Under the pieces are notes generated by a model. That model worked only from the letters and a program-made list of their open reading frames with translations, did not search any database and had not been told where the DNA came from. Shown here in pieces: positions 1 through 64,000 of a DNA stretch of 64,000 nt (within the stretch, counting starts at the first letter, position 1; each line of letters opens with the position of its first letter). A program made the translations under genes and the position numbers. The stretch is from an uncultured Bacteroidales bacterium (lineage in GTDB: Bacteria; Bacteroidota; Bacteroidia; Bacteroidales; Paludibacteraceae), in the NCBI GenBank assembly GCA_903901975.1, contig CAIUTB010000118.1:1-64000 (forward strand), written 5' to 3'.

Positions 1-1
1 T

Positions 2-172
2 GTTCCTCCAACCATTAACTTCACTGAAGGTGATGAAGATGAGGACATAGATTACAATCTCAATTTTACTTTCAATAAGGCACAAAAACGTACAGTTAAT
101 GCAGCTTTATCCAACACTTTTGGATTTGGAGGCCATAATGCAAGCGTGATTGTAAAAAAATACGTAAAATAA
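2..172 (+). CDS. fabF: 3-oxoacyl-ACP synthase II, C-terminal end (partial)
   Basis: Only the last 56 codons lie in the window; the gene runs off the left edge. The visible tail contains the ketosynthase C-terminal signature LSNTFGFGGHNAS, which carries the conserved NxFGFGGxN loop of KAS II enzymes. These condense malonyl-ACP with acyl-ACP in fatty-acid elongation in the cytoplasm. The stop codon is three bases before the GTG start proposed for rnc, an order (fabF-rnc) common in Bacteroidota. KAS I cannot be formally excluded from this fragment, but the neighbour favours FabF. Confidence 0.85.
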   Translation, partial: VPPTINFTEGDEDEDIDYNLNFTFNKAQKRTVNAALSNTFGFGGHNASVIVKKYVK

Positions 173-175
173 CTT

Positions 176-997
176 GTGATTAAATATCTTATTAGAAAAA
201 TAAGGCTCCTTTCGAATGCTCGAAACGAGCCTTATTTTTTATTTAGGCAAGTGTTGGGTTTTTATCCTGACAAAATTGAATACTACCAACTGGCAGTTCG
301 CCACAAATCGGTTTCCATTCCTACCGAAAAGGGTCATAATCTGAGTAACGAACGTCTGGAATTTCTGGGCGATGCAGTGCTTAATTCTGTAGTTACCGAC
401 ATCTTATATCATCGCTTTGAAATAGAACAAGAAGGTTTTCTAACGAATACACGATCTAAAATTGTCAAAAGGGATTCACTGAATCAGCTTGCTGTAAAAA
501 TCGGATTGGATAAATTGGTAAAAGTAACCAAATACGTAAACGCCAATACGAACAATAATATTTACGGAAATGCATTGGAGGCACTAATGGGTGCCATTTA
601 TCTGGATTTTGGATACAAAAAATGCAAGGAATTTATTGAAAACCGTTTGTTTAGTTCGTTCATAAACTTGAATGAAATTACCGGTATAGAAGTAAATTTT
701 AAATCGAAACTGATAGAATGGTGCCAGAAAAACCGTGTTGAACCAGATTTTATTTTGATTCAGGATACGCTACAAAATGCTAACAAGCATGAATTTCTAA
801 CACGACTTGAAATAGCCGGTAACACTGTTTGTGAAGCCACTGGTAGCAGTAAAAAGGAATCTCAGCAGAATGTATCCCGTATAGCATATCAGTTGATTAC
901 TTCAAATACTGATTTTTTGAAAGAACTTAGCCTGCTTGAAACTGAAAAGTCAACTACTTCTGTAATTGAAAACCAACCGGAAGAAATTCCTTTGTAA
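176..997 (+). CDS. rnc: Ribonuclease III
   Basis: Endonuclease specific for double-stranded RNA, used in rRNA maturation and mRNA decay. The nuclease domain has the signature NERLEFLGDAVL (residues about 58-69) and a second helix GNALEALMGAIYLD near residue 131. A double-stranded RNA binding domain (about 172-243) ends in GSSKKESQQN. In the second acidic cluster an Asn stands where E. coli has Asp114; from memory Bacteroides enzymes share this, so it is probably a lineage trait. The GTG start is preferred because KIRLL plus LGFYP matches the Bacteroides N-terminus as I recall it. That start places a very strong hairpin (196-239) inside the coding sequence. A later GTG at 251 would avoid the hairpin but lose the first helix. 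Confidence 0.93.
   Translation: MIKYLIRKIRLLSNARNEPYFLFRQVLGFYPDKIEYYQLAVRHKSVSIPTEKGHNLSNERLEFLGDAVLNSVVTDILYHRFEIEQEGFLTNTRSKIVKRDSLNQLAVKIGLDKLVKVTKYVNANTNNNIYGNALEALMGAIYLDFGYKKCKEFIENRLFSSFINLNEITGIEVNFKSKLIEWCQKNRVEPDFILIQDTLQNANKHEFLTRLEIAGNTVCEATGSSKKESQQNVSRIAYQLITSNTDFLKELSLLETEKSTTSVIENQPEEIPL
196..240 (+). terminator. Strong hairpin with T-tract inside the 5' end of rnc
   Basis: Arms 196-208 and 227-239 pair perfectly over 13 bp. After one C:C mismatch, 210-215 pairs with 220-225 around an ATGC loop. The stem runs directly into TTTTTTATTT. This is a textbook intrinsic terminator for fabF, but it lies within the first 22 codons of rnc. Confidence 0.8.
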
Positions 998-1072
998 CCC
1001 GATTTATTCTATACTAATATCTCCTCATTGCACATTTTTAAGTAATTTGTGTTCAATTCTCGTGTATTTTTG

Positions 1073-1080
1073 TACCTTTG
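1073..1080 (+). promoter_or_regulatory. TAnnTTTG -7 box upstream of the acyl-CoA synthetase
   Basis: TACCTTTG matches the Bacteroidota -7 consensus TAnnTTTG. It lies 42 bp before the ATG at 1123, so transcription would start near 1087. No convincing -33 element is seen. Confidence 0.6.
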
Positions 1081-1122
1081 TAATCAAGTTAATCTTTTCA
1101 ACTACTAAAAAATGAAACGTAT

Positions 1123-2928
1123 ATGAAAAATCTTCATTTTTCACAATCAGTTTTTGCACAGGCAAAAAAATACGGGAAGAAACCGGCTATGTATTATCGT
1201 GAAAATGTCACGGATGAATGGAGTCATATTTCATGGGCGGGTTTTGGACATCAGGTTTCAGCAATTGCAAAGGCATTACTCGAATTAGGTGTTGTTGAAC
1301 AACAACGAATTGCCCAGTTTTCGCAGAATAAAATGGAAAATCTGATTGTCGATTTTGCCCTTTACAATATACGCGCAGCAATGGTACCTATTTATGCTAC
1401 TTCAACAACTCCTCAGGTTGAGTATATTGTGAACGATGCCGAAATTGAACTGATTTTCGTCGGAAATCAGGAACAATACAATATTGCTTACGACGTTCTA
1501 CAAGATTCCAAATACCTTAAAAAGATTATTGTATTCGACAAAACAGTTGTATTTGCTGAAAAAGAAAACACAATGTATTTTGCGGATTTTCTTCTTTTAG
1601 GCTTAGAATCATCCAAACATTTTGAAGTTCAACAACGTCAAAGTGAGTTATTAGAAAGTGATTTAGCCTGTATATTATATACTTCCGGCACAACCGGAAA
1701 TCCGAAAGGAGCTATGTTGCTCCATTCAAATTTCGATGAAGCCATGACTTCCAATACATCGCGTCTGACGAGTATAACCGACAAAGATATTTCAATAGCC
1801 TTTCTGCCCCTATCGCATGTTTTTGAACGAACATGGTGCTATTTGTGCATTTTTAAAGGTGTTACAATTTATATAAACCTGAATCCTACTGAAATTCAAC
1901 AAACTATCAAAGATGTACATCCAACTTTGATGTGCGCTGTTCCACGTTTTTGGGAAAAAGTATATTCCGGCGTTCAGGAAAATATATCAAAGTTTTCTCC
2001 ATTAATGAAAGGAATTGTGACCTGGGCTATCGCCATAGGATATAAGCATAATCTTGATTATCTTAGGATTGGCAAAAAACCGGACTTGTATTTACAACTG
2101 AGATATGCTTTTGCAGATAAATTGATATTTTCAAAAGTAAAACGTACCTTAGGAATTGAAAATGCAAATTTACTTCCTACCGCAGGAGCAAAATTATCTG
2201 ACGAAATTTTAGTATTTTTCCGTAGCATAGGTGTTCCAATTACTTATGGTTATGGGCTAACTGAAACTACAGCTACTGTATCATGTTTTGAGTACACAGG
2301 ATTTGAAGTTGGCACAGTAGGTACAATTATGCCTGAATTGGAAATCAGAATTGGTGAGGATAGCGAAATTCAATTAAAGGGAAAAACGATTTTCCCCGGT
2401 TATTTCAATAAACCTGATGCCAACGCAGCTTCATTCACGGAAGATGGATGGTTTAAAACCGGTGATGCAGGATATTTAAAAGGTAGTGCAATAGTAATGA
2501 CTGAACGAATAAAAGATTTATTCAAAACATCGAATGGAAAATATATTGCACCTCAGGAAATTGAAACCCGCCTTGGTGTGGATAAGTACATTGAACAAGT
2601 AGCAGTAATTGGTGATGAACGCAACTATGTGACTGCAATAATTGCCCCGGCCATTCCAGCACTTGAGGAGTATGCTAAAAAGAATAAGATTGAGTATCAA
2701 AACGTAGATGAGCTACTAAAATCTCCTGAAATTCACGACATGCTTCACAATCGAATTGTTATTTTGCAAAAGGGAATGGCCAATTATGAACTAATCAAAC
2801 GGTTCAGTTTAATAAAGAAAGGCTTCAGTATGGAGTCCGGAGAATTAACGAATACACTTAAAATGCGTCGCGCTGTAATCATGCAAAAATACAAAACTTT
2901 GATTGACGAAATGTATGCTAAACAGTAA
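1123..2928 (+). CDS. Long-chain fatty acid CoA ligase (AMP-forming)
   Basis: Activates long-chain fatty acids to acyl-CoA through an acyl-adenylate. At 601 residues it has the full ANL-superfamily layout: the phosphate loop YTSGTTGNPKGAML near residue 186, the motif YGYGLTETTA near 383, DGWFKTGDAG near 443 and a C-terminal swivelling domain with a hinge-type segment (ERIKDLFKTSNGKYIAP). It resembles FadD15/LC-FACS proteins without transmembrane segments, so it is probably cytoplasmic or peripheral to the inner membrane. It is transcribed from its own TACCTTTG box and ends at a bidirectional terminator shared with the convergent M6 protease gene. Chain-length preference cannot be read from the sequence. 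Confidence 0.9.
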   Translation: MKNLHFSQSVFAQAKKYGKKPAMYYRENVTDEWSHISWAGFGHQVSAIAKALLELGVVEQQRIAQFSQNKMENLIVDFALYNIRAAMVPIYATSTTPQVEYIVNDAEIELIFVGNQEQYNIAYDVLQDSKYLKKIIVFDKTVVFAEKENTMYFADFLLLGLESSKHFEVQQRQSELLESDLACILYTSGTTGNPKGAMLLHSNFDEAMTSNTSRLTSITDKDISIAFLPLSHVFERTWCYLCIFKGVTIYINLNPTEIQQTIKDVHPTLMCAVPRFWEKVYSGVQENISKFSPLMKGIVTWAIAIGYKHNLDYLRIGKKPDLYLQLRYAFADKLIFSKVKRTLGIENANLLPTAGAKLSDEILVFFRSIGVPITYGYGLTETTATVSCFEYTGFEVGTVGTIMPELEIRIGEDSEIQLKGKTIFPGYFNKPDANAASFTEDGWFKTGDAGYLKGSAIVMTERIKDLFKTSNGKYIAPQEIETRLGVDKYIEQVAVIGDERNYVTAIIAPAIPALEEYAKKNKIEYQNVDELLKSPEIHDMLHNRIVILQKGMANYELIKRFSLIKKGFSMESGELTNTLKMRRAVIMQKYKTLIDEMYAKQ

Positions 2929-2956
2929 GTACAAATAGAGTATCATTTTGTATCAA

Positions 2957-2998
2957 ACGTAAAATAGGCTGCCTTAATTAAGGCAGCCTATTTTACGT
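2957..2998. terminator. 42-bp perfect palindrome, bidirectional terminator
   Basis: The sequence is its own reverse complement over all 42 bases, centred between 2977 and 2978. Its core has GGCTGCC/GGCAGCC arms flanked by A4/T4. It lies between two convergent genes (stops at 2928 and 3017), so it can end transcription from both sides. Confidence 0.85.
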
Positions 2999-3016
2999 AT
3001 ATAATATTATACTAAA

Positions 3017-5323
3017 TTAAATTCCAGAACCTGTAAGTGAAATCACTCTATCAGGATTTAATCCACCACCCGAAATGGTCAGAGTTGCACTATGAATACC
3101 TGAAACTGTTGGTTTATAACTTACTGTGATATTAATTCCATTGCTGGCATTCGCGGCATCTTTTGTAACTGAACTTACTGAAACGGTAAACATCGCAGCA
3201 TCAGTTCCTGCAATTGCAACATTCAGATTAGCATTTACATCAGTTGACTTAATGTTTATTGTTTTAGCATCTGTAGCATTCACTTTTGTTGCTGTAAATG
3301 AAATACTATTTGCAATTTTACCGGTGGTGATAAGTGGTGAATTAGCACCATTTGCAGTCGTACCAGTCAGATTTAAGTTTACAGTTGTTGCGCCAGTGCT
3401 TGTCAAAACAAGATTGTCGGATTGAGTTCCTACTGAAGTTGGACTGTAACGGACCTGTATTGACTGACTAACAGCACCCGAAGCTTGTGTCAGAGTTAAG
3501 CTTTTACCCCAAACACTTCCCGATGCAAGCTTGATATCGAAACTTGAATTTGCTGACAAATTTAGTTGGATATCATTTGTTAAAGTGGAACCGGTAATTG
3601 TTATTGTCTGAGTGGCAGTAGGTGTTCCTACTGTCATTGCAAATGCATTCAATGACCCAGCTGTAATAGTTGGACCAGCAGCACCACCCATAAACTTGAA
3701 AGTCATATTGTTGGCAGTCATTGCAATATTGGTAAGCGGCTTATTTAGATTCGTTCCAGACCAGGTTGTAGGAGTGAACGAACCAGTTGTAAACGTCATT
3801 CCAGGGGTTACCGTTTGTCCACTGAGTGGTTGAAGATAAACACGCATGTGACTAGAAGCTGTTTGCGTACTACTGTTTGCATTGTTAGGACCGTTATTAT
3901 CCCAGGCAGATTGCAAATAATCGATATGCCAGATACACATTCCATCAGAAGGTATAGTTGTCAGATTACCACTTGCATCAACTACTTGTCCTAAATAGGT
4001 ATCCCATCCTGTATGTTTACGATATTCAACCAGAAAGAATTCTGCAGGACTTGGAGCAGCTCCATTCAAATTATGAGTACTTGCAGCAATCAGATAAGCC
4101 TGATTGCTTGTATTTGCAGGTGCAGTAGTTCCCAAATAAAGAGGAAGAAGTGTAATGTCAGAAGCAGTATTTATTTGTTGAGGTGTAAGATACCCTAAAT
4201 AGAATCTGTCCCAGGCTGAATATGTTGGTGGTGTACAACCTCCATTCAGATATGGTCCGTAATCCATAACTTCCCAAGTTTCTGTAGTAGAAATATATGT
4301 GGTACTTCCGGATGTATTATAATAATCGGGCAAACCCAGTACATGACCAAATTCATGACAGAAAGTACCTACACCGCACATACTTGAACCGGAAGTGCTT
4401 TTAAGCTCAGAAGTACATGAGTAATCTTCTACTGTCTTTCCACTATACGATCCACTGGTTAATCCAGCACTTGAAATACTCCAGCGGTGAGGCCAAATTG
4501 TGTTAGCAGCTCCACCTTCAGCTTCGTTAAATCCTGCATAATAAATAAACACGTTATCTATAACACCATTATTATCAGTATCGTAAGGAGCAAAATCAAA
4601 TCCGGTTGTAGATAACGCTTTACAAGCATCTAAAACCATCTGAGCAGGATTTTTATCACTTCCACTTGTATCATTTCCGCCATAATATGCCATATTTTGA
4701 GGCAAGGTTACCGGACCTGCAACTACAAAGTCAGGTGCAAATTTCCCATAACTAGCAGACATGAAATAATCTTTTGCTGAACCAGTTCCTCCATTGGCAC
4801 TATATCCGGATTGTGTTACTAGATTTTGAAAAGAACTTAATGGGGTTGGTACCACAAATGCCTTATCTGTAAAATTAACCAGAATAACAAGCGCTTTAGG
4901 AGCACCTATAAGTGGATAAGCTTTCCGTGGTTTATCAGCTCCGCTTAAAAGCATTTTGCTTTTTTTAGACAGATTTTGAATTGATTGCTGTACAGCATTT
5001 TGGTCAACTGTTTTTAGAAACTGAACCTCAGACAATGTCCGCTTATTAATATTCTGTGCGATAACAGGACTTTCAACCAATTCACCCGCAGAATTTACCG
5101 TAGCATATGTCAAAAAACCTTTGGTATCAGCTTTTAATACATAACCATCTTCGGATGTCTGAAAATGATTAAACTCGCTTCCATGCAAGCGTATGGTCAA
5201 CAGGGTACCATCAGGTTGAGTAATTTTAATTGGAAATGGTGTTGCTTTAACAGCGAATACAGGCGTTAAAGCCATTTCACAAAAAAAGGCAACTAGTGCC
5301 AATAGTAAAACTTTTTTGGTCAT
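3017..5323 (-). CDS. Secreted M6-family metalloprotease
   Basis: Exported zinc endopeptidase of the immune-inhibitor-A (M6) family. It has a signal peptide (MTKKVLLLALVAFF..), a propeptide-like stretch to about residue 130, and the catalytic motif HEFGHVLGLPDYY near residue 325 with the two zinc-binding His and the Glu base. A conserved WEVMDYG segment follows. The last 210 residues are two Ig-like repeats of the kind ...ISVSGSNLT..F.VS..S.. that also occur in the T9SS protein at 44.4 kb. No T9SS sorting tail is visible, since it ends in ISLTGSGI; how it crosses or stays on the outer membrane is unclear. It has its own TATATTTG box. Confidence 0.88.
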   Translation of the reverse strand: MTKKVLLLALVAFFCEMALTPVFAVKATPFPIKITQPDGTLLTIRLHGSEFNHFQTSEDGYVLKADTKGFLTYATVNSAGELVESPVIAQNINKRTLSEVQFLKTVDQNAVQQSIQNLSKKSKMLLSGADKPRKAYPLIGAPKALVILVNFTDKAFVVPTPLSSFQNLVTQSGYSANGGTGSAKDYFMSASYGKFAPDFVVAGPVTLPQNMAYYGGNDTSGSDKNPAQMVLDACKALSTTGFDFAPYDTDNNGVIDNVFIYYAGFNEAEGGAANTIWPHRWSISSAGLTSGSYSGKTVEDYSCTSELKSTSGSSMCGVGTFCHEFGHVLGLPDYYNTSGSTTYISTTETWEVMDYGPYLNGGCTPPTYSAWDRFYLGYLTPQQINTASDITLLPLYLGTTAPANTSNQAYLIAASTHNLNGAAPSPAEFFLVEYRKHTGWDTYLGQVVDASGNLTTIPSDGMCIWHIDYLQSAWDNNGPNNANSSTQTASSHMRVYLQPLSGQTVTPGMTFTTGSFTPTTWSGTNLNKPLTNIAMTANNMTFKFMGGAAGPTITAGSLNAFAMTVGTPTATQTITITGSTLTNDIQLNLSANSSFDIKLASGSVWGKSLTLTQASGAVSQSIQVRYSPTSVGTQSDNLVLTSTGATTVNLNLTGTTANGANSPLITTGKIANSISFTATKVNATDAKTINIKSTDVNANLNVAIAGTDAAMFTVSVSSVTKDAANASNGINITVSYKPTVSGIHSATLTISGGGLNPDRVISLTGSGI

Positions 5324-5361
5324 TTTAGATTTTTTAAATTCAACTTACAATTTGTTTTTGA

Positions 5362-5369
5362 CAAATATA
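5362..5369 (-). promoter_or_regulatory. TATATTTG -7 box for the M6 protease gene
   Basis: On the minus strand this reads TATATTTG, matching TAnnTTTG. It lies 38 bp before the ATG, giving a leader of about 30 bases. Confidence 0.5.
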
Positions 5370-5514
5370 CTGAATAAATTTTATTTATACATTTTTGGAA
5401 CATTTTTTCTTAGAATTTTAATAATATTGTGATAATTTTCTTGTTGTAATGATTACATATATTACAAAATGGCGTTTTTTAGAAATTATCATGTATGACA
5501 ATAATATAAAAAAA

Positions 5515-6528
5515 TTAGTTAGTACAATTGCGGCAGATTTCAAATTGTTTTCGATTTTGGAGTATGCTTTTTCTGAATTCGGAGGCTTTTTCATTATTTC
5601 TACAAGCTGAATATGATGCTGACACATTACCAAAAGAATAATTAGATTCTTTATCAAAACAACATGGCAATACTTCACCGTGTGCATTAACCACTCCCCC
5701 ACTCCACAAGCGCAGACAGCGATTAGGTTGCTTGCCTTTCAGTACATATTTTCCGATCTGATTTTTTTTGTAACGAGAATATCGTGTTTTTGAAGTCATC
5801 AAAGCATTTCCATTCTCAAAATCATAGAGTTGAGCGGTTTTAAAACTCATTCTGTTTGCCTTGAGACGCTTAGCTAACAGTCGCATTTCGTCCATTTGAT
5901 GTTCATTTGTTTTCAATACTAAAAACTGAATTTCAACCATAGGCGTGATAGATTTCAATTCATTTTTCCAAAAAACAAGGTGTTTTATTCCGTCAATAGC
6001 TTTATCAAGTCTTCCTCCAATCCGGTATTTCTGGTAAGTTTCCTGCGTACTCCCATCAACTGAGATAATAATTTTATCCAATCCCGACAAAACTAAAAGT
6101 TTGGCATTATCTTTGGTTAGAAATTGTGCATTAGTAGAAGTGGAAGTGAAAATCCTGGCTTTATGAGCATATTGAATAAAATCAGGCAACTGTTTGTTTA
6201 GCAATGGTTCTCCTTGAAAATAAAGAATCAAATGCTGAAGTGTGGGCTTCATTTCATTGATTAATTTGATATAAAGCTCATAATCAATTACTTTAGCAAT
6301 AAGCTTAGTATTTTTTTTTGTTCCCACCGGACATTCAGGGCATTGCAAATTACAGTAATTAGCTACTTCTACCGACAAAAAAAAGGGCATGCAGGGTTTG
6401 TATCTTTCTAATTTAAGGAAAGATAAAAAGTAGGAAAATGCCAGAACACTTAAATTTACTATCTTTCTTATTGTAAGGTAATTTGCAATATGGAAACTGA
6501 ATCTTATTATCCAAAATATATTTCGCAT
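5515..6528 (-). CDS. Radical SAM / SPASM domain protein
   Basis: Putative radical S-adenosylmethionine enzyme. The cluster-binding motif is CNLQCPEC (Cys59, Cys63, Cys66; Cx3Cx2C). A SPASM-type C-terminal region holds several cysteines (CLRLW, PCCF, SACRNN, ICRNC) that would bind auxiliary iron-sulfur clusters. The first 50 residues are hydrophobic and basic, suggesting loose membrane association. SPASM enzymes modify peptides or mature other enzymes, and a similar fold serves in cofactor biosynthesis; no peptide precursor gene is visible next to it, so the substrate is unknown. It stands alone between the M6 protease and a divergent TPR lipoprotein gene. Confidence 0.8.
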   Translation of the reverse strand: MRNIFWIIRFSFHIANYLTIRKIVNLSVLAFSYFLSFLKLERYKPCMPFFLSVEVANYCNLQCPECPVGTKKNTKLIAKVIDYELYIKLINEMKPTLQHLILYFQGEPLLNKQLPDFIQYAHKARIFTSTSTNAQFLTKDNAKLLVLSGLDKIIISVDGSTQETYQKYRIGGRLDKAIDGIKHLVFWKNELKSITPMVEIQFLVLKTNEHQMDEMRLLAKRLKANRMSFKTAQLYDFENGNALMTSKTRYSRYKKNQIGKYVLKGKQPNRCLRLWSGGVVNAHGEVLPCCFDKESNYSFGNVSASYSACRNNEKASEFRKSILQNRKQFEICRNCTN

Positions 6529-6657
6529 TATGTCTGTAATTTATTGATAAGTTTAAATTATACTTCATTTTAATCCTACTTTGAATTATTCCGTGTATGT
6601 ATTAAGAAAAAATGTCAAAATCGAAGTGCAAAGTAATGTAAATTCATCGAAAGATTG

Positions 6658-6665
6658 TATCTTTG
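6658..6665 (+). promoter_or_regulatory. TATCTTTG -7 box for the TPR lipoprotein gene
   Basis: Exact TAnnTTTG match, 55 bp before the ATG at 6721; the start point would be near 6672. Confidence 0.6.
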
Positions 6666-6720
6666 TTCGCAAATTGACAAAAATAAATATTCAACTAATT
6701 TATAACAAAAATTTAAGTTT

Positions 6721-8424
6721 ATGAGAAAGCAATTATTATTCGCACTTTCATTAGTTTTTGCGCTATTCCTGAGTTCTTGCGCCAAGGATCTTACCGCTTT
6801 AGATCCAAGCCTGTTTAAATGCAATCCAAATCCACTTGAAGTAAAAGCTGGTAAAGTGAATGCAACAGTTACCGGAACCTTTCCGGTAAAGTATTTCAAC
6901 AAAAAAGCAGTAGTTACCGTTACTCCTGTTTTGAAATATGAAGGCAAAGAGACAAAAGGGAAATCAGTCAATTTCCAGGGTGAAAAAGTAAAAGGAAATG
7001 ACAAGACTATTGAATTTAATGCAGGCGGAACTTATTCATTGGATGTAACATTTGATTATGCTCCTGAAATGGCAAAATCTGAACTTTACCTTGAGTTTAA
7101 TATCGTTCAGGGTAAAAAAACATATCAGATTCCAAGCGTAAAAGTAGCCGATGGAGTTGTTGCAACGTCACAATTGGTTTCAGTCAATTCTTCAGAAATG
7201 ACAGCGGTTCTTTTAAATGACAAATTTCAACGTATTATTCAGGAGAAACAAGATGCCGACATTATGTTCCTGATTCAAAAATCTGAACTTCGCAAAACTG
7301 AAAAAAATTCGGCCGATGTACTTGCATTAACTAAGAAAATCAAGGCTGTAAGTGAATCGCCAAACCAAAAAGTAGCATCTTTCGAAGTTTCGGGTTATGC
7401 ATCTCCTGATGGAGGAGTGAAATTGAATACTAATCTGGCTGAAAAACGGGAAGAAGTAACTGTTGATTTCTTAAACAAAGAATTCAAAAAATTGAAAGCT
7501 GGTCTAAAAATCGATTCTAAATTTACGGCTGAAGATTGGGAAGGTTTCCAAAAACTAATGGAAAGTTCAAATATTCAAGACAAACAGGTTATTTTACGTG
7601 TTTTATCAATGGTAACAGACCCGGAACAACGTGAACGTGAAATTAAAAATCTTTCGGTTGCTTTCAAAGCAATTGCTGAAGAAATTCTACCTCAATTACG
7701 TCGCTCACGTCTGAAATTGACTGTTGACATTACGGGTAAATCAGATGCTGAAATTTCTAAATTGGCAAAAGAGGATGCTTCAAAACTTTCAGTTGAAGAA
7801 TTGATTTATGCAGGTACTTTAACCAATGATTTAGGCGAAAAGGCTGCTATCTATCAAAAGGCGACTGACCTTTATCCAACTGACGTACGTGGTTTCAATA
7901 ATTTAGGCGCAGTGAAATACCAACAGGGAAATGTGGCTGATGCTTCTCGTTATCTGACCAAAGCACTTGAAATTGATTCAAAATCTACTGATGTAAATTT
8001 CAATGCCGGTATCACCTCGTTGGCAAAAGGCGACTTGGATAAATCAGAACAATATCTTGGAAAATCTGCCGGAACTAGAGGTAATGTAGGGCAAGGCTTA
8101 GGAGCTATCTATACAATCAAAGGAGATTATGCCAAATCAAAAACTTATTTTGGTTCAACAGCTTCGAACAATGCTGCATTAGTTCAAATATTAAATGCAG
8201 ATTATAGTTCAGCGCGCAAAACCTTATCGGCTGTTCAACGTCCGAATGCAATGACTTCTTACCTTGGAGCAGTAATAGGAGCACGTACAAACGACCGTGA
8301 TGCAGTTTACAGCAACCTTAAAAGTGCAGTTAAACAAGATGGTTCTCTCGCTGCAAAAGCTCAAAAAGATATTGAATTCTCGAAATTTGCAACTGATGCA
8401 GATTTCCTTGCGATTGTAAAATAA
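6721..8424 (+). CDS. Lipoprotein with OmpA-like segment and TPR repeats
   Basis: Envelope lipoprotein of 567 residues. The signal peptide ends in a lipobox LSSC with the acylated Cys at residue 20. Residues about 30-160 look like an all-beta region. Near residue 220 the segment VSGYASPDGG...N..LAEKREE resembles the peptidoglycan-binding loop of OmpA-C domains. Tetratricopeptide repeats occupy about 365-500 (e.g. DVRGFNNLGAVKYQQGNVADA), followed by a degenerate repeat tail. Such proteins usually scaffold outer-membrane or peptidoglycan complexes. It is single-gene, with its own promoter and terminator. A link to the T9SS is possible, but nothing in the sequence proves it. Confidence 0.75.
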   Translation: MRKQLLFALSLVFALFLSSCAKDLTALDPSLFKCNPNPLEVKAGKVNATVTGTFPVKYFNKKAVVTVTPVLKYEGKETKGKSVNFQGEKVKGNDKTIEFNAGGTYSLDVTFDYAPEMAKSELYLEFNIVQGKKTYQIPSVKVADGVVATSQLVSVNSSEMTAVLLNDKFQRIIQEKQDADIMFLIQKSELRKTEKNSADVLALTKKIKAVSESPNQKVASFEVSGYASPDGGVKLNTNLAEKREEVTVDFLNKEFKKLKAGLKIDSKFTAEDWEGFQKLMESSNIQDKQVILRVLSMVTDPEQREREIKNLSVAFKAIAEEILPQLRRSRLKLTVDITGKSDAEISKLAKEDASKLSVEELIYAGTLTNDLGEKAAIYQKATDLYPTDVRGFNNLGAVKYQQGNVADASRYLTKALEIDSKSTDVNFNAGITSLAKGDLDKSEQYLGKSAGTRGNVGQGLGAIYTIKGDYAKSKTYFGSTASNNAALVQILNADYSSARKTLSAVQRPNAMTSYLGAVIGARTNDRDAVYSNLKSAVKQDGSLAAKAQKDIEFSKFATDADFLAIVK

Positions 8425-8441
8425 TTGACTTTAAAGTTTGT

Positions 8442-8478
8442 AAAAAATCCGGTGCATTTTTGTATCGGATTTTTTATG
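8442..8478 (+). terminator. Intrinsic terminator after the TPR lipoprotein gene
   Basis: Arms AAAAATCCG (8443-8451) and CGGATTTTT (8466-8474), with further TGCA/TGTA pairing inside, followed by T-rich sequence. Confidence 0.7.
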
Positions 8479-8592
8479 CTTTTATTTAAAGTAATTCACT
8501 CCTGCTTTCGTCTTAATGAATGTAATATCATTTTTAATGAAGATTATAAGATTTTCATTGAAACAACATTTTCATTATCGGGCATTTAACTG

Positions 8593-8600
8593 TATCTTTG
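8593..8600 (+). promoter_or_regulatory. TATCTTTG -7 box for the rsfS operon
   Basis: Exact TAnnTTTG match, 26 bp upstream of the rsfS start. It probably also drives ftsH and the LUD gene, which follow with short gaps. Confidence 0.65.
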
Positions 8601-8626
8601 TATCCATTTTCAGACTAAAAAAATAA

Positions 8627-8998
8627 ATGCTCATGATAATTGCAGAAAACGAACAAATTGTAAATAAAATTGTTGAAGGTATACAGGAACGTAAAGGAAA
8701 AAACATTGTTATTGTCAATCTGAATAAACTTAAAGAGGCTCCCTGCAGCTACTTTGTGATTTGTGAAGGCGATTCCAGCGTTCACGTAAATTCAATTGCA
8801 ACATCTATTAAAGATTGGGTTCGTGAGCAGATTAAGCTAAAACCTTATGCTACGGATGGATTTGAAAATAGTGAATGGATAGCAATGGATTATGGACAGA
8901 TTATCGTTCATGTATTTCAACGTGTAACCCGTGCTTTCTACGACATCGAACATTTATGGTCGGATGCCGACTTGAAAAAATTGGAGGATATCCTTTAA
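8627..8998 (+). CDS. rsfS: Ribosome silencing factor RsfS
   Basis: Binds ribosomal protein uL14 on the 50S subunit and blocks subunit joining when nutrients are short. At 123 residues it is family length. Typical segments are NLNKLKEAPCSYFVICEGDS, the W..DYG..IVHVF motif and FYDIEHLWSDA near the C-terminus. Either ATG (8627 or 8633) could be used; both follow the promoter closely. It precedes ftsH by 45 bp, an order common in Bacteroidota, so the two are probably co-transcribed. Confidence 0.93.
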   Translation: MLMIIAENEQIVNKIVEGIQERKGKNIVIVNLNKLKEAPCSYFVICEGDSSVHVNSIATSIKDWVREQIKLKPYATDGFENSEWIAMDYGQIIVHVFQRVTRAFYDIEHLWSDADLKKLEDIL

Positions 8999-9043
8999 TT
9001 TCTTCAGTTATATATTGCTAAATAAAAAAATCAAGACAATTTA

Positions 9044-11239
9044 ATGGAAAATAAAACTCCCAATCAAAAGCCTATCAAACCGGCAGGTAAAATGCCAAGA
9101 TTCAACATTTCGTGGATTTATGGAATTATCATTCTCTTTCTGTTAGGATCCTATTTCTTCAAGGAAAATGTACCGACTAAAGAAGTTCCATTTACAACCT
9201 TCAAGGAATATGTAAAACTCGGAATGGTTTCGAAAGTAGACGTATATAGCTCCAAAAGCGGGATTGAAGCTCAACTTATCAATTACAACCTGATAGGGAA
9301 TGATACCAATGCCCTCAGAAGAGCCTTTGGAAGCAACTACAAATCATTCGCATCCAACCCGAAAGCGCTGAAAGACTCATTAACGAAGAAAGACAATCAT
9401 ATATTAAAAACCGTTTTCGGTGATAAATATGAATTGTATACCAAAGATCGTATGGTAACTGTGAGCGTACCTTCAGAAGAATTTTCACGATTTATTCAGT
9501 CGGCCGAGGACAAATATGGTATCAAAGTGGGTGTAGAATATAAAGATAGCCGTAATTACATGGATATTTTTATTTCAGTTATTCTACCTGTTATTTTAAT
9601 GGTTTTCTTGTTTGTATTCCTAACACGTCGTATGGGTGGAGGTGTTGGCGGAGGTGGCGGAGGTGGCATTTTCAATGTTGGCAAATCCAAAGCTCAATTG
9701 TTTGACAAAGGCGACACAACCAATAAAATTACCTTTAAAGATGTGGCCGGATTAGCTGAGGCAAAACAAGAAATTGAAGAAATTGTTTCATTCCTCAAAA
9801 ACCCTGGAAAATACACCGAATTAGGAGGAAAAATACCCAAAGGCGCATTGCTGGTTGGCCCTCCGGGAACAGGAAAAACATTGTTGGCAAAAGCTGTTGC
9901 AGGTGAGGCAGATGTTCCGTTTTTCTCTATGTCGGGATCTGATTTTGTTGAAATGTTTGTAGGTGTGGGTGCATCACGGGTTCGTGATTTATTCCGTCAG
10001 GCAAAGGAGAAATCGCCTTGTATTATATTTATTGACGAAATTGATGCAGTAGGTCGTGCACGTGGAAAAAACCCGAATATGGGAAGTAACGACGAACGCG
10101 AAAACACATTGAATCAGTTGTTGACCGAAATGGATGGTTTCGGTTCAAATAGTGGTGTAATTATACTTGCTGCGACAAACCGTGCTGATATACTTGACAA
10201 AGCATTGCTTCGTGCCGGACGTTTTGACCGTCAGATTCACGTTGATTTGCCTGATGTTCATGAACGCAAACAAATTTTCAACGTTCACCTTCGCCCTATA
10301 AAAATAAATGACACGGTCGATGTAAACTTCCTTGCCCGTCAGACTCCCGGTTTCTCTGGTGCTGACATTGCAAATGTTTGTAATGAAGCAGCTTTAATTG
10401 CTGCACGAAAAGATAAATCATTTGTTGAAAAACAAGACTTTTTGGATGCCGTTGACCGTATTGTGGGTGGGTTGGAAAAGAAAACCAAAATTACGACCAT
10501 TGCCGAAAAGAAGTCAATAGCTTATCATGAAGCCGGTCACGCCACCATAAGTTGGATGACAGAACATGCCAATCCACTGGTAAAAGTAACGATTGTACCA
10601 CGTGGAGAAGCCTTGGGCGCAGCCTGGTATTTGCCTGAAGAACGTCAGTTGACCAATCGGGAACATATGCTCGATGAAATGTGCTCCACCCTGGGAGGAC
10701 GAGCTGCTGAAGAGATTTTCTTAAACCAAATGTCGACAGGAGCAATTAACGATCTTGAACGTGTAACAAAACGAGCTTATGCTATGGTGGCATATTTTGG
10801 AATGAGTCCTGAGTTAGCCAACATGAGTTATTACGACTCGTCAGGAAATTCCGATTATGGGTTTACTAAACCATATAGTGAAAAAACAGCTGAACTGATT
10901 GACTCTGAAGCAAAAAATATTGTGGCAGTTGAATATAAACGTGCAAAGAAAATCTTAACTGATAATGCAAAAAAACACAATGAACTGGCCGAATTACTAA
11001 TTGAAAAAGAAGTAATTTTCGCTGAAGATTTGGAAAAGATTTTTGGTAAACGTCCATGGACTTCACGTAACGATGAACTAATGGCACAAAACGGAAATTC
11101 AGACAAACTGGAAGAAGTGCTTATTGAACCTGAGGAAATTGCTATACCTGAAGTTACGGCATCAGCAGAAAATAGTACTTTAGATAAAATTCCCGAAAAA
11201 GAAAAAACCGAGAAAAAACCGAGAAAAAATGCAAAGTAA
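9044..11239 (+). CDS. ftsH: ATP-dependent zinc metalloprotease FtsH
   Basis: Membrane-anchored AAA+ protease that degrades misfolded membrane proteins and regulators, acting as a hexamer facing the cytoplasm. Transmembrane segments lie at about 23-40 and 173-193 around a periplasmic domain, followed by a glycine-rich linker (197-208). The AAA domain shows Walker A GPPGTGKT (272-279), Walker [10 protein letters not shown], and the second region of homology ending GRFDRQ. The zinc site HEAGH is at 495-499, and an Asp near 571 ([10 protein letters not shown]) is the likely third ligand. The charged Lys/Glu-rich tail is poorly conserved. The gene overlaps the following LUD gene by 11 bp. Confidence 0.97.
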
Positions 11240-11864
11240 TTCTCGTGACGAGATATTGAAAAGAATAGCAGCAGTTCGCCCCAAACGAATTGCTGCTGTT
11301 GATATTCTGGCAAACGATGCGGAAGAAATATACAAACCAATTCTGCCAGATCTTGTTAGTTGTTTCAAATACGAATTGGAAGCGATCAACGGTCAATGCA
11401 TTCTTTGCGAAAATGAATCCGATCAGTTCCTGAAAATCAAGGAATATCTTAATTCGAATGGTTTTACAAGTATTTATTGCCGTGACTCCCAAATCACAAA
11501 TGAACTCTCAAAATCAGGCATTTCAACCACCAATGATCCAGCTGATTTTGAAACAATGAAGGTTGGAATTACGGCTTGTGAATTATTGGTTGCCCGTACC
11601 GGGAGTGTGATTGTGACTTCAGCCGGCGAATCTGGTCGCCAAATGAATATTTTTCCACCGATTCATTTAGTACTAGCCCGCAAAGACCAAGTGGTTGATT
11701 TTCTGGCCAATGCACTGATTTCCCTGCAAAATAAATACGGAAATGAATTGCCCTCAACCCTGACTACCATCACCGGACCAAGCCGGACAGCGGATATTGA
11801 GAAAACCTTAGTTCTGGGAGCACATGGTCCAAAAGAATTTATAGTTTTTCTTTCGAAAATCTAA
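11229..11864 (+). CDS. LUD (LutC/YkgG-type) domain protein
   Basis: 211-residue protein with a LUD domain, recognised by the C-terminal signature GPSRTADIEKTLVLGAHGPKE and the ARTGSVIVTS segment. LutC takes part with LutA and LutB in lactate oxidation, but neither partner is near. In Bacteroidota this gene commonly sits downstream of ftsH as a single LUD protein, so a lactate role is not implied. The start overlaps the 3' end of ftsH by 11 bp, indicating translational coupling. The exact function is unknown. Confidence 0.8.
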   Translation: MQSNSRDEILKRIAAVRPKRIAAVDILANDAEEIYKPILPDLVSCFKYELEAINGQCILCENESDQFLKIKEYLNSNGFTSIYCRDSQITNELSKSGISTTNDPADFETMKVGITACELLVARTGSVIVTSAGESGRQMNIFPPIHLVLARKDQVVDFLANALISLQNKYGNELPSTLTTITGPSRTADIEKTLVLGAHGPKEFIVFLSKI

Positions 11865-11872
11865 AGTTTTGC

Positions 11873-11880
11873 TATCTTTG
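11873..11880 (+). promoter_or_regulatory. TATCTTTG -7 box for cdsA
   Basis: Exact TAnnTTTG match. It places the transcription start near 11887, which argues for the ATG at 11941 as the cdsA start. Confidence 0.6.
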
Positions 11881-11940
11881 TAGCAGAAATCAGATACGTT
11901 TTGTGTATCCCAATTGCTTACTGTAAACTTCTATCAAGCT

Positions 11941-12753
11941 ATGAATAATTTTGTAAAACGAACCTTGAGCGGAGCTGTATTTGTCACACTCGTTGTCGGC
12001 TCTATTTTACTCAGCCAGTTTACTTTCCTGGCATTTTTCGCTCTGGTTTGTGGATGGGCTGTCTTCGAATTTCACAAAATAACGAATCAACAAACTGAGA
12101 TAAAAATTAATGTACTTTTGGCCATATCTTGTGCCGTTTTATTATTTACCAGCTCGTTTTTTAAAGCTTCTGGAATAGTCGATTTCCCGGTTTTCAGCCT
12201 ATATGGTTTATTTTTTATACTGACGATAATTTCCGAATTGTATGTGCGGAAAATGAATCCGATTCATAACTGGGCTTATTTTATTCTGGGACAAGTATTT
12301 ATTGCACTTCCTTTTTCTCTTCTCAACTATATTATTTTCATTAAAGGTTTCCAACCACTTATACTTCTAGCCGTTTTTGCAACTATTTGGGTGAACGACA
12401 CCGGGGCTTATGTAGTCGGAGTGACATTCGGGAAACATCGTTTATTCGAACGCATTTCTCCTAAAAAATCATGGGAAGGTTTTTTCGGAGGTGCTTTTTT
12501 TGCATTGATTTCAGGATATGTTTTCTCGTTGATAATTAAAGATATAAGCCTGATAAACTGGCTAATTTTCTCTGAAATAATTGTTATTTTCGGCACTTTT
12601 GGCGATTTAATTGAATCCCTGCTAAAAAGAACACTCGACGTAAAAGATTCAGGCAATGTAATTCCGGGTCATGGTGGACTACTCGACCGCTTTGACAGTA
12701 TGTTACTTGCCGCACCTGCTATTTATTTATTTTTGACTGTACTGTTTGGATAG
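11941..12753 (+). CDS. cdsA: Phosphatidate cytidylyltransferase
   Basis: Makes CDP-diacylglycerol from phosphatidic acid and CTP at the inner membrane, feeding phospholipid synthesis. It is a 270-residue polytopic membrane protein with about eight hydrophobic segments. The C-terminal CDP-alcohol signature KDSGNVIPGHGGLLDRFDS carries the conserved metal-binding Asp residues. The ATG at 11941 is preferred to an in-frame TTG at 11914 because MNNFVKRTLSG is the usual CdsA opening. It overlaps the acyltransferase frame downstream, so both lipid genes probably form an operon. Confidence 0.92.
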   Translation: MNNFVKRTLSGAVFVTLVVGSILLSQFTFLAFFALVCGWAVFEFHKITNQQTEIKINVLLAISCAVLLFTSSFFKASGIVDFPVFSLYGLFFILTIISELYVRKMNPIHNWAYFILGQVFIALPFSLLNYIIFIKGFQPLILLAVFATIWVNDTGAYVVGVTFGKHRLFERISPKKSWEGFFGGAFFALISGYVFSLIIKDISLINWLIFSEIIVIFGTFGDLIESLLKRTLDVKDSGNVIPGHGGLLDRFDSMLLAAPAIYLFLTVLFG

Positions 12754-12808
12754 CAGACAAGGAAATGAGGAAACAAGGAAACAAGAAGATAACCTAAAAT
12801 ATACGAAG

Positions 12809-13957
12809 ATGAATTACGATTTTGAAGAAATCCGATGCTACCACAATGAGGAAGTGCACGAAGTGTTGAGTAGATTAATTGAAGAAAAACAGTTTATAAA
12901 GGTATTGAGCACAGTGTATCCATTGATGCCAAAAGATGTTCTGAAGCAACGTTTATTATCTTTCAACGACAAATACAGCTTTCAAAAAGAGATGGTTTAT
13001 CCATTCCTACAGTATTTGGAAGCGAATATGACAAAAGGAATTAAGCTTTGGGGCTTAGAAAAGATTGACAAGACAAAACCATATTTATACATCTCCAATC
13101 ACCGTGATATTATTCTGGATTCTGCTTTCTTGTGTGGAAAGTTAATTGAGGATAATATGAATACCGTTGAAATTGCCATAGGCGACAATCTGCTTATTTT
13201 TCCCTGGATTGAAGATCTGGTGCGGGTAAACAAGAGCTTTATTGTAAAACGTGGCTTGAGTGCCCGTCAGGTACTAGAAAGTTCCCAACGGCTTTCGGCT
13301 TATATCAACTATACAATAAACGAAAAACAGCAATCTATTTGGATTGCACAACGTGAAGGACGTGCAAAAGATTCGAATGACCGCACACAGGAAAGTTTGC
13401 TTAAGATGTTTAATATGTATGGAACAGCTAGTTTTACGGAGAATTTAGCACAATTGAATATCTGTCCTCTTAGCATTTCATACGAATATGACCCCTGCGA
13501 CTTCCTGAAAGCAAAGGAGTTACAACAACGCCAACTTGATCCTGACTTTAAAAAACATCCAATGGACGACTTGCTAAACATGCAAACCGGGGTGATGGGC
13601 TATAAAGGACAAGTGATTTATCAACTTACAGGTGATATTCAGCAAGAACTAAAAGAAATTGGAGCACAAACATCAATTCGAAATGAACAAATATCACTTA
13701 CGGCGGAGTTAATTGACAAACGAATTCATTCAGGTTATAGCATTTTTGCCATCAATAAAATTGCTTACGACCTATTGAGAAATGAAAATCGGTTCGAAAA
13801 AGAATACAGTACTATGGAAAAACTGGATTTTGAGCGCTATTTGTCATTGCAAATTGCCAAAATTGATTTGCCTGAAAAGAATGAAGATTTCCTAATGAAA
13901 CGCTTACTTGAAATGTATGCCAATCCTCTGATTAATTACCTGAGCACAAAAGAATAA
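12809..13957 (+). CDS. PlsC/PlsB-like glycerophosphate acyltransferase family protein
   Basis: Putative acyltransferase of phospholipid synthesis. It has the acyltransferase block YISNHRDIILDSAFL, followed about 70 residues later by FIVKRGLS and IWIAQREGRAKD (the usual glycerol-phosphate and EGxR/GRSR-type block). The His-to-Asp distance is one residue longer than the usual HX4D (His-Arg-Asp-Ile-Ile-Leu-Asp), so the catalytic Asp could be the one directly after HR. The C-terminal 200 residues match no other domain I recognise. An in-frame ATG at 12746 overlapping cdsA is possible; the one at 12809 gives a cleaner N-terminus. It follows cdsA, consistent with lipid synthesis. Confidence 0.75.
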   Translation: MNYDFEEIRCYHNEEVHEVLSRLIEEKQFIKVLSTVYPLMPKDVLKQRLLSFNDKYSFQKEMVYPFLQYLEANMTKGIKLWGLEKIDKTKPYLYISNHRDIILDSAFLCGKLIEDNMNTVEIAIGDNLLIFPWIEDLVRVNKSFIVKRGLSARQVLESSQRLSAYINYTINEKQQSIWIAQREGRAKDSNDRTQESLLKMFNMYGTASFTENLAQLNICPLSISYEYDPCDFLKAKELQQRQLDPDFKKHPMDDLLNMQTGVMGYKGQVIYQLTGDIQQELKEIGAQTSIRNEQISLTAELIDKRIHSGYSIFAINKIAYDLLRNENRFEKEYSTMEKLDFERYLSLQIAKIDLPEKNEDFLMKRLLEMYANPLINYLSTKE

Positions 13958-14010
13958 AAACAGGAGGAGTAAGACACATCTATTTTAGATTGTTGGATTA
14001 GTAAATAAGT

Positions 14011-14751
14011 TTATATCGTCCACAAAATCCCGATATACGAGCTTGTATAGTTTTCATTGAGTAAACTATGACCGACAGAAAAGATTATATGCGTTTTTTC
14101 GGAAAGATTTAGAGATCCTCCTACATTGAATCCTCCTACAGATTGCGTATTAATGGCATCAGCTGTATGAAAATAAAGCTCGCCACCTAAGGTCAATAAC
14201 GGAGAAATATCGTATTGTGCTTCAAATCCTGTAAAAAACCAATTTTTGGCATCAACTCCGGGATTAATCCAATACCCTGCACCACCATACATAGTGAGTT
14301 TAGCCCAGGATTTTTGTGCCCAAAGCGGAAGAAATAGTTGAACTTGTCCGTTCCCAAAAGCCGGGTTTTTAAGCGTTGGTATTTGAAGAATAGGAAATAC
14401 GCCGATTTGAGGCATATTATCAGTTTCCTGCACAAAGCGGTATTTCACCCCAAATTCAGTATTGGCATATCCCATAGCAAAACCATCAGTTTTTGAAGAA
14501 GAATAATTAACCGGTACGAGCAAGTGAACCTGTACATTGGGGACTAACCCATAATTCACTTCAAAATGCGGCAATGTTCCGGTAGAACCATCCGGTTGAA
14601 AAGTATTGACAGAAGAAATATAATACTCCCAATGTTTGAAATCAACTGTTTGCGGATCGTCGGTAAAAAATGGTGGTCCTGCAAATGTTGATTGAACTGC
14701 AAAAAGCGACAGGATAATTAGAAAAGAGTGTTTTAGGAAATATTTTTTCAT
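14011..14751 (-). CDS. Outer-membrane beta-barrel protein, phenol_MetA_deg-like
   Basis: Signal peptide (ends near STFA) followed by GPPFFTDDPQTVDFKHWEYY, the opening typical of the PF13557-type putative outer-membrane transporter family. The rest is alternating hydrophobic/polar strands with aromatic ends and a terminal strand SSYIGILWTI, as expected for a beta-barrel. The substrate is unknown. It lies 46 bp downstream of two small membrane-protein genes on the same strand and may share their transcript. Confidence 0.7.
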   Translation of the reverse strand: MKKYFLKHSFLIILSLFAVQSTFAGPPFFTDDPQTVDFKHWEYYISSVNTFQPDGSTGTLPHFEVNYGLVPNVQVHLLVPVNYSSSKTDGFAMGYANTEFGVKYRFVQETDNMPQIGVFPILQIPTLKNPAFGNGQVQLFLPLWAQKSWAKLTMYGGAGYWINPGVDAKNWFFTGFEAQYDISPLLTLGGELYFHTADAINTQSVGGFNVGGSLNLSEKTHIIFSVGHSLLNENYTSSYIGILWTI

Positions 14752-14797
14752 ATTTAAAGAAAAGTAAGTTTTACAATTTATATATCTCTTTTAAATT

Positions 14798-15112
14798 TCA
14801 ATAAAGTATAAACCAAACAACAATTCCAATTGCGCTACTAAACGACGAAAGAAGAATTATCAATGTGAGAGTATTTGTTTTAAGCTTAAGATTTGACTTT
14901 GACAAAATAAGTCCAAGTAAAAAGAAAACTATTACCACAAACAGTCCATGCGAAATCCAGTGATGAGATGTTAGTGCTTTCATCCATGCCGAAAGTGCAG
15001 GGGATGTCTCTTTTGCCCAAACCAACAAGGTATTAGAGACAATAGCAATGGCTGCTGACACAACAAAACCGGCTATATTTTTATCTAGATATTGAATCGT
15101 ATCTTTCTTCAT
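14798..15112 (-). CDS. Small membrane protein, three transmembrane segments
   Basis: 104 residues with predicted membrane helices at about 13-32, 53-70 and 80-102. No recognised domain. It sits 6 bp after the gene at 15119 and 46 bp before the outer-membrane protein gene, all on the minus strand, so the three look like one operon. I do not recognise the family. Confidence 0.6.
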   Translation of the reverse strand: MKKDTIQYLDKNIAGFVVSAAIAIVSNTLLVWAKETSPALSAWMKALTSHHWISHGLFVVIVFFLLGLILSKSNLKLKTNTLTLIILLSSFSSAIGIVVWFILY

Positions 15113-15118
15113 AATCTA

Positions 15119-15586
15119 TTATTTTACAAGCGTTTGTAATAAACCCATTTTAACTCCCATGGCAATAACCGAACCTGCTCCTTCGAGCGCCAAACTGCTC
15201 AATACGATTAATCCTGCTATGGATACAATCAGGGTTCGTGTTTGTTTGCTGCTAACTATATCTTTAGCACTTGCCACAACAGGCAACAGAAATGAAAGAA
15301 TTAGCGTCATAAAAAACAAATGTTCTTTGCTTTCCATAATCAGGTTATGGGCAAACTTCCAGGAACCTTTCAGGATAATTGCTTTATCGGGCGCATAAAA
15401 GTTGACATAATAATATCCTGCTACGAGACATGTCAGAAACATAAGAATTGCGACTAGCTTTGCTGCATTTTTTAAACGGTTTAAATTTGCGGGCGATGCG
15501 TTGAGCGTTTCTACTATAACCCAAATTGCTGAAATCACACTCAGCATAGCAAGTGTCGGATGCAAAAGGAGAATGGCTTCTCTCAT
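15119..15586 (-). CDS. Membrane protein of unknown function, four transmembrane segments
   Basis: About 155 residues from the ATG at 15586 (MREAILLLHPTLAML); an upstream in-frame ATG at 15661 would add 25 polar residues that look less natural. Helices are predicted at about 6-25, 42-62, 88-108 and 120-145. The layout resembles small cytochrome-b-like or DUF2231-like membrane proteins, but only one His (in LLLHPT) falls in a helix and haem binding is not supported. It is the first gene of the three-gene minus-strand set ending at 14011. Confidence 0.6.
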   Translation of the reverse strand: MREAILLLHPTLAMLSVISAIWVIVETLNASPANLNRLKNAAKLVAILMFLTCLVAGYYYVNFYAPDKAIILKGSWKFAHNLIMESKEHLFFMTLILSFLLPVVASAKDIVSSKQTRTLIVSIAGLIVLSSLALEGAGSVIAMGVKMGLLQTLVK

Positions 15587-15842
15587 GTTTATTATTTGAA
15601 AGTATGTATTATAATTGTGTCCTTTGACTTTAAATAACGGCAGTAGTTTAATTTTGTTCAATTAAAAACCCCATCGAAACTTCAATAAAAGTTCTTAATT
15701 CCCCCCTTTGTAGTAAGTGCTAATTATTTTATACATGCTAAACAACAAACCTTCTGGACAATTGCCTGACTTTCAGCCAAAAATACGAAAATAATTCATT
15801 ACTTTAGGTTCTTTCCCTGATTTAAGACAGTTCTCATAAATT

Positions 15843-15899
15843 TGTAACAGCGTTTACATAAATTTGTAATATCAGAATTCTAATTTTGTTTTCTATTTA
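15843..15899 (+). promoter_or_regulatory. Candidate Pho box and promoter of the atypical response regulator
   Basis: 6-mers TGTAAC (15843-15848), TTACAT (15854-15859) and TGTAAT (15865-15870) repeat at an 11-bp pitch. Exactly 21 bp later is TCTATTTA (15892-15899), a weak -7 box. The layout matches the sites upstream of pstC, the porin and phoB. Confidence 0.55.
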
Positions 15900-15914
15900 A
15901 TAGCAAACCGAATA

Positions 15915-16598
15915 ATGAACGAATACCGCATTTTGATTATTGACCCCGATAAAGATTTCAGTGGTTATTTACAGTCAAATCTTAAAAATGAGGGCTATCA
16001 TGTTGAAACTTGCCAGAGTTCAAAGGACACATTAGGCTTGAAACTTTTTCAATACGATTTGCTTATCCTCGAAACTCAGCTAAGTGATGGTTCGGGGTTT
16101 AAACTGGTTCACGACATACGTAACAATCCTGAGGCTATTTCTCTTCCCATTATTTTTATGTCGTCGAAACCCGGCGAAAATGAAATGATGACCGCTTTCA
16201 GTGTGGGTGCCGACGATTTTCTTTTAAAACCATTCTTCATTAGAGAACTTGCAGCACGGATTAAAGTAATTATCCGACGTTCAGAAGAACAGAAAAACGT
16301 TAATGTTGAAATGTTGGTGTATGATCAGTTAATACTCAATTTGTCGAAAATGCAGGTGAAAGTTGAAGGTGAAACAGTTCCATTTACCAAAAAGGAATTT
16401 GAAATTATGAAACTTTTCCTCGAAAACAAGAATCGAATATTTAGTCGTGATGACTTACTCAAATTAATTTGGTCGGAAGAGGCATTTATTCTGGGTAGAA
16501 CTATTGATGTGAATATTACCCGAATCAGACATAAAATAGGAAATTATAGTAACCATATTGTCACTAAAATTGGTTTAGGCTATAGTTTCGAAGGATAA
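15915..16598 (+). CDS. OmpR-family response regulator with Glu at the phosphorylation site
   Basis: 227-residue receiver plus winged-helix DNA-binding regulator, a close paralogue of the PhoB-like protein at 26.7 kb; the two align without gaps through residue 53. The residue that should be the phospho-accepting Asp is Glu53 (LLILETQL, codon GAA at 16071). The acidic pair is also altered (Asp10-Pro11-Asp12 instead of Asp10-Asp11-Glu12). The conserved Lys of LLKPF is kept. The DNA-binding half (VPFTKKEFEIMKLF...RTIDVNITRIRHKIG) is nearly identical to PhoB-like. No kinase gene is adjacent. Glu often mimics phospho-Asp, so it may be constitutively active or phosphorylation-independent. It is followed 41 bp later by the patatin gene. 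Confidence 0.9.
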   Translation: MNEYRILIIDPDKDFSGYLQSNLKNEGYHVETCQSSKDTLGLKLFQYDLLILETQLSDGSGFKLVHDIRNNPEAISLPIIFMSSKPGENEMMTAFSVGADDFLLKPFFIRELAARIKVIIRRSEEQKNVNVEMLVYDQLILNLSKMQVKVEGETVPFTKKEFEIMKLFLENKNRIFSRDDLLKLIWSEEAFILGRTIDVNITRIRHKIGNYSNHIVTKIGLGYSFEG

Positions 16599-16639
16599 GA
16601 TTATTTACAATTTATTCATTTACAATTTACGATTGACAT

Positions 16640-17560
16640 TTGAAGTATTATATTTTCATTATTGTTTTTTTTTTACTTTTAGTACAACAGGTAGATGCAC
16701 AAAAAGTTGGGTTGGTATTGAGTGGTGGCGGTGCGCCCGGTATAGCGCATATAGGCATGATAAAGGCCATGGAAGAAAACAGTATTCCGATTGATTATAT
16801 CACAGGAACGTCGATTGGAGCTTTTATTGGAGCTTTGTATGCTTCCGGATATTCGCCTGACGAAATGATTAGGTTTTTCAAATCTTCTGACTTTAGAAAA
16901 ATGAAAAGCTTTGAGATAAGATTTCCTAAGAAGTACTTTCTACCAACTCATATTATTCAACCCCAAAAAGTTCAACAAGGTTTAGAAAAACTAACCCGCA
17001 AAGCTTCTGAGTGTTCTGGTGGAAATTTCGATAGTCTCTTTGTTCCTTTCAGGTGTGTAGCTTCAGATGTGTATCACAAAGAATCTTTCGTATTTTGCCG
17101 TGGCGATTTGGCTACGGCCATACGTGCATCCATGACATTTCCTTTTGTTTTTGAAGCAACGAAAGTAAATAACCGGCTGCTTTTCGATGGCGGTATTTAT
17201 AATAATTTTCCGGTAGATATCATGCAGCATTCATTTCATCCCGATTTTATAATCGGGAGTGTAGTAGCTTACAATCCTCCCCCAGCCGACCCGAATGACA
17301 TTTTAATGCAAGTTCAAAACATGATTATCAGCAATACAAATTATAATATTCCGGATTCATTGGGGATAGTACTGAATTATGATTTGAAAAAGAAGTCTAT
17401 GTTTGATTTTTCCAGCATTGACAGCCTGGTGAATATTGGGTATAGGGAAACTGAGAAACAGATGGAAAGAATCAAAATGAAAGTCCGTGGTCGCATCTCC
17501 ATTAATGAAATCAATCAAAAGAGAGTGTTGTTTCATCCAAATCAGTTATATGGAAAATAA
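16640..17560 (+). CDS. Patatin-like phospholipase, exported, without the usual barrel
   Basis: Signal peptide (to about residue 20, VDA-Q) then a patatin hydrolase domain: oxyanion loop SGGGAPG (28-34), nucleophile motif GTSIG with Ser58, and catalytic Asp183 in DGG. It should cleave phospholipid acyl esters in the periplasm or at the outer membrane. Bacteroidota relatives commonly continue after the NQKR-like segment with a POTRA and Omp85-type barrel of several hundred residues. Here the protein stops at 306 residues, just at that boundary, and I found no barrel in another frame downstream. The start is TTG. It is probably co-transcribed with the atypical regulator. Confidence 0.82.
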   Translation: MKYYIFIIVFFLLLVQQVDAQKVGLVLSGGGAPGIAHIGMIKAMEENSIPIDYITGTSIGAFIGALYASGYSPDEMIRFFKSSDFRKMKSFEIRFPKKYFLPTHIIQPQKVQQGLEKLTRKASECSGGNFDSLFVPFRCVASDVYHKESFVFCRGDLATAIRASMTFPFVFEATKVNNRLLFDGGIYNNFPVDIMQHSFHPDFIIGSVVAYNPPPADPNDILMQVQNMIISNTNYNIPDSLGIVLNYDLKKKSMFDFSSIDSLVNIGYRETEKQMERIKMKVRGRISINEINQKRVLFHPNQLYGK

Positions 17561-17604
17561 TTTACAAGTTTATCAAGATTTTTTTTTGAATAATTCAGAA
17601 GAAA

Positions 17605-17637
17605 AGCCACCTTCACAGGCAGCTTTTTTCACAAAAA
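17605..17637 (+). terminator. Imperfect terminator after the patatin gene
   Basis: AAAAGC ... GCTTTTTT arms around a short GC-rich stem with mismatches, ending in a T-run; the pairing is weak. Confidence 0.4.
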
Positions 17638-17665
17638 CGCAATATACAAAATTAAAGAAGTATTT

Positions 17666-18766
17666 TTATAAAGCCACTTGAAATTCGGAATTTTGAGGAT
17701 AAATTTTGGTGAGTTCGTATACAAATAAAACTTCAGCAGTGTTTACCCAATACCTGAATTCATTTGTTTTGCTGTAAGTTGGAATAAAATCAAGTAATGC
17801 GTCCAACTTAAATTCTGAAGCCCTTACTCCTACTCCGGAACGCAACGCATCTATCACATTACATTCTTGCTCTATGTGTACAGGTACCATAAGAACAGGT
17901 TTTTGAAGATATATAGCTTCGCACACCGATTCAAATCCTCCGGTAGTAGCGTATGCCTTGCAACCAGCCATATAATCAAGAAATAAGCTATCGCTGAGTT
18001 GGTGCATGCTCAGAGTTGGAATCAAAATCTCATCATCCTCATTTGTATTATCCCAAAAAAAGTGAAGTTGTTCATTCGGATGATCCAGGCTCCAGTCAAT
18101 CAGTTCATCTACATAGCCGTTATTGAGCAAATAGCCATGAATATAATTACCCTGAGTCGGTTTTTTATTCATCACTTCATTTCTGAGAAGTGGTGGTACT
18201 AAGACTATTTTTCCATAATGCATATTGGATTCTTCTCTGAATGATAGAGCCATTATTTTTGTTGTATTCAAAGCAGTTAGTCTTGAATAGAAGTTCAACA
18301 ACTTAAATTGCAAGGGATTATGACCCTTGTAATTGAAAGCGGGTGTCAGAAAATAGTATTGATGTGCCACATTTATCATGGGAGTTTCAAAATTAAATAC
18401 GCCATAGCTTATTCCGCATAACAGTTCATAGAAATTGACCACTACATCGGGTTCAGTTTCACGGATAGTCTGTCGGATTTTAAACAGACTCTGTATATAA
18501 ACCGGCAATAACAGTAAATTATAAAAAATACTGATAAGCAAGGGAGAACCTTTGCCTTTAGGTGAAGGCATAAAATTCGGACTTTGAAATCGGATTAGTT
18601 CCGTATTTATTTTTTGAGTAAAAAACCCTGGTAAAGTACGTCTTGGACTACAGCCAACCATTACTGCGACCACTTCGTGACCGTTCCGTTCAAGCATAGC
18701 TTTCATACTGAGGGTTTGTGTAAAATGCCCGCGACCTTCGCCCTGAACTACAAATAAGTATTTCAT
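17666..18766 (-). CDS. Glycosyltransferase (GT28/MurG-like fold)
   Basis: 366-residue GT-B type glycosyltransferase. The N-terminus MKYLFVVQGEGRGHFTQTLS has the GxGH loop of MurG/MGDG-synthase relatives. The C-terminal donor site is TTGGFESVCEAIYLQKPVLMVP followed by EQ and a G-V-G segment. Hydrophobic patches near residues 80-100 suggest membrane association with a lipid acceptor. It is the second gene of a pair, 6 bp after a metallophosphoesterase. A PlcP/Agt-like role in replacing phospholipids by glycolipids during phosphate starvation is an inference from this pairing and the neighbourhood. A general envelope glycosyltransferase is the alternative. Confidence 0.75.
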   Translation of the reverse strand: MKYLFVVQGEGRGHFTQTLSMKAMLERNGHEVVAVMVGCSPRRTLPGFFTQKINTELIRFQSPNFMPSPKGKGSPLLISIFYNLLLLPVYIQSLFKIRQTIRETEPDVVVNFYELLCGISYGVFNFETPMINVAHQYYFLTPAFNYKGHNPLQFKLLNFYSRLTALNTTKIMALSFREESNMHYGKIVLVPPLLRNEVMNKKPTQGNYIHGYLLNNGYVDELIDWSLDHPNEQLHFFWDNTNEDDEILIPTLSMHQLSDSLFLDYMAGCKAYATTGGFESVCEAIYLQKPVLMVPVHIEQECNVIDALRSGVGVRASEFKLDALLDFIPTYSKTNEFRYWVNTAEVLFVYELTKIYPQNSEFQVAL

Positions 18767-18772
18767 ACTCTT

Positions 18773-19627
18773 TTAGAAAAAAGGGTTAAAAAAATTATTT
18801 GAAAAAGCTACTTTTAAACCTCCTGATTCAACCGCTTGCTTAAGTCTAATAATTTGTATGGGTTCAGGCTGAGTAATAATATTGTTAGTATGCATATACA
18901 CTTCCCAGGTACCATCTTCATGTTCGAGTAAGGCCGACATGGTTTCAACCCAATCGCCCGAATTCAGGTAATGAATGCCGTCAATCATTTTATCAGCCGG
19001 CTGATGAATGTGTCCGCAAATAATACCATCGGCATGTTTTACCCGTGCCAGTGCTACCAACTCATTTTCATAATTGGAAACATAGGATACAGCGGATTTA
19101 ACTTTTTGTTTAACGGCTTGTGAGAGCGAGAAATACGGCAATCCTTTTTTAGAACGATAAATATTATACAAGCGATTTACCCAGAGTAGGAAAGTATAGC
19201 CCACATCGCCTAATTTCGCCAACCAAACCATATTAGAAGTAACATTATCGAAAATATCACCGTGTGTGATATAGTAACGTTTGCCATTTCGCTCATGAAC
19301 ATAATCTTTTTCGATAGAGATATTGGCAAATTCAAAGGGAGCTATATGATCAATGAAATCATCGTGATTGCCACGGATATAAATTACCCGGGTGTTATGG
19401 TTTTCCATCATTTTCATGATGATTTTGAAGAAATCGGTATGTTCTTTTTTCCATTTCCCCTTACCTCCTTTTTGTAAATGCCAGCCATCAATAATGTCGC
19501 CGTTCAGAATAAGGGTATTACAATTCACTGTTTTCAGAAAGTCAGCCAGTTCGCGGGTTTTGGAGTGTTCGGTGCCTAAATGAACATCAGATATAACAAT
19601 GGTAGGATAAAATTTCTGTTTGTACAT
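18773..19627 (-). CDS. Metallophosphoesterase (UDP-diacylglucosamine hydrolase/PlcP-like)
   Basis: Calcineurin-like phosphoesterase with the full metal-site set: DVHLGT, GDIIDGW, GNHDD, a His in THGD and GHIHQP. The family includes LpxH-type UDP-2,3-diacylglucosamine hydrolases and PlcP, the phospholipase C-like enzyme of phosphate-starvation lipid remodelling. The ATG at 19627 (MYKQKFYPTIVISDVHLG) is chosen because a candidate promoter box lies at 19645-19652, leaving the longer in-frame ATG at 19672 upstream of the transcript start. It is co-transcribed with the glycosyltransferase. Which of the two substrates is right cannot be told from motifs alone. Confidence 0.8.
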   Translation of the reverse strand: MYKQKFYPTIVISDVHLGTEHSKTRELADFLKTVNCNTLILNGDIIDGWHLQKGGKGKWKKEHTDFFKIIMKMMENHNTRVIYIRGNHDDFIDHIAPFEFANISIEKDYVHERNGKRYYITHGDIFDNVTSNMVWLAKLGDVGYTFLLWVNRLYNIYRSKKGLPYFSLSQAVKQKVKSAVSYVSNYENELVALARVKHADGIICGHIHQPADKMIDGIHYLNSGDWVETMSALLEHEDGTWEVYMHTNNIITQPEPIQIIRLKQAVESGGLKVAFSNNFFNPFF

Positions 19628-19644
19628 CGTAGTGTTTTTGTTTG

Positions 19645-19701
19645 CAAAGTAACTGCAACAATATTGCGACATTAAAACAGAACTGTGAATAAACTATTAC
19701 A
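19645..19701 (-). promoter_or_regulatory. Degenerate Pho-box-like promoter of the phosphoesterase-glycosyltransferase operon
   Basis: On the minus strand, 6-mers TGTAAT (19701-19696), ATTCAC (19690-19685) and TGTTTT (19679-19674) repeat at an 11-bp pitch. Exactly 21 bp later comes TTACTTTG (19652-19645). Spacing is identical to the stronger Pho sites, but the second and third boxes are poor matches. Confidence 0.4.
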
Positions 19702-19715
19702 AATCAGGCACAAAC

Positions 19716-19749
19716 AAAAAACCGCCTTCGAAAATTCGACAGCGGTTTT
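19716..19749 (-). terminator. Terminator of the porin-pstS operon
   Basis: On the minus strand AAAACCGC pairs with GCGGTTTT around an inner TCGAA/TTCGA hairpin, followed by a T-rich run. It lies 35 bp after the pstS stop codon. Confidence 0.75.
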
Positions 19750-19758
19750 AAGTTTTCT

Positions 19759-19780
19759 TCCCCTTAGGAGGTTAGGTGGC
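19759..19780 (-). repeat. Degenerate copy of the C/G-rich junction repeat
   Basis: The minus strand reads GCCACCTAACCTCCTAAGGGGA, close to the GCCCCCTAACCCCCTAAAGGGGA type at 29.25 kb with a few substitutions. It directly follows the pstS stop codon and precedes its terminator. No inverted partner is seen. Confidence 0.55.
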
Positions 19781-19783
19781 AAA

Positions 19784-20596
19784 TTATTTTGCCAATGGCA
19801 CATAACCTACTTTGTCAACAATTGCCTGACCTTCGGCTGAAAGTACGAAGTTTACAAGAGGCAAATAATTTTTTTCCTTTGATTTTTCGTAGTAGAAGAA
19901 CAATGGACGAACAATAGGATAGGTTTTATTCATTGCTGTTTTCAATGATGGTTCAACAAAGTTTTTACCATCAAATGAAACATGTACAGCTTTTACAGAA
20001 CTATTCAGATAAGCCAATCCTACATAACCAATAGCACCTTTTGTCTGACTAACAGACTGTATGATAGCTCCGGTAGCCGGCATACTTAGGATGGAGCTCA
20101 TATAATTTTTGTTTTTCAACACGTGTTCTTTGAAGAATTCATACGTTCCTGAACTTGTTTCGCGTGAATATGGAGTGATTTTCAAATCAGCGCCACCCAC
20201 CTGTTTCCAGTTAGTAACTTTACCGGTGAAAATATCTTCTAATTGTTGACGGGTTAATTTTACAACTCCATTTGAAGGGTTAATAACCACTGCCAATGCA
20301 TCGTAAGCAATAATTTTTTCAACGATTGATTTACCGGCTTCCTGGCATTTGGCTTTTTCGTCAAATTTCATACTACGTGATGCCATAGCGATTTCCGTTG
20401 TACCTTCGAGCAATGCAGCAATACCTACACCACTACCACCACCAATTACGGTTACCGATTTACCTGTTTTCTTTCCAAAAGCTTCTGCTTCTTTCTGAGC
20501 CAAAGGCAATACTGTGTCACTACCTTTAATTTTTTGAGCATAGAATGATGGAGCAATTGTGCAAACCATCATAAGGGATAAAATTAGTTTTTTCAT
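19784..20596 (-). CDS. pstS: Phosphate ABC transporter, substrate-binding protein PstS
   Basis: Periplasmic high-affinity phosphate receptor for the PstCAB importer. Signal peptide to about residue 20, then the PBP-like fold with KGSDTVLPL, GGGSGVGIAAL and TEIAMASRSM. SRETSSGTYEFF supplies phosphate contacts. At 270 residues it is of the shorter, SphX/PstS-like class. It is the second gene after the porin on the minus strand, 75 bp downstream, so both are transcribed together and divergently from pstC. Residues 103-145 (LTRQQLEDIFTGKVTNW) have a counterpart in the periplasmic loop of PstC. Confidence 0.95.
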   Translation of the reverse strand: MKKLILSLMMVCTIAPSFYAQKIKGSDTVLPLAQKEAEAFGKKTGKSVTVIGGGSGVGIAALLEGTTEIAMASRSMKFDEKAKCQEAGKSIVEKIIAYDALAVVINPSNGVVKLTRQQLEDIFTGKVTNWKQVGGADLKITPYSRETSSGTYEFFKEHVLKNKNYMSSILSMPATGAIIQSVSQTKGAIGYVGLAYLNSSVKAVHVSFDGKNFVEPSLKTAMNKTYPIVRPLFFYYEKSKEKNYLPLVNFVLSAEGQAIVDKVGYVPLAK

Positions 20597-20671
20597 TTTT
20601 TTATTCTTTTAAAATTTTGTTTTTATTTGCTTTTATTTTTTAATATGAACTACCTACTATAAACTATTTTT

Positions 20672-22120
20672 TTAGAATTTATATTGCATACGAACTGTCA
20701 ACACATTGTCAGTTAAGTCTGCCATATATTTTTTAAGCATAGTTTTACCGTTGCTTACCATATCATAGTAAACCGTCAACTTAACATTGTTGTTCATGCG
20801 GTATATATATCCAATTCCAATAGTAGAATAAGACATATCTGTTTTGCTTGCTGCCATATAAGGCTTTGATGTATTTGGTGTTTTGGCGTTTGCAGCAATT
20901 TGATCAGCGGTTAGTGCAGTTCCAATAGCACTTGAATTGATGTCAGTATTTGGATTGTACCAGTCATATTTTACAGTAATACTGTGTTTGGTATCAGCAA
21001 TATCTTGAACAAAATGTACATAACCACCATTAAAATTACGGATATAAGTGTCAGCACCTGCGGTAATTGTTGTAGGTTCATATCCATTAGGACTTGCAGA
21101 ACTTCCCGCTGTACCTGGTTGTGTTCCAAAAATATATTCAGCACGAATTTGAGTTAAACCAGCAACAGATGCCAATGAAAATTGACCATCAAAGCCATAG
21201 TATGTACGGTTAGCAAAATTATTTGTATTCAAATTTAAATTTGCTTTAGGAGTAGTAGTACTTGCTGGGTCAACAACTAATGCGCTACTATCACGGGCAA
21301 ATGCTCCGTTATTCATTTTGTACACATATCTTGAAGTTTGATAGTTGAAACCTGCATACATTGAAGCACCTAAACCCCATTTCATTGTAGAAGTACCTTC
21401 TGAATAGCTAAGGTGTCCGATGAAGTCTTTTTGAGATTTATAATCTTGTCTGATTGAATTACCTGCAAACAAACCTCCGTCTAATTTAAGTACATTCCAA
21501 GGATTACCTTTAGGTGCTTGAAGTGAAAACATTACACCTAAGTCATTCTCATCAGGAAACAAAGTTTGAATAATGCGTGAGCGTTCCGGAGATTCCAATC
21601 TTGATGAAGAATATCCAATTTCATATCCGAAAGGACGATCAAACACTCCACCAGTTAAAGTCAACATATTTAACCATGGATCCAATGCACTTACAGATGC
21701 AGTCTTAACTGAAACACCAGTAGTTCCATTGGCAGTTCCACCGGCACTAGTACCAATAGGGGTTTCAAGAATGTTTAATTCCAATACGCCGGTACAGCCA
21801 AAATCAGAATATGTGGCTTTTAAACGACCACGACGAATACCAAAACGATTGTAGTTTCCACCAATCACTTTTTCAGGACCAAACATAGCACTACCAACTT
21901 TCATGTCATTTGTTTTGCTAAAAGAAGAGTCAATCTGAGAAGATTGCATTTGTGCCTGTACATAACCAGATATTTTCAGTTTTTTTAACTGAATTACCCC
22001 ATCTTCCAGGTTTGAGATACGCTGTTCATGAACATCCAATGAGTCCACTTTTTCTTGAGAGAAAGCAACGGTCGAACAAATCAGACCCAATGCGATAATT
22101 GCTAAACTTTTTAATTTCAT
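20672..22120 (-). CDS. Phosphate-regulated outer-membrane porin (OprP/OprO-like)
   Basis: 482-residue porin. Signal peptide (ending TVAFS-Q), a short coiled-coil segment EQRISNLEDGVIQLKKL like the trimerising N-terminus of OprO/OprP-type porins, then KISGYVQAQMQ and a long series of beta strands ending in LTVRMQYKF with a terminal Phe. It probably lets phosphate across the outer membrane. It is the first gene of the operon with pstS. The promoter carries three Pho-box-like 6-mers and a TTTCTTTG -7 box. A second, diverged porin of the same type is at 33.4 kb. Confidence 0.85.
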   Translation of the reverse strand: MKLKSLAIIALGLICSTVAFSQEKVDSLDVHEQRISNLEDGVIQLKKLKISGYVQAQMQSSQIDSSFSKTNDMKVGSAMFGPEKVIGGNYNRFGIRRGRLKATYSDFGCTGVLELNILETPIGTSAGGTANGTTGVSVKTASVSALDPWLNMLTLTGGVFDRPFGYEIGYSSSRLESPERSRIIQTLFPDENDLGVMFSLQAPKGNPWNVLKLDGGLFAGNSIRQDYKSQKDFIGHLSYSEGTSTMKWGLGASMYAGFNYQTSRYVYKMNNGAFARDSSALVVDPASTTTPKANLNLNTNNFANRTYYGFDGQFSLASVAGLTQIRAEYIFGTQPGTAGSSASPNGYEPTTITAGADTYIRNFNGGYVHFVQDIADTKHSITVKYDWYNPNTDINSSAIGTALTADQIAANAKTPNTSKPYMAASKTDMSYSTIGIGYIYRMNNNVKLTVYYDMVSNGKTMLKKYMADLTDNVLTVRMQYKF

Positions 22121-22181
22121 TTTGTTTTAATTTAATTATTGAATTTGAATTAGTTTTTAGTTTTGTTTCATTTTCACGATG

Positions 22182-22238
22182 CAAAGAAACTTCTATAAGA
22201 TTACAGTATCTTGTCAAATCTGTTACATTTTCGTTACA
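22182..22238 (-). promoter_or_regulatory. Pho box and promoter of the porin-pstS operon
   Basis: On the minus strand TGTAAC (22238-22233), TGTAAC (22227-22222) and TGACAA (22216-22211) repeat every 11 bp; 21 bp later is TTTCTTTG (22189-22182). It mirrors the divergent pstC promoter, including the same -7 sequence followed by CAT. Confidence 0.75.
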
Positions 22239-22326
22239 AAAAATTAAGTGTTTAAAAAGCCTGTATTTCTGAATATTTTATACAGTATATATAGGAGAAA
22301 ATCAGAACAATCGAGGATATTTCTAT

Positions 22327-22383
22327 TGTAACATCTTTGTAACATCTTCGTAATGCAGATTTAATACGATTGCCGTTTCTTTG
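22327..22383 (+). promoter_or_regulatory. Pho box and promoter of pstCAB
   Basis: TGTAAC (starts 22327), TGTAAC (22338) and CGTAAT (22349) repeat every 11 bp; 21 bp later is TTTCTTTG (22376-22383). The predicted start near 22390 means a very short leader before pstC. Confidence 0.75.
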
Positions 22384-22406
22384 CATTGAATTTAAAACAA
22401 AAAAGA

Positions 22407-23597
22407 GTGAAACGTTTTTTTGAAAAGTTTGTTGAAAGTGCATTGCTGATAAGCGGAAGCATTACCAGCATTACTATATTATTGATTATCATATTTTTAT
22501 TCAAAGAAGCCTCCGGCTTATTTACCACTCCGGTAATTGAAGAAGGGTATGAGCTGGCATTAAACAAAACTAATCCGGTTAAGCATCTAACGTCTTATGA
22601 AATCAAGGAAATTTTTGATGGTAAAATCAGTAATTGGAACGAAGTAGGTGGAAAAAACGAGGCAATTGAGTTGGTTCGGTTGAGCGACCTGACAAAATAT
22701 TATACAGAAGCGGAACTCGGATCAAATTTTGAAAACATTCCTGCTAAATCCAGTGAACTGACATCAAAACATCCCGGGATTATTCTGTTTCTTCCAACAT
22801 CTTATATTAAAAAGGACTTTAACGGTACATTATTAAAGCACGAAACCCTTCACCCGGGTGACTTTTTTGGTGGTAAAGAATGGTATCCTACTGCTTCACC
22901 TTCACCTCAATATGGTTTACTTCCACTTTTACTCGGAACATTATGGGTAAGTTTGGGAGCTATCCTGCTTTCATTGCCTTTTGGAATTTCTGTGGCAGTG
23001 TATCTGGCAGAGATTGCCTCCATGCGTGTTCGTAATATTCTGAAACCGGTTATCGAACTCCTTGCCGGAATTCCATCAGTGGTTTATGGATTCTTCGGAC
23101 TGGTGGTGATTGTACCATTTCTCCAGAAATTATTCCAATTGCCTGTTGGTGAAACTGCCTTAGCAGGTAGTGTAGTATTGGGAATCATGGCCTTGCCAAC
23201 AATTATCACCGTTGCTGAAGATGCTATGCGTACCGTGCCACGTGCTATGAAAGAAGCCAGTCTGGCACTCGGAGCAACTCACTGGCAAACTATTTATAAA
23301 GTAATTATTCCATATTCAAAATCAGGAATAACTTCGGCTGCTGTACTTGGTATCGGGCGAGCTATTGGCGAGACCATGGCTGTACTGATGGTAACAGGTA
23401 ATGCAGCCGTTATACCACACACCTTGCTCGAACCGGTTCGAACCATTCCGGCTACGATTGCTGCTGAATTGGGCGAAACTGCTGCAGGTGGTGGACATTA
23501 TCAGGCGCTGTTTATGTTGGGAGTAATTCTATTCGTTATCACCATGATAATCAGTATAAGTATTGAATTTATAGGTAAAAAGAAGTATAGCAACTAA
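22407..23597 (+). CDS. pstC: Phosphate ABC transporter permease PstC
   Basis: Inner-membrane subunit of the phosphate importer. One N-terminal helix, then a periplasmic segment of about 120 residues, then the permease core with the EAA-type loop EASLALGATHWQTIYKVIIP. The periplasmic segment contains a PstS-like stretch (NP.K.LTSYEIKEIFDGKISNWNEVGG) rather than a plain loop. The GTG at 22407 (MKRFFEKFVESALL) is chosen because the -7 box at 22376-22383 puts the transcript start near 22390, after the in-frame TTG at 22386. It is followed by a C/G-rich repeat and pstA. Confidence 0.93.
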   Translation: MKRFFEKFVESALLISGSITSITILLIIIFLFKEASGLFTTPVIEEGYELALNKTNPVKHLTSYEIKEIFDGKISNWNEVGGKNEAIELVRLSDLTKYYTEAELGSNFENIPAKSSELTSKHPGIILFLPTSYIKKDFNGTLLKHETLHPGDFFGGKEWYPTASPSPQYGLLPLLLGTLWVSLGAILLSLPFGISVAVYLAEIASMRVRNILKPVIELLAGIPSVVYGFFGLVVIVPFLQKLFQLPVGETALAGSVVLGIMALPTIITVAEDAMRTVPRAMKEASLALGATHWQTIYKVIIPYSKSGITSAAVLGIGRAIGETMAVLMVTGNAAVIPHTLLEPVRTIPATIAAELGETAAGGGHYQALFMLGVILFVITMIISISIEFIGKKKYSN

Positions 23598-23601
23598 ATG
23601 G

Positions 23602-23621
23602 CCCCTAACCCCTAAAGGGGG
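23602..23621. repeat. C/G-rich junction repeat, left arm at pstC-pstA
   Basis: CCCCTAACCCCTAAAGGGGG, starting 4 bp after the pstC stop. It pairs with an inverted copy at 23696-23714 inside pstA, with one mismatch over 19 bp. Confidence 0.85.
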
Positions 23622-23652
23622 ATAAGGAAGAATACTACCATTGTTTACAATT

Positions 23653-24585
23653 ATGAAAGCTAATAATAAATCAGAAAATAATACTAATATCAATTCCCCT
23701 TCAGGGGTTAGGGGTTCTGAGAGTATTGATAGGTCTAAGCGCAGATCGCAAGCTATAGCGTTCACTATTTTCAAACTGATGAGTTATTCGGTAGTGGCTA
23801 TTTTATTTGTAATTCTAGGGTTTATCATTATACGCGGAATTGGCGTAATCAGTTGGGATTTTCTTACCAAAGCTCCTGAAGAAGGAATGACCAAGGGGGG
23901 GATTTTCCCAGCCATAGTAGGTACCTTGTGTTTAGTTGCCGGAAGTAGTATCTTTAGTTTTCCTATTGGTATCATGTCCGGTATTTACATGAACGAATAT
24001 GCAGGAGGCAGTAAACTAGCCACTTTTATACGCATTATGACCAATAACCTGAGCGGTGTTCCTTCGGTTGTTTTTGGCCTTTTCGGAATGGCCTTGTTTG
24101 TAAACACCATGAAATTTGGCGATTCTATTCTCGCAGGTTCTTTGACCTTAGGATTACTTTCCTTACCTTTGGTCATTCGTACTACCGAGGAATCATTAAA
24201 AGCGATTGAAAATTCCTACCGTGAAGGCAGTCTGGCATTGGGAGCAACTAAATTGCAAACTATTCGAAAAGTTGTTTTACCCATGGCATTCCCGAATATA
24301 ATAACCGGATTGATTTTGTCAATTGGTCGTGTTTCAGGCGAAACTGCTCCTATTCTCTTTACCGTGGCAGCTTACTTTTTACCCAAACTGCCAACGAGCA
24401 TTTTCAATCAGGTTATGGCCTTACCGTATCACCTGTATGTAATTTCTACCAGTGGTACAAATGTCGAAACTTCACGTGGTATAGCTTATGGTACTGCTTT
24501 GGTGTTAATTGTGATTGTATTGATGGTTAATTTATTAGCCAATGGACTTAGAAACTACTTTTCAAAGAAGGTGAAAACTAATTAA
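23653..24585 (+). CDS. pstA: Phosphate ABC transporter permease PstA
   Basis: Second membrane subunit of the phosphate importer, six predicted helices, with GMTKGGIFPAIVGT, IMSGIYMNEYA and the EAA loop EGSLALGATKLQTIRKVVLP. The first 30 residues are hydrophilic and unusual: NSPSGVRGSES is the translation of the right arm of a C/G-rich inverted repeat. The next in-frame Met comes only inside the first helix, so the extension must be translated. The ATG at 23653 is preferred to the TTG at 23641. Confidence 0.93.
   Translation: MKANNKSENNTNINSPSGVRGSESIDRSKRRSQAIAFTIFKLMSYSVVAILFVILGFIIIRGIGVISWDFLTKAPEEGMTKGGIFPAIVGTLCLVAGSSIFSFPIGIMSGIYMNEYAGGSKLATFIRIMTNNLSGVPSVVFGLFGMALFVNTMKFGDSILAGSLTLGLLSLPLVIRTTEESLKAIENSYREGSLALGATKLQTIRKVVLPMAFPNIITGLILSIGRVSGETAPILFTVAAYFLPKLPTSIFNQVMALPYHLYVISTSGTNVETSRGIAYGTALVLIVIVLMVNLLANGLRNYFSKKVKTN
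23696..23714. repeat. C/G-rich junction repeat, right arm inside pstA
   Basis: Inverse complement of the copy at 23602 (one mismatch: CTGAAG against CTAAAG). It is read in frame within the N-terminal codons of pstA. Confidence 0.85.
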
Positions 24586-24586
24586 A

Positions 24587-24627
24587 CCCCTAGCCCCTAA
24601 AGGAAGAACCCCTAGCCCCTAAAGGGG
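24587..24627. repeat. Tandem C/G-rich junction repeats at pstA-pstB
   Basis: A truncated copy (24587-24603) is followed by a complete copy CCCCTAGCCCCTAAAGGGG (24609-24627), directly after the pstA stop. Bases 24606-24629 form an exact 24-bp inverted repeat with 24707-24730. Confidence 0.88.
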
Positions 24628-24665
24628 AATAAGAAATATTACAACTGATAATTTAAAGACTAAAT

Positions 24666-25496
24666 ATGACGAATACAAGAAATATAGAAACCAACACTAA
24701 CCTAAGTTCCCCTTTAGGGGCTAGGGGTTCTTTAGATGTTAGGGGTCTAACTATTGATGCAAAAAACGTTGATTTTTATTACAGTGAATTCCATGCACTG
24801 AAAAACATCAACTTCGAAGTGAGTAAAAACGAAGTAGTGGCACTGATCGGACCGTCCGGTTGCGGAAAATCAACTTTCCTCCGTCTGCTAAACCGCATGA
24901 ACGATCTGATTCCTGGAACCCGTATGACTGGCTCAGTACTGATTGATGGCGAAGATATTTATGCTCCTAACATACATGTGGACGAACTGCGCAAAGAAGT
25001 AGGAATGGTATTTCAGAAACCAAATCCATTTCCAAAATCCATTTTCGAAAATGTAGCTTATGGTCTTCGGGTGAATGGAATTAAGGATAAAACCTTTATC
25101 GAAGAGCGAGTGATTGAATCTATAAAATCGGCTGCCTTGTGGGATGAAGTAAAAGACAAATTAAATAAATCGGCTTTTGCGCTTTCAGGCGGTCAGCAAC
25201 AACGACTTTGTATAGCACGGGCATTGGCTATTTCGCCTAAAGTGGTGCTGATGGACGAACCAGCATCGGCACTTGACCCGATTTCAACCGCTAAGATTGA
25301 AGATCTGATTCACGAGTTGAAGAAAGATTATACAATAATTATTGTAACACACAACATGCAGCAGGCATCACGTGTAAGTGATAAAACGGCTTATTTTTAT
25401 TTGGGCGAGTTGATAGAGTTTGATAAAACAACAACTATCTTTACAAATCCAAAAGAACATTCAACTCAAAATTATGTTACAGGAAGGTTTGGTTAA
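24666..25496 (+). CDS. pstB: Phosphate ABC transporter ATP-binding protein PstB
   Basis: ATPase that powers PstCA. Walker [11 protein letters not shown]-loop [11 protein letters not shown], signature [15 protein letters not shown] and Walker B VVLMDEP are all present, with the switch His in THNM. Length is 276 residues against about 250 for typical PstB. The extra is the N-terminal stretch [17 protein letters not shown], which translates a C/G-rich repeat arm. No later start precedes the conserved [15 protein letters not shown], so the added residues belong to the protein. Confidence 0.95.
24707..24730. repeat. C/G-rich junction repeat, right arm inside pstB
   Basis: Exact reverse complement of 24606-24629 (24 of 24 bases), 77 bp away. 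It is in frame and codes for the SPLGARGS part of the PstB N-terminus. Confidence 0.9.
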
Positions 25497-25499
25497 TGA

Positions 25500-25524
25500 G
25501 CCTCTAAATCCTCTACAAGGGTAC
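25500..25524. repeat. Degenerate junction repeat after pstB
   Basis: GCCTCTAAATCCTCTACAAGGGTAC resembles GCCCCCTAAATCCCCCTAAAAGGGGAC at 29.18 kb, with several C-to-T type changes. It follows the pstB stop by 3 bp. A clear inverted partner is not seen. Confidence 0.45.
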
Positions 25525-25632
25525 ATACTTCATATGAGATTGAAAATGGAAAAGTGTTTTTGAGTAGGGGTAGAAAAGCTACATTTGGATTATTTATCTT
25601 AAAATAATATTAACCATTTAAAATTAAATACC

Positions 25633-25806
25633 ATGCAAACGAACTGGATTATTTTAATTATTGTTTTGGTTAGCACAACTACTTTAGTGCTTTATCTGAT
25701 TAGACGAAATATGAAAGATAAAGAAGATGTTGTTAAGTTTATGAATGAATCAGAAATTGAAGAAGATATAAAACTTAAAGATAAAGATGATAACTTGCTA
25801 AAATAA
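25633..25806 (+). CDS. 57-residue single-span membrane protein between pstB and phoU
   Basis: A small open frame starting MQTNWIILIIVLVSTTTLV, with one transmembrane helix (about 5-22), a basic stop-transfer end (IRRNMKDK) and an acidic/lysine-rich cytoplasmic tail of 30 residues. It fills the only gap between pstB and phoU, ends 16 bp before phoU and is preceded by an A-rich leader typical of Bacteroidota starts. I recall similar TM-plus-charged-tail small proteins in Bacteroidota but no function. A role in PstB-PhoU coupling would be pure inference. Confidence 0.65.
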   Translation: MQTNWIILIIVLVSTTTLVLYLIRRNMKDKEDVVKFMNESEIEEDIKLKDKDDNLLK

Positions 25807-25822
25807 ATTAAGACTTATATAT

Positions 25823-26488
25823 ATGATACATTTAGAACAAGAATTAGTAGCTCTTAAACAAGATGTTACTGAAATGTGGAAATTGGTAATTTCTCAGGTT
25901 TCAAATGCAGGAGAAGCTATTTTGACCTTTGATAAAGAGTTGGCAAAGAAAGTTTCGTTGCGTGAGAAAAAAGTGGATGCTTATGAACTTAAAATTGATC
26001 GGTTGTGCGAAAATATTATAGCTCTTTATCAGCCGGTAGCAGTAGATTTGCGTTTCGTTCTTGCAGTTTTGAAGATAAATTCGAATCTGGAACGTATTGC
26101 CGACTTTGCTTATGGAATATCAGGTGTTTTAATTGCCAATCCGTCAGTAATTCTAGATGCTGAAATCATAACAGAAACGAACTTACGTCTCATGATTGAT
26201 CAGGTAACTAAAATGCTTACTCAAGGGCTTGAAGCTTTTGAAAATGAGAAATCTGACATTGCATCTGCCATTTTTAGTGAAGATTATCAGGTGGATGAAA
26301 TTAATAAGAGTGCAGCCAGAATTGTGGCTGATTACATACAGAAAAATCCGGATAGAGCTTTTGAATGTCTGCATCTATTCAGCACGTTCAGAAGATTAGA
26401 ACGTATTGGCGACCATTGTGCCAATATTGCTGAAGAAATTTTCTTCTTTATTGACGCTAAAGTATTGAAACATTCTCCGAGAGATTAA
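25823..26488 (+). CDS. phoU: Phosphate uptake regulator PhoU
   Basis: Cytoplasmic regulator that links the Pst transporter to the PhoR kinase and restrains uptake when phosphate is plentiful. 221 residues made of two three-helix bundles. Metal-binding type motifs are visible in each half: KKVDAYELKIDRLCEN, and later DYQVDEINKSAARI with LERIGDHCANIAEE. It is the last gene of the pst operon and is followed by a strong terminator. Confidence 0.93.
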   Translation: MIHLEQELVALKQDVTEMWKLVISQVSNAGEAILTFDKELAKKVSLREKKVDAYELKIDRLCENIIALYQPVAVDLRFVLAVLKINSNLERIADFAYGISGVLIANPSVILDAEIITETNLRLMIDQVTKMLTQGLEAFENEKSDIASAIFSEDYQVDEINKSAARIVADYIQKNPDRAFECLHLFSTFRRLERIGDHCANIAEEIFFFIDAKVLKHSPRD

Positions 26489-26502
26489 ATAATTTATACC
26501 CT

Positions 26503-26550
26503 AATCACAAAAGAGGCACATCGATGATTTGCCTCTTTTGTGATTTTATT
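26503..26550 (+). terminator. Terminator of the pst-phoU operon
   Basis: A 16-bp perfect stem (26503-26518 with 26530-26545), core AAAAGAGGCA/TGCCTCTTTT, followed by TTATT. It separates phoU from the Pho-controlled phoB promoter. Confidence 0.85.
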
Positions 26551-26576
26551 GTTGATTTACAACAGATTTCAAAAAT

Positions 26577-26633
26577 TGTCATATCTTTGTAACAGTTATT
26601 ACACGTCACCGAAATAAGAGATTTGTAACTTTG
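26577..26633 (+). promoter_or_regulatory. Pho box and promoter of phoB-phoR
   Basis: TGTCAT (26577), TGTAAC (26588) and TTACAC (26599) repeat at an 11-bp pitch; 21 bp later is the perfect -7 box TAACTTTG (26626-26633). Autoregulation of the two-component pair is implied. Confidence 0.72.
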
Positions 26634-26680
26634 TATAAGTTTTCAAACTATAAACTGTCAACTAATAACTATCAACTATT

Positions 26681-27370
26681 ATGAGTTCGTATCGTATTTT
26701 GGTCGTCGACGACGAAGAAGATTTGTGTGAAATTTTGCAGTTCAATCTTGAGACAGAGGGTTATCAGGTGGATGTGGCTTATTCGGCTGAAGAAGCGATG
26801 AAAAAAGACCTAACCGTGTATAACTTAATGCTGCTCGATGTAATGATGGGTGAAATATCCGGCTTTCGGATGGCACGTACACTGAGTGAAAACCCCAAAA
26901 CAGCTTGCATTCCGGTTATTTTCCTCACTGCCAAAGATTCTGAAACCGATCGCCTGACCGGATTCAATATAGGTGCAGATGATTATATTTCCAAGCCATT
27001 TTCAATTCGTGAAGTATTGGCACGGGTAAAGGCAGTAATTCGACGGGTGGATAATAAAAAAACGACTGAAACAGCAGCTCAAAAACTGACTTACGAATCA
27101 CTTGAAATGGATTTGGGAAACAAAAAAGTATTGCTGGATGGCGTTGAAGTTCCGTTTACTAAAAAGGAGTTCGAAATACTCAAACTTTTTATGGAAAACA
27201 AAAACAGGGTTTTTTCCCGCGACGAAATGCTTTCACGGGTGTGGAGTGACGAGGTAATTGTTCTCGATCGTACCATTGATGTAAATATAACCCGTATGCG
27301 AAAAAAAATTGGGCAGTATGGTAAAAATATCGTTACCCGCTTAGGATATGGATATTGTTTTGAAGAATAA
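26681..27370 (+). CDS. phoB: PhoB-like response regulator
   Basis: OmpR/PhoB-family activator expected to turn on the phosphate-starvation regulon. Receiver domain with acidic residues Asp10, Asp11 and Glu12, phospho-acceptor Asp53 (MLLDVMMG), Thr in FLTAKDSE and Lys in YISKPF; then a winged helix ending TRLGYGYCFEE. All catalytic residues are intact, unlike its paralogue at 15.9 kb. It is 80 bp upstream of the kinase gene and has a matching Pho box before it. The name phoB rests on context. Confidence 0.9.
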   Translation: MSSYRILVVDDEEDLCEILQFNLETEGYQVDVAYSAEEAMKKDLTVYNLMLLDVMMGEISGFRMARTLSENPKTACIPVIFLTAKDSETDRLTGFNIGADDYISKPFSIREVLARVKAVIRRVDNKKTTETAAQKLTYESLEMDLGNKKVLLDGVEVPFTKKEFEILKLFMENKNRVFSRDEMLSRVWSDEVIVLDRTIDVNITRMRKKIGQYGKNIVTRLGYGYCFEE

Positions 27371-27450
27371 AAACAAATTTTCAATGATTCAGATTCCAAT
27401 TGGTTGATTGAATTGGAAATTGGAAATTAATTAATTTGAAATTAGACATT

Positions 27451-29178
27451 ATGACTTTCAATCGCCGCATTTTTCTCTATTTCTTTGGCATCTTCTTTTT
27501 GATGTTTGCCATTATAAGCTTCTTTCAGTACGAACGTGAAAAAGAATTTCGTACCGACCAACTTGACCAACAATTATCGACCTATAACTTCAGTATCAAC
27601 CGATTTATTGAAGAACGTAATCCAAGCTGGGATATGCTCGAAGAATATGTCAAACTTTTCCCGGACAGTACTTTACGCGTAACAGTTATTGATTCAATTG
27701 GCAATGTAACATTTGATTCGTTCGTAAAAAACGGAACGAAACTTGAGAATCATGCCGACCGCCCGGAAATTCAGTTAGCCAATTATAATACTAACGGGAA
27801 AGCAATCCGCCATTCAGTTTCAACCGGAAAAGAGTATTACTATCTTGCGCACCGTTTTCACAAGGGCTATGTACGAAGTGCATTACCCTACAATGTAAGT
27901 CTTATTAATACATTGAAAGCCAATACCTTCTTCCTGTATTTCATGCTTTTGGTGTTGATTGCTGCCGGTATTGTTTTATACTTTATTTCCCGAAATTTCA
28001 GCAAATCGATTGACCGATTGCGTATTTTCATTCAAAAAGCTGAAAAAGAAGAGTATTTCAATACGGATATTGAATTTCCGAACGACGAGCTTGGTGATAT
28101 CAGCAAAAATATTGTGAAGTTGTATAAATTACAGTTGGAAACCAAGGAACAACTGAACAAAGAGCGTGAAAAACTGATTAAACACTTGCAGATTTCACAG
28201 GAAGGGCTGGCTATTTTCTCCGCTGAGAAAAAGGAAATCCTTGCAAACAGCCACTTTGTTCAATACAGTAATATCCTTTCCGACCAACAGAATGAAAGTT
28301 CCAACCAGATTTTCAGCTTACCTGAATTTTCGGAAATCAATCAGTTCATTGACCAGAGTCTGCAAAACAATGAAATGAAGCGAAAAAAACTGACCATTGA
28401 AAAAGGGGGTCGTGTTTTTGCGGTACAATGCATTGTTTTTCAGGATAAAACATTTGAAATTTCAATAAATGATATTTCGGTTCAGGAGCATGAAAAGGAA
28501 CTGAAACGGCATCTGACTGAGAATATTTCACATGAACTAAAAACGCCGGTAAGTAGTATTCTGGGCTATATGGAAAGTATTCTGGAAAATCCCGAAATGG
28601 ATGCAACACGTCAACGTTTCTTTGTTGAGCGGTCTTTCCAGCAGGCTCAACGTTTACGCGATTTACTTCAGGACATTACTACACTGAACAAAATGGACGA
28701 AGCCAAACGCTTGTTTGATAAAGAACCCTGTAATATTCCCGAACTGATTCAAGATGTTTTAAACGATATTCATTTGCAAATTGAACAAAAAGGATGTACT
28801 GTATTGACTAATTTCGAATCTGAAGTTAACATACAGGGAAATCGTTCTTTGGTTTATTCCATTTTCAGAAATCTATTGGATAATGCACTAAATTATGCCG
28901 GCGATAATATAACAATAGATATAAACTGTTACCGCGAAGATGAAGAATTTGTTTATTTTTCCTTTAGCGATAACGGTGTAGGAGTTTCGGAAGAACATTT
29001 GAACCGTTTATTTGAACGTTTCTATCGTGTAGATAAAGGTCGTGCGCGTAAAGCTGGTGGCACGGGTTTAGGATTAGCTATAGTGAAAAATGCCATTATT
29101 TTCCACAAAGGAACTATTTCGGCCAAAACCGTTCCGGGTGGCGGATTGAGTTTTATTTTTTCGCTGAGAAAGCATTAA
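27451..29178 (+). CDS. phoR: PhoR-like sensor histidine kinase
   Basis: Membrane kinase predicted to phosphorylate the PhoB-like regulator. Two transmembrane helices (about 8-28 and 160-182) flank an extracytoplasmic domain of about 130 residues. A HAMP-like segment and a degenerate PAS-like region follow. The phospho-accepting His361 sits in ENISHELKTPVSS. The ATPase domain has N-box NLLDNALNYAG, G1 FSDNGVGV, the F-box LFERFYRVDKGR and G2 GGTGLGLAIVKN. The ATG at 27451 is chosen over the TTG at 27436. A C/G-rich repeat begins directly after its stop. Confidence 0.9.
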   Translation: MTFNRRIFLYFFGIFFLMFAIISFFQYEREKEFRTDQLDQQLSTYNFSINRFIEERNPSWDMLEEYVKLFPDSTLRVTVIDSIGNVTFDSFVKNGTKLENHADRPEIQLANYNTNGKAIRHSVSTGKEYYYLAHRFHKGYVRSALPYNVSLINTLKANTFFLYFMLLVLIAAGIVLYFISRNFSKSIDRLRIFIQKAEKEEYFNTDIEFPNDELGDISKNIVKLYKLQLETKEQLNKEREKLIKHLQISQEGLAIFSAEKKEILANSHFVQYSNILSDQQNESSNQIFSLPEFSEINQFIDQSLQNNEMKRKKLTIEKGGRVFAVQCIVFQDKTFEISINDISVQEHEKELKRHLTENISHELKTPVSSILGYMESILENPEMDATRQRFFVERSFQQAQRLRDLLQDITTLNKMDEAKRLFDKEPCNIPELIQDVLNDIHLQIEQKGCTVLTNFESEVNIQGNRSLVYSIFRNLLDNALNYAGDNITIDINCYREDEEFVYFSFSDNGVGVSEEHLNRLFERFYRVDKGRARKAGGTGLGLAIVKNAIIFHKGTISAKTVPGGGLSFIFSLRKH

Positions 29179-29204
29179 GCCCCCTAAATCCCCCTAAAAG
29201 GGGA
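29179..29204. repeat. C/G-rich junction repeat, left arm after phoR
   Basis: GCCCCCTAAATCCCCCTAAAAGGGGA follows the phoR stop with no gap. Its partner in inverse orientation is at 29254-29276. This pair uses CCCCC runs where the pst pairs use CCCC. Confidence 0.82.
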
Positions 29205-29253
29205 CTTTTTGGTACAGTCCGATTATCAAACAGAATTTAAATATATTAAATTT

Positions 29254-29276
29254 TCCCCTTTAGGGGGTTAGGGGGC
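29254..29276. repeat. C/G-rich junction repeat, right arm before the MFS gene
   Basis: TCCCCTTTAGGGGGTTAGGGGGC, inverse of 29179-29204 apart from a 2-base and a 1-base difference. The MFS start codon follows 8 bp later. Confidence 0.82.
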
Positions 29277-29284
29277 AAATTACT

Positions 29285-30526
29285 ATGTTTCGAAACAAAT
29301 GGACTCCTCTGTTTCTCAGTAATTTCTTAGGTGTATTTAACGATAATTTCCTGAAAAACTGCATCATCTTTATTGCAGTGGCGTGGTCAAAACCGGCATG
29401 GCTATCGCAATCACAGTTGATTTCGCTTGTTTCGGCTTCGTTGATTATACCCTATCTGTTTCTTTCGCCAGTTGGTGGTCATTTAGCCGTCATCTATTCC
29501 AAAAAAACCGTTTTCCGCATTTGTAAGCTACTCGAAATTCCGGTTTTGGTCTTAGCCTGTGTGACATTTTACTATCAGTGGGTTATGCTGACTGTTATCA
29601 CCGTCCTGATTATGGGAATTCTGAGCTGCTTGTATTCACCCTCCAAATACAGCCTGATTCGCGACATTGGTGGTACTGAGGGAGTTTCGTTTGGCAGCGG
29701 CATATTCGAAATGATGGCTTTTTTGGGCATTCTGATTGGTACCGTTTGTGCTTCGTTTGTTTCCGATACTTACAATCAATGGGTAGTTTTTGGAATTTTA
29801 ATAGGATTAGCGGTGCTGGGTTATTTTGTAACCCGCAGCATTCGTGCAACCGAACTTCCCGAAAATACCGAAGAAGCCGGAACGCTCAATCCAATACTGT
29901 TTCTTATAAATTCATACCGCTTTGCACGGCAGCATCCCAATGTAAACAATGCTGTGCTGGGAGCGTCAGCTTTCTGGCTTATAGGTGGCATGCTGCAAAT
30001 GAATCTGGTCATTCACACCGAACATTTTTATCATGCTTCAAATACCACCACTGGCATGGTTATGGCTTGCGCTGCGGTGGGAATTGCACTCGGCACCTGG
30101 TCGGCAGGTAAAATTTCAGGTAAAGAAGTCAAAAAAGGGCTTATTTTAATCGGAATTTTGGGTATGAGCCTGTTATTTGCACTACTAACTTTTGTAAAGC
30201 TTAGTTTTGGTATGTATGTATTTACGGTCTTTGCGACGGCATTTATGGGCGGCATGTTTCAGATTCCCTGCCTGTCAATGCTTCAAAATGCAAATCTCGG
30301 TCGCAAACTAGGCGATATGATTGCCTATCTGAATCTGGTTACTTTCGTTTTTGTGCTGCTCGGCACTCTTCTATTTTCTCTCACAGCACATTTCACTTCC
30401 GAAAACAGTTTTGCCATATTTGGCGTAATGCTTGTAATATGCTTGATGGTAAGCGCCTATTTCTTCAAAATATCTGAGGAGTTTTGGAGAGAAACGAAAA
30501 CACTTTTCCGGAAGTCGAATGTTTAA
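29285..30526 (+). CDS. MFS transporter, LplT (lysophospholipid transporter)-like
   Basis: 413-residue major facilitator with 12 predicted helices. The opening FLSNFLGVFNDNFLKN and SPSKYSLIRDIGG match the LplT branch, whose E. coli member flips lysophospholipids across the inner membrane for re-acylation. In this genome it lies just after phoR and not next to an acyltransferase. If the Pho response includes phospholipid turnover (patatin, PlcP-like enzyme), a lysolipid flippase would fit, but that is inference. A general MFS exporter is the alternative. Confidence 0.75.
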   Translation: MFRNKWTPLFLSNFLGVFNDNFLKNCIIFIAVAWSKPAWLSQSQLISLVSASLIIPYLFLSPVGGHLAVIYSKKTVFRICKLLEIPVLVLACVTFYYQWVMLTVITVLIMGILSCLYSPSKYSLIRDIGGTEGVSFGSGIFEMMAFLGILIGTVCASFVSDTYNQWVVFGILIGLAVLGYFVTRSIRATELPENTEEAGTLNPILFLINSYRFARQHPNVNNAVLGASAFWLIGGMLQMNLVIHTEHFYHASNTTTGMVMACAAVGIALGTWSAGKISGKEVKKGLILIGILGMSLLFALLTFVKLSFGMYVFTVFATAFMGGMFQIPCLSMLQNANLGRKLGDMIAYLNLVTFVFVLLGTLLFSLTAHFTSENSFAIFGVMLVICLMVSAYFFKISEEFWRETKTLFRKSNV

Positions 30527-30972
30527 GCCACAAAAAATATCAAAAACAAATATAATTACAAACTGTTAATGTATTTTTTGCTTTAATACAAAATTTTGAC
30601 GGATTGAGTGTTTAATATCTATTTAAAGCCTACTGATTATTCAGTAGGCATTATTATATTCATTAAGTCATTTTTAATTTCCTTTATATGCATTCAACAT
30701 CCAATTACTTCAATTTTCATGAACTTATTCTAGTCTTTGAAAGGTAATTCCTTACTTTTCACACTATACATTAACTCTACAAATAAGTATTTTTTTGATT
30801 TCTTTATAATTATCACCTCTCACATATTATTGTAACAATCTATTATTCATATTTATATATAATTATATTAACTCTACAAATATTCCTTCATCCAGCTTAA
30901 TATAACAAAAGAACTATAACATTTATTGAAATAAATGTAGTAATATTGCAAAGCATTTATAAAACTAAAATT
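30527..30972. other. 446-bp non-coding gap before the DUF47-PiT operon
   Basis: Very AT-rich with no plausible gene. It holds the hairpin at 30628-30649 and, at 30820-30847, the 6-mers TCACAT, TGTAAC and ATTATT at an 11-bp pitch. These are followed 21 bp later by TAACTCTA (30869-30876), a poor -7 match. This may be a degenerate Pho promoter for the DUF47-PiT genes. Confidence 0.4.
30628..30649 (+). terminator. Hairpin after the MFS gene
   Basis: GCCTACTGA (30628-30636) pairs with TCAGTAGGC (30641-30649) around TTAT. The downstream sequence is AT-rich without a solid T-run, so termination strength is uncertain. Confidence 0.55.
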
Positions 30973-31617
30973 ATGTTGTTTGCAAAAGCTAATAAATCCA
31001 TTGAGCTGATTGATACTTTTCTCAATTGTATTGATCAAAGCTTGTTTTTGTTCAAAGAAGGCGTAAAAAATTATTTATATAACAACACTGAAAATTTCAA
31101 CAACAACTTGTTGTCATTGGCAAATGCTGAAATTGAATCGGATAAGTTACGAAAGGAAATTGAGAGAGCACTTTTTACACAATCTTTGATGCCTCAAATG
31201 CGCGGTGATATTATGCGATTGTTGGAGGAAATGGACAATATTATTGATCAGGCAAAAAAAAGCTTGTTTCAATTTGATGTCGAAACTCCTCATATCCCAC
31301 CAGAATTAATACCTGATTTTGAACGCCTCACACAGATATCAGTGTCTGCAGCCGAATCGGCAATGCCGGCAGCAAAAGCCTATTTCACTGAACCTATCAA
31401 TGTGAACGAAAAATTACACCGTGTTTATTTCTACGAAAAAGAAACCGATGTACTGGCAGACATTATACGCAGGAAAATTTTCAGAGAAATGCCAGATCTA
31501 AAGTTAAGCGAGAAGTTCCATTTAAGGTATTTCACACTTCACATTGAGAATATTTCTGACATTGCTGAAAAAGTAGCTGATTTACTATCTATTATGGCCA
31601 TTAAAAGAATCGAATAA
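30973..31617 (+). CDS. DUF47 / PhoU-like accessory protein of the PiT transporter
   Basis: 214-residue all-helical protein of the TIGR00153/DUF47 family, distant relatives of PhoU that are usually encoded next to PiT permeases. Recognisable parts are MLFAKANKSIELIDTFL, IESDKLRKEIERALF and YFTLHIENISDIAEKVADLL. The ATG at 30973 is preferred to an in-frame TTG at 30946. The stop is 2 bp before the PiT start, so the two are translationally coupled and probably act together. Confidence 0.85.
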   Translation: MLFAKANKSIELIDTFLNCIDQSLFLFKEGVKNYLYNNTENFNNNLLSLANAEIESDKLRKEIERALFTQSLMPQMRGDIMRLLEEMDNIIDQAKKSLFQFDVETPHIPPELIPDFERLTQISVSAAESAMPAAKAYFTEPINVNEKLHRVYFYEKETDVLADIIRRKIFREMPDLKLSEKFHLRYFTLHIENISDIAEKVADLLSIMAIKRIE

Positions 31618-31619
31618 AA

Positions 31620-33362
31620 ATGTTAATTTGGGTTTTCATTTCGAGTGGATTATTTCTGGGCTGGAAGCTTGGAGCAAATAGTGCAGCCAATATTTTTGGT
31701 ACTGCAGTTGGGGCTCGAATGATAAAATTCAAAATAGCAGCCATTATTGCAAGTGTTTTTATTGTCTTAGGAGCAGTTTTTCAGGGATATGGTGCAGCTG
31801 ATACACTTTCACAACTCGGTTCAATTGATGCATTGGGTGCTGCATTTACGGTTTCACTTTGTTCAGCATTGGTGATAATCATTATGACAAGAAACAAACT
31901 TTCGGTTTCTACTAGTCAAGCCATAGTCGGAGCCATTATTGGATGGTGCTATTTCACTTCAAAACATATTGATTATCTAATACTTACAAAAATTGTAAGT
32001 TCGTGGATAAGTGCTCCTTTATTAGGAGGACTTTTTTCAGCTCTGCTATTTTTGATGTTGCGGAAATTTCATTTAAAATCGAAAATACATTTAATTAAGC
32101 AAGAAGCATTAACTCGCATTGCCCTAATTATTACCGGAGCTTTTGGAGCTTACAGTTTGGGTGCAAATAACATTGCCAATGTAATGGGGGTATTTATTAA
32201 CGCTGTATCATTCACAATAAAACTGGGTTCAGTTACATTTCAGTCAACTCAAGTACTTTTTTTTCTGGGTAGCCTTGCTATAGCTTTAGGTATAATTACT
32301 TACGGTAAGAAAGCAATGGAAAACATTAAAGGAGAATTTATTAATCTAACACCCGAATCGGCAATAGTAGTTGTATTATCACAAGCAATTGTGTTGTTTC
32401 TTTTCTCATCTTCCACGGTTTCAAAAAATTTAATTAATTTAGGTTTGCCAACTATTCCGCTTGTACCGGTATCAAGTACGCAAGTTTTGGCAGGTTCGGT
32501 CATCGGTATTGGTTTGGCAAAGGGTTTACAGGAAGTGAAACTTAAGATAGTAGGAAACATTTTGATTGGTTGGATACTCACACCAATATTTTCAGGGTTT
32601 TTGACTTTCTTCAGCTTGTTTTTTGTAAATAGTATTTTTGGAGTTGCCATTACCCATAAAGTTCCAATAGTAACAAATAATTTATCTTCAAATGCAATAT
32701 TATTTAACATATCCCTGGAATATTCACCGCTTACTTTCCTGTTTTTTCTCTCAATAGTGCTAATATTCTGCACTTGGGTGTTTTTTACTTATAAAAAAAG
32801 CAAAGCCAAACTTCAGGAGAATGAACGACGATGGGCAGAACAATTACATTTTTCGGAATTTCAAAAAGCACTCAACGATATTGAAGTTAACACTATTCAT
32901 CTAGAAAACGATACTCTGGCAACACAACTGGAAGAAAGAAAAAAAGAATTGATAACCTACTCACTCAACATTGGACAGCAACGCGAATTACTCGATTCTA
33001 TTTGTAAATCAATTGAAAAAGCTGTAAATGTGAAAAATAGTGATGAAAAAAATCTTATTTTGACAAATGAATTGATTCGTATCAAGCAAAAAAAGAGCTT
33101 TACTACCGAAGCAGAAAAAATTTATCAAAATGCAGAGCAAGCACATACTGAATTTTTAAGCAGGTTATTATCAAAATATCCAAACTTAACAAATCAGGAA
33201 AAGCGTTTATTAGTCTTACTTAGAATTGGTTTGTCAACAAAGGAAATTGCACCGGTACTAAATATCTCAACAAAAAGTGTCGAAATTGGGCGACATAGAT
33301 TACGAAAAAAAATAAACTTAAATAAAGATGAGAACTTAATACAATTTGTAAAATCAATGTAA
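31620..33362 (+). CDS. PiT-family permease fused to a coiled-coil linker and LuxR-type HTH domain
   Basis: 580 residues in one uninterrupted frame. Residues 1-390 are a PHO4/PiT permease: VSTSQAIVGAIIGW near 95 and PVSSTQVLAGSVIGIG near 283 are the duplicated family motifs. The paired GANDxAN motifs read GANSAAN (Ser21) and GANNIAN (Asn184), so both Asp that bind sodium and phosphate in studied PiT proteins are replaced. Residues about 392-518 form a charged helical linker after the last membrane helix. Residues 519-580 are a LuxR-like helix-turn-helix (LTNQEKRLLVLLRIGLSTKE...SVEIGRHRLRKKI) as in other Bacteroidota TPR/HTH regulators. A membrane-held phosphate-responsive DNA-binding protein is plausible; transport of phosphate or another anion with the HTH as passenger is the alternative. 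Confidence 0.88.
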   Translation: MLIWVFISSGLFLGWKLGANSAANIFGTAVGARMIKFKIAAIIASVFIVLGAVFQGYGAADTLSQLGSIDALGAAFTVSLCSALVIIIMTRNKLSVSTSQAIVGAIIGWCYFTSKHIDYLILTKIVSSWISAPLLGGLFSALLFLMLRKFHLKSKIHLIKQEALTRIALIITGAFGAYSLGANNIANVMGVFINAVSFTIKLGSVTFQSTQVLFFLGSLAIALGIITYGKKAMENIKGEFINLTPESAIVVVLSQAIVLFLFSSSTVSKNLINLGLPTIPLVPVSSTQVLAGSVIGIGLAKGLQEVKLKIVGNILIGWILTPIFSGFLTFFSLFFVNSIFGVAITHKVPIVTNNLSSNAILFNISLEYSPLTFLFFLSIVLIFCTWVFFTYKKSKAKLQENERRWAEQLHFSEFQKALNDIEVNTIHLENDTLATQLEERKKELITYSLNIGQQRELLDSICKSIEKAVNVKNSDEKNLILTNELIRIKQKKSFTTEAEKIYQNAEQAHTEFLSRLLSKYPNLTNQEKRLLVLLRIGLSTKEIAPVLNISTKSVEIGRHRLRKKINLNKDENLIQFVKSM

Positions 33363-33380
33363 AACAAAAAACTATTAGAC

Positions 33381-34742
33381 ATGAAAAAAACATTATTAAC
33401 CATCGTGGTTTTACTTGCATTCACAAGTATAACTGCACAAGAAAAGCAAAATGACAGTATTCGGCTCAATGCATATGGTCAGTTAGTAAACCGAGTTCCA
33501 TTGGTTGCAGAAAACAGAAACGGTATTCTTGTTTTTGAATCGAAAGACCAAAGCATGAAAACCTGGTTCGACTTACGTGTAAATTTTGACGCAGCTCATT
33601 ATTTCGATGAAAATGCTTACAATGCAATTGGTGATGGTACTACAATTCGTCGTTTACGTTTTGCTATGAAAACAATTCTTTACAAACACTGGACTGGTGA
33701 AGTAGACTTAAATTTTGCCGGAGGCCAGCTCGATGTAAAAGATGCATTTTTGGGCTACAGATCTGACGAGACTAAATATTATGTGAAAGCAGGTTATTTC
33801 AAAGAACCAATTTCGATGGAAACAACTACCACTTCGCGTTATCAGACATTTATCGAAGAACCATTTATGACCGAATTTGCTCCGGCACGTCAAATGGGTA
33901 TAAATTTTTCGAAATGGGATGACAAATATTTAGGTGTTATTGGCGTACACTTTAATGATGTTGAAAATCTTGAAGTTACTACTTGGTCGCAAGACTTAAA
34001 TAAAGCACAAGGCACCGATGAAGGTTATTCAATCACAGGTAAAGCGGTATTTAGACCTATTAACATTGACCATAAAGTAATTCACATAGGTGTATCCGGT
34101 TCGTATCGTACGCCAAAAACAAGTTGGGAATTTCCTAATACCTATAGAATTTCAATGCGAGATATGACAAATATTAGCCGAAAAAAATTCCTTGATTCTG
34201 ACAATATACCAAATGTCAAATCATACATTTTACTTGGAGGTGAATTAGCAGCTTGTTATAACAATTTAAAATTTTCCAGCGAATGTATTTATACCGATAT
34301 AACACGCGAAACGGGATTTGAAAGTTACCATGCAAGTGGATGTTTTGCGTCTTTGTCTTATCTTATTTTTGGAGGAAAATACTCTTACAATGATGAGGAA
34401 GGTGAATTTACACAAGTTTCGAGAGGAAAAAAATGGGGCGATGTAGAACTTGCTCTACGTTACGACTATATTAATCTGAACGATACAAAAGCTGCAGTTA
34501 TGGGTGGTAGTGCCAATGGTTACACAGCAGGTATTACATACCACGTTAATCCAAATGTAAAATTCATGATCAATTATTCATATATTAACCACGACCGTTA
34601 TGCGAACGGTAAAGGATCACTTTACGTAGGTCACGATGTGGAAGGAAATTTAACGCGTATTCCTTCGCTAGTAGCAGAAAGTGCAGGTAAAGGTGGAGAT
34701 GATTACGGTTTTATTCAAGCCAGAGCTGAAATTGATTTTTAA
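33381..34742 (+). CDS. OprP/OprO-like outer-membrane porin
   Basis: 453-residue beta-barrel porin with a signal peptide (SITA-QEK). Typical phosphate-selective porin strings are RRLRFAMKTILYKHWTGEVDLNFAGG and YVKAGYFKEPISMETTTTSRYQTFIEEP. It ends in a terminal aromatic strand ARAEIDF. It starts 18 bp after the PiT-HTH gene, so the outer- and inner-membrane proteins probably share a transcript. It is diverged from the porin at 20.7 kb, and unlike that one lacks a clear N-terminal coiled coil. Confidence 0.85.
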   Translation: MKKTLLTIVVLLAFTSITAQEKQNDSIRLNAYGQLVNRVPLVAENRNGILVFESKDQSMKTWFDLRVNFDAAHYFDENAYNAIGDGTTIRRLRFAMKTILYKHWTGEVDLNFAGGQLDVKDAFLGYRSDETKYYVKAGYFKEPISMETTTTSRYQTFIEEPFMTEFAPARQMGINFSKWDDKYLGVIGVHFNDVENLEVTTWSQDLNKAQGTDEGYSITGKAVFRPINIDHKVIHIGVSGSYRTPKTSWEFPNTYRISMRDMTNISRKKFLDSDNIPNVKSYILLGGELAACYNNLKFSSECIYTDITRETGFESYHASGCFASLSYLIFGGKYSYNDEEGEFTQVSRGKKWGDVELALRYDYINLNDTKAAVMGGSANGYTAGITYHVNPNVKFMINYSYINHDRYANGKGSLYVGHDVEGNLTRIPSLVAESAGKGGDDYGFIQARAEIDF

Positions 34743-34766
34743 TACTAACAATTTAATACTATATAT

Positions 34767-35609
34767 ATGAAAATTAAAATTTTTCAAACAAGCATATTGC
34801 TAATTGCAATGTTTTTGGGCGTATCGTGTATTAACGATGCCGTTTATGTGGGATCTGCTTCAATTTCAAATATAAGTGCCTCACCCGAAATTCCCAAAGC
34901 TTCCGACTCTGTGGTTATTTCTGCAAAAATTACCGATTTAAAAGGTGTTCAATCAGCAAAATTATATTTTAAATCATTAGGTTCTACTGCTTTTACAACT
35001 GTAGGAATGACCGAAGGTGAGAATCATATTTTCAGTGGTGAAATTTCTGAATATCCTTTAGACACTGTTGTTCAGTATTATATTGAAGTAATCAATATAG
35101 ACAATATGACTACTAAATTTCCGTCTGCAGCACCGGCATCACTTGCTTTGTACACGGTAGGCGTAAACACTTCAAGTAAAATATTTGTGAACGAAGTATT
35201 TCCAGATGGAACAAAAGATGCAACCGATCCTGATTGGGTAGAATTCTACAACGATTATGATGTTGAAGTTGATCTAAGCGGATACTATTTTTATGATAAT
35301 GGTATTTTAAGTTCCAATGGTACAAAACCCAAACGGGTGATTGAAAATGGTGTAAAAATTCCGGCAAAAGGATTTTTAGTAATTAAAACTGAAACTTATA
35401 CCAGCCAATACACAGTTGAATTTGGATTAAGTACAGGGGGAGATGGAATTTACCTAGAAAATAAAGAAGGTATATTAGTTGCGAAATTGGATTTTTCAGC
35501 AATAATCACTACCGGAAAAAAATCCTATGGTTGTAAACCGGATGGTTCTTCAAATTTGGTTTTGTTCAACGTTGCAACCAAAGGAGCATCTAACAATAAC
35601 GCAAATTAA
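34767..35609 (+). CDS. Lipoprotein with a lamin-tail domain
   Basis: Lipobox GVSC with acylated Cys near residue 21. An Ig-like domain (about 30-130) is followed by a lamin-tail domain (about 137-275): IFVNEVFPDG..DPDWVEFYNDYDVEVDLSGYYFYD is diagnostic. LTD modules in secreted bacterial proteins usually accompany hydrolases or serve as binding modules. It follows the porin by 24 bp and precedes a beta-propeller lipoprotein. The same LTD plus propeller combination recurs with T9SS tails at 43-47 kb. Confidence 0.75.
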   Translation: MKIKIFQTSILLIAMFLGVSCINDAVYVGSASISNISASPEIPKASDSVVISAKITDLKGVQSAKLYFKSLGSTAFTTVGMTEGENHIFSGEISEYPLDTVVQYYIEVINIDNMTTKFPSAAPASLALYTVGVNTSSKIFVNEVFPDGTKDATDPDWVEFYNDYDVEVDLSGYYFYDNGILSSNGTKPKRVIENGVKIPAKGFLVIKTETYTSQYTVEFGLSTGGDGIYLENKEGILVAKLDFSAIITTGKKSYGCKPDGSSNLVLFNVATKGASNNNAN

Positions 35610-35702
35610 CAGACGTGTAAATCATTAAAAACAAATCTGAATTGCTGCCATTCATGGTGACGGCAATGAAGAAAATTAAATGTCTGAAAGAACTTTTTTT
35701 GA

Positions 35703-36467
35703 ATGAATAAAAGAATCATTTTTCTTTCACTGACTGCGATGATCACTTGCTGTTCTTGCATTATCGATGATATGGCTCCGCCCGATGATATAAGTAATGG
35801 CAGCTCAAAAGACAGTATATTTAATCTTAGCATCATCGAACCATCTGATTTAACTTTTACTGTAGGGAAAAATACATTTCTAACGGTAAGCGATAATACC
35901 GGAAAAGTGTATGAAATTTCGAGAAGTGGCGATTTGATTTCCACTCTTGATTTTACCGGTATCGATTTAGAGGGTATTTGTGTGGATACGTTGACAGGCG
36001 ATGTGTACGTTGCACAGGAAAGATTGAGTCAGATTGTTCATTTATCTCCTACAGGTGTAATAAAAGAAACACTTACACTCACCGGCTATATAACAGCTGA
36101 TGCAAATAGCAATTTCGAAGGTGTATCGAAAAACGGTGATACGCTGTACATTGTGAAAGAAAAAAATCCGGGCTTATTAATAAAATACAATTTAGCAACA
36201 AAAAACTGGACATCTACTACACTTACATTTGCGCTCGATTATTCGGCAATAACGTATGATGCCGTGGATAAAACATTGTGGATTATGAGCGACGAATCAC
36301 ATACATTATTTCACTGCAATTTGAATGGAAAAGCCCTAACAAAACAATCAATAAGTGTTTTGCAACCTGAAGGCATAGTGATTGATCACAAGGCAAATTG
36401 TGCATGGGTAGTTGGCGACAGCGACAAAAAACTTTTCAAAATAATTTTAAAACAACTAACTTTATAA
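35703..36467 (+). CDS. SdiA-regulated/YjiK-like beta-propeller lipoprotein
   Basis: 254 residues, signal peptide ending in a Cys-rich cluster (CCSC), most likely acylated at Cys19. The rest is a beta-propeller of the SdiA-regulated/NHL-like type: DLEGICVDTLTGDVYVAQE, NFEGVSKNGDTLYIVKEK and QPEGIVIDHKANCAWVVGD are repeated blades. Related propellers include phytase-like esterases, which would suit a phosphate operon, but no catalytic residues can be assigned. The stop is 11 bp before the next gene. Confidence 0.7.
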   Translation: MNKRIIFLSLTAMITCCSCIIDDMAPPDDISNGSSKDSIFNLSIIEPSDLTFTVGKNTFLTVSDNTGKVYEISRSGDLISTLDFTGIDLEGICVDTLTGDVYVAQERLSQIVHLSPTGVIKETLTLTGYITADANSNFEGVSKNGDTLYIVKEKNPGLLIKYNLATKNWTSTTLTFALDYSAITYDAVDKTLWIMSDESHTLFHCNLNGKALTKQSISVLQPEGIVIDHKANCAWVVGDSDKKLFKIILKQLTL

Positions 36468-36478
36468 ATTCACTCATC

Positions 36479-37120
36479 ATGGCAAAAGAAGAATTAAAAA
36501 TCGGTGAAATTTCGAAACCACGTTTCGAATTCCGTTCATTTGGGCAAAATTTCGACACAGCTGCAAAACGCATGGCTCGCCTGTCAATGCCAATTCCCGA
36601 AAAAGTATGGGAACGCTATTCGGATGAAATTTACATCCTTTCGCGTACCAACGATATAAACAATACCAAAGTTCGTGATGGTAAAATGGACATTAAAACC
36701 TACATTCAAACTGTAGATGGCATGGAACAATGGAACCCACTGATGAAAGGTGAATTTCCGATTCTTGCTTCAGTGCTGAAGAGCGAAGTATTTCCTGCAT
36801 TTAATGTTGTGATGCCCGCATTGACAAAAGATGTTTATACTTTCGATGAATTTATGGACATGATTAATTCAAATCCTGATTTGGCAGCTGTAAAAGTTCA
36901 CAAACAACGGTTTGGATATCTAGTGAATAATACCTTATGCGAATACGGCGAAGTACTTATTAATGGTGCACGGATTGTTACCATCAACTCCGAATCGACA
37001 GAGGTGGAAGACATTGTAAAAACAGTAAAGGAAATTGGGCTTGAAGGTGTAGAAAACATCAACTATCTGCAGGCAATCAAACGCGTTATTGGGATGATTG
37101 ACAAACCATTAGCAAACTAA
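36479..37120 (+). CDS. CYTH-like protein of unknown function
   Basis: 213 residues. The segment DEIYILSRTNDINNTKVRDGKMDIKTY..., GMEQWNP and the later VHKQRFGYLV...INSESTEVEDIV follow the strand order of CYTH/triphosphate-tunnel folds. The N-terminal ExExK motif is reduced to FEFRS, so classic triphosphatase activity is doubtful. The ATG at 36479 is preferred; an in-frame ATG at 36398 lies in the preceding gene. It is paired with a canonical CYTH gene at 37230, separated by one C/G-rich repeat. The function is unknown and family placement is moderate. Confidence 0.5.
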   Translation: MAKEELKIGEISKPRFEFRSFGQNFDTAAKRMARLSMPIPEKVWERYSDEIYILSRTNDINNTKVRDGKMDIKTYIQTVDGMEQWNPLMKGEFPILASVLKSEVFPAFNVVMPALTKDVYTFDEFMDMINSNPDLAAVKVHKQRFGYLVNNTLCEYGEVLINGARIVTINSESTEVEDIVKTVKEIGLEGVENINYLQAIKRVIGMIDKPLAN

Positions 37121-37122
37121 AT

Positions 37123-37141
37123 GCCCCTAACCCCTAAAGGG
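37123..37141. repeat. Single C/G-rich junction repeat between the two CYTH genes
   Basis: GCCCCTAACCCCTAAAGGG, 2 bp after the preceding stop codon. It has the same orientation relative to its upstream gene as the other left arms, but no inverted partner before 37230. Confidence 0.8.
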
Positions 37142-37229
37142 AAAATTAAGAAGTATGTAGTGTTCAAACAGCAAACTTCGGGTTTCAACTGTAAATTATA
37201 AATTAACATATTTTTAAAATTATAAAAAA

Positions 37230-37700
37230 ATGGCACAAGAAATTGAAAAAAAATTTTTGGTAAGCACCGACGCTTTTAAAGCTGAAGCCTCAAAACAAAC
37301 CCGTATCACTCAGGGTTACCTGTCATCTATTCCCGAACGGACTGTCAGGGTACGAGTCAAAGGTTCGAAAGGTTTCATTACCATTAAAGGTATAGGCAAT
37401 GAATCGGGTGCTTCACGCTACGAGTGGGAAAAAGAAATTCCGGTGGAAGAAGTACAAGAATTGTTAATAATATGCGAGCCGGGTGTTATTGACAAAACAC
37501 GCTACGAAGTGAAAGTTGGAAAATACACGTATGAAATTGATGAGTTTTATGGCGAAAACCAAGGCTTGACAGTTGCAGAAATTGAACTCTCGAACGAATA
37601 CGACAGCTTTGAAAAACCATCGTGGTTAGGCCAGGAAGTTACAGGAGATGTAAAATACTATAACTCTATGTTGATGAAAAATCCATACACTAAATGGTAA
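37230..37700 (+). CDS. CYTH domain protein (inorganic triphosphatase family)
   Basis: 156-residue triphosphate-tunnel metalloenzyme. The N-terminal ExExK motif is intact (Glu4, Glu6, Lys8 in QEIEKKF), followed by VRVRVKGSKGFITIKG, RYEWEKEIP, YEIDEFYGENQGLTVAEIEL and the terminal YYNSMLMKNP. Characterised relatives of this length hydrolyse tripolyphosphate and other triphosphates in the cytoplasm using Mg or Mn. It lies between a CYTH-like protein and an anion transporter in a region dominated by phosphate genes. Confidence 0.87.
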   Translation: MAQEIEKKFLVSTDAFKAEASKQTRITQGYLSSIPERTVRVRVKGSKGFITIKGIGNESGASRYEWEKEIPVEEVQELLIICEPGVIDKTRYEVKVGKYTYEIDEFYGENQGLTVAEIELSNEYDSFEKPSWLGQEVTGDVKYYNSMLMKNPYTKW

Positions 37701-37868
37701 TTTTCATTAACAATTTAATCATTGACTATTTACAATTTTGAAAATAACACTGACAGGGTTTGAAAAGACTTATCGGTAAATTGCAATAACCTAAGTTTTC
37801 TAAATAGGAAGATTTAGGTGATGGCACTTAGTATTTTTGCATTATTAAAAAACAATAAATTTCAACAA

Positions 37869-39503
37869 ATGAGCGAAGAATTAAAAAAAGTCACACCAAC
37901 CGCTAATATTGAAATAGAAAATACCGTTCCATTCGATCCGCTCGATATGAATAATTACCGGATTGAGAAATTACCTAAAATGGTAAAATCCGGATTCGAA
38001 AAATGGATGGCATTAGCCGGCGGACCTTTGGCAATATTGCTTTTCATTTATTTCTATTGGTTTGCTAAAATTCCTTTTCTCGAACAATTTGACGCTTCCT
38101 CTTTAGGAAAAGAAGCTGCTAAACGATTTGGGGAAATAGGTGCAATAGGTTTTACGAGAATTAATTATGCCATGCTCGCAATTTTTGTAGGGGCAATAGT
38201 GCTCTGGATTACAGAAGCGATTCCAAATTATCTCACATCGCTGATATTGATTTTGGGTATGGTACTGACAGGAGTTACTACCGATAAAGTGGCATATGCA
38301 CAACTTGGTCACCCTGTTATGTGGCTAAATATCTTGTCGTTTGTTCTGGCAAGTATGTTGGTAAAAACACGTGTTGCCAAACGTTTTGCACTATGGTTCG
38401 TAATCCGGTTCGGAAAAAATGCAACCATGGTTATTTTCAGTTTTATAGTAATCAATATCGTTTTATCCGCTTTTATTTCGGCAACAACCGCCAAAGCAAC
38501 TATTTTGTTACCCATTTTCATGGTTGTGGCTGCCATTTATGGTGCAAGCAAAGACGATCGGAATAATTTCGGGCGTAATTTGGTACTGCAAAATCTTTTT
38601 CAGATTAATATGGGAGCTACGGGATTTCTCACGGGTTCTGGGGCAAACCTTTTGGCTGCAGCCATGATTGCTGGTGCAATGGGTTGGAGTTCATTTAGCT
38701 ATCAGGATTGGTTTGTGGCTGCATTTCCCTTGTGTTTGATTTTAATGTTGATTGGGTGGTTTGTAGGACTTAAGATTATTTTTCCATTAAAAAAATGTGA
38801 AAATCAACCGCAAATAGAAGGTGGAATGGATCGACTACAATTGGAACTTTCCAAAATGGGTAAAATGACTTTTGAGGAATTTAAAGCTATTGCTATTTTT
38901 GTATGTGTGCTGGCATTGTGGGCAACCGACAAACAACACGGCATCAATCAAACAGCAGTGGCATTTATCGGAGCTGTAGTGGCATTATTACCCGGAATTG
39001 GTATTGTAAAATGGAACGATGTGGATATTCCCTGGCATTTATTGCTTTTCTCTGCGGGAGCTTATACCTTAGGTGCAGGATTAGAAGCTACGGATTTACC
39101 TGCTACTTTAATCGAGACATTATTCAATGCTATTGGAGTAAACTCACACACACCTTTTATTCTGATTTACGCAATGCTTACCGGTGGCATGTTATTCTCC
39201 GCACTGTTGTTCGAAAGTAAAACCATGCGCGCCCTGATTTTCATTCCTATTGCAATAGGTGTCGCACATAAATTTGGATATTCGGTTTTAAGTCTAGCTT
39301 TTCCGGTTGCACTGTTGGTCGAACATGTTTACGTATTGCCCTTCAACAGTAAACCCGCTGCATTGCTTTACACAACAAACCATTATAGCTGGAGCGACAC
39401 ACTGAAATATGGATTAACCATGATGGTGATAAGTTGGTTTATGATTATGCTTTGGGGCGAAACGGTATTAAAATGGTTGGGTTATACAAACGGATTGCTT
39501 TAA
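37869..39503 (+). CDS. DASS/SLC13-family anion transporter with altered substrate motifs
   Basis: About 545 residues, 12 or so hydrophobic segments, of the divalent-anion:sodium symporter family (NYLTSLILILGMVLTG, GHPVMWLNILSFVLASMLV). In dicarboxylate carriers each half has an SNT substrate/sodium motif; here the equivalents read ISATTAK (near 38475) and ESKTMRA (near 39213), so both Asn are missing. The substrate is therefore open: phosphate (as for yeast Pho87/90/91 relatives), sulfate, or other anions. A start at 37821 would add 16 residues. The gene follows CYTH by about 170 bp and precedes the PHP-like gene. Confidence 0.78.
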   Translation: MSEELKKVTPTANIEIENTVPFDPLDMNNYRIEKLPKMVKSGFEKWMALAGGPLAILLFIYFYWFAKIPFLEQFDASSLGKEAAKRFGEIGAIGFTRINYAMLAIFVGAIVLWITEAIPNYLTSLILILGMVLTGVTTDKVAYAQLGHPVMWLNILSFVLASMLVKTRVAKRFALWFVIRFGKNATMVIFSFIVINIVLSAFISATTAKATILLPIFMVVAAIYGASKDDRNNFGRNLVLQNLFQINMGATGFLTGSGANLLAAAMIAGAMGWSSFSYQDWFVAAFPLCLILMLIGWFVGLKIIFPLKKCENQPQIEGGMDRLQLELSKMGKMTFEEFKAIAIFVCVLALWATDKQHGINQTAVAFIGAVVALLPGIGIVKWNDVDIPWHLLLFSAGAYTLGAGLEATDLPATLIETLFNAIGVNSHTPFILIYAMLTGGMLFSALLFESKTMRALIFIPIAIGVAHKFGYSVLSLAFPVALLVEHVYVLPFNSKPAALLYTTNHYSWSDTLKYGLTMMVISWFMIMLWGETVLKWLGYTNGLL

Positions 39504-39561
39504 TTAATTTAGTAGAATTGGTAAAATGGTAGTCAAGGTTTACAACGATATCGTTAATTTT

Positions 39562-42291
39562 ATGAGTTTTTCAACAAAGCTCAGAAAACTGCGTACACAA
39601 ATAAACCAAAGCATTGATCTGCCTGAAATTATCTCTGAACTTCCCAATTCACATCCACGAGGATTTATTAAAGTATTTAAAAAACGAAGGACAACCATTG
39701 TCGAAAACTATTTACGAATTACAAATAGTCTCGAATCTGCTATTTATAAAGAAAGAGTTCATGCATTAAGTCTGCTGGCCGAACATATAATTTATTCACG
39801 TTCGGTAACGATGCCACTCAATGCTGCAAGGGTACAGTTGGCACTAATGAAAGAAGTGGTGAAAAATCGCGACGACAAACGCGTACAACTGGAATTAATG
39901 CGCGATTTTACAGTTTCATCTTTTGGTCACCCCAGAACAATCAGAAATTTTCTCAGAAAACTCGATATTATTGAAGTTCCCGAAACAGGCGAAGAACTGA
40001 AAGACCTTAAAATGGGTTGGGATTTTCATGTCCATGATAGCACTTCCTATGGTGTAAAACGTCCAATTCAACTTATTATTGATGCATTTATTAAAGGAAT
40101 TTCCGAATTAACAATTGTTTATAACAATCTCGACCGCGAAGAAGCTGTAAAAGAAGTACTTGAAGCGGGGAGAATATTAGGAATAAAAGTAAATATCGCC
40201 CTGGAATTTAGTGCATTAACCAATGGTAAGCGTTTCCATTATTTATATATTTTGCCCAACTTTTCTAGTGAAAAAGAAAGATTTAAAACATTTCTGAGAC
40301 AAAAAACAACCAATTTTAAAGACTTCCTGCACGAGTTGGAAGAGAATAAAAACAAACGTCAAAAAGATATTGAACGGCTCATACAAAATTTTAACAACGA
40401 ACATCTCTCAAAAATAAACGAAGGGTATGCATCTGATTCGATTTACTTTTTACAACCTATATCAATTCAAGACAAGGAAAATATATTTGGGCATGAAATT
40501 TATTCGCAGCGGCAACTGGGAGAGCTTTTATTTCCAAAACTAAAAAAAATACTTGAAAAAAGAGCGATACAGATTTCAGCATTAAAAATACAGACCGAAA
40601 AAACACACGAACAATTTACAAAACACGAAAGAGAAATAATTCAACAACGTTTCCGTGAAATACGCATGCAATACCGAAATTTGGAACCCGAGAAAATAAG
40701 ATTAGAATATTTTGGCAGTGACGAATCCTTGATGGTCGAAACGGCTGTTAGCAGCCTAGAAGACATTTATTTACTGGCAAAAAAAGCGGGTGGCGAAATT
40801 AAATTTATTCAGCCACTTGAGCATGGATTGCAAGCAGCTGTAGAAATTATTCTTGAAAACTACAAGATGCTTTCATACACCGAAATTTACAATATGTATG
40901 GCACAGTAGAAGCGAAAGAATCGGAATTTGTGACATTTGCACATTATATTAAACTCCTGAATGAAGGTGATTTATATAATTCAACAAAATTCCTAAAAGA
41001 CAACAATCTTAACTTTGACCCGAAAAAATTAGAAAATGCACTGACATATTTTCAGCAGAATAACCTAATTCCGGCTATAGGAAGTGATGCTGCCGGACGC
41101 TCCACACTAGCACCGGGTATGGGATTTGCATTGGAAAGCAGGTTGGCAAAACATCAAAAAAAGTATTTCAGAAAGCATCATCATATTTTACCGACCGAAA
41201 TTTCCGAACTGATTTTTAAATTAGCCAAGATACCCAAAACGCCTTTAACAAAAGACGAAAAACCTACTATTATTTGTTTGGGAAGGCAAAATAGTTGGAA
41301 ACAAAATCTGCTGGGAGATGAAAAAATTGAGAAAACCATACAACTTTTGCGAGGGTGGCGATACCTCAATCCGGGTATAAAAAACACGATATTTATACTC
41401 ATTGGATTTATTCCGGCTTATTTTACAGTCGGTATTGAATATGCACTTTTATGGCTTGGCATTACCGGTTCACGCAATATTTTCGTAGATTTGATTTCGG
41501 AAAACGGATTTAGTCCGAACGAATGGCACACTAACGATGTGAACTGGACAAATGTTGCTCATTCATTATTTTGGACAGGTTTCTCAGTTCCTATTCTTGG
41601 ATTAGTAAAAGCGCATTTCGATATAAGCTGGACAGGAGAACATCAGGGTGCACTTTTTGAAACAGTAAAATTTTTCTGTATTAATATTAGCAATGGCATT
41701 TATCTCGCAACTCATAATACCTTGCGCGGCTTCGATAAACAAACCATTCGTGCCAATTTTTTCAGGAGTATTCTGGCATGGCCACTTTCTGTCACTTTCT
41801 CTCCAATTGGAAATGCATTATTAATTCCAAGCATCGTTCAAGCTAAGTTTTGGTCCGATTTTGTAGCAGCCATTATCGAAGGAAGCGGCAAATACCGTAA
41901 CATTATTAAGGTGAAAGACCGAATTATGAAAAAGTTAATTCCTGCGCTAACGGGTGATAATGAAGAAGCCGAAAAATTAGCTCTGATGGATTTGATATTT
42001 TTCGTGAATGAAAGTCGAAGAGCTAAAACTGCACTGATAAAGCAATTAGTACCACAAAAAAGCAGAATTACCGAACTAAAAGAACTAATTTTTAGAAAAA
42101 AAATCAAATCCGTTCCTAACGAAAGTTACTATGAACTCAAAAAACGGATGGATTCACCTAACCAGTTCAACGAATTAATCGATTATATTATTGAGCATTA
42201 TTATCGTGAGCAAAGTTTGTATTTAGTCAGAATGGTGTCGGAAAATTATAATAAAATCAACAAATGGTTGGATCGGTTATCATCCAACTAA
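39562..42291 (+). CDS. Large PHP-like protein with C-terminal membrane region
   Basis: 909 residues, unusual architecture. An N-terminal helical part (1-150) precedes GWDFHVHDSTSYG near residue 155, which opens a PHP/amidohydrolase-like metal site. A long coiled region with many Lys/Glu (about 245-385) is followed by further PHP-like strands including FIQPLEHGLQ and IPAIGSDAAGRS near 515. From about 610 to 770 there are several membrane-prone segments (NPGIKNTIFILIGFIPAYF), and the tail is helical. I do not recognise a characterised homologue. It could be a membrane phosphoesterase. It sits between the DASS transporter and adenylate kinase. Confidence 0.65.
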   Translation: MSFSTKLRKLRTQINQSIDLPEIISELPNSHPRGFIKVFKKRRTTIVENYLRITNSLESAIYKERVHALSLLAEHIIYSRSVTMPLNAARVQLALMKEVVKNRDDKRVQLELMRDFTVSSFGHPRTIRNFLRKLDIIEVPETGEELKDLKMGWDFHVHDSTSYGVKRPIQLIIDAFIKGISELTIVYNNLDREEAVKEVLEAGRILGIKVNIALEFSALTNGKRFHYLYILPNFSSEKERFKTFLRQKTTNFKDFLHELEENKNKRQKDIERLIQNFNNEHLSKINEGYASDSIYFLQPISIQDKENIFGHEIYSQRQLGELLFPKLKKILEKRAIQISALKIQTEKTHEQFTKHEREIIQQRFREIRMQYRNLEPEKIRLEYFGSDESLMVETAVSSLEDIYLLAKKAGGEIKFIQPLEHGLQAAVEIILENYKMLSYTEIYNMYGTVEAKESEFVTFAHYIKLLNEGDLYNSTKFLKDNNLNFDPKKLENALTYFQQNNLIPAIGSDAAGRSTLAPGMGFALESRLAKHQKKYFRKHHHILPTEISELIFKLAKIPKTPLTKDEKPTIICLGRQNSWKQNLLGDEKIEKTIQLLRGWRYLNPGIKNTIFILIGFIPAYFTVGIEYALLWLGITGSRNIFVDLISENGFSPNEWHTNDVNWTNVAHSLFWTGFSVPILGLVKAHFDISWTGEHQGALFETVKFFCINISNGIYLATHNTLRGFDKQTIRANFFRSILAWPLSVTFSPIGNALLIPSIVQAKFWSDFVAAIIEGSGKYRNIIKVKDRIMKKLIPALTGDNEEAEKLALMDLIFFVNESRRAKTALIKQLVPQKSRITELKELIFRKKIKSVPNESYYELKKRMDSPNQFNELIDYIIEHYYREQSLYLVRMVSENYNKINKWLDRLSSN

Positions 42292-42365
42292 TATATCATC
42301 CGAAATTGAACAGAGACAGGTTGACAAAACAAATAAGTAAATAAACAATTTAAACTAAGCCTTAT

Positions 42366-42938
42366 ATGACAATTATTCTTTTTGGCCCTCCGGGCTGCGG
42401 AAAAGGCACTCAAAGTGAACTAATTGCTGAAAAATACAAACTAAAACATATTTCTACCGGTGACATACTTCGTACCGAAATGGAAATGGGAACAGACCTT
42501 GGTTTGTCGGCAAAAAAGTATGTAACCGAAGGAAAATTAATGCCCGACGATGTAATAATCGGTATGCTAATGAAGTTTATTCAATCCAATGATGCAAGTA
42601 TGAAAGGCGTTTTACTCGACGGTTTTCCACGTACAACAGCGCAAGCCGAAGCATTGGAAGAAAAATTAACTTTATCGAATAAACAAACAAATGTATTGAT
42701 AGATTTACGTGTAAATGAAGAAGAATTGATTTCGCGCATGATACTTCGGGGAAAAGCTACCGAAAGAATAGATGACAATCCTGAAACCATAAAAAAAAGA
42801 CTTCAGGTTTATGCCGAACAAACTTATCAGGTAAAATCATTTTATCAAAAATTAAACAAATATGTTGCTGTGAACGGTTTAGGAAAAATCGAAGATATCT
42901 TTGGTAATATTTGTATTGAAATAGAAAAAGCTATCTGA
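42366..42938 (+). CDS. adk: Adenylate kinase
   Basis: 190-residue short-form adenylate kinase: P-loop GPPGCGKGTQ, STGDILRTEM, LLDGFPRTTAQA and RGKATERIDDNPETIKKRL. The LID is short, without the zinc-type insert. It converts ATP + AMP to 2 ADP. Genes such as hpt or obg that I would expect beside the Bacteroidota housekeeping adk are absent. Here it ends the CYTH-DASS-PHP series, 74 bp after the PHP-like gene. It may be the only adk, or a second copy serving this locus. Confidence 0.93.
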   Translation: MTIILFGPPGCGKGTQSELIAEKYKLKHISTGDILRTEMEMGTDLGLSAKKYVTEGKLMPDDVIIGMLMKFIQSNDASMKGVLLDGFPRTTAQAEALEEKLTLSNKQTNVLIDLRVNEEELISRMILRGKATERIDDNPETIKKRLQVYAEQTYQVKSFYQKLNKYVAVNGLGKIEDIFGNICIEIEKAI

Positions 42939-42999
42939 TTGCATGGGAAATATCTGTAAGAATGAAAATTCCGACAAATAATATTAAATATTCATCTTC

Positions 43000-44244
43000 A
43001 TGTATCATACATTCAAAATTATAGTGTTGACATTAATTTTTTCTGTGAATTCAGTTTTGCATAGTGCTCAATCCGTTTGGCCGGCTGTGCAATGGGCTTC
43101 GTCAGTGAATCTTTCAGCCTGTTTTCCTTCGGATGCTATCGGATTAAGCGGGATGTATTGGAATAGTTACAGTAACCGGCTTTATACCATCGGCGATAAA
43201 GGCTATGTTTACATCCATCAATACAACAAAGCAACAAATCTTTTCACGCTTATTGCTACAAATACAAACATGGGCGGACCTGAGGGAGTAACGATGGTGA
43301 ACGATTCGTTAAACGAATTTTATACGATCGACGAAAATAGCTACCAGATATGTAAATACACACATACTGCCGATATATCAAACATTACTTTGTCTAAATA
43401 TTGGTACTTATTGCAATCACCTTCACCCATGGCTGATACAGGAAATACCGGTCCTGAAGGAATTTGCTTTGTTCCAGATAAATACCTGAAAAGAGTAGGA
43501 TTTATTAGCACTGTAACAACTAAAACCTATACTTCGACCAAAGGAATGGGCGGTTTACTGTTTATAGCCAATCAGGATGGAGGTTATGTATGGGTATTTG
43601 ATGTGAACCCAAATCTTTCAAACGATTTTGCTTATGTAGGAAAGTATAAAACCAACCGAACTGAAAGTTGCGATGCAGCCTTCGATCGGTCCACAGGACT
43701 GCTCTATATTTTGCACAATACCGGAGATAACTATCTGGAAATAAACGATATGACAACTAATTTAATTTCGGGAGAATATAAATTTGTTACGGAAAAGGAA
43801 TTTTTTATTCCCAATCCCAGCGGTTCTGTCAATGTAGAAGGTTTTGCGCTTTCTCCCAAATTTCCAACCGCAAGCAATTTGGGGGCATGGCTGTGCCGCG
43901 ATGTGAAATTAGCCGATAATACCGATGCAATTCGCTGGTTTAATCCATTTGTAGCCGAAGGAACAGATATCCAAACCTACGTACCGGATATACAAAAACA
44001 AACCGTAACATTCAATATTTCCCTAAATCAAGTAGTGAATGAACTAACAATAAGCAACATGAACACTGAGGGAAAAGAATACTCTGTTCAGGTATATTCA
44101 TGCAACGGTCAACTTATGGCAAAAAAAAATCTACTGAGTTTTCCCACAACTCTTAATGTTAGCAATCTCAGAAGTGGAATTTATTTCGTCAAAATATTAT
44201 CAAAATATGAAACCGAAGCATTAAAAACAATTATTAAAATCTGA
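43000..44244 (+). CDS. Secreted beta-propeller protein with T9SS sorting tail
   Basis: Signal peptide to about residue 23 (VLHSA-Q). The body is a propeller related to phytase-like/SdiA-regulated families: GLSGMYWNSYSNRLYTIGDKGYVY, GPEGVTMVNDSLNEFYTIDEN and AAFDRSTGLLYILHNTGDN. The last 70 residues are a type-A T9SS domain (VQVYSCNGQLMAKKNL ... LRSGIYFVKI). It should be exported and surface-attached or released. A phosphatase/phytase-like role would suit the locus but is unproved. It begins 62 bp after adk. Confidence 0.75.
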   Translation: MYHTFKIIVLTLIFSVNSVLHSAQSVWPAVQWASSVNLSACFPSDAIGLSGMYWNSYSNRLYTIGDKGYVYIHQYNKATNLFTLIATNTNMGGPEGVTMVNDSLNEFYTIDENSYQICKYTHTADISNITLSKYWYLLQSPSPMADTGNTGPEGICFVPDKYLKRVGFISTVTTKTYTSTKGMGGLLFIANQDGGYVWVFDVNPNLSNDFAYVGKYKTNRTESCDAAFDRSTGLLYILHNTGDNYLEINDMTTNLISGEYKFVTEKEFFIPNPSGSVNVEGFALSPKFPTASNLGAWLCRDVKLADNTDAIRWFNPFVAEGTDIQTYVPDIQKQTVTFNISLNQVVNELTISNMNTEGKEYSVQVYSCNGQLMAKKNLLSFPTTLNVSNLRSGIYFVKILSKYETEALKTIIKI

Positions 44245-44345
44245 TAATTTAATCGAAGTTTAACAACGGCATCAATTAAAGAATTTTTTCTTCATTAAAT
44301 CGAAAAAAAACGAAATATATGATACTTTATTAAAATTTAATTTCA

Positions 44346-44353
44346 TATATTTG
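44346..44353 (+). promoter_or_regulatory. TATATTTG -7 box before the T9SS protein gene
   Basis: Exact TAnnTTTG match 95 bp before the ATG at 44448. Confidence 0.5.
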
Positions 44354-44447
44354 TGGATATTTTACATAAATATATTTATATGTTTTTCTTACATGTTAGT
44401 ATTCAAGGAATTCATTTATTATTAATAACAATTTAAAAATTACGATC

Positions 44448-46118
44448 ATGAAAAAAATTACAATTAATTATTTTTTTAAATTAAACTTGAAGGGCATTTT
44501 TTTAAAATCCTTTTTTGTCTCTTTATTATTAATTGTTGGAGTTTTAAATTCCTTTGGTCAATTTACGGCAGGAAACCTTGTTGTTGAACAAGTTGGAGAT
44601 GGAACAACTGCATTAACAAGTGCAGCAATTACAGTCAAATTATTACAATTTACACCCTCAGGCACTCCAGCTACGGGAACAGCTTTTTTTGGATCTACCG
44701 GAACTCCAACAACATCACCCTATAATATTGTAGAAAGTGGAACAGCTACAAGCAATGGTTATATAAGTTTATCTACTGACAAATCTTTCATACTTATACC
44801 CGGCTATAATGCACCTAATGGGACAGCTAGTATTGCTGGGAGTGCTTCTGCAACTTATGGAAGAACAATTGGCAAATTAACATCCAACGGTGCGTTGCAA
44901 ACAAATGGAACATTTAATGCAATCGGAGGTAATAATTATCGCTCTGTGGTATCAAATGGTACTGGATACTGGATGTCAGGCGGAGCCGGTATTGCTTATA
45001 CTGCAACAGATGCAACATCGAATATTACAACAACTGGTACAAGTATATTTGGCACAAACACCAGACTTTTAACTATTTTTAATAATACGTTATTTGCAAG
45101 TAGTTCGTCTACCACATTCAATGGAACAGGTTCTAGTCCTGGAATTTATCAGATAGGTTCTTTTAATTCGCCACCTACTGCAACGGTAACAGCAGGAACT
45201 GCAGTCATTATTATTAATGCAACTAGTACTGGTAGTCCCTATGGATTTACTTTTAGTCCTGATGGGTTAACTTGTTATGTGGCTGATGACAGAGCTACTG
45301 TTGCAGGTGGTGTACAAAAATGGACTTATTCAGGCACATTCTCTACGTCAACCGGCTGGTCAGTAGGTGGCACATGGACATTAGCATACACGTTGGGTAC
45401 CGGTGTAGCAAGTATAGGAGCAAGAGGATTAACCGTAGATTTTTCGGGGACAAATTCTATTATTTATGGAATAAGTGCTGAAACGGCGCTTAACCGTATG
45501 TTTACAGTAACTGACACCGGATCAGGTTCAACAGCAACAACTTTAGCAACATCCACTACAAATTACATTTTCAGAGGAATAAGTTTCGCTCCTATAACAC
45601 CTCCAACAATTTCAGTAATTGAATCTTCAGTTCCAGCCATGACACCAAGTGATGCAACTAAATCAATTACCGTTAGTGGTTCAAATCTGACTGCTAATAT
45701 TACTCTTGCTCTTAGTGGAACAAATCCTACTCAGTTCTCTGTTTTGCCAACATCACTTACACAAACATTAGGAGCAGTTGCCAGTACTTCAGTAGCAATA
45801 AATTATTTAGCTACAGATAACAGTGCCAACTCAGCTATACTAACCATTTCAAGCCCGGGTGCAACTTCGAAGACTTTTAATTTGTCAGGTGGTCCTGTAA
45901 CCGGATTGTCAATGCTGAATTCAAATCTTAAGGCTTACGTTTCCAATGGAAACGTAAGCCTTAATGCCTTGGCAGGTCAAACAATTGAACTTTTCAATTC
46001 AGTTGGTCAAAAATTAAAGAGTCAACTGGCAGTAAACGGTTTGAATACCATTCAATTATCAGCCAAAGGAATCGTTTTAGTTAAAGTTGGCAATCAAATT
46101 AGTAAAGTAGTTTTGTAG
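44448..46118 (+). CDS. Secreted repeat protein with Ig-like module and T9SS sorting tail
   Basis: 556 residues: signal peptide to about 38, a Ser/Thr/Gly-rich beta domain (40-385) with propeller-like pieces (GSPYGFTFSPDGLTCYVADD), one Ig-like module (390-480: MTPSDATKSITVSGSNLTANITLALSG) of the type found in the M6 protease, and a type-A T9SS tail (LNALAGQTIELFNSVGQKLKSQ...IVLVKVGNQISKVVL). A perfect 37-bp palindrome encodes the join between Ig-like module and tail. The function is unknown; it is likely a surface protein. Confidence 0.75.
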   Translation: MKKITINYFFKLNLKGIFLKSFFVSLLLIVGVLNSFGQFTAGNLVVEQVGDGTTALTSAAITVKLLQFTPSGTPATGTAFFGSTGTPTTSPYNIVESGTATSNGYISLSTDKSFILIPGYNAPNGTASIAGSASATYGRTIGKLTSNGALQTNGTFNAIGGNNYRSVVSNGTGYWMSGGAGIAYTATDATSNITTTGTSIFGTNTRLLTIFNNTLFASSSSTTFNGTGSSPGIYQIGSFNSPPTATVTAGTAVIIINATSTGSPYGFTFSPDGLTCYVADDRATVAGGVQKWTYSGTFSTSTGWSVGGTWTLAYTLGTGVASIGARGLTVDFSGTNSIIYGISAETALNRMFTVTDTGSGSTATTLATSTTNYIFRGISFAPITPPTISVIESSVPAMTPSDATKSITVSGSNLTANITLALSGTNPTQFSVLPTSLTQTLGAVASTSVAINYLATDNSANSAILTISSPGATSKTFNLSGGPVTGLSMLNSNLKAYVSNGNVSLNALAGQTIELFNSVGQKLKSQLAVNGLNTIQLSAKGIVLVKVGNQISKVVL

Positions 46119-46127
46119 ATAACTTAT

Positions 46128-46164
46128 CTATCCGTCCGACCGCTTTAAGTGGCAGGACGGATAG
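46128..46164 (+). terminator. Hairpin after the 44.4-kb T9SS gene
   Basis: CTATCCGTCC pairs with GGACGGATAG, and an inner CCGC/GTGG extends it. It is GC-rich, but the T-tract is weak. Confidence 0.6.
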
Positions 46165-46227
46165 GAGAATCATCTTTATAATACTTTAATTATTCATTTA
46201 AAAAAACTTTTGAAAGGAGAACAAATT

Positions 46228-47067
46228 ATGAAACAGAAATTACAATTTTATTTTGTGTCCGTATTTTTCTTAATGTCAACAGTATTTGTAAGCGGACAAG
46301 TGAGAATTACTGAAGCTATGTCGAGTGCTGGCGGCACCGGAGTTGCAGCAATTGACTGGTTTGAAGTTACTAATTTAGGTGCCACCGACGTGGATATTAC
46401 AGGTTGGAAAGTGGATGACAGTAGTTATGCATTTGCCACATCCCTTGCATTGAGTGGTGTTACTGCAATTCCTGCCCGAAAAAGCGTTATTTTTATGGAA
46501 ACTGCAGATCCAACTACAATTATTCCTACATTTAAAACTTTCTGGGGTGCAAGTTTAGATGCTGTATCAGTAGGCTCATATTCAGGTTCTGGAATCGGAC
46601 TTTCGTCAAGTGGTGACGGGTTGGTTTTATTTCAAGCTGATGGTACTGAAGTAACTAGGGTTAGTTTCGGCGCTGCCACAACTGGTAAATCATTTTATTG
46701 GAGTTATAGTTCTGATGGTTCAGTTGTTGCAACTGCTGTTGTAAGTTCTTTAGGAACAATTAATGGCACTATATCTAATCAGGTTACAATTACTTCTGCC
46801 GATGTTCTTGGTAATACTGGTTCTCCCGGAACAGCTATTGTAGTTCCATTAAGTTCGGGCTTAAACATCCCTAACTACAAAAATTGGTCGTTAACAAGTA
46901 ATATTTTGAATTTTAGCGTTTTGCCAACAACTCAGGTTGAAATATTTGCACTTACAGGTAGCAGAGTGGCTATTTTTGATGCTACCACCAGCATCGTACT
47001 GAATCTTCAGAAAGGAATTTATATTCTGAAAGCAAATAATACTACTGCTAAAATCTCATTGAAATAA
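46228..47067 (+). CDS. Secreted lamin-tail-domain protein with T9SS sorting tail
   Basis: About 279 residues from the ATG at 46228 (MKQKLQFYFVSVFFL). The signal peptide ends at SGQ. The lamin-tail domain covers about 25-190 (RITEAMSSAGGTGVAAIDWFEVTNLG, DVDITGWKVDDSS, SSSGDGLVLFQADG). A short type-A T9SS tail follows (LPTTQVEIFALTGSRVAIFD...LQKGIYILKANNTTAKISLK). It pairs with the propeller proteins at 43.0 and 44.4 kb, repeating the LTD/propeller pair at 34.8-36.5 kb. No catalytic domain is visible. Confidence 0.75.
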   Translation: MKQKLQFYFVSVFFLMSTVFVSGQVRITEAMSSAGGTGVAAIDWFEVTNLGATDVDITGWKVDDSSYAFATSLALSGVTAIPARKSVIFMETADPTTIIPTFKTFWGASLDAVSVGSYSGSGIGLSSSGDGLVLFQADGTEVTRVSFGAATTGKSFYWSYSSDGSVVATAVVSSLGTINGTISNQVTITSADVLGNTGSPGTAIVVPLSSGLNIPNYKNWSLTSNILNFSVLPTTQVEIFALTGSRVAIFDATTSIVLNLQKGIYILKANNTTAKISLK

Positions 47068-47116
47068 CGCTACATTTTTTCAAAATTAAGAATTATACAT
47101 TTAAAGTTATAAATTG

Positions 47117-47152
47117 AACCGCATGAAATAAAATTTTTTTCATGCGGTTTTT
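47117..47152 (+). terminator. Terminator after the lamin-tail gene
   Basis: A 12-bp perfect stem AACCGCATGAAA/TTTCATGCGGTT with a T-run after it. Confidence 0.8.
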
Positions 47153-47288
47153 GATACTTCGTATTTCATGTTGTAAAACATACAAAACTGAAATACAAAT
47201 TTCACACAAATTTCATACATTGCCATTCAATTTTTAAATTAAAAAACAGGTTATTTTTTAGTATCAATCCTTTATATTTTAATACAAT

Positions 47289-49448
47289 ATGAAAGTATAT
47301 CAATCGAATGAAATTAAAAACATTTCATTGCTGGGTAGTTCCGGCTCGGGGAAAACCACTCTTGTGGAAGCTATGCTTTACGAGAGTGGAGTTATAAAAC
47401 GTAGAGGCACTGTTGCCGCTCAAAACACTGTATCAGATTACTTTCCGGTTGAAAAAGAGTACGGCTATTCCGTATTTTCAACCATTATCCAGACTGAATG
47501 GCTGGAGAAAAAACTCAATTTTATCGATTGTCCCGGTTCTGACGATTTTATCGGTGGTGTAGTAACCTCACTAAACGTTACCGATACTGCTTTAATCCTC
47601 CTCAATACGCAATATGGCGTAGAAGTTGGAACCAACAACCACTTCCGTTATACCGAAAAATTTAAAAAACCGGTTATTTTTGTTACCAATCATCTCGATC
47701 AGGAAAAAGCTGATTTTGACAAGACCTTGGAGCAACTGAAAGAAAATTTTGGCAGCAAAATTGTTCAGATTCAATATCCTGTGAATGTTGGTCCGCAATT
47801 TAATGCAGTAGTCGACGTTCTGAAAATGAAATTATACCGATGGAAACCTGAAGGCGGCGTGCCTGATGTATTGGAAATTCCTGCCGACCAGATTGAAAAA
47901 GCACAAAACCTGCACAATGTATTGGTGGAAGCAGCTGCCGAGCACGATGAAGAACTGATGGAAAAATTCTTCGATCAGGGTTCGCTTTCCGAAGATGAAT
48001 TGCGTATCGGTATCCGTAAAGGACTGATTCACCGCGATATGTTCCCCGTTTTCTGCGTTTGTGCCGGAAAAGATATGTGCGTACGTCGTTTGATGGAATT
48101 TGTCGGAAATGTTTCGCCAAGTGTGAATCAGACCGAAAAACCACAAACTGCCGATGGCAAACAAATTGCGCCTGACGCCGCTGGTCCAACCAGTATTTAT
48201 GTATTCAAAACTAGTGTTGAACCACATATCGGTGAAGTTTCCTACTTCAAGGTAATGAGTGGAAAACTGAAAGAAGGCGACGATTTGGTAAATGTTGACC
48301 GCAGTTCGAAAGAGCGTGTCAGTCAAATTTTCTCTGTTGCCGGACAAATCCGCACCAAAGTGGACGAAATTGTAGCCGGTGATATTGGTGCAACCGTAAA
48401 ACTTAAAGACACCCGAACGGGTAATACCCTAAATGTGAAGGGTTGTGATTACGATTTTAAAGAAATAAAATATCCCGAACCAAAATATCGCCGTGCAATT
48501 AGAGCAGTTTCGGAAGCCGATGAAGAAAAATTAAGTGAAGTTCTGACCCGTATGCACGAGGAAGATCCAACCTGGGTAATCGAACAATCTAAAGAGCTGA
48601 AACAAACCATTTTATACGGTCAGGGAGAATTTCACCTGCGCACGCTGAAATGGCGTGTTGAGCATAACGATAAAATTCCGATTGAATATAAAGAACCAAA
48701 AATTCCCTACCGCGAAACCATTACCAAGAATGCACGTGCCGATTATCGCCACAAAAAACAATCGGGTGGTTCAGGTCAGTTTGGCGAAGTTCACATGATT
48801 ATTGAGCCTTATTTCGATGGCATGCCTGCACCTGAAATGTTCCGTTTTAATGGTCAGGAATTCAAAATAAGCAACCGCGATACACAGGTTATCGATCTGG
48901 ATTGGGGTGGCAAACTGGTTCTTATCAACAGTATTGTGGGTGGTTCTATCGATGCACGTTTTGTTCCGGCCATTCTGAAAGGAATTATGGATCGTATTGA
49001 ACAGGGACCATTAACCGGTTCGTATGCCCGCGATGTACGTGTAATTGTGTACGACGGAAAAATGCACCCGGTTGATTCCAATGAAATTTCGTTCCGTCTT
49101 GCCGGTCGTCATGCATTCTCTGCTGCATTTAAAGATGCCGGACCAAAATTGCTCGAACCGGTTTACGATGTGGTTGTTCAAACACCATCCGACCGATTGG
49201 GTGATATAATGAGCGATTTACAAGGCCGCCGTGCCATTATTATGGGTATGGAAAGTGAAAAAGGGTACGAAAAACTGTCGGCAAAAATTCCATTGAAAGA
49301 ATTGGGTAGTTATTCCACCACACTAAGTTCACTTACCGGAGGGCGTGCTTCATTCAGCATGAAGTTTGCAAGCTATGAGTTGGTACCAATGGATATTCAG
49401 GATAAATTGCTCAAAGAATACGAAGCAACCAAAAAAGAAGAGGAATAA
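47289..49448 (+). CDS. EF-G-like translation factor (EF-G2) without catalytic His
   Basis: 719 residues with all five EF-G domains. G1 GSSGSGKTT (16-24) is intact. Switch II reads DCPGSDDF, so the catalytic His of DxPGH is Ser84. G4 is NHLD (134-137) instead of NKxD. Domain IV has the GGSGQFGEVHM segment, and domain V ends in the usual YSTTLSSLTGGRASFSMKF. A Bacteroides EF-G2 paralogue reported to support translation without GTPase activity is, as I recall, the closest known case. It could serve during starvation or stationary phase. It is a monocistronic gene with a terminator after it. Confidence 0.88.
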   Translation: MKVYQSNEIKNISLLGSSGSGKTTLVEAMLYESGVIKRRGTVAAQNTVSDYFPVEKEYGYSVFSTIIQTEWLEKKLNFIDCPGSDDFIGGVVTSLNVTDTALILLNTQYGVEVGTNNHFRYTEKFKKPVIFVTNHLDQEKADFDKTLEQLKENFGSKIVQIQYPVNVGPQFNAVVDVLKMKLYRWKPEGGVPDVLEIPADQIEKAQNLHNVLVEAAAEHDEELMEKFFDQGSLSEDELRIGIRKGLIHRDMFPVFCVCAGKDMCVRRLMEFVGNVSPSVNQTEKPQTADGKQIAPDAAGPTSIYVFKTSVEPHIGEVSYFKVMSGKLKEGDDLVNVDRSSKERVSQIFSVAGQIRTKVDEIVAGDIGATVKLKDTRTGNTLNVKGCDYDFKEIKYPEPKYRRAIRAVSEADEEKLSEVLTRMHEEDPTWVIEQSKELKQTILYGQGEFHLRTLKWRVEHNDKIPIEYKEPKIPYRETITKNARADYRHKKQSGGSGQFGEVHMIIEPYFDGMPAPEMFRFNGQEFKISNRDTQVIDLDWGGKLVLINSIVGGSIDARFVPAILKGIMDRIEQGPLTGSYARDVRVIVYDGKMHPVDSNEISFRLAGRHAFSAAFKDAGPKLLEPVYDVVVQTPSDRLGDIMSDLQGRRAIIMGMESEKGYEKLSAKIPLKELGSYSTTLSSLTGGRASFSMKFASYELVPMDIQDKLLKEYEATKKEEE

Positions 49449-49479
49449 AACACACGATTTTTTGTCTTTCAAAATCAAT

Positions 49480-49515
49480 AAAAGCAGTTGCACGGAAACG
49501 GGTAACTGCTTTTTT
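49480..49515. terminator. Terminator between EF-G2 and the convergent lipoprotein gene
   Basis: AAAAGCAGTT (49480-49489) pairs with AACTGCTTTT (49504-49513), followed by TT. It lies between convergent stops at 49448 and 49518 and may act in both directions. Confidence 0.75.
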
Positions 49516-49517
49516 AA

Positions 49518-49937
49518 TTACTTTTTGCTGACAGCAATAACTGCGTAATAACTATTGTATTGAAAAGTATTATTTACAGAAGGGTAGGGCAGAAGATTAA
49601 TTAATTTGTATCTGATTTCTCCGATAATCGTATCACTCCCGAATGCAGTATTTGTATTTAGGGTAAATTGATGATTATTACCCGCTTCTGTGAGATTGAA
49701 TTTTGCTCTTGCATTACCAGCCCATATACATTCACCACCTAGAGGACATCTTGACTCTTCGGTAATTGAATCGAGTTGAAGAACAAACTTGTATTTATCG
49801 TTCAACACCTTTTGATTGACATATATAAACATGGTGTCATTGGATGATATCATGACATTCACCCGATTTTCAAGACTACAACTGCAGAACAACAAACAGA
49901 AAAAGAATGTTAATGTACTAAGTAATGTTGATTTCAT
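49518..49937 (-). CDS. Small lipoprotein with SRCP-x-CIWAGNA motif
   Basis: 139 residues; the lipobox FCSC puts the acylated Cys near residue 20. The single strong motif is ESRCPLGGECIWAGNARAKF near residue 62, whose two Cys probably form a disulfide; it marks a widespread uncharacterised family of periplasmic or surface proteins. The rest is predicted beta strand. No operon partner is evident; the next gene upstream is about 120 bp away. Confidence 0.65.
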   Translation of the reverse strand: MKSTLLSTLTFFFCLLFCSCSLENRVNVMISSNDTMFIYVNQKVLNDKYKFVLQLDSITEESRCPLGGECIWAGNARAKFNLTEAGNNHQFTLNTNTAFGSDTIIGEIRYKLINLLPYPSVNNTFQYNSYYAVIAVSKK

Positions 49938-50054
49938 TCTCGGAAGTTTTTTATTATAGATGAATAAAAAACGGAAAACGTTGCATCAAGTTCTGAAACA
50001 CAACTGAGGGAATGACTTTGAAGTAACTTGTTTTTAAGATTATATTTGTAGTGT

Positions 50055-50249
50055 TTATTTACTTTGCTTAAATAACCGAATAGCATATAATAGCAACAAA
50101 AGACCTATTATAAATAAAGCTACTCCACCAAATAACACACCTTTTCCATAGTTTGATAATGAACCAAAAACAGCAATGCATCTAAAAATGGCATAAATAG
50201 GATAAATTATCAATACAACTGATAACAGTAACAAGGAGATTTTCTTCAT
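50055..50249 (-). CDS. Small membrane protein with two transmembrane segments
   Basis: 64 residues from the ATG at 50249 (MKKISLLLLSVVLIIYPIY). A longer frame from 50282 runs through the terminator of the upstream Bor-like gene and is rejected. Helices are at about 4-25 and 37-56. No recognised domain; the C-terminus is basic (LFKQSK). Confidence 0.5.
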   Translation of the reverse strand: MKKISLLLLSVVLIIYPIYAIFRCIAVFGSLSNYGKGVLFGGVALFIIGLLLLLYAIRLFKQSK

Positions 50250-50256
50250 AATTTTA

Positions 50257-50293
50257 AAAAAACATGGCATGAATTTTTCCATGCCATGTTTGA
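50257..50293 (-). terminator. Terminator of the Bor-like lipoprotein gene
   Basis: CATGCCATGTT (50280-50290) pairs with AACATGGCATG (50261-50271); on the minus strand a T-run follows. It marks the end of the Bor-like gene and precedes the small membrane-protein start. Confidence 0.75.
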
Positions 50294-50298
50294 AAATT

Positions 50299-50592
50299 TT
50301 ACTTAGTAATAGTTACTGTTGTAGGTGTGTAAATTCCACCGGTAATCATTGCCAACAAACCATCAATAAATGAATGAGAAACGGTAATTGAATAATCTTT
50401 CGCATCTCCAACTAGTTCTTTTGAATTTGCAGTAGCAATTGGAGCCAAACCAGCAATTACATAATGATTGTGTGCTACAATTTTTTCTCCTGTTTTTGGT
50501 CCATTACCTACGGTTGCAGTAAACGTGTAGCATGATGTCATCATGACAGAAATTCCAACAACAAAAGCTAATTTTAATAAACTTTTTTTCAT
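50299..50592 (-). CDS. Bor/Iss-like lipoprotein
   Basis: 97 residues, lipobox MTSC with acylated Cys21. The pattern YTFTATVGNGP..., HNHYVIAGLAPI and the end FIDGLLAMITGGIYTP match the lambda Bor family (HHFFVSGI..., FVNGLLGFITLGIYTP). Bor and Iss give serum resistance in E. coli; chromosomal relatives in Bacteroidota have no defined role. There is no sign of phage genes around it. Confidence 0.78.
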   Translation of the reverse strand: MKKSLLKLAFVVGISVMMTSCYTFTATVGNGPKTGEKIVAHNHYVIAGLAPIATANSKELVGDAKDYSITVSHSFIDGLLAMITGGIYTPTTVTITK

Positions 50593-50692
50593 AAATCCTT
50601 GATTTTGTTTTTTTGCCTACTCATAAGCTTTTCAGCATCCGCTCCTTACTATTTTAAGGATGTTCAGGTCTTTTCCTTAGATTTTTTGCATA

Positions 50693-50910
50693 AAAAAAGC
50701 GTGGTACTTTAACAGTAACACGTTTCCAAGGTACGACCAGCACCTACAAAATAATGTATAAGTTAAAGCCCACGCCAGAGGCGCAGGCGTTTACTAACTT
50801 ATTCTTTATTTTGCTTCTGTAAAATTGGTCGTTTTTGGAAACAAGAATAAAAGCTAACGCTTTTGATAATATGTAATGCAATTGTCGCTACAATTGACGA
50901 TTTAATTAAA
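50693..50910 (-). ncRNA. Candidate structured RNA, possibly 6S-like
   Basis: The region folds on itself as one long rod. Nested complementary pairs, given as plus-strand positions: AAAAGCG (50695-50701) with CGCTTTT (50858-50864); GTTTCCAA (50722-50729) with TTGGAAAC (50835-50842); ACGACCA (50733-50739) with TGGTCGT (50826-50832); ATAAGTTA (50758-50765) with TAACTTAT (50804-50811). A hairpin GCC...GGC lies at the tip. Unpaired bulges lie between the outer two helices, as in the central bubble of 6S RNA. Minus strand is chosen because a T-run closes that end and a TATATTTG box lies upstream. Identity as 6S is a guess; a T-poor untranslated hairpin of other function is possible. Confidence 0.5.
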
Positions 50911-50917
50911 TGAATTG

Positions 50918-50925
50918 CAAATATA
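50918..50925 (-). promoter_or_regulatory. TATATTTG -7 box for the candidate RNA
   Basis: The minus strand reads TATATTTG; transcription would begin near 50910 and run through the self-complementary region to the T-run at about 50693. Confidence 0.5.
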
Positions 50926-50985
50926 AATATAATTTTTGAATTGTGAACAACTTAAAATAAATTTTTGGTGTATTTCTATAAACAA

Positions 50986-51016
50986 CTGACGGAGTGACTC
51001 AAAGTCACCGCGTCAG
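50986..51016 (-). terminator. Terminator of the LytTR gene
   Basis: CTGACG/CGTCAG and GTGAC/GTCAC arms form a bulged hairpin 20 bp after the stop codon. The T-tract is weak. Confidence 0.6.
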
Positions 51017-51035
51017 TAAATTTAGCAAATGTATT

Positions 51036-51857
51036 TTAAAGGTTCAACGCCATTCTCAAGGCTTTATAACCTGCCGGACTTGTTTTAATTTGTTGTCCAT
51101 TTTTTAGTGTAAGTAACTGGTTTTGTTTCTCGTACAATTCAATTCGCGAAATCATTTCAACATTTACAATTACCGAGCGATGCACCCTTACAAATTGATT
51201 TTCGGGCAAATGTTCTTCAAAATACTTCATGGTTTGCTCTTTCAGGTATTTTCCATCGCGGGTATAAATCTGAACATAGTCGCCATCGGCCTGCAGATAA
51301 AGTATGTCAGATACTAACACAACATGAATTTTAGTCCCTGATTTTACGGCTATGCGCTCAAGCAATTCAGATTCCTGATTTTTTTTTGGTTTTAATTCTG
51401 CTGGAACTATGGGGACTTCCTGAATTTCATTAAGGGAAATTGAATCGGACATATTATTTTTAAAATGCTTAATAATAATTATATAAATCAATAACCCAAT
51501 AAAAGCCCTGAGAGCTAACACAGGAATAAAAAGCATTGCTAACTCATTTCCGAAAATGAGAAAAAACAGACCGTAACCGACACCCAACCAAATTATCAGA
51601 CTCAGTAAAGCCAAAGCTATCTGATTCACCAATCGTTGATAAAGCGTGAGTGCCGAGAAATTTCCAAATTTCAGCAGATTCCACAATATCAACCCAATAC
51701 CGGCAAAAATGACCGCATGAATCAGTCCATCAACCAACAATACCCAGATGGGTAATGTTAACACCGAAACCAAAACGACAGCTTGCAGAACAGCATATAC
51801 CATCCAAAGCAGGAAGTATTGCGTAGTTTTAGCCGTATTTTCTAAAAATGGATGCAT
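51036..51857 (-). CDS. Membrane-bound LytTR transcription regulator
   Basis: 273 residues. Four transmembrane helices occupy about 10-135. After a linker, a LytTR DNA-binding domain fills 170-273 (IAVKSGTKIHVVLVSDILYLQADGDYVQIYT..., FVRVHRSVIVNVEMI). There is no receiver domain, so the signal must be sensed in the membrane or by a partner. It follows a LiaF-like gene 95 bp upstream. That pair probably forms an autoregulated envelope-stress unit, but this is inferred from families rather than seen. Confidence 0.82.
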   Translation of the reverse strand: MHPFLENTAKTTQYFLLWMVYAVLQAVVLVSVLTLPIWVLLVDGLIHAVIFAGIGLILWNLLKFGNFSALTLYQRLVNQIALALLSLIIWLGVGYGLFFLIFGNELAMLFIPVLALRAFIGLLIYIIIIKHFKNNMSDSISLNEIQEVPIVPAELKPKKNQESELLERIAVKSGTKIHVVLVSDILYLQADGDYVQIYTRDGKYLKEQTMKYFEEHLPENQFVRVHRSVIVNVEMISRIELYEKQNQLLTLKNGQQIKTSPAGYKALRMALNL

Positions 51858-51952
51858 GTTATCAGTTGACAGTTATCAGTAAACAAATTTTCTCATTAAC
51901 CTAACCGAAAAGGCGAGCAATTCATTAATCATTAACCATTTATAATTGACCA

Positions 51953-52768
51953 TTAATTTCTAAGTTCTCCTCCACCAAATACACACGAGCCGGTAATAAT
52001 AAGCTTACGCGTTTTGTCTGTTGGTTCTTTAGGCATGCGGTTGTCCTGAAATCCTCCAAATACGGCATCTAAATGTGTTTCAACATACCAATCGGCAGGT
52101 ACATAAATGGTAATTCCACCAAATACGGCATTTATCTCCACCACCGTATCACCAACTGCTAAATTCGTTCTGCGCAAATCAAGAGTAATTCCGCCAAAAA
52201 CAGCATTCATGTCACCACCTTTAAATTCCGGATCAAGAACAATATGGTCACCGCTACCGAAAACACTATTTTTAGAGAAGCCATCGGGGTTCGTGTTCCA
52301 GTTTGAATAATCGCGATGATGGCGACCATGATGATGGTACTGTTTATGATTGTGAATCCGATTTTGCCATTTGTTCTCAATTGATCCAAAGCCCCATTGA
52401 GGAAAGATAAAACGTTGCAGAATAATTAAAATCCCGGCCAAAATAAATAACAAAGGCCAATAAATATGAGCAAAGTTAGAAGTTAATCCTGGAAATACAT
52501 TCGGGTAAACCTCAATGATTCTTGGAATAAGAAAGAACTTACCAACTACAATCAAAATAATCCCTGAAATCCAATGCCTTTTGAACAGATTGACAATGCC
52601 TATGAATACCAGTAGCATTGGCCATGAGATAATTACACTTTCAAGTTGTCCGGGAATTAATCCTGTTTTCAATCCAAGAAATACAGAACCCAATAGAATT
52701 AACAGTAGGCCAAAACCAACTCCTTTTGAGTAGCCCGAACGAAACGAATTTTTTACTTCATTTTCCAT
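51953..52768 (-). CDS. LiaF-like envelope-response membrane protein
   Basis: 271 residues: a LiaI/DUF5668-like membrane part with paired helices (FGLLLILLGSVFLGLKTG; ISGIILIVVGKFFLIP; WPLLFILAGILIIL), a His-rich linker (HNHKQYHHHGRHHRD), and a C-terminal LiaF-type domain with repeats NAVFGGITLDLR, NAVFGGITIYVP and DAVFGGFQDNR. In Bacillus LiaF restrains an envelope-stress regulator; here the neighbour is a LytTR protein, so a similar inhibitory role is plausible. The His cluster may bind metal. Confidence 0.8.
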   Translation of the reverse strand: MENEVKNSFRSGYSKGVGFGLLLILLGSVFLGLKTGLIPGQLESVIISWPMLLVFIGIVNLFKRHWISGIILIVVGKFFLIPRIIEVYPNVFPGLTSNFAHIYWPLLFILAGILIILQRFIFPQWGFGSIENKWQNRIHNHKQYHHHGRHHRDYSNWNTNPDGFSKNSVFGSGDHIVLDPEFKGGDMNAVFGGITLDLRRTNLAVGDTVVEINAVFGGITIYVPADWYVETHLDAVFGGFQDNRMPKEPTDKTRKLIITGSCVFGGGELRN

Positions 52769-52795
52769 AATTTTTTGTTTTTAAAATTTATGCTG

Positions 52796-52803
52796 CAAAG
52801 ATA
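52796..52803 (-). promoter_or_regulatory. TATCTTTG -7 box for the LiaF-LytTR pair
   Basis: Exact match to TAnnTTTG on the minus strand, 27 bp before the start codon. A second such box (TACCTTTG) lies 100 bp further upstream. Confidence 0.6.
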
Positions 52804-53040
52804 CGAGCATAAAAACCTTTGTTCCAACGTAAAATCGATGAAAAAGCTATTTTTCCCCGACGAACGACCTGAATAAACATGTTGAGTCGCTGATGCAAAG
52901 GTAGAAATTTAACTGAGACAAACAATCATTTAATACTTGAATTAAACCTCTTTTAAATTCAAAAAGTTAAGCAGCTATTATCGAATAAAACGAACTAATA
53001 ATATAAAGAAATTTTTCTTTAATATGTGACAAAAAATTAC

Positions 53041-53048
53041 TACTTTTG
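53041..53048 (+). promoter_or_regulatory. TACTTTTG -7 box for fba
   Basis: Exact TAnnTTTG match, 35 bp before the ATG at 53084. Confidence 0.65.
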
Positions 53049-53083
53049 CGGTCAAATTATCAAACACTTAAAATACTCACAAA

Positions 53084-54076
53084 ATGGTCAGTTACAAAGA
53101 ACTTGGATTGGTGAATACCAACGACTTATTTAAAAAAGCAATTGAAGGCAAGTATGCCATTCCGGCTTTTAATTTCAACAACATGGAACAAATGCAGGCA
53201 ATTATTGCTGCTTGTGTTGAAACAAAATCTCCTGTTATTTTGCAGGTTTCGAGCGGTGCACGTAAATATGCTAACCAAACGTTACTTCGTTACATGGCTC
53301 AGGGAGCTGTTGAATATGCTAAAGAACTGGGACTAAATATCCCTGTAGTATTGCACCTGGATCATGGTGATACTTTTGAATTATGTAAAAGTTGTATTGA
53401 CTCAGGGTTTTCTTCAGTAATGATTGATGGTTCACACCACTCATACGAAGAAAATATTGCTTTGACAAAACAAGTTGTTGAATATGCACACGCTCATGGC
53501 GTAAGTGTTGAAGGCGAATTAGGCGTTTTGGCAGGTGTTGAAGACGATGTTGTTGCTGAACACCATACTTACACTCAACCGGAAGAAGTGGTTGACTTTG
53601 TAACCCGCACTGGTGTGGATTCATTGGCTATCTCAATCGGAACTTCACACGGAGCTAACAAATTTACTCCAGCTCAATGTACCCGCGACGAAAACGGTGT
53701 ATTAATCCCACCACCATTGCGTTTCGATATTTTGGAAGAAATTGAAAAACAAATTCCCGGTTTTCCTATTGTATTACATGGTGCTTCTTCAGTTCCACAG
53801 GAATATGTTGAAACTATCAACAAATACGGTGGAGCATTGAAAGATTCAATCGGTATACCTGAAGAACAATTGCGTAAAGCAGCTGCTTCAGCAGTATGTA
53901 AAATCAATATCGACTCTGATGGTCGTTTGGCTATGACTGCTTCTATCCGTGAATCATTTGTAAAAAATCCGGGCGAATTTGACCCACGCAAATACTTAGG
54001 ACCTGCACGCGATGAACTGAAAAAACTATATGCTCACAAAACTGTGAATGTATTGGGAAGTGCCGGAAAAGCCTGA
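53084..54076 (+). CDS. fba: Class II fructose-1,6-bisphosphate aldolase
   Basis: Zinc-dependent aldolase of glycolysis and gluconeogenesis. The class II motifs are clear: zinc-binding HLDHGDTFE, VMIDGSHHSYEENI, VEGELGVLAGVEDD, SIGTSHGANKF and LHGASSVP. At 330 residues it is of the longer type. It is a single-gene unit with its own promoter and an exceptionally perfect terminator. Confidence 0.96.
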   Translation: MVSYKELGLVNTNDLFKKAIEGKYAIPAFNFNNMEQMQAIIAACVETKSPVILQVSSGARKYANQTLLRYMAQGAVEYAKELGLNIPVVLHLDHGDTFELCKSCIDSGFSSVMIDGSHHSYEENIALTKQVVEYAHAHGVSVEGELGVLAGVEDDVVAEHHTYTQPEEVVDFVTRTGVDSLAISIGTSHGANKFTPAQCTRDENGVLIPPPLRFDILEEIEKQIPGFPIVLHGASSVPQEYVETINKYGGALKDSIGIPEEQLRKAAASAVCKINIDSDGRLAMTASIRESFVKNPGEFDPRKYLGPARDELKKLYAHKTVNVLGSAGKA

Positions 54077-54084
54077 TAACAAAC

Positions 54085-54140
54085 TTTATACTGTACAAAA
54101 AGAGCTGCAATATTTTGCAGCTCTTTTTGTACAGTATAAA
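54085..54140. terminator. 26-bp perfect-stem bidirectional terminator
   Basis: Arms 54085-54110 and 54115-54140 pair without a mismatch around a TATT loop. The inner part is AAAAAGAGCTGCAA/TTGCAGCTCTTTTT. It lies between convergent genes with stops at 54076 and 54177. Confidence 0.88.
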
Positions 54141-54176
54141 GAAACAAAAGTAAATTCGACTGTACTGAAAATAAAT

Positions 54177-54881
54177 TTAGAAAATCTTATAACCGATTGT
54201 TATGGATAAATTAGCCAAAATATCATTAAATTTTGAACTTGAAGGAGGATCATAACCATCTAAGTAATCAGAAATAGCATAACGTATACATGCTTCAGCT
54301 CCTAGTGTTAGTCTATTTCTAAATTCATATTTATAGCCAATACCTACAGGAAGAATTACGCCAGATGAATTTGTAATACCCGGATTTAAGACTTTAGAAA
54401 AATTATTATTAATGATAGCACTGTCAGGATGTGTAACATTTGCAGTAAAGCAACCGATTCCTACAAATGCATAAACAGAACTGGGAGCTTGGAATCTGAA
54501 TCTTTGACCAAATTTAACACAATATTCAGCTCTTACTGTGAGTTCTAAAATATTGGAGGAATATGAATACGGAATACCATGTGGGTCTTTAGCATTGTTA
54601 TCATCTCCAACATAATTTCCATACATTAGATTTACGCTATAACCAAAATTTAGAGGAAGTCTTTGATTAAAACCTAATGAAGTACTCCAATTATTTACAT
54701 TGAGCAATGATTTCTCTAATATTGGACCCTTTGTATCACCATAAAGGTATGAAGGTCCCGCAGAAAGAAAGAAATAACCTCCAAGATCCTGCCTTTGACT
54801 GCTTATCAGACCCCTTCTTTGAGCATTTACTCCAGAAAAGAATAAAGCTAAAAGAATAAATATTGGTATAGATTTTTTCAT
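54177..54881 (-). CDS. Outer-membrane beta-barrel protein
   Basis: 234 residues with a signal peptide (SGVNA-Q). Eight or so amphipathic strands alternate with glycine-rich turns, and it ends LSITIGYKIF with a terminal Phe, typical of small OMP barrels (OmpA/PorT-like). The repeated Y-G and aromatic-girdle pattern supports a barrel. The function is unknown. It is preceded on the minus strand by a TATTTTTG box (54928-54921). Confidence 0.65.
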   Translation of the reverse strand: MKKSIPIFILLALFFSGVNAQRRGLISSQRQDLGGYFFLSAGPSYLYGDTKGPILEKSLLNVNNWSTSLGFNQRLPLNFGYSVNLMYGNYVGDDNNAKDPHGIPYSYSSNILELTVRAEYCVKFGQRFRFQAPSSVYAFVGIGCFTANVTHPDSAIINNNFSKVLNPGITNSSGVILPVGIGYKYEFRNRLTLGAEACIRYAISDYLDGYDPPSSSKFNDILANLSITIGYKIF

Positions 54882-54920
54882 CTACTTTTCATAAGTTGCT
54901 TAATATTTAAAAATCAAACG

Positions 54921-54928
54921 CAAAAATA
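54921..54928 (-). promoter_or_regulatory. TATTTTTG -7 box for the barrel protein gene
   Basis: Exact TAnnTTTG match on the minus strand, 39 bp before the start. Confidence 0.55.
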
Positions 54929-54991
54929 CAAACAATAGTTTAAATTTTAAGTATAAACTGGAAAAAATACTACAACAAGTCAATTTTAATT

Positions 54992-56662
54992 TCAATACCT
55001 GAAACTACTTCCCCCCAAAAACTCTCTTAACAAAGAAGTGGGTGGAATTTCCCGATCATGAATTGGCACAAAATAATTTAAGAATTTTATAAGTCGATGA
55101 GCTTCAGTATATTCATCACAGTATTTTGGCACTTCAGCTAAAATAGGTTCAGCATGTTTCTTAAGAACAGCTAATTCAAATAAAAGAGCTGAATTAAACA
55201 TCACATCTGCTTTCTCCTGAAACGGGAATATCCATTTTTCCTCCCCTCGACGTACACTTGGCCAGCGGGCGATTGTCTCTCTGGCTGAATAATTTCGGAA
55301 ACGATAATCCCGAATAATTCGCCTTAGCAAGCGTGTATCGGTTGTTGGAATCCAGTTATGATTATCAATAGAAATAGTCGTTAGTGCTGAAACATAAATT
55401 TTAAATGTGGTATCGGCCGGAATATCAGGGATCAAATCAGGGTTTAAAGCATGTATTCCTTCCATTATCAGAATACTGTCTTCCTCTAGTTTTAATTTTT
55501 GGCCTTTAAAGTACCTTTTGCCATCTTCAAAATTAAAAAATGGTATTTCAATCTCTTCACCATTGAGTAATTGTTTCAGATTTTGATTAAATAGACCCAA
55601 GTCGAGTGCATGCAAATGCTCAAAATCCCATTCTCCATGTTCATCTAAAGGAGTTTCATCTCTGTTTACAAAATAATTATCAAGGGACAATACAACCGGT
55701 TTTAACCCACTTACAATCAATTGTATTGAAAGGCGTTTACTAAAAGTAGTTTTACCAGAAGAAGATGGTCCGGAAACTAGTACAAATCGCACCTTTTCTG
55801 CACTTTGAGAAATCATATCGGCTATAGAAGCCACTTTCTTTTCGTGTAAGGCTTCAGACACTTTTATCAGATTAAACGATTGATTATTTTGACAAGCAAT
55901 ATTGAAGTCCCCTACATTTGTGAGGTTCATAATCTTATTTGAACCAACATATTCCTTAAAAATATCGAACATCTTCGGTGACAATAATACTTCTTCCAAC
56001 TCTGTGGCATTTTCTCTGTTTGGAATCCGAAGTAATAGTCCATCATAATATTCAATTAAGTCAAATAGTCCTAAATAATCGGTTGAAGGTAATAATACTC
56101 CGTTATAATAATCAATAAAATCATCAATCCGAAAAAAACGAAAATAGGGATTTCCCAGTGTCTCAAATAAACTGATTTTATCTTTTTGATTTGCCTGATT
56201 TACAAACAGATCTTTTACAACTTTGGTTTGCTTTTCCTCACAAACAATGCGTTTCCCCTGCGAAATTATCAATTTGACTCTATCTTTAATTTGACTTATT
56301 ATATCAGGACTTATATCTTGTCCAAGATTATCTAATTGACAATAATAACCTTTTGAAATCGGATGTTCTATTCGAAGTGTAGCGTGTGGGAAAAGCTCTG
56401 AAATTGCTTTAGCAAGGACCATACTCAAGGTACGAACATAAACCCGCATGCCTGAAGGTGTCATCATGTCGATAAATTCAATATCCTTGGGTTTGTAAAC
56501 CATAAAGTTCAAATCTTCAACTTTATAATTTACGCGAGCTGCCATTACAGGAAATTTTAGCTCAATTTTCAGATCTTCATAAATTTCAATCAAAGAAATA
56601 CCCAATGGATATATATGATATGATTTCGTGTTTTTACAATAAATCGTGACTTGTTTCTCCAT
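54992..56662 (-). CDS. Nucleoside (uridine-type) kinase with TGS/ThrRS-like N-terminus
   Basis: 556 residues. The first 60 residues look like a TGS-type domain, and about 60-180 resembles the editing-domain region of threonyl-tRNA synthetase (HPISKGYYCQLDN). The phosphoribulokinase/uridine kinase domain is at about 290-500: P-loop SGPSSSGKTTFSKRL, LSLDNYFVNRDETP, EHLHALDLG, and the base-binding YRFRNYSARETI. It likely phosphorylates uridine or cytidine. This fused form is common in Bacteroidota and Clostridia. It is a single gene. Confidence 0.82.
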   Translation of the reverse strand: MEKQVTIYCKNTKSYHIYPLGISLIEIYEDLKIELKFPVMAARVNYKVEDLNFMVYKPKDIEFIDMMTPSGMRVYVRTLSMVLAKAISELFPHATLRIEHPISKGYYCQLDNLGQDISPDIISQIKDRVKLIISQGKRIVCEEKQTKVVKDLFVNQANQKDKISLFETLGNPYFRFFRIDDFIDYYNGVLLPSTDYLGLFDLIEYYDGLLLRIPNRENATELEEVLLSPKMFDIFKEYVGSNKIMNLTNVGDFNIACQNNQSFNLIKVSEALHEKKVASIADMISQSAEKVRFVLVSGPSSSGKTTFSKRLSIQLIVSGLKPVVLSLDNYFVNRDETPLDEHGEWDFEHLHALDLGLFNQNLKQLLNGEEIEIPFFNFEDGKRYFKGQKLKLEEDSILIMEGIHALNPDLIPDIPADTTFKIYVSALTTISIDNHNWIPTTDTRLLRRIIRDYRFRNYSARETIARWPSVRRGEEKWIFPFQEKADVMFNSALLFELAVLKKHAEPILAEVPKYCDEYTEAHRLIKFLNYFVPIHDREIPPTSLLREFLGGSSFRY

Positions 56663-56758
56663 GCAGGTGGAACTATTTATGGGTTTTCGTATTATTTTGG
56701 CGTAAAATTACATTATTTTTTTTAAATGTTTTTATTTCAGTGTGTCTAAATTTTGAAT

Positions 56759-56766
56759 TACATTTG
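56759..56766 (+). promoter_or_regulatory. TACATTTG -7 box for the aminotransferase gene
   Basis: Exact TAnnTTTG match 39 bp before the ATG at 56805. Confidence 0.55.
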
Positions 56767-56804
56767 CATTTCTTTTTTCAACAATGCAAAAATTTATATT
56801 TAAC

Positions 56805-57944
56805 ATGAACTTATTTAATGTTTATCCACTTTTCGATATAGAAATAACCAAAGGAATTGGTTGCAGAATTACTGACATACAAGGAATTGAATATCTTGAT
56901 CTCTACGGTGGTCATGCTGTAATCTCTATCGGGCATTCACATCCATATTACGTTCAAAGATTAACTCAACAGCTTGAAAATCTGGTATTTTATTCTAATT
57001 CCGTTCAAAATAAACTACAAGTCGAACTGGCTAAAAAATTGGGCCAAGTAGCAGGATACGAAGATTATTCGCTGTTTTTAGTTAACTCTGGAGCAGAAGC
57101 AAACGAAAATGCTCTTAAATTAGCCTCGTTTCATACTGGTCGCCGAAAAGTACTTTCTTTTAGTAAGAGTTTTCACGGCAGGACTTCAGCAGCTGTGCGT
57201 GTGACTGATAATCCAAAAATAGTTGCTCCTATTAATGAAGGATTTGATGTTGAATTTACGGAATTAAACGACATAGAATCTGTTCGTAAAATCCTAATAA
57301 AAGAGGATGTTTGTGCAGTTATCATTGAGGGGATTCAGGGAGTTGGTGGAATTCGTGTTCCTGAGCTAGAATTTCTGAAAGAGCTTAGTGCCGAATGTAA
57401 AGCAACCGGAACAATTTTAATTCTCGATGAAGTACAATCAGGTTACGGCCGCAGTGGGAAGTTTTTTGCACATCAACATGCTGGTATTCGTCCGGATTTA
57501 ATCACAGTAGCCAAAGGTATGGGGAATGGATTTCCGGTTGGTGCTGTGTTGATTAGCCCTATATTTGAAGCATCACACGGATTATTGGGAACAACATTCG
57601 GTGGAAGTCATTTGGCTTGTACCGCTGCCATTTCAGTTCTTGACATTATCAAGGCAGAACAATTAATTATCAATGCCGAAAAGATTGGACAATATCTGAT
57701 TAATGAGCTGAATAAAATTCCGCAAATAAAAGAAGTCAGAGGAATGGGTCTCATGATTGGGATAGAATTTGAAAAACCGGTAAAAGAAATTCGGAACAAA
57801 CTACTTTTTGAGAAAAAAATATTTACAGGTGCAAGTGGAACAAATACAATTCGTTTACTTCCGCCCTTGTGTTTGTCGAAACAAGATGCCAATTTATTCC
57901 TGACAAGCTTTAAAGAAATCATTCAATCAACTTTAGCAGACTGA
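56805..57944 (+). CDS. argD: Acetylornithine-type aminotransferase
   Basis: PLP-dependent class III aminotransferase that makes (N-acetyl)ornithine from the semialdehyde in arginine synthesis. It has YLDLYGGHAVISIGHSHP, NSGAEANENALKLA, FHGRTSAAV, ILDEVQSGYGRSGKFFAHQ and the PLP Lys in TVAKGMGNGFPVGA. The start MNLFNVYPLF is preferred over the ATG at 56784. No other arg genes are near. It could also be used for a related omega-amino acid (succinylornithine, as known in Bacteroides). It is followed 17 bp later by an exported protein. Confidence 0.88.
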   Translation: MNLFNVYPLFDIEITKGIGCRITDIQGIEYLDLYGGHAVISIGHSHPYYVQRLTQQLENLVFYSNSVQNKLQVELAKKLGQVAGYEDYSLFLVNSGAEANENALKLASFHTGRRKVLSFSKSFHGRTSAAVRVTDNPKIVAPINEGFDVEFTELNDIESVRKILIKEDVCAVIIEGIQGVGGIRVPELEFLKELSAECKATGTILILDEVQSGYGRSGKFFAHQHAGIRPDLITVAKGMGNGFPVGAVLISPIFEASHGLLGTTFGGSHLACTAAISVLDIIKAEQLIINAEKIGQYLINELNKIPQIKEVRGMGLMIGIEFEKPVKEIRNKLLFEKKIFTGASGTNTIRLLPPLCLSKQDANLFLTSFKEIIQSTLAD

Positions 57945-57961
57945 AATTCAATTACTTTAAC

Positions 57962-58726
57962 ATGAAACAACTCTGTCTACTTGTTCTATATTTGATTATT
58001 TCCACACAACTATGGGGACAAGAATCTGTTATTCAAAATAAAATTACGCTCAATTCCGGAGAAGTTTACGTTGGTGAAATTTTAGTGAAGACAAATGAAA
58101 TGATTATGATAAAGACTGCCAATGGCAAACGATATCAATTTCAACTTTCTGAAGTCAAAATGATTGAACAAGTTAGGTTGTCCGGTTCTTTAATTCAATC
58201 TGTAACGGATCAAATTGAGAAAACAGATAATACTGCAGTTTTTTGTGGTGACGTTGAACTTTCAGGAGCAATAGCAAACACTTCGAATTCGTTTAAATCA
58301 GCCCCAAACACGGAAATTTCAATGATTTTTGGAAATAAAAATGTATCAGGAAAAGATTTTTATGTCGGATTTGGTGCAGGTTATAATATGATATTTTTAG
58401 TAAATTCAACTGACCCGATTAGCTATTTGCCTGTATTTATTCGGTTACAAAGTATGTTGAATAAAGCCAGAACAGCCCCATTTATCGGTATAGATGCCGG
58501 TTATAGTTTTGGTTTAAATTCTGGTTTTGGTGGTGGTCCTGCCGTCAAAGTTTCTGTAGGCCTGAATCATAAAACAGGCTATAAATCTGATATCTACGCC
58601 GGAGTATTTGGCAGTCTGACATCCATTTCTACAAGAATAACTGAAACAAATGATTTGGGAACTTTTAGTTACAATGGATTTACTTCCATGACAAATTTCG
58701 GGCTAAAATTCGGGCTTCATTTCTGA
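57962..58726 (+). CDS. Exported protein with beta-barrel-like C-terminus
   Basis: 254 residues with a signal peptide (TQLWG-Q). The N-terminal 60 residues (NKITLNSGEVYVGEILVKTNEMIMIKTANG) are an SM-like strand pattern common in Bacteroidota secreted proteins. The C-terminal 160 residues are gly-rich amphipathic strands ending FGLKFGLHF, which suggests a small outer-membrane barrel. The function is unknown. It overlaps the convergent epimerase gene by 10 bp. Confidence 0.6.
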   Translation: MKQLCLLVLYLIISTQLWGQESVIQNKITLNSGEVYVGEILVKTNEMIMIKTANGKRYQFQLSEVKMIEQVRLSGSLIQSVTDQIEKTDNTAVFCGDVELSGAIANTSNSFKSAPNTEISMIFGNKNVSGKDFYVGFGAGYNMIFLVNSTDPISYLPVFIRLQSMLNKARTAPFIGIDAGYSFGLNSGFGGGPAVKVSVGLNHKTGYKSDIYAGVFGSLTSISTRITETNDLGTFSYNGFTSMTNFGLKFGLHF

Positions 58727-59712
58727 AAATCACACACTTCTTTTATGCATTTTTCAATCGGATTGAATTTAAATCCCAATGCTTGTTCAATTTTCTGACT
58801 TGAATAAAAGTCTCTGTTTAGAGCTGACTTTGCGGTCCCAACATCAATAATTGGACTAAAATGGAATAATTTTCCGATAATTTCCGATAAATATCCAATA
58901 CTCAACATCATTCTTTTACCAATACAAATAAATGGTCGACGCTTGCCATAACCGTCGGCCATCCAGCTCAAGACATCTTTATTTGACGAATTTTTACCAA
59001 CCAATACAAAACGTTCAGCTGATATTTTTGATTTGACTAATTGTATCATTGCCTTCGCAACATCCTGAACATCAACGTAACCACTTCCTCCGTTGGTATA
59101 AAATATCAGGCCTTTTTGTACCTGAAAAAATAATTGGGAACTGCCTGTATCTTGTCCTGAAACTCCTAAAATTACTCCCGGATTCACTATCACTGCATTC
59201 AGTCCATTTTTTATTCCTTTCCAGACTTCCTGTTCTGAATAATATTTGCTTTTAGAATACAATGAATGATCATTAGAATCAGTCCAAACAGCATTTTCAT
59301 CAATTAATTCTGAATATTTAGTTTTACCACAAGCAGCAATGGAACTTACAAAACAGAACTTCTTAATATTATTTTCAACTGCTGCCTGAACTACATTACG
59401 CGTTCCGGTTACATTGGTATCAAGCAAAATATTCTCTGAATTTCCGAGCGAAACCACCGCTGCGCAATGATAAACGAAATCGACAGCCTTCATTGCTTCA
59501 ATAAGTGAATAGAAATCAAGCACATCGGCAGTTTTCCAGTCAATTCGGCTTAAAAAATCGTCAGGATTAGAGCTATAGTAGCTGAATATCGTTCGAAGCG
59601 ATATAAGATTACTCGTTGGACGACGAATGGCCGAAACTCGTTCATTTCCTTGCAACAAATGCCACAATAAATGACCTCCAACTAATCCGGTGGCTCCTGT
59701 TACCAATATCAT
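58717..59712 (-). CDS. NAD(P)-dependent epimerase / dihydroflavonol-reductase-like
   Basis: 331 residues, extended short-chain dehydrogenase. The Rossmann motif is GATGLVGGHLL near residue 6, FCFVSSIAACG marks the active-site strand, and YSKSK supplies the Tyr/Lys pair. NPGVILGVSG and the C-terminal region match dihydroflavonol-4-reductase-like proteins common in Bacteroidota. The substrate is unknown (sugar nucleotide or another alcohol). It is divergent from the LOG gene. Confidence 0.82.
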   Translation of the reverse strand: MILVTGATGLVGGHLLWHLLQGNERVSAIRRPTSNLISLRTIFSYYSSNPDDFLSRIDWKTADVLDFYSLIEAMKAVDFVYHCAAVVSLGNSENILLDTNVTGTRNVVQAAVENNIKKFCFVSSIAACGKTKYSELIDENAVWTDSNDHSLYSKSKYYSEQEVWKGIKNGLNAVIVNPGVILGVSGQDTGSSQLFFQVQKGLIFYTNGGSGYVDVQDVAKAMIQLVKSKISAERFVLVGKNSSNKDVLSWMADGYGKRRPFICIGKRMMLSIGYLSEIIGKLFHFSPIIDVGTAKSALNRDFYSSQKIEQALGFKFNPIEKCIKEVCDFQK

Positions 59713-59736
59713 TTTCTCATTTTTTTAATTTAAGCT

Positions 59737-59744
59737 CAAAAATA
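59737..59744 (-). promoter_or_regulatory. TATTTTTG -7 box for the epimerase gene
   Basis: Exact TAnnTTTG match on the minus strand, 24 bp before the start. Confidence 0.55.
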
Positions 59745-59758
59745 CGGAAAGAAAACTG

Positions 59759-59766
59759 TATTTTTG
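59759..59766 (+). promoter_or_regulatory. TATTTTTG -7 box for the LOG-DUF4271-hemD group
   Basis: Exact TAnnTTTG match 40 bp before the ATG at 59807. It is back to back with the minus-strand box. Confidence 0.6.
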
Positions 59767-59806
59767 CACAAATTTTGGTCAAAAAAGATAAATCTCCTTG
59801 ATTCCA

Positions 59807-60385
59807 ATGCAAACCATTTGTGTTTATTGTGCTGCAAGCACCCAGATAAAACCTGAATACTTTGAAGCAACCGCCCGACTGGGTGAAATTTTTGCCGATG
59901 CAAATATTTCCGTTGTATTCGGAGGTGGATCGTCAGGTCTCATGGGAATGTTAGCCGATAGCATGCTGGCTGCAAACGGAAAAATTACCGGAGTAATCCC
60001 TAGGTTTATGTGTGACGAAGACTGGCATCATAGCGAACTTAGCGAATTAATTGTGGTCGAAACCATGCACGAACGAAAAGCATTAATGGCGCAAATGGCA
60101 GATGCAATTGTGGCGTTGCCGGGCGGTTGTGGAACGTTAGAAGAATTGTTGGAAGCAATCACATGGAAACAACTTGGTATTATTTCAAAACCTATCGTTA
60201 TCGTGAATATGAATGGCTATTATGATGCTATGATTGAAATGCTTCAGCGGGCTGTGGAAGAAAAATTTATGCGCACTATTCATAAAAACATGTGGGAAGT
60301 TGTTGAAACTCCCGAAGAAGTGCTGAGTGCAATAGAGAATTCAGCTAGTTGGGATTCGAATGCACGAAGTTTTGCAGCAATATAA
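59807..60385 (+). CDS. LOG-family protein (TIGR00730 nucleoside-5'-monophosphate phosphoribohydrolase)
   Basis: 192 residues with the LOG motif PGGCGTLEELLEAITWKQLG and upstream CVYCAAS...FGGGSSGLMG. Family members cleave AMP-type or cytokinin nucleotides to the base and ribose-5-phosphate; the bacterial role is not well defined. The ATG at 59807 is used in place of the TTG at 59798. It is 6 bp before the DUF4271 gene, so they are likely co-transcribed. Confidence 0.87.
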   Translation: MQTICVYCAASTQIKPEYFEATARLGEIFADANISVVFGGGSSGLMGMLADSMLAANGKITGVIPRFMCDEDWHHSELSELIVVETMHERKALMAQMADAIVALPGGCGTLEELLEAITWKQLGIISKPIVIVNMNGYYDAMIEMLQRAVEEKFMRTIHKNMWEVVETPEEVLSAIENSASWDSNARSFAAI

Positions 60386-60391
60386 ACAAAA

Positions 60392-61198
60392 ATGGTTCAG
60401 CCGGATACACTACAATTTATAAATGACAGCTCGAAAGTTTTGTCGGATTCGTTGGCAAAAACAGATTCGATCATAGTGGCTGACTCCATCCATTTGGCTG
60501 ATTCGTTGAAAGCAATTGTACAAATTCCGCATGGATTTATTGGAATATCGCATCCATCATTACCTCAAACCGAAAGTTGGGTGTTTATTATTTTGGTTTT
60601 TCTTTTTTCGGTATTTGTGTATTCATTAAGTCAATCTGTAGGTCTTATTTCGGATACAATAAGGTCATTTTTTCAAGCCAAAGAACGATCAAGTATATTT
60701 AGCAAGGCTACAGTCAACGACTCCAGATTCAGATTTTTCTTAATTATTTTTTCTATTGGAACTATAAGTCTTTATGCTTATTTCTTACTTCATACAAAAA
60801 CAGATTCGTTTTCAATAAAAGAATTCAGTTTATTTTTGCTTGCAACGAGTCTTTTTTTTGCTTTAAAATCACTAATATTTGATTTGATAGGCTATGTTTT
60901 TTTAAACTCTAGCAGTTTAAAAATGGCGAAAGATGCCTATTTTAATATCATTTCATTTTTAGGAGTTTGCTTATTCCCAATCTTATTTCTACAAATTTAT
61001 ATACCAGACAATTTTATTGGTATTACACGAATCATTAGCCTGATTGTCTGTATTTGCATTGGCATTTTGATTATTATTAAACTATTTCAAATATTTTTCC
61101 AAAATATATTAGCTTCTTTTTATATATTGTTGTATCTTTGCACCCTTGAAATTTTACCCTTAATTATTTTGCTTAAGGTGTATAAATTAATAGTTTAG
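60392..61198 (+). CDS. DUF4271 membrane protein
   Basis: 268 residues. An extracytoplasmic or disordered N-terminal part (Asp/Ser-rich, ending near 58) is followed by seven hydrophobic segments. Loop sequence LGVCLFPILFLQIYIP and the tail LPLIILLKVYKLIV are characteristic of the Bacteroidota-restricted DUF4271 family. The function is unknown. The family is regularly located upstream of a HemD-like gene, as here. A TATCTTTG box (61133-61140) inside the coding region may give an extra promoter for hemD. Confidence 0.8.
   Translation: MVQPDTLQFINDSSKVLSDSLAKTDSIIVADSIHLADSLKAIVQIPHGFIGISHPSLPQTESWVFIILVFLFSVFVYSLSQSVGLISDTIRSFFQAKERSSIFSKATVNDSRFRFFLIIFSIGTISLYAYFLLHTKTDSFSIKEFSLFLLATSLFFALKSLIFDLIGYVFLNSSSLKMAKDAYFNIISFLGVCLFPILFLQIYIPDNFIGITRIISLIVCICIGILIIIKLFQIFFQNILASFYILLYLCTLEILPLIILLKVYKLIV
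61133..61140 (+). promoter_or_regulatory. Internal TATCTTTG -7 box for the HemD-like gene
   Basis: Exact TAnnTTTG match inside the DUF4271 frame, 84 bp before the HemD-like start. Confidence 0.45.
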
Positions 61199-61224
61199 GT
61201 TATAAATAATTTAAGTTTAAAGCT

Positions 61225-61983
61225 TTGAAAATCAAAAAGATACTCGTATCGCAACCCCAACCAACAACGGAAAAATCACCCTATTTTGATATCAGTGAAA
61301 AATACAATGTCAAAATTGATTTTCGTCCGTTCATAAAGGTTGAACCGATTTTAGCTAAAGAGTTCAGAACTCAACGTATATCTATTTTAGATCACACAGC
61401 AATTATTTTTAACGCGCGTCATGGTATAGACCATTTTTTCAAATTGTGTGAAGAAATGCGGGTTACGATTCCCGAAACGATGAAGTATTTTTGTGTTTCT
61501 GAAAGTGTAGCATTGTATTTACAACGTTACATTCACTATCGAAAACGTAAAGTGTTTTATGGTGCATCTGGCAAATTAGCTGATCTTGTGACTATTATGA
61601 ACAAACATGCTGAAGAGAAATATTTATTTATTACTTCGGATGTTCAAAATGAAGATACATTGGCAACGCTCGAAAAAGCGAAAATCACATACAACAAAGC
61701 CATAATGTACAAAACAGTTAGCAACGATTTTGGTCCCGATGAGGAGTTCAACTATGACATGCTGCTGTTTTTCAGTCCAATTGGGATTGCCTCTTTGTTG
61801 AAAAATTTTCCCGATTTCGTTCAGGATGAAATTCAAATTGGATGCTTTGGAGCAACAACAGCTCAGGCTGTTCGTGATGCCGGATTGCGCTTAGATTTGG
61901 AATGTCCGCTACCCGGTTTTCCCTCTATGACTATGGCTCTCGACAATTTTCTGAAAGAAGCCAATAAAAAAATTCGAAAATAG
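61225..61983 (+). CDS. hemD: Uroporphyrinogen-III synthase family protein
   Basis: 252 residues from a TTG start. Two-domain HemD fold: MKIKKILVSQPQ...PYFDISEKY opens domain 1, and LLFFSPIGIASLLKNFPDF, GCFGATTAQAVRDAGLRLDLECPLPG closes domain 2. The usual HemD Tyr and Ser/Thr are not easily aligned. It is expected to cyclise hydroxymethylbilane in haem synthesis, though no other hem genes are adjacent. In Bacteroidota this gene stands apart next to DUF4271 and rnpA. A strong terminator follows. Confidence 0.8.
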   Translation: MKIKKILVSQPQPTTEKSPYFDISEKYNVKIDFRPFIKVEPILAKEFRTQRISILDHTAIIFNARHGIDHFFKLCEEMRVTIPETMKYFCVSESVALYLQRYIHYRKRKVFYGASGKLADLVTIMNKHAEEKYLFITSDVQNEDTLATLEKAKITYNKAIMYKTVSNDFGPDEEFNYDMLLFFSPIGIASLLKNFPDFVQDEIQIGCFGATTAQAVRDAGLRLDLECPLPGFPSMTMALDNFLKEANKKIRK

Positions 61984-62005
61984 AACAATTAAGAAATTAA
62001 TATTG

Positions 62006-62057
62006 CTATCCCAAAAGTATGGAAGAATTTCCGTACTTTTGGGATAGTTTATTTTTA
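62006..62057 (+). terminator. Terminator after the HemD-like gene
   Basis: CTATCCCAAAAGTA (62006-62019) pairs with TACTTTTGGGATAG (62034-62047); an inner GGAA/TTCC extends it, and a T-rich run follows to 62057. It excludes a rnpA start upstream of 62058. Confidence 0.85.
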
Positions 62058-62063
62058 CCAGCA

Positions 62064-62471
62064 ATGAAACATCCGAATGCATTCTCAAAAGCTGAACATT
62101 TATGCGGTGAAAAGCGAATCTCAAAGCTTTTTGTTGAAGGAGAAGCATTTATTTGTTATCCACTGCGTGTCCTTTTTCGTATTGAGCCAAAATTGGATGT
62201 TGAACCCGCAAGTATATTAGTTAGTGTACCAAAAAAGCGTTTCAAAAGAGCCAACAAAAGGAACCGTATAAAAAGACTTTTGCGCGAAACTTACAGGCTG
62301 AATAAACAGGAAATGATTGATTTGTTAAATGAAAAACAAGTCCAGATTCATGTAGCTTTTAATTATGTTTCTGACGAAGAACTTGATTTTCCATTTATCG
62401 AAAAGAAAATGAAAACAGCACTTCAAAAATTACAATCAAGAATTGAAACATATCAGGTTGAAATTTGTTGA
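62064..62471 (+). CDS. rnpA: Ribonuclease P protein component
   Basis: 135 residues, the protein subunit of RNase P, which trims the 5' ends of tRNA precursors. The family signature is KRFKRANKRNRIKRLLRETYR, preceded by LVSVPKK. The ATG at 62064 (MKHPNAFSKAEHLCG) is chosen because an in-frame start at 62019 lies inside the terminator hairpin. It is followed 18 bp later by yidD, the usual rnpA-yidD pair. Confidence 0.93.
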   Translation: MKHPNAFSKAEHLCGEKRISKLFVEGEAFICYPLRVLFRIEPKLDVEPASILVSVPKKRFKRANKRNRIKRLLRETYRLNKQEMIDLLNEKQVQIHVAFNYVSDEELDFPFIEKKMKTALQKLQSRIETYQVEIC

Positions 62472-62489
62472 TGTATTAAATGCTCTGCC

Positions 62490-62711
62490 ATGAAGAAAAT
62501 CATTCGGATTATATTTTTACTCCCCGTATATTTATACCGTTACAGCATTTCACCTTTACTCCCTTCGAGTTGCCGTTACACACCTACTTGTTCGGAATAT
62601 ACAATTATTGCAGTAAAAAAGCATGGCATTATTAAAGGTTGTTGGCTATCTGCAAAACGTATTAGTAGTTGTCATCCATGGGGTGGTAGCGGATTCGATC
62701 CGGTACCCTAG
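62490..62711 (+). CDS. yidD: Membrane protein insertion efficiency factor YidD
   Basis: 73 residues with the diagnostic [20 protein letters not shown] and [17 protein letters not shown], including the conserved cysteines. An N-terminal amphipathic helix associates with the membrane; the protein assists YidC-dependent insertion. It follows rnpA as in most bacteria. yidC is not visible in the window. Confidence 0.95.
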
Positions 62712-62778
62712 CTGAAAACTCTTGCTTCATTTTATCTTAAATTTTTTAAATATTGGATTGTGTTTCTTAAATTAAATA

Positions 62779-62786
62779 TATCTTTG
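62779..62786 (+). promoter_or_regulatory. TATCTTTG -7 box for lpxK
   Basis: Exact TAnnTTTG match, 33 bp before the TTG start of lpxK. Confidence 0.6.
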
Positions 62787-62818
62787 TCCACTGCATAATT
62801 CCTGAATAGTTATAGATT

Positions 62819-63907
62819 TTGAAAACCATTATCAAATACATTGTGCTTTATCCTATTTCACTTATCTACGGAACAGTGATTATGCTTCGCAATTGGTTAT
62901 TTGATCAGGGAATACTCCACTCTACAAGTTTTGATATCCCAATAATTAGTGTTGGTAATTTATCAGTTGGTGGTACCGGTAAAACTCCTCATACCGAGTT
63001 TATTTTAAGCTGCCTAAAAGGAGAATGGAAAATTGCCATGCTCAGTCGTGGTTATAAACGGGAAACTTCCGGTTTCTTTTTTGCTGAGGAAAATACGGAT
63101 AGTCGAAAAATTGGTGACGAACCTTATCAAATTCACAGTAAATTCCCTGACATTTTGGTTGCAGTTCACGAAAAAAGAGTAGCCGGAGTTAAGAAATTAC
63201 TCGAAATTGCACCTAAATTACAAATTATTGTACTTGACGATGCTTTACAACACCGATATATTCAGGCTGGATTATCGATTTTATTAACTGATTATTCGAA
63301 TTTATATAGTCGTGATTTAGCTTTACCGGCTGGAAATTTGCGTGAATGGAAAATTGGAAGTAAGCGAGCAGATATAATTATTGTGACAAAATGTCCTGAT
63401 GAGATCAAACCAATTGAAATGCGTTTGATTGAGACTGAATTGAAACCGGAAAATAATCAGTCACTCTATTTTTCCAGCTATGTATATAATGAAATTATTC
63501 CGGTTTTCCCTGATTCAGAACCTGAAAACTGGACATTTAAACATATAAAAGAAACCAGCGCTGGTGTTTTACTCATTGCCGGAATAGTTAAACCGGAGCC
63601 AATAATAGAACAGATTAAAAAGTTCACAACTGAAGTAACCTCCATTTTTTTTGATGACCATCACACTTTTCATACAAGAGATTACAATTTGATTATGAGT
63701 AGGTTTGATGCATTCAAAGCTGGTGAAAAGTTAATAATAGTAACCGAAAAAGATGCTGCTCGAATGGTATCTGACAGAAATTTTCCTGAGATATTAAAAT
63801 CAAGAACTTTTGCTTTGCCAATTCGTGTAGAGATATTAAACAAACAAGAATCATTATTTATTCAAAAAATCAAAAATTATGTTGTTGAAAATTCAAGAAA
63901 CTGCTGA
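62819..63907 (+). CDS. lpxK: Tetraacyldisaccharide 4'-kinase
   Basis: Phosphorylates the 4' position of the lipid A precursor at the inner membrane. 362 residues with an N-terminal hydrophobic segment, the P-loop SVGNLSVGGTGKTPHTEF, LSRGYKRETSG, GDEPYQIH and VLDDALQHRYI. It starts with TTG, which is unusual among these genes but fits the family opening. It overlaps the following nucleoside phosphorylase gene by 29 bp in another frame. Confidence 0.93.
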   Translation: MKTIIKYIVLYPISLIYGTVIMLRNWLFDQGILHSTSFDIPIISVGNLSVGGTGKTPHTEFILSCLKGEWKIAMLSRGYKRETSGFFFAEENTDSRKIGDEPYQIHSKFPDILVAVHEKRVAGVKKLLEIAPKLQIIVLDDALQHRYIQAGLSILLTDYSNLYSRDLALPAGNLREWKIGSKRADIIIVTKCPDEIKPIEMRLIETELKPENNQSLYFSSYVYNEIIPVFPDSEPENWTFKHIKETSAGVLLIAGIVKPEPIIEQIKKFTTEVTSIFFDDHHTFHTRDYNLIMSRFDAFKAGEKLIIVTEKDAARMVSDRNFPEILKSRTFALPIRVEILNKQESLFIQKIKNYVVENSRNC

Positions 63908-64000
63908 TTTCCTTCTTTCAAGAATTCCTTCAAATCCGAAAACGGCGATAATCCTGGGTACAGGATTGGGTAATCTGGTTACTCAGATTACCGACAAAAC
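63879..64000 (+). CDS. punA: Purine nucleoside phosphorylase, N-terminal fragment
   Basis: The first 40 codons before the window ends. MLLKIQETADFLLSRI...KTAIILGTGLGNL carries the PNP family opening and the phosphate-binding glycine loop GTGLG. It cleaves purine nucleosides with phosphate to base and ribose-1-phosphate. It overlaps the end of lpxK by 29 bp, an arrangement suggesting translational coupling. Confidence 0.83.
   Translation, partial: MLLKIQETADFLLSRIPSNPKTAIILGTGLGNLVTQITDK

Follow-up and report, generated by a model that had tools for sequence, protein, structure and literature searches.

Pho84 is a nutrient transceptor of yeast. Transporter-fold receptors are known in yeast, and also in bacterial kinase fusions, which the available part of one report terms rare; among the latter is CbrA, described there as a rare transceptor in which an SLC5 transporter is joined to a kinase (PMC13022988). 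A fusion of another kind is found in Eggerthella lenta, in which DadR, HcdR, and CadR, with 12 transmembrane helices and a LuxR-type helix-turn-helix (HTH), were described in the available text as transmembrane transcriptional activators (PMC9734109). Here we describe a gene in which a PiT-type permease and a LuxR-type HTH are encoded as one chain. It lies in the window, i.e., the whole stretch of 64,000 nucleotides that was analysed. The PiT-HTH fusion was not described in the titles and abstract openings found by our literature search, most of the subscription literature lying outside its reach.

Architecture of the PiT-HTH fusion protein

The fusion is encoded by an uninterrupted ATG frame of 580 aa without a stop, and consists of the following parts.

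31620..33362, + strand: PiT-HTH fusion gene, 580 aa in one open frame, with Pfam matches and full-length relatives
31620..32654, + strand: PiT-type domain, residues about 1-345 (PF01384, 179.7 bits; PDB 6l85 profile match)
32730..32786, + strand: extra transmembrane helix, residues 371-389 (hydropathy, K/R bias, continuous helix in the model)
32787..33173, + strand: coiled linker, residues 390-518, as in Y_Y_Y propeller-HTH regulators (alignment; example L168)
33183..33347, + strand: GerE/LuxR helix-turn-helix, residues 522-576 (PF00196; model helices)

The PHO4 family (PF01384) was matched at residues 18-328 with 179.7 bits against the Pfam cut-off of 33.7, which places the domain in the family, and GerE (PF00196) was matched at residues 522-576 with 37.9 bits against a cut-off of 23.5 (E 1.4e-9). 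The profile of the PiT domain of the fusion matched PDB 6l85 (TmPiT) with an E value of 4.1e-37. These 580 residues with their PHO4 and GerE matches bore out the initial annotation, which had read a PiT permease, a linker, and a LuxR-type HTH in one frame. The order of the domains also stood, but their boundaries were shifted slightly: the PiT domain of about 345 residues is followed by a variable loop (residues about 346-369), the extra transmembrane helix, and the linker at 390-518, and the HTH begins from about residue 519.

A structure prediction, which had been suggested together with that reading, was made with AlphaFold2 (51 sequences, mean pLDDT 81.3, pTM 0.59). The model contained the PiT helices up to residue 340, a low-confidence segment at 347-368, a single unbroken helix at 370-470, and the HTH helices at 525-536, 540-547, 551-564, and 573-579. 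Lys and Arg were commoner after than before the transmembrane helix 371-389 in 51/51 fused rows, and this excess on the C-terminal side places the HTH in the cytoplasm. The transmembrane helix, the coiled linker, and the LuxR/GerE HTH thus stand in the order of the TM-linker-HTH regulators, with the HTH inside, and this architecture supported the proposal that the LuxR-type HTH is anchored to the membrane by the PiT-type domain. Parts of residues 351-579 could be aligned, at 27-34%, to frames that are about 950-1000 aa long, one of which (L168 of the same genome) is a Reg_prop/Y_Y_Y regulator; no Reg_prop/Y_Y_Y sensor was present in the Pfam match list of the fusion protein. Owing to this alignment and the identity of L168, the chassis of the fusion is that of a known Bacteroidota regulator with a swapped sensor.

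Distribution and conservation of the fusion

Forty genomes were searched, including the own genome, 23 others of the same genus, and 16 of other families. Full-length relatives in one frame were present in 4 of the 23 other same-genus genomes, with identities of 72, 60, 59, and 58%, so that the recurrence in relatives on which the initial annotation had made the fusion depend was found; this identical single-frame architecture rules out an assembly or sequencing fusion of two genes. One of the 16 other-family genomes carried a 53% identical PiT without an HTH. Across the order, a profile search at E 1e-30 recovered the subfamily from 26 of 295 genomes. Of the 27 matches, 15 had an intact HTH and 9 had none; 2 were truncated by contig ends and 1 was interrupted by a stop. 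In the phylum-wide sample the subfamily occurred in 13 of 395 genomes at E 1e-60, and none of the 12 matches apart from that of the window itself had an HTH. A scan of named genomes confirmed at least 545 relatives, of which the best 80 were kept, and these lean to close kin because only the best matches were retained. Taken together, the 27 order-wide matches, the best 80 of at least 545, and the 4 same-genus relatives gave 111 PiT frames, near-duplicates included. The search for PF01384 with a C-terminal GerE domain, proposed earlier as a check, found the fusion in 66 of these 111 collected frames, the best 80 of at least 545 being among them. Among the matches listed, the fused named loci include those from Bacteroidales, Flavobacteriaceae, among them Mariniflexile maritimum (L121), which is in culture, and a bin of Melioribacteraceae (L081). 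In the plasmid collection, none of the 14 matching records covered 80% of the fusion protein.

On a careful 103-row tree, the HTH label required 6 changes, at least 4 of them forced by well-supported branches, so that the HTH and the PiT domain were joined or separated several times. Some related clades without an HTH keep just the stub of the transmembrane helix. Between the close relatives L005 and L006, dN/dS was 0.078 for the PiT part, 0.188 for the loop and transmembrane helix, 0.100 for the linker, and 0.127 for the HTH, and the residues of the recognition helix were almost invariant across 51 fused rows. The fusion is conserved and is probably a functional regulator.

Gene neighbourhood of the fusion

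The fusion is flanked by the following genes.

30973..31617, + strand: DUF47 (PhoU_div) gene, 214 aa from ATG (PF01865, 75.9 bits, cut-off 24.4; start supported by relatives)
33381..34742, + strand: Porin_O_P family porin, 18 bp after the fusion (PF07396, 137.6 bits)
34767..35609, + strand: lamin-tail-domain protein of the conserved operon (PF00932, 46.7 bits)
35703..36467, + strand: SdiA-regulated/phytase-like protein (PF06977, 70.7 bits)
36479..37120, + strand: conserved protein of about 213 aa, no family (conserved E/R/K pattern)
37230..37700, + strand: CYTH-domain protein, triphosphate tunnel type (PF01928, 52.1 bits)
37818..39503, + strand: DASS family sodium-coupled anion symporter (TIGR00785, 210.9 bits, cut-off 198.6)

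For the 213-aa protein, Pfam and NCBIfam yielded nothing at E 0.01, and neither did the CYTH profiles; a weak match to 1yem was found (E 0.053), and the protein's kinship with the triphosphate tunnel proteins is a guess. The profile of the CYTH protein matched PDB 3typ (E 1.5e-23) and 2fbl (E 4e-23), and the Nitrosomonas protein is a tripolyphosphatase.

DUF47 lay directly upstream in 108 of the 111 collected loci and one gene farther in another, and thus within two genes upstream in 109/111, fused or not, the best 80 of at least 545 relatives being included in these counts. The gap of 2 bp between the end of the DUF47 gene and the ATG of the fusion was confirmed, but DUF47, which had been put forward as the possible signal transmitter, is not peculiar to signalling, since it accompanied 109/111 loci irrespective of the HTH and the ordinary PiT of the same genome has its own DUF47 partner. 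In the same collection, which again includes the best 80 of at least 545, the porin cluster was present in 62/111 loci, 60 of which were fused, and hence in 60/66 fused loci. The pst genes, phoU, and a PhoB/PhoR-type pair are located upstream of the fusion operon in the window; the pair is adjacent here, as had been noted, but the upstream neighbours vary among relatives.

The substrate site of the PiT domain

The residues D28, E55, S113, H502, D506, E575, and S593 of human PiT2 are given as critical for phosphate transport in the available part of one study (PMC3126765). Their equivalents were compared in 57 fused and 49 unfused rows. PiT2 itself stood outside the alignment, and its numbering was transferred to TmPiT, in part by way of the signature motifs; on this provisional mapping, the equivalents in the window protein are S21, I48, S97, L180, N184, V252, and S285. 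The 506-equivalent (residue 184) was Asn in 57/57 fused and 49/49 unfused rows, the 502-equivalent was Leu in 57/57 and 46/49, the 55-equivalent was Val or Ile in 57/57 and 43/49, and the 575-equivalent was Val in 56/57 and 47/49, respectively. Both His residues of the STTH-type motifs were replaced by Gln, the first in 57/57 fused and 49/49 unfused rows and the second in 57/57 and 47/49. Asn184 and five more neutralised charged or His positions were accordingly common to the fused and unfused members. The Ser residues at 97 and 285 (equivalents of S113 and S593) were kept in 57/57 fused rows, and the Asp of the first motif was retained in 56/57 fused and 40/49 unfused rows, Ser21 being private to the window and the remaining 56 fused rows having Asp.

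Ser21 and Asn184 are indeed present in the window protein, as the initial annotation had stated, so that neither GAND motif carries its Asp, and Asn occupies the second motif in 57/57 fused kin. The interpretation of these two losses as the mark of a receptor did not survive the plot of both positions and was ruled out, since Asn184 is found throughout the subfamily, unfused rows included, and Ser21 in the window only. Because fused and unfused rows share the replacements, the altered site is a trait of the subfamily and not of the fusion. The best-80 loci were found with patterns including YSLGANNI and QAIVGAII and are thus biased for Asn184 and the residues around 100; the order-wide and phylum-wide profile samples, which are free of this bias, agreed on Asn184.

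The replacement of PiT2-critical residues across the subfamily also makes phosphate insecure as the ligand. Five CysP-like rows, taken from 10 fetched loci that all scored under the NCBIfam cut-off of the CysP family, resembled the subfamily at six site positions (V, Q, non-His, N, non-acidic, Q), whereas the first motif was GAND in the fusion kin and GGSG in the CysP-like rows. In NCBIfam, the window protein matched the sulfate permease model NF053884 best, and the score of 73.7 bits against the equivalog cut-off of 400 rules out membership in the CysP sulfate permeases. With the site part PiT and part CysP-like, phosphate stays plausible as the ligand, as first proposed, and the ligand may be something other than phosphate. 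Changes in the PiT part numbered 38 in the window against 17 in its sister L004 with L005 as the outgroup, and 39 against 14 with L007.

A putative operator array upstream of the fused operons

Upstream of DUF47, the window contained three heptamers in the same orientation and a promoter-like box.

30764..30770, + strand: heptamer CTATACA, distal site of the putative operator array (matrix 10.5; 11 bp to the next site)
30775..30781, + strand: heptamer CTCTACA, putative second site (matrix 14.3)
30872..30878, + strand: heptamer CTCTACA, putative proximal site (matrix 14.7; 101 bp before the DUF47 ATG)
30941..30948, + strand: TAATATTG, putative Bacteroidota -7 box (69 bp from the proximal site's start, within the peak at 65-71 bp in the relatives)

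The sequences searched were the 221-400 bases before DUF47 in 53 fused loci (52 and the window, the usable upstreams of 57 non-duplicate fused rows), and 35 unfused upstreams from outside the phylum sample were used beside them. Words around CTCTACA and CACTACA were strongly enriched in the 53 fused loci, and the consensus of the heptamers before the fused operons was C-T/A-CTACA. A loose form was present in 52/53 fused upstreams, and the strict form was found forward in 51/53 fused against 1/35 unfused upstreams, and in reverse in 6/53 and 2/35. The matrix, which was built on the same loci, gave 136 forward and 12 reverse matches in the fused upstreams against 12.9 in shuffles, and 3 forward and 3 reverse matches in the 35 unfused upstreams. 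When whole clades were held out of the matrices, sites were recovered in 8/8, 9/10, and 8/8 loci, the seed pattern coming from all loci. The 350 coding bases downstream gave 11 matrix matches in 50 loci.

The spacings of the sites were phased near 10.8 bp (R 0.745; 109 non-independent pairs, several per locus). The consensus of the Bacteroidota -7 box is TAnnTTTG. Boxes of the form TAnnTT[TA]G were observed 27 times against 3.2 expected in the searched range, and 25 of these 27 lay 65-71 bp downstream of where the proximal site starts. A search for inverted-repeat operators as dyads gave only short AT-rich words, the best being ATTAA with a gap of 7 in 6 loci against 0.5 expected. Within the 64 kb, single sites were common (22 of at least 9 bits), but nowhere except at the fused operon did three sites on the same strand cluster within 130 bp. 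In the own genome, the 11-bp tandem occurred at 3 places and the reversed pattern at 1, a weak count, and the consensus was matched by the tandem of the window alone.

A pair of reverse heptamers was also found before the next gene in 5 of the 11 loci with a gap of at least 90 bp after the fusion, giving 10 sites against 1.3 expected, with a spacing of 11 bp and once of 32 bp. The next gene was the porin in 10 of these 11 wide-gap loci, and 4 of the 5 loci with the pair belong to one clade. Of the two regions that had been proposed for a binding test, the promoter before DUF47 (30.76-30.95 kb) is the likely target, more so than the region at 33.4 kb, a gap of 18 bp.

Co-occurrence of the array and the HTH

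At a threshold of 9 bits, which was picked after the 7-bit table, sites were present in 47 fused rows and absent from 2 (L082 and L105), and none of the 45 unfused rows had one (94 rows in total). In the 7-bit table of 101 rows, 53 fused rows had sites and 1 did not, 42 unfused rows had none, and 5 unfused rows had one weak site each, scoring 7.4-8.4 bits. L082 contained two loose heptamers; L105 contained none, and had the weakest HTH score (39 bits) and no adjoining porin. The PitA outgroup, the long branches L054, L056, and L059, and the near-copies L085, L079, L069, and L006 were excluded from both the careful tree and the 94-row table. All 4 independent, well-supported contrasts between the HTH and the array agreed (p 0.125), a number too small for significance; the first quick tree had given 2 starred contrasts, of which 1.6 agreed and 0.4 showed no difference.

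Genome G139 carries a fused copy (L044) with sites and an unfused copy (L059) without a forward site, and L034 has the porin and DUF47 with neither HTH nor site. The array was present in 5/6 loci cut by contig ends (L049, L067, L079, L131, and L138, with L049/L138 and L079/L078 as near-copies), the sixth, L055, being cut inside the PiT part and having no site, and it was present in L036, which is split by a stop. Many genomes run DUF47-PiT without an HTH. The porin tracks the HTH nearly as tightly as the array, and array and porin are therefore confounded; the array might belong to the operon type rather than to the HTH, with only single loci separating the array-HTH association from the array-porin association. 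As a control, 14 Y_Y_Y-HTH genes were picked by hand from the + strand matches. Eleven of them had no forward site of 8 bits and two had one, and L178 had two forward sites 33 bp apart; L170 and L174 had sites on the reverse strand only, and no site was found for L168, the Y_Y_Y-HTH gene of the own genome.

Proposed mechanism and alternative explanations

The explanation that we regard as rather probable is that the fusion activates transcription as a one-component regulator held in the membrane, with the PiT fold as its sensor, and would control its own operon. A one-component system, as put forward in the initial annotation, is suggested by the co-occurrence of the operator-like array with the HTH. 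The PiT-fold domain would bind, and perhaps move, an inorganic anion, most likely phosphate, and its role as the sensor is deduced from the fusion and its conservation. The added transmembrane helix would pass the output of this domain into the cytoplasm, where the protein would be dimerised by the coiled linker, and the LuxR-type HTH would bind the row of same-face heptamers before its own operon. Binding would switch on DUF47, the permease-sensor, the Porin_O_P porin, the lamin-tail protein, the CYTH enzyme, and the anion symporter, the genes of the operon presumably forming one transcript. NarL-type relatives bind scattered heptamers. That the fused HTH binds the array and drives the operon is the simplest reading because the array tracks the HTH and not DUF47-PiT as such, and the role of an activator fits since the sites lie well upstream of the promoter and on one helix face.

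The array could instead be the Pho box of the nearby PhoB-type regulator, with another or a minor role for the fused HTH. PhoB/OmpR-type regulators also bind repeats 11 bp apart, so the same-orientation 11-bp repeats resemble PhoB-type sites, the pst genes, phoU, and the PhoB/PhoR-type pair lie just upstream in the window, and one single site (25511, 10.7 bits) falls between pstB and phoU. However, no site over 7 bits was found at 22100-22420, before pstC, and with the pst promoter of the window thus devoid of sites, the Pho box was set aside as the main reading. It is made quite unlikely, moreover, by the restriction of the three-site same-strand cluster within 130 bp to the fused operon in 64 kb, by the 0/45 unfused DUF47-PiT loci with sites at 9 bits, and by G139, whose unfused copy lacks the forward site while its fused copy has sites. 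The HTH could also be a vestige without regulatory function, since it is missing in related clades and the transmembrane stub alone is left in some; with its dN/dS of 0.127 between close relatives, its recognition helix almost invariant over 51 rows, and its co-occurrence with the array, we consider this very improbable.

Two further possibilities concern the PiT domain and are compatible with a membrane-held activator. As a sub-case of that explanation, the protein could be a working permease with the HTH tail as a feedback device, which both transports and regulates. The chance of this appeared to be a little short of even: the first-motif Asp in 56/57 fused rows, the Ser at 97 and 285 in all 57, and purifying selection on the PiT part (dN/dS 0.078) speak for transport, and the equivalents of PiT2 E55, H502, D506, and E575, being V/I, L, N, and V in nearly all rows, speak against it, as do, in the window copy, the loss of the first-motif Asp too and the 38 PiT-part changes against 17 in its sister. 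A ligand such as sulfate or another oxyanion, in place of phosphate, agrees with the resemblance to CysP-like rows at six site positions (5 of 10 fetched loci, all sub-cut-off), the sulfate permease model as the top NCBIfam match (73.7 bits against a cut-off of 400), and the DASS anion symporter in the gene row, but the neighbouring DUF47, CYTH, Porin_O_P, and phytase-like genes and the GAND first motif of the kin, against GGSG in the CysP-like rows, leave it doubtful.

The membrane-held activator can be taken one step further, to a single-chain phosphate transceptor, in which a permease fold stripped of the charged residues of ion coupling would be the receptor, a dimer in the membrane would capture the phased upstream array there, and the own uptake operon would be activated independently of PhoR/PhoB. 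This model, drawn from the sequences, is a tentative one, and the balance of probability is somewhat against it. The window copy, in which the first-motif Asp is also lost, may be a pure receptor by now. If the model were true, it would be a minimal system in which transcription is tied to the occupancy of a transporter fold with no phosphorelay in between, and it would provide these Bacteroidota with a second anion-sensing route beside Pst-PhoU-PhoR/B. The array would be a ready-made reporter.

Comparison with known systems

With DadR, HcdR, and CadR of E. lenta, the fusion shares a multi-TM N-terminal domain and a C-terminal LuxR HTH in one chain. Those proteins differ in belonging to Actinobacteria and in their inducers, dopamine and other catechol substrates, and in the available part of their description the membrane domain is not termed a PiT permease and no DUF47 partner is given (PMC9734109). 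The CbrA-type SLC5-STAC-histidine kinases likewise have a transporter-fold domain within a regulator, according to the available texts (PMC13022988, PMC7096432), but they signal through a histidine kinase to a response regulator, whereas the output of the PiT-HTH protein would be the fused DNA-binding domain (PMC13022988). In the yeast transceptors Sul1/2, as far as the consulted sources describe them, the transporter serves as a nutrient receptor, like the role proposed for the fusion, and the signal goes to protein kinase A without a fused DNA-binding domain, unlike in PiT-HTH.

Among the Bacteroidota regulators, those of the Reg_prop/Y_Y_Y-TM-linker-HTH type (L168) are alike in the transmembrane helix, linker, and HTH (27-34% over parts of residues 351-579), and they sense via the propeller and Y_Y_Y, where the fusion has the permease instead. 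The PiT/Pho4 transporters (TmPiT 6l85, human PiT2) belong to the same family by sequence, with the two repeat motifs, and the fusion differs from them by the neutralised site positions and the C-terminal TM-HTH. Set beside these systems, the fusion joins a permease straight to a DNA-binding domain, and comparative genomics yields candidate DNA sites for it; the phased heptamers before the fused operons are new, and the PiT permease is the likely sensor of a regulator of the multi-TM LuxR or transceptor kind.

C-terminal parts of the unfused PiT proteins

Some unfused members of the PiT subfamily, at the relatives' loci L045, L086, L087 and similar loci, were about 399-415 aa long. The three C-termini inspected (L045, L086 and L087) still had the extra TM helix, followed by a short remnant of the linker, and no HTH, a pattern that looks like loss of the regulator portion. 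A C-terminal part of another kind, of about 130-170 aa, was carried by the unfused proteins of L143-L151, L111 and L133, the last two of which came from Acidobacteria bins; in the two members scanned, L111 and L143, this part had no Pfam match.

An interruption was also observed within a fusion: at L036 (genome G098) an in-frame stop split the fusion gene, and the array of operator-like heptamers was still present upstream. Two heptamers spaced 33 bp apart lay upstream of a Y_Y_Y-HTH gene (L178), a hint that HTHs of common kinship may recognise similar sites.

Porin and unassigned proteins of the window

33381-34742, Porin_O_P porin
36479-37120, 213-aa protein of no known family
39526-42291, 921-aa protein between the symporter and adenylate kinase genes

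The porin shared only 45% identity with that of the sister locus L004, whereas the porins of L004 and L007 were 89% identical, and these identities suggest that the window porin is either fast-changing or exchanged. The 213-aa protein was conserved across operons of this type, where certain E, R and K residues did not vary, and its relatives also adjoined unfused PiT genes (L057-L059). The 921-aa protein had neither an above-cut-off Pfam match nor an NCBIfam match.

Comparison with CysP-like permeases

The CysP-like permeases (L152, L154, L156, L158 and L160), all of which scored below the CysP family's own cut-off, resembled the PiT subfamily in the GxNN second motif and in the neutral site positions, both of which were common to the two groups.
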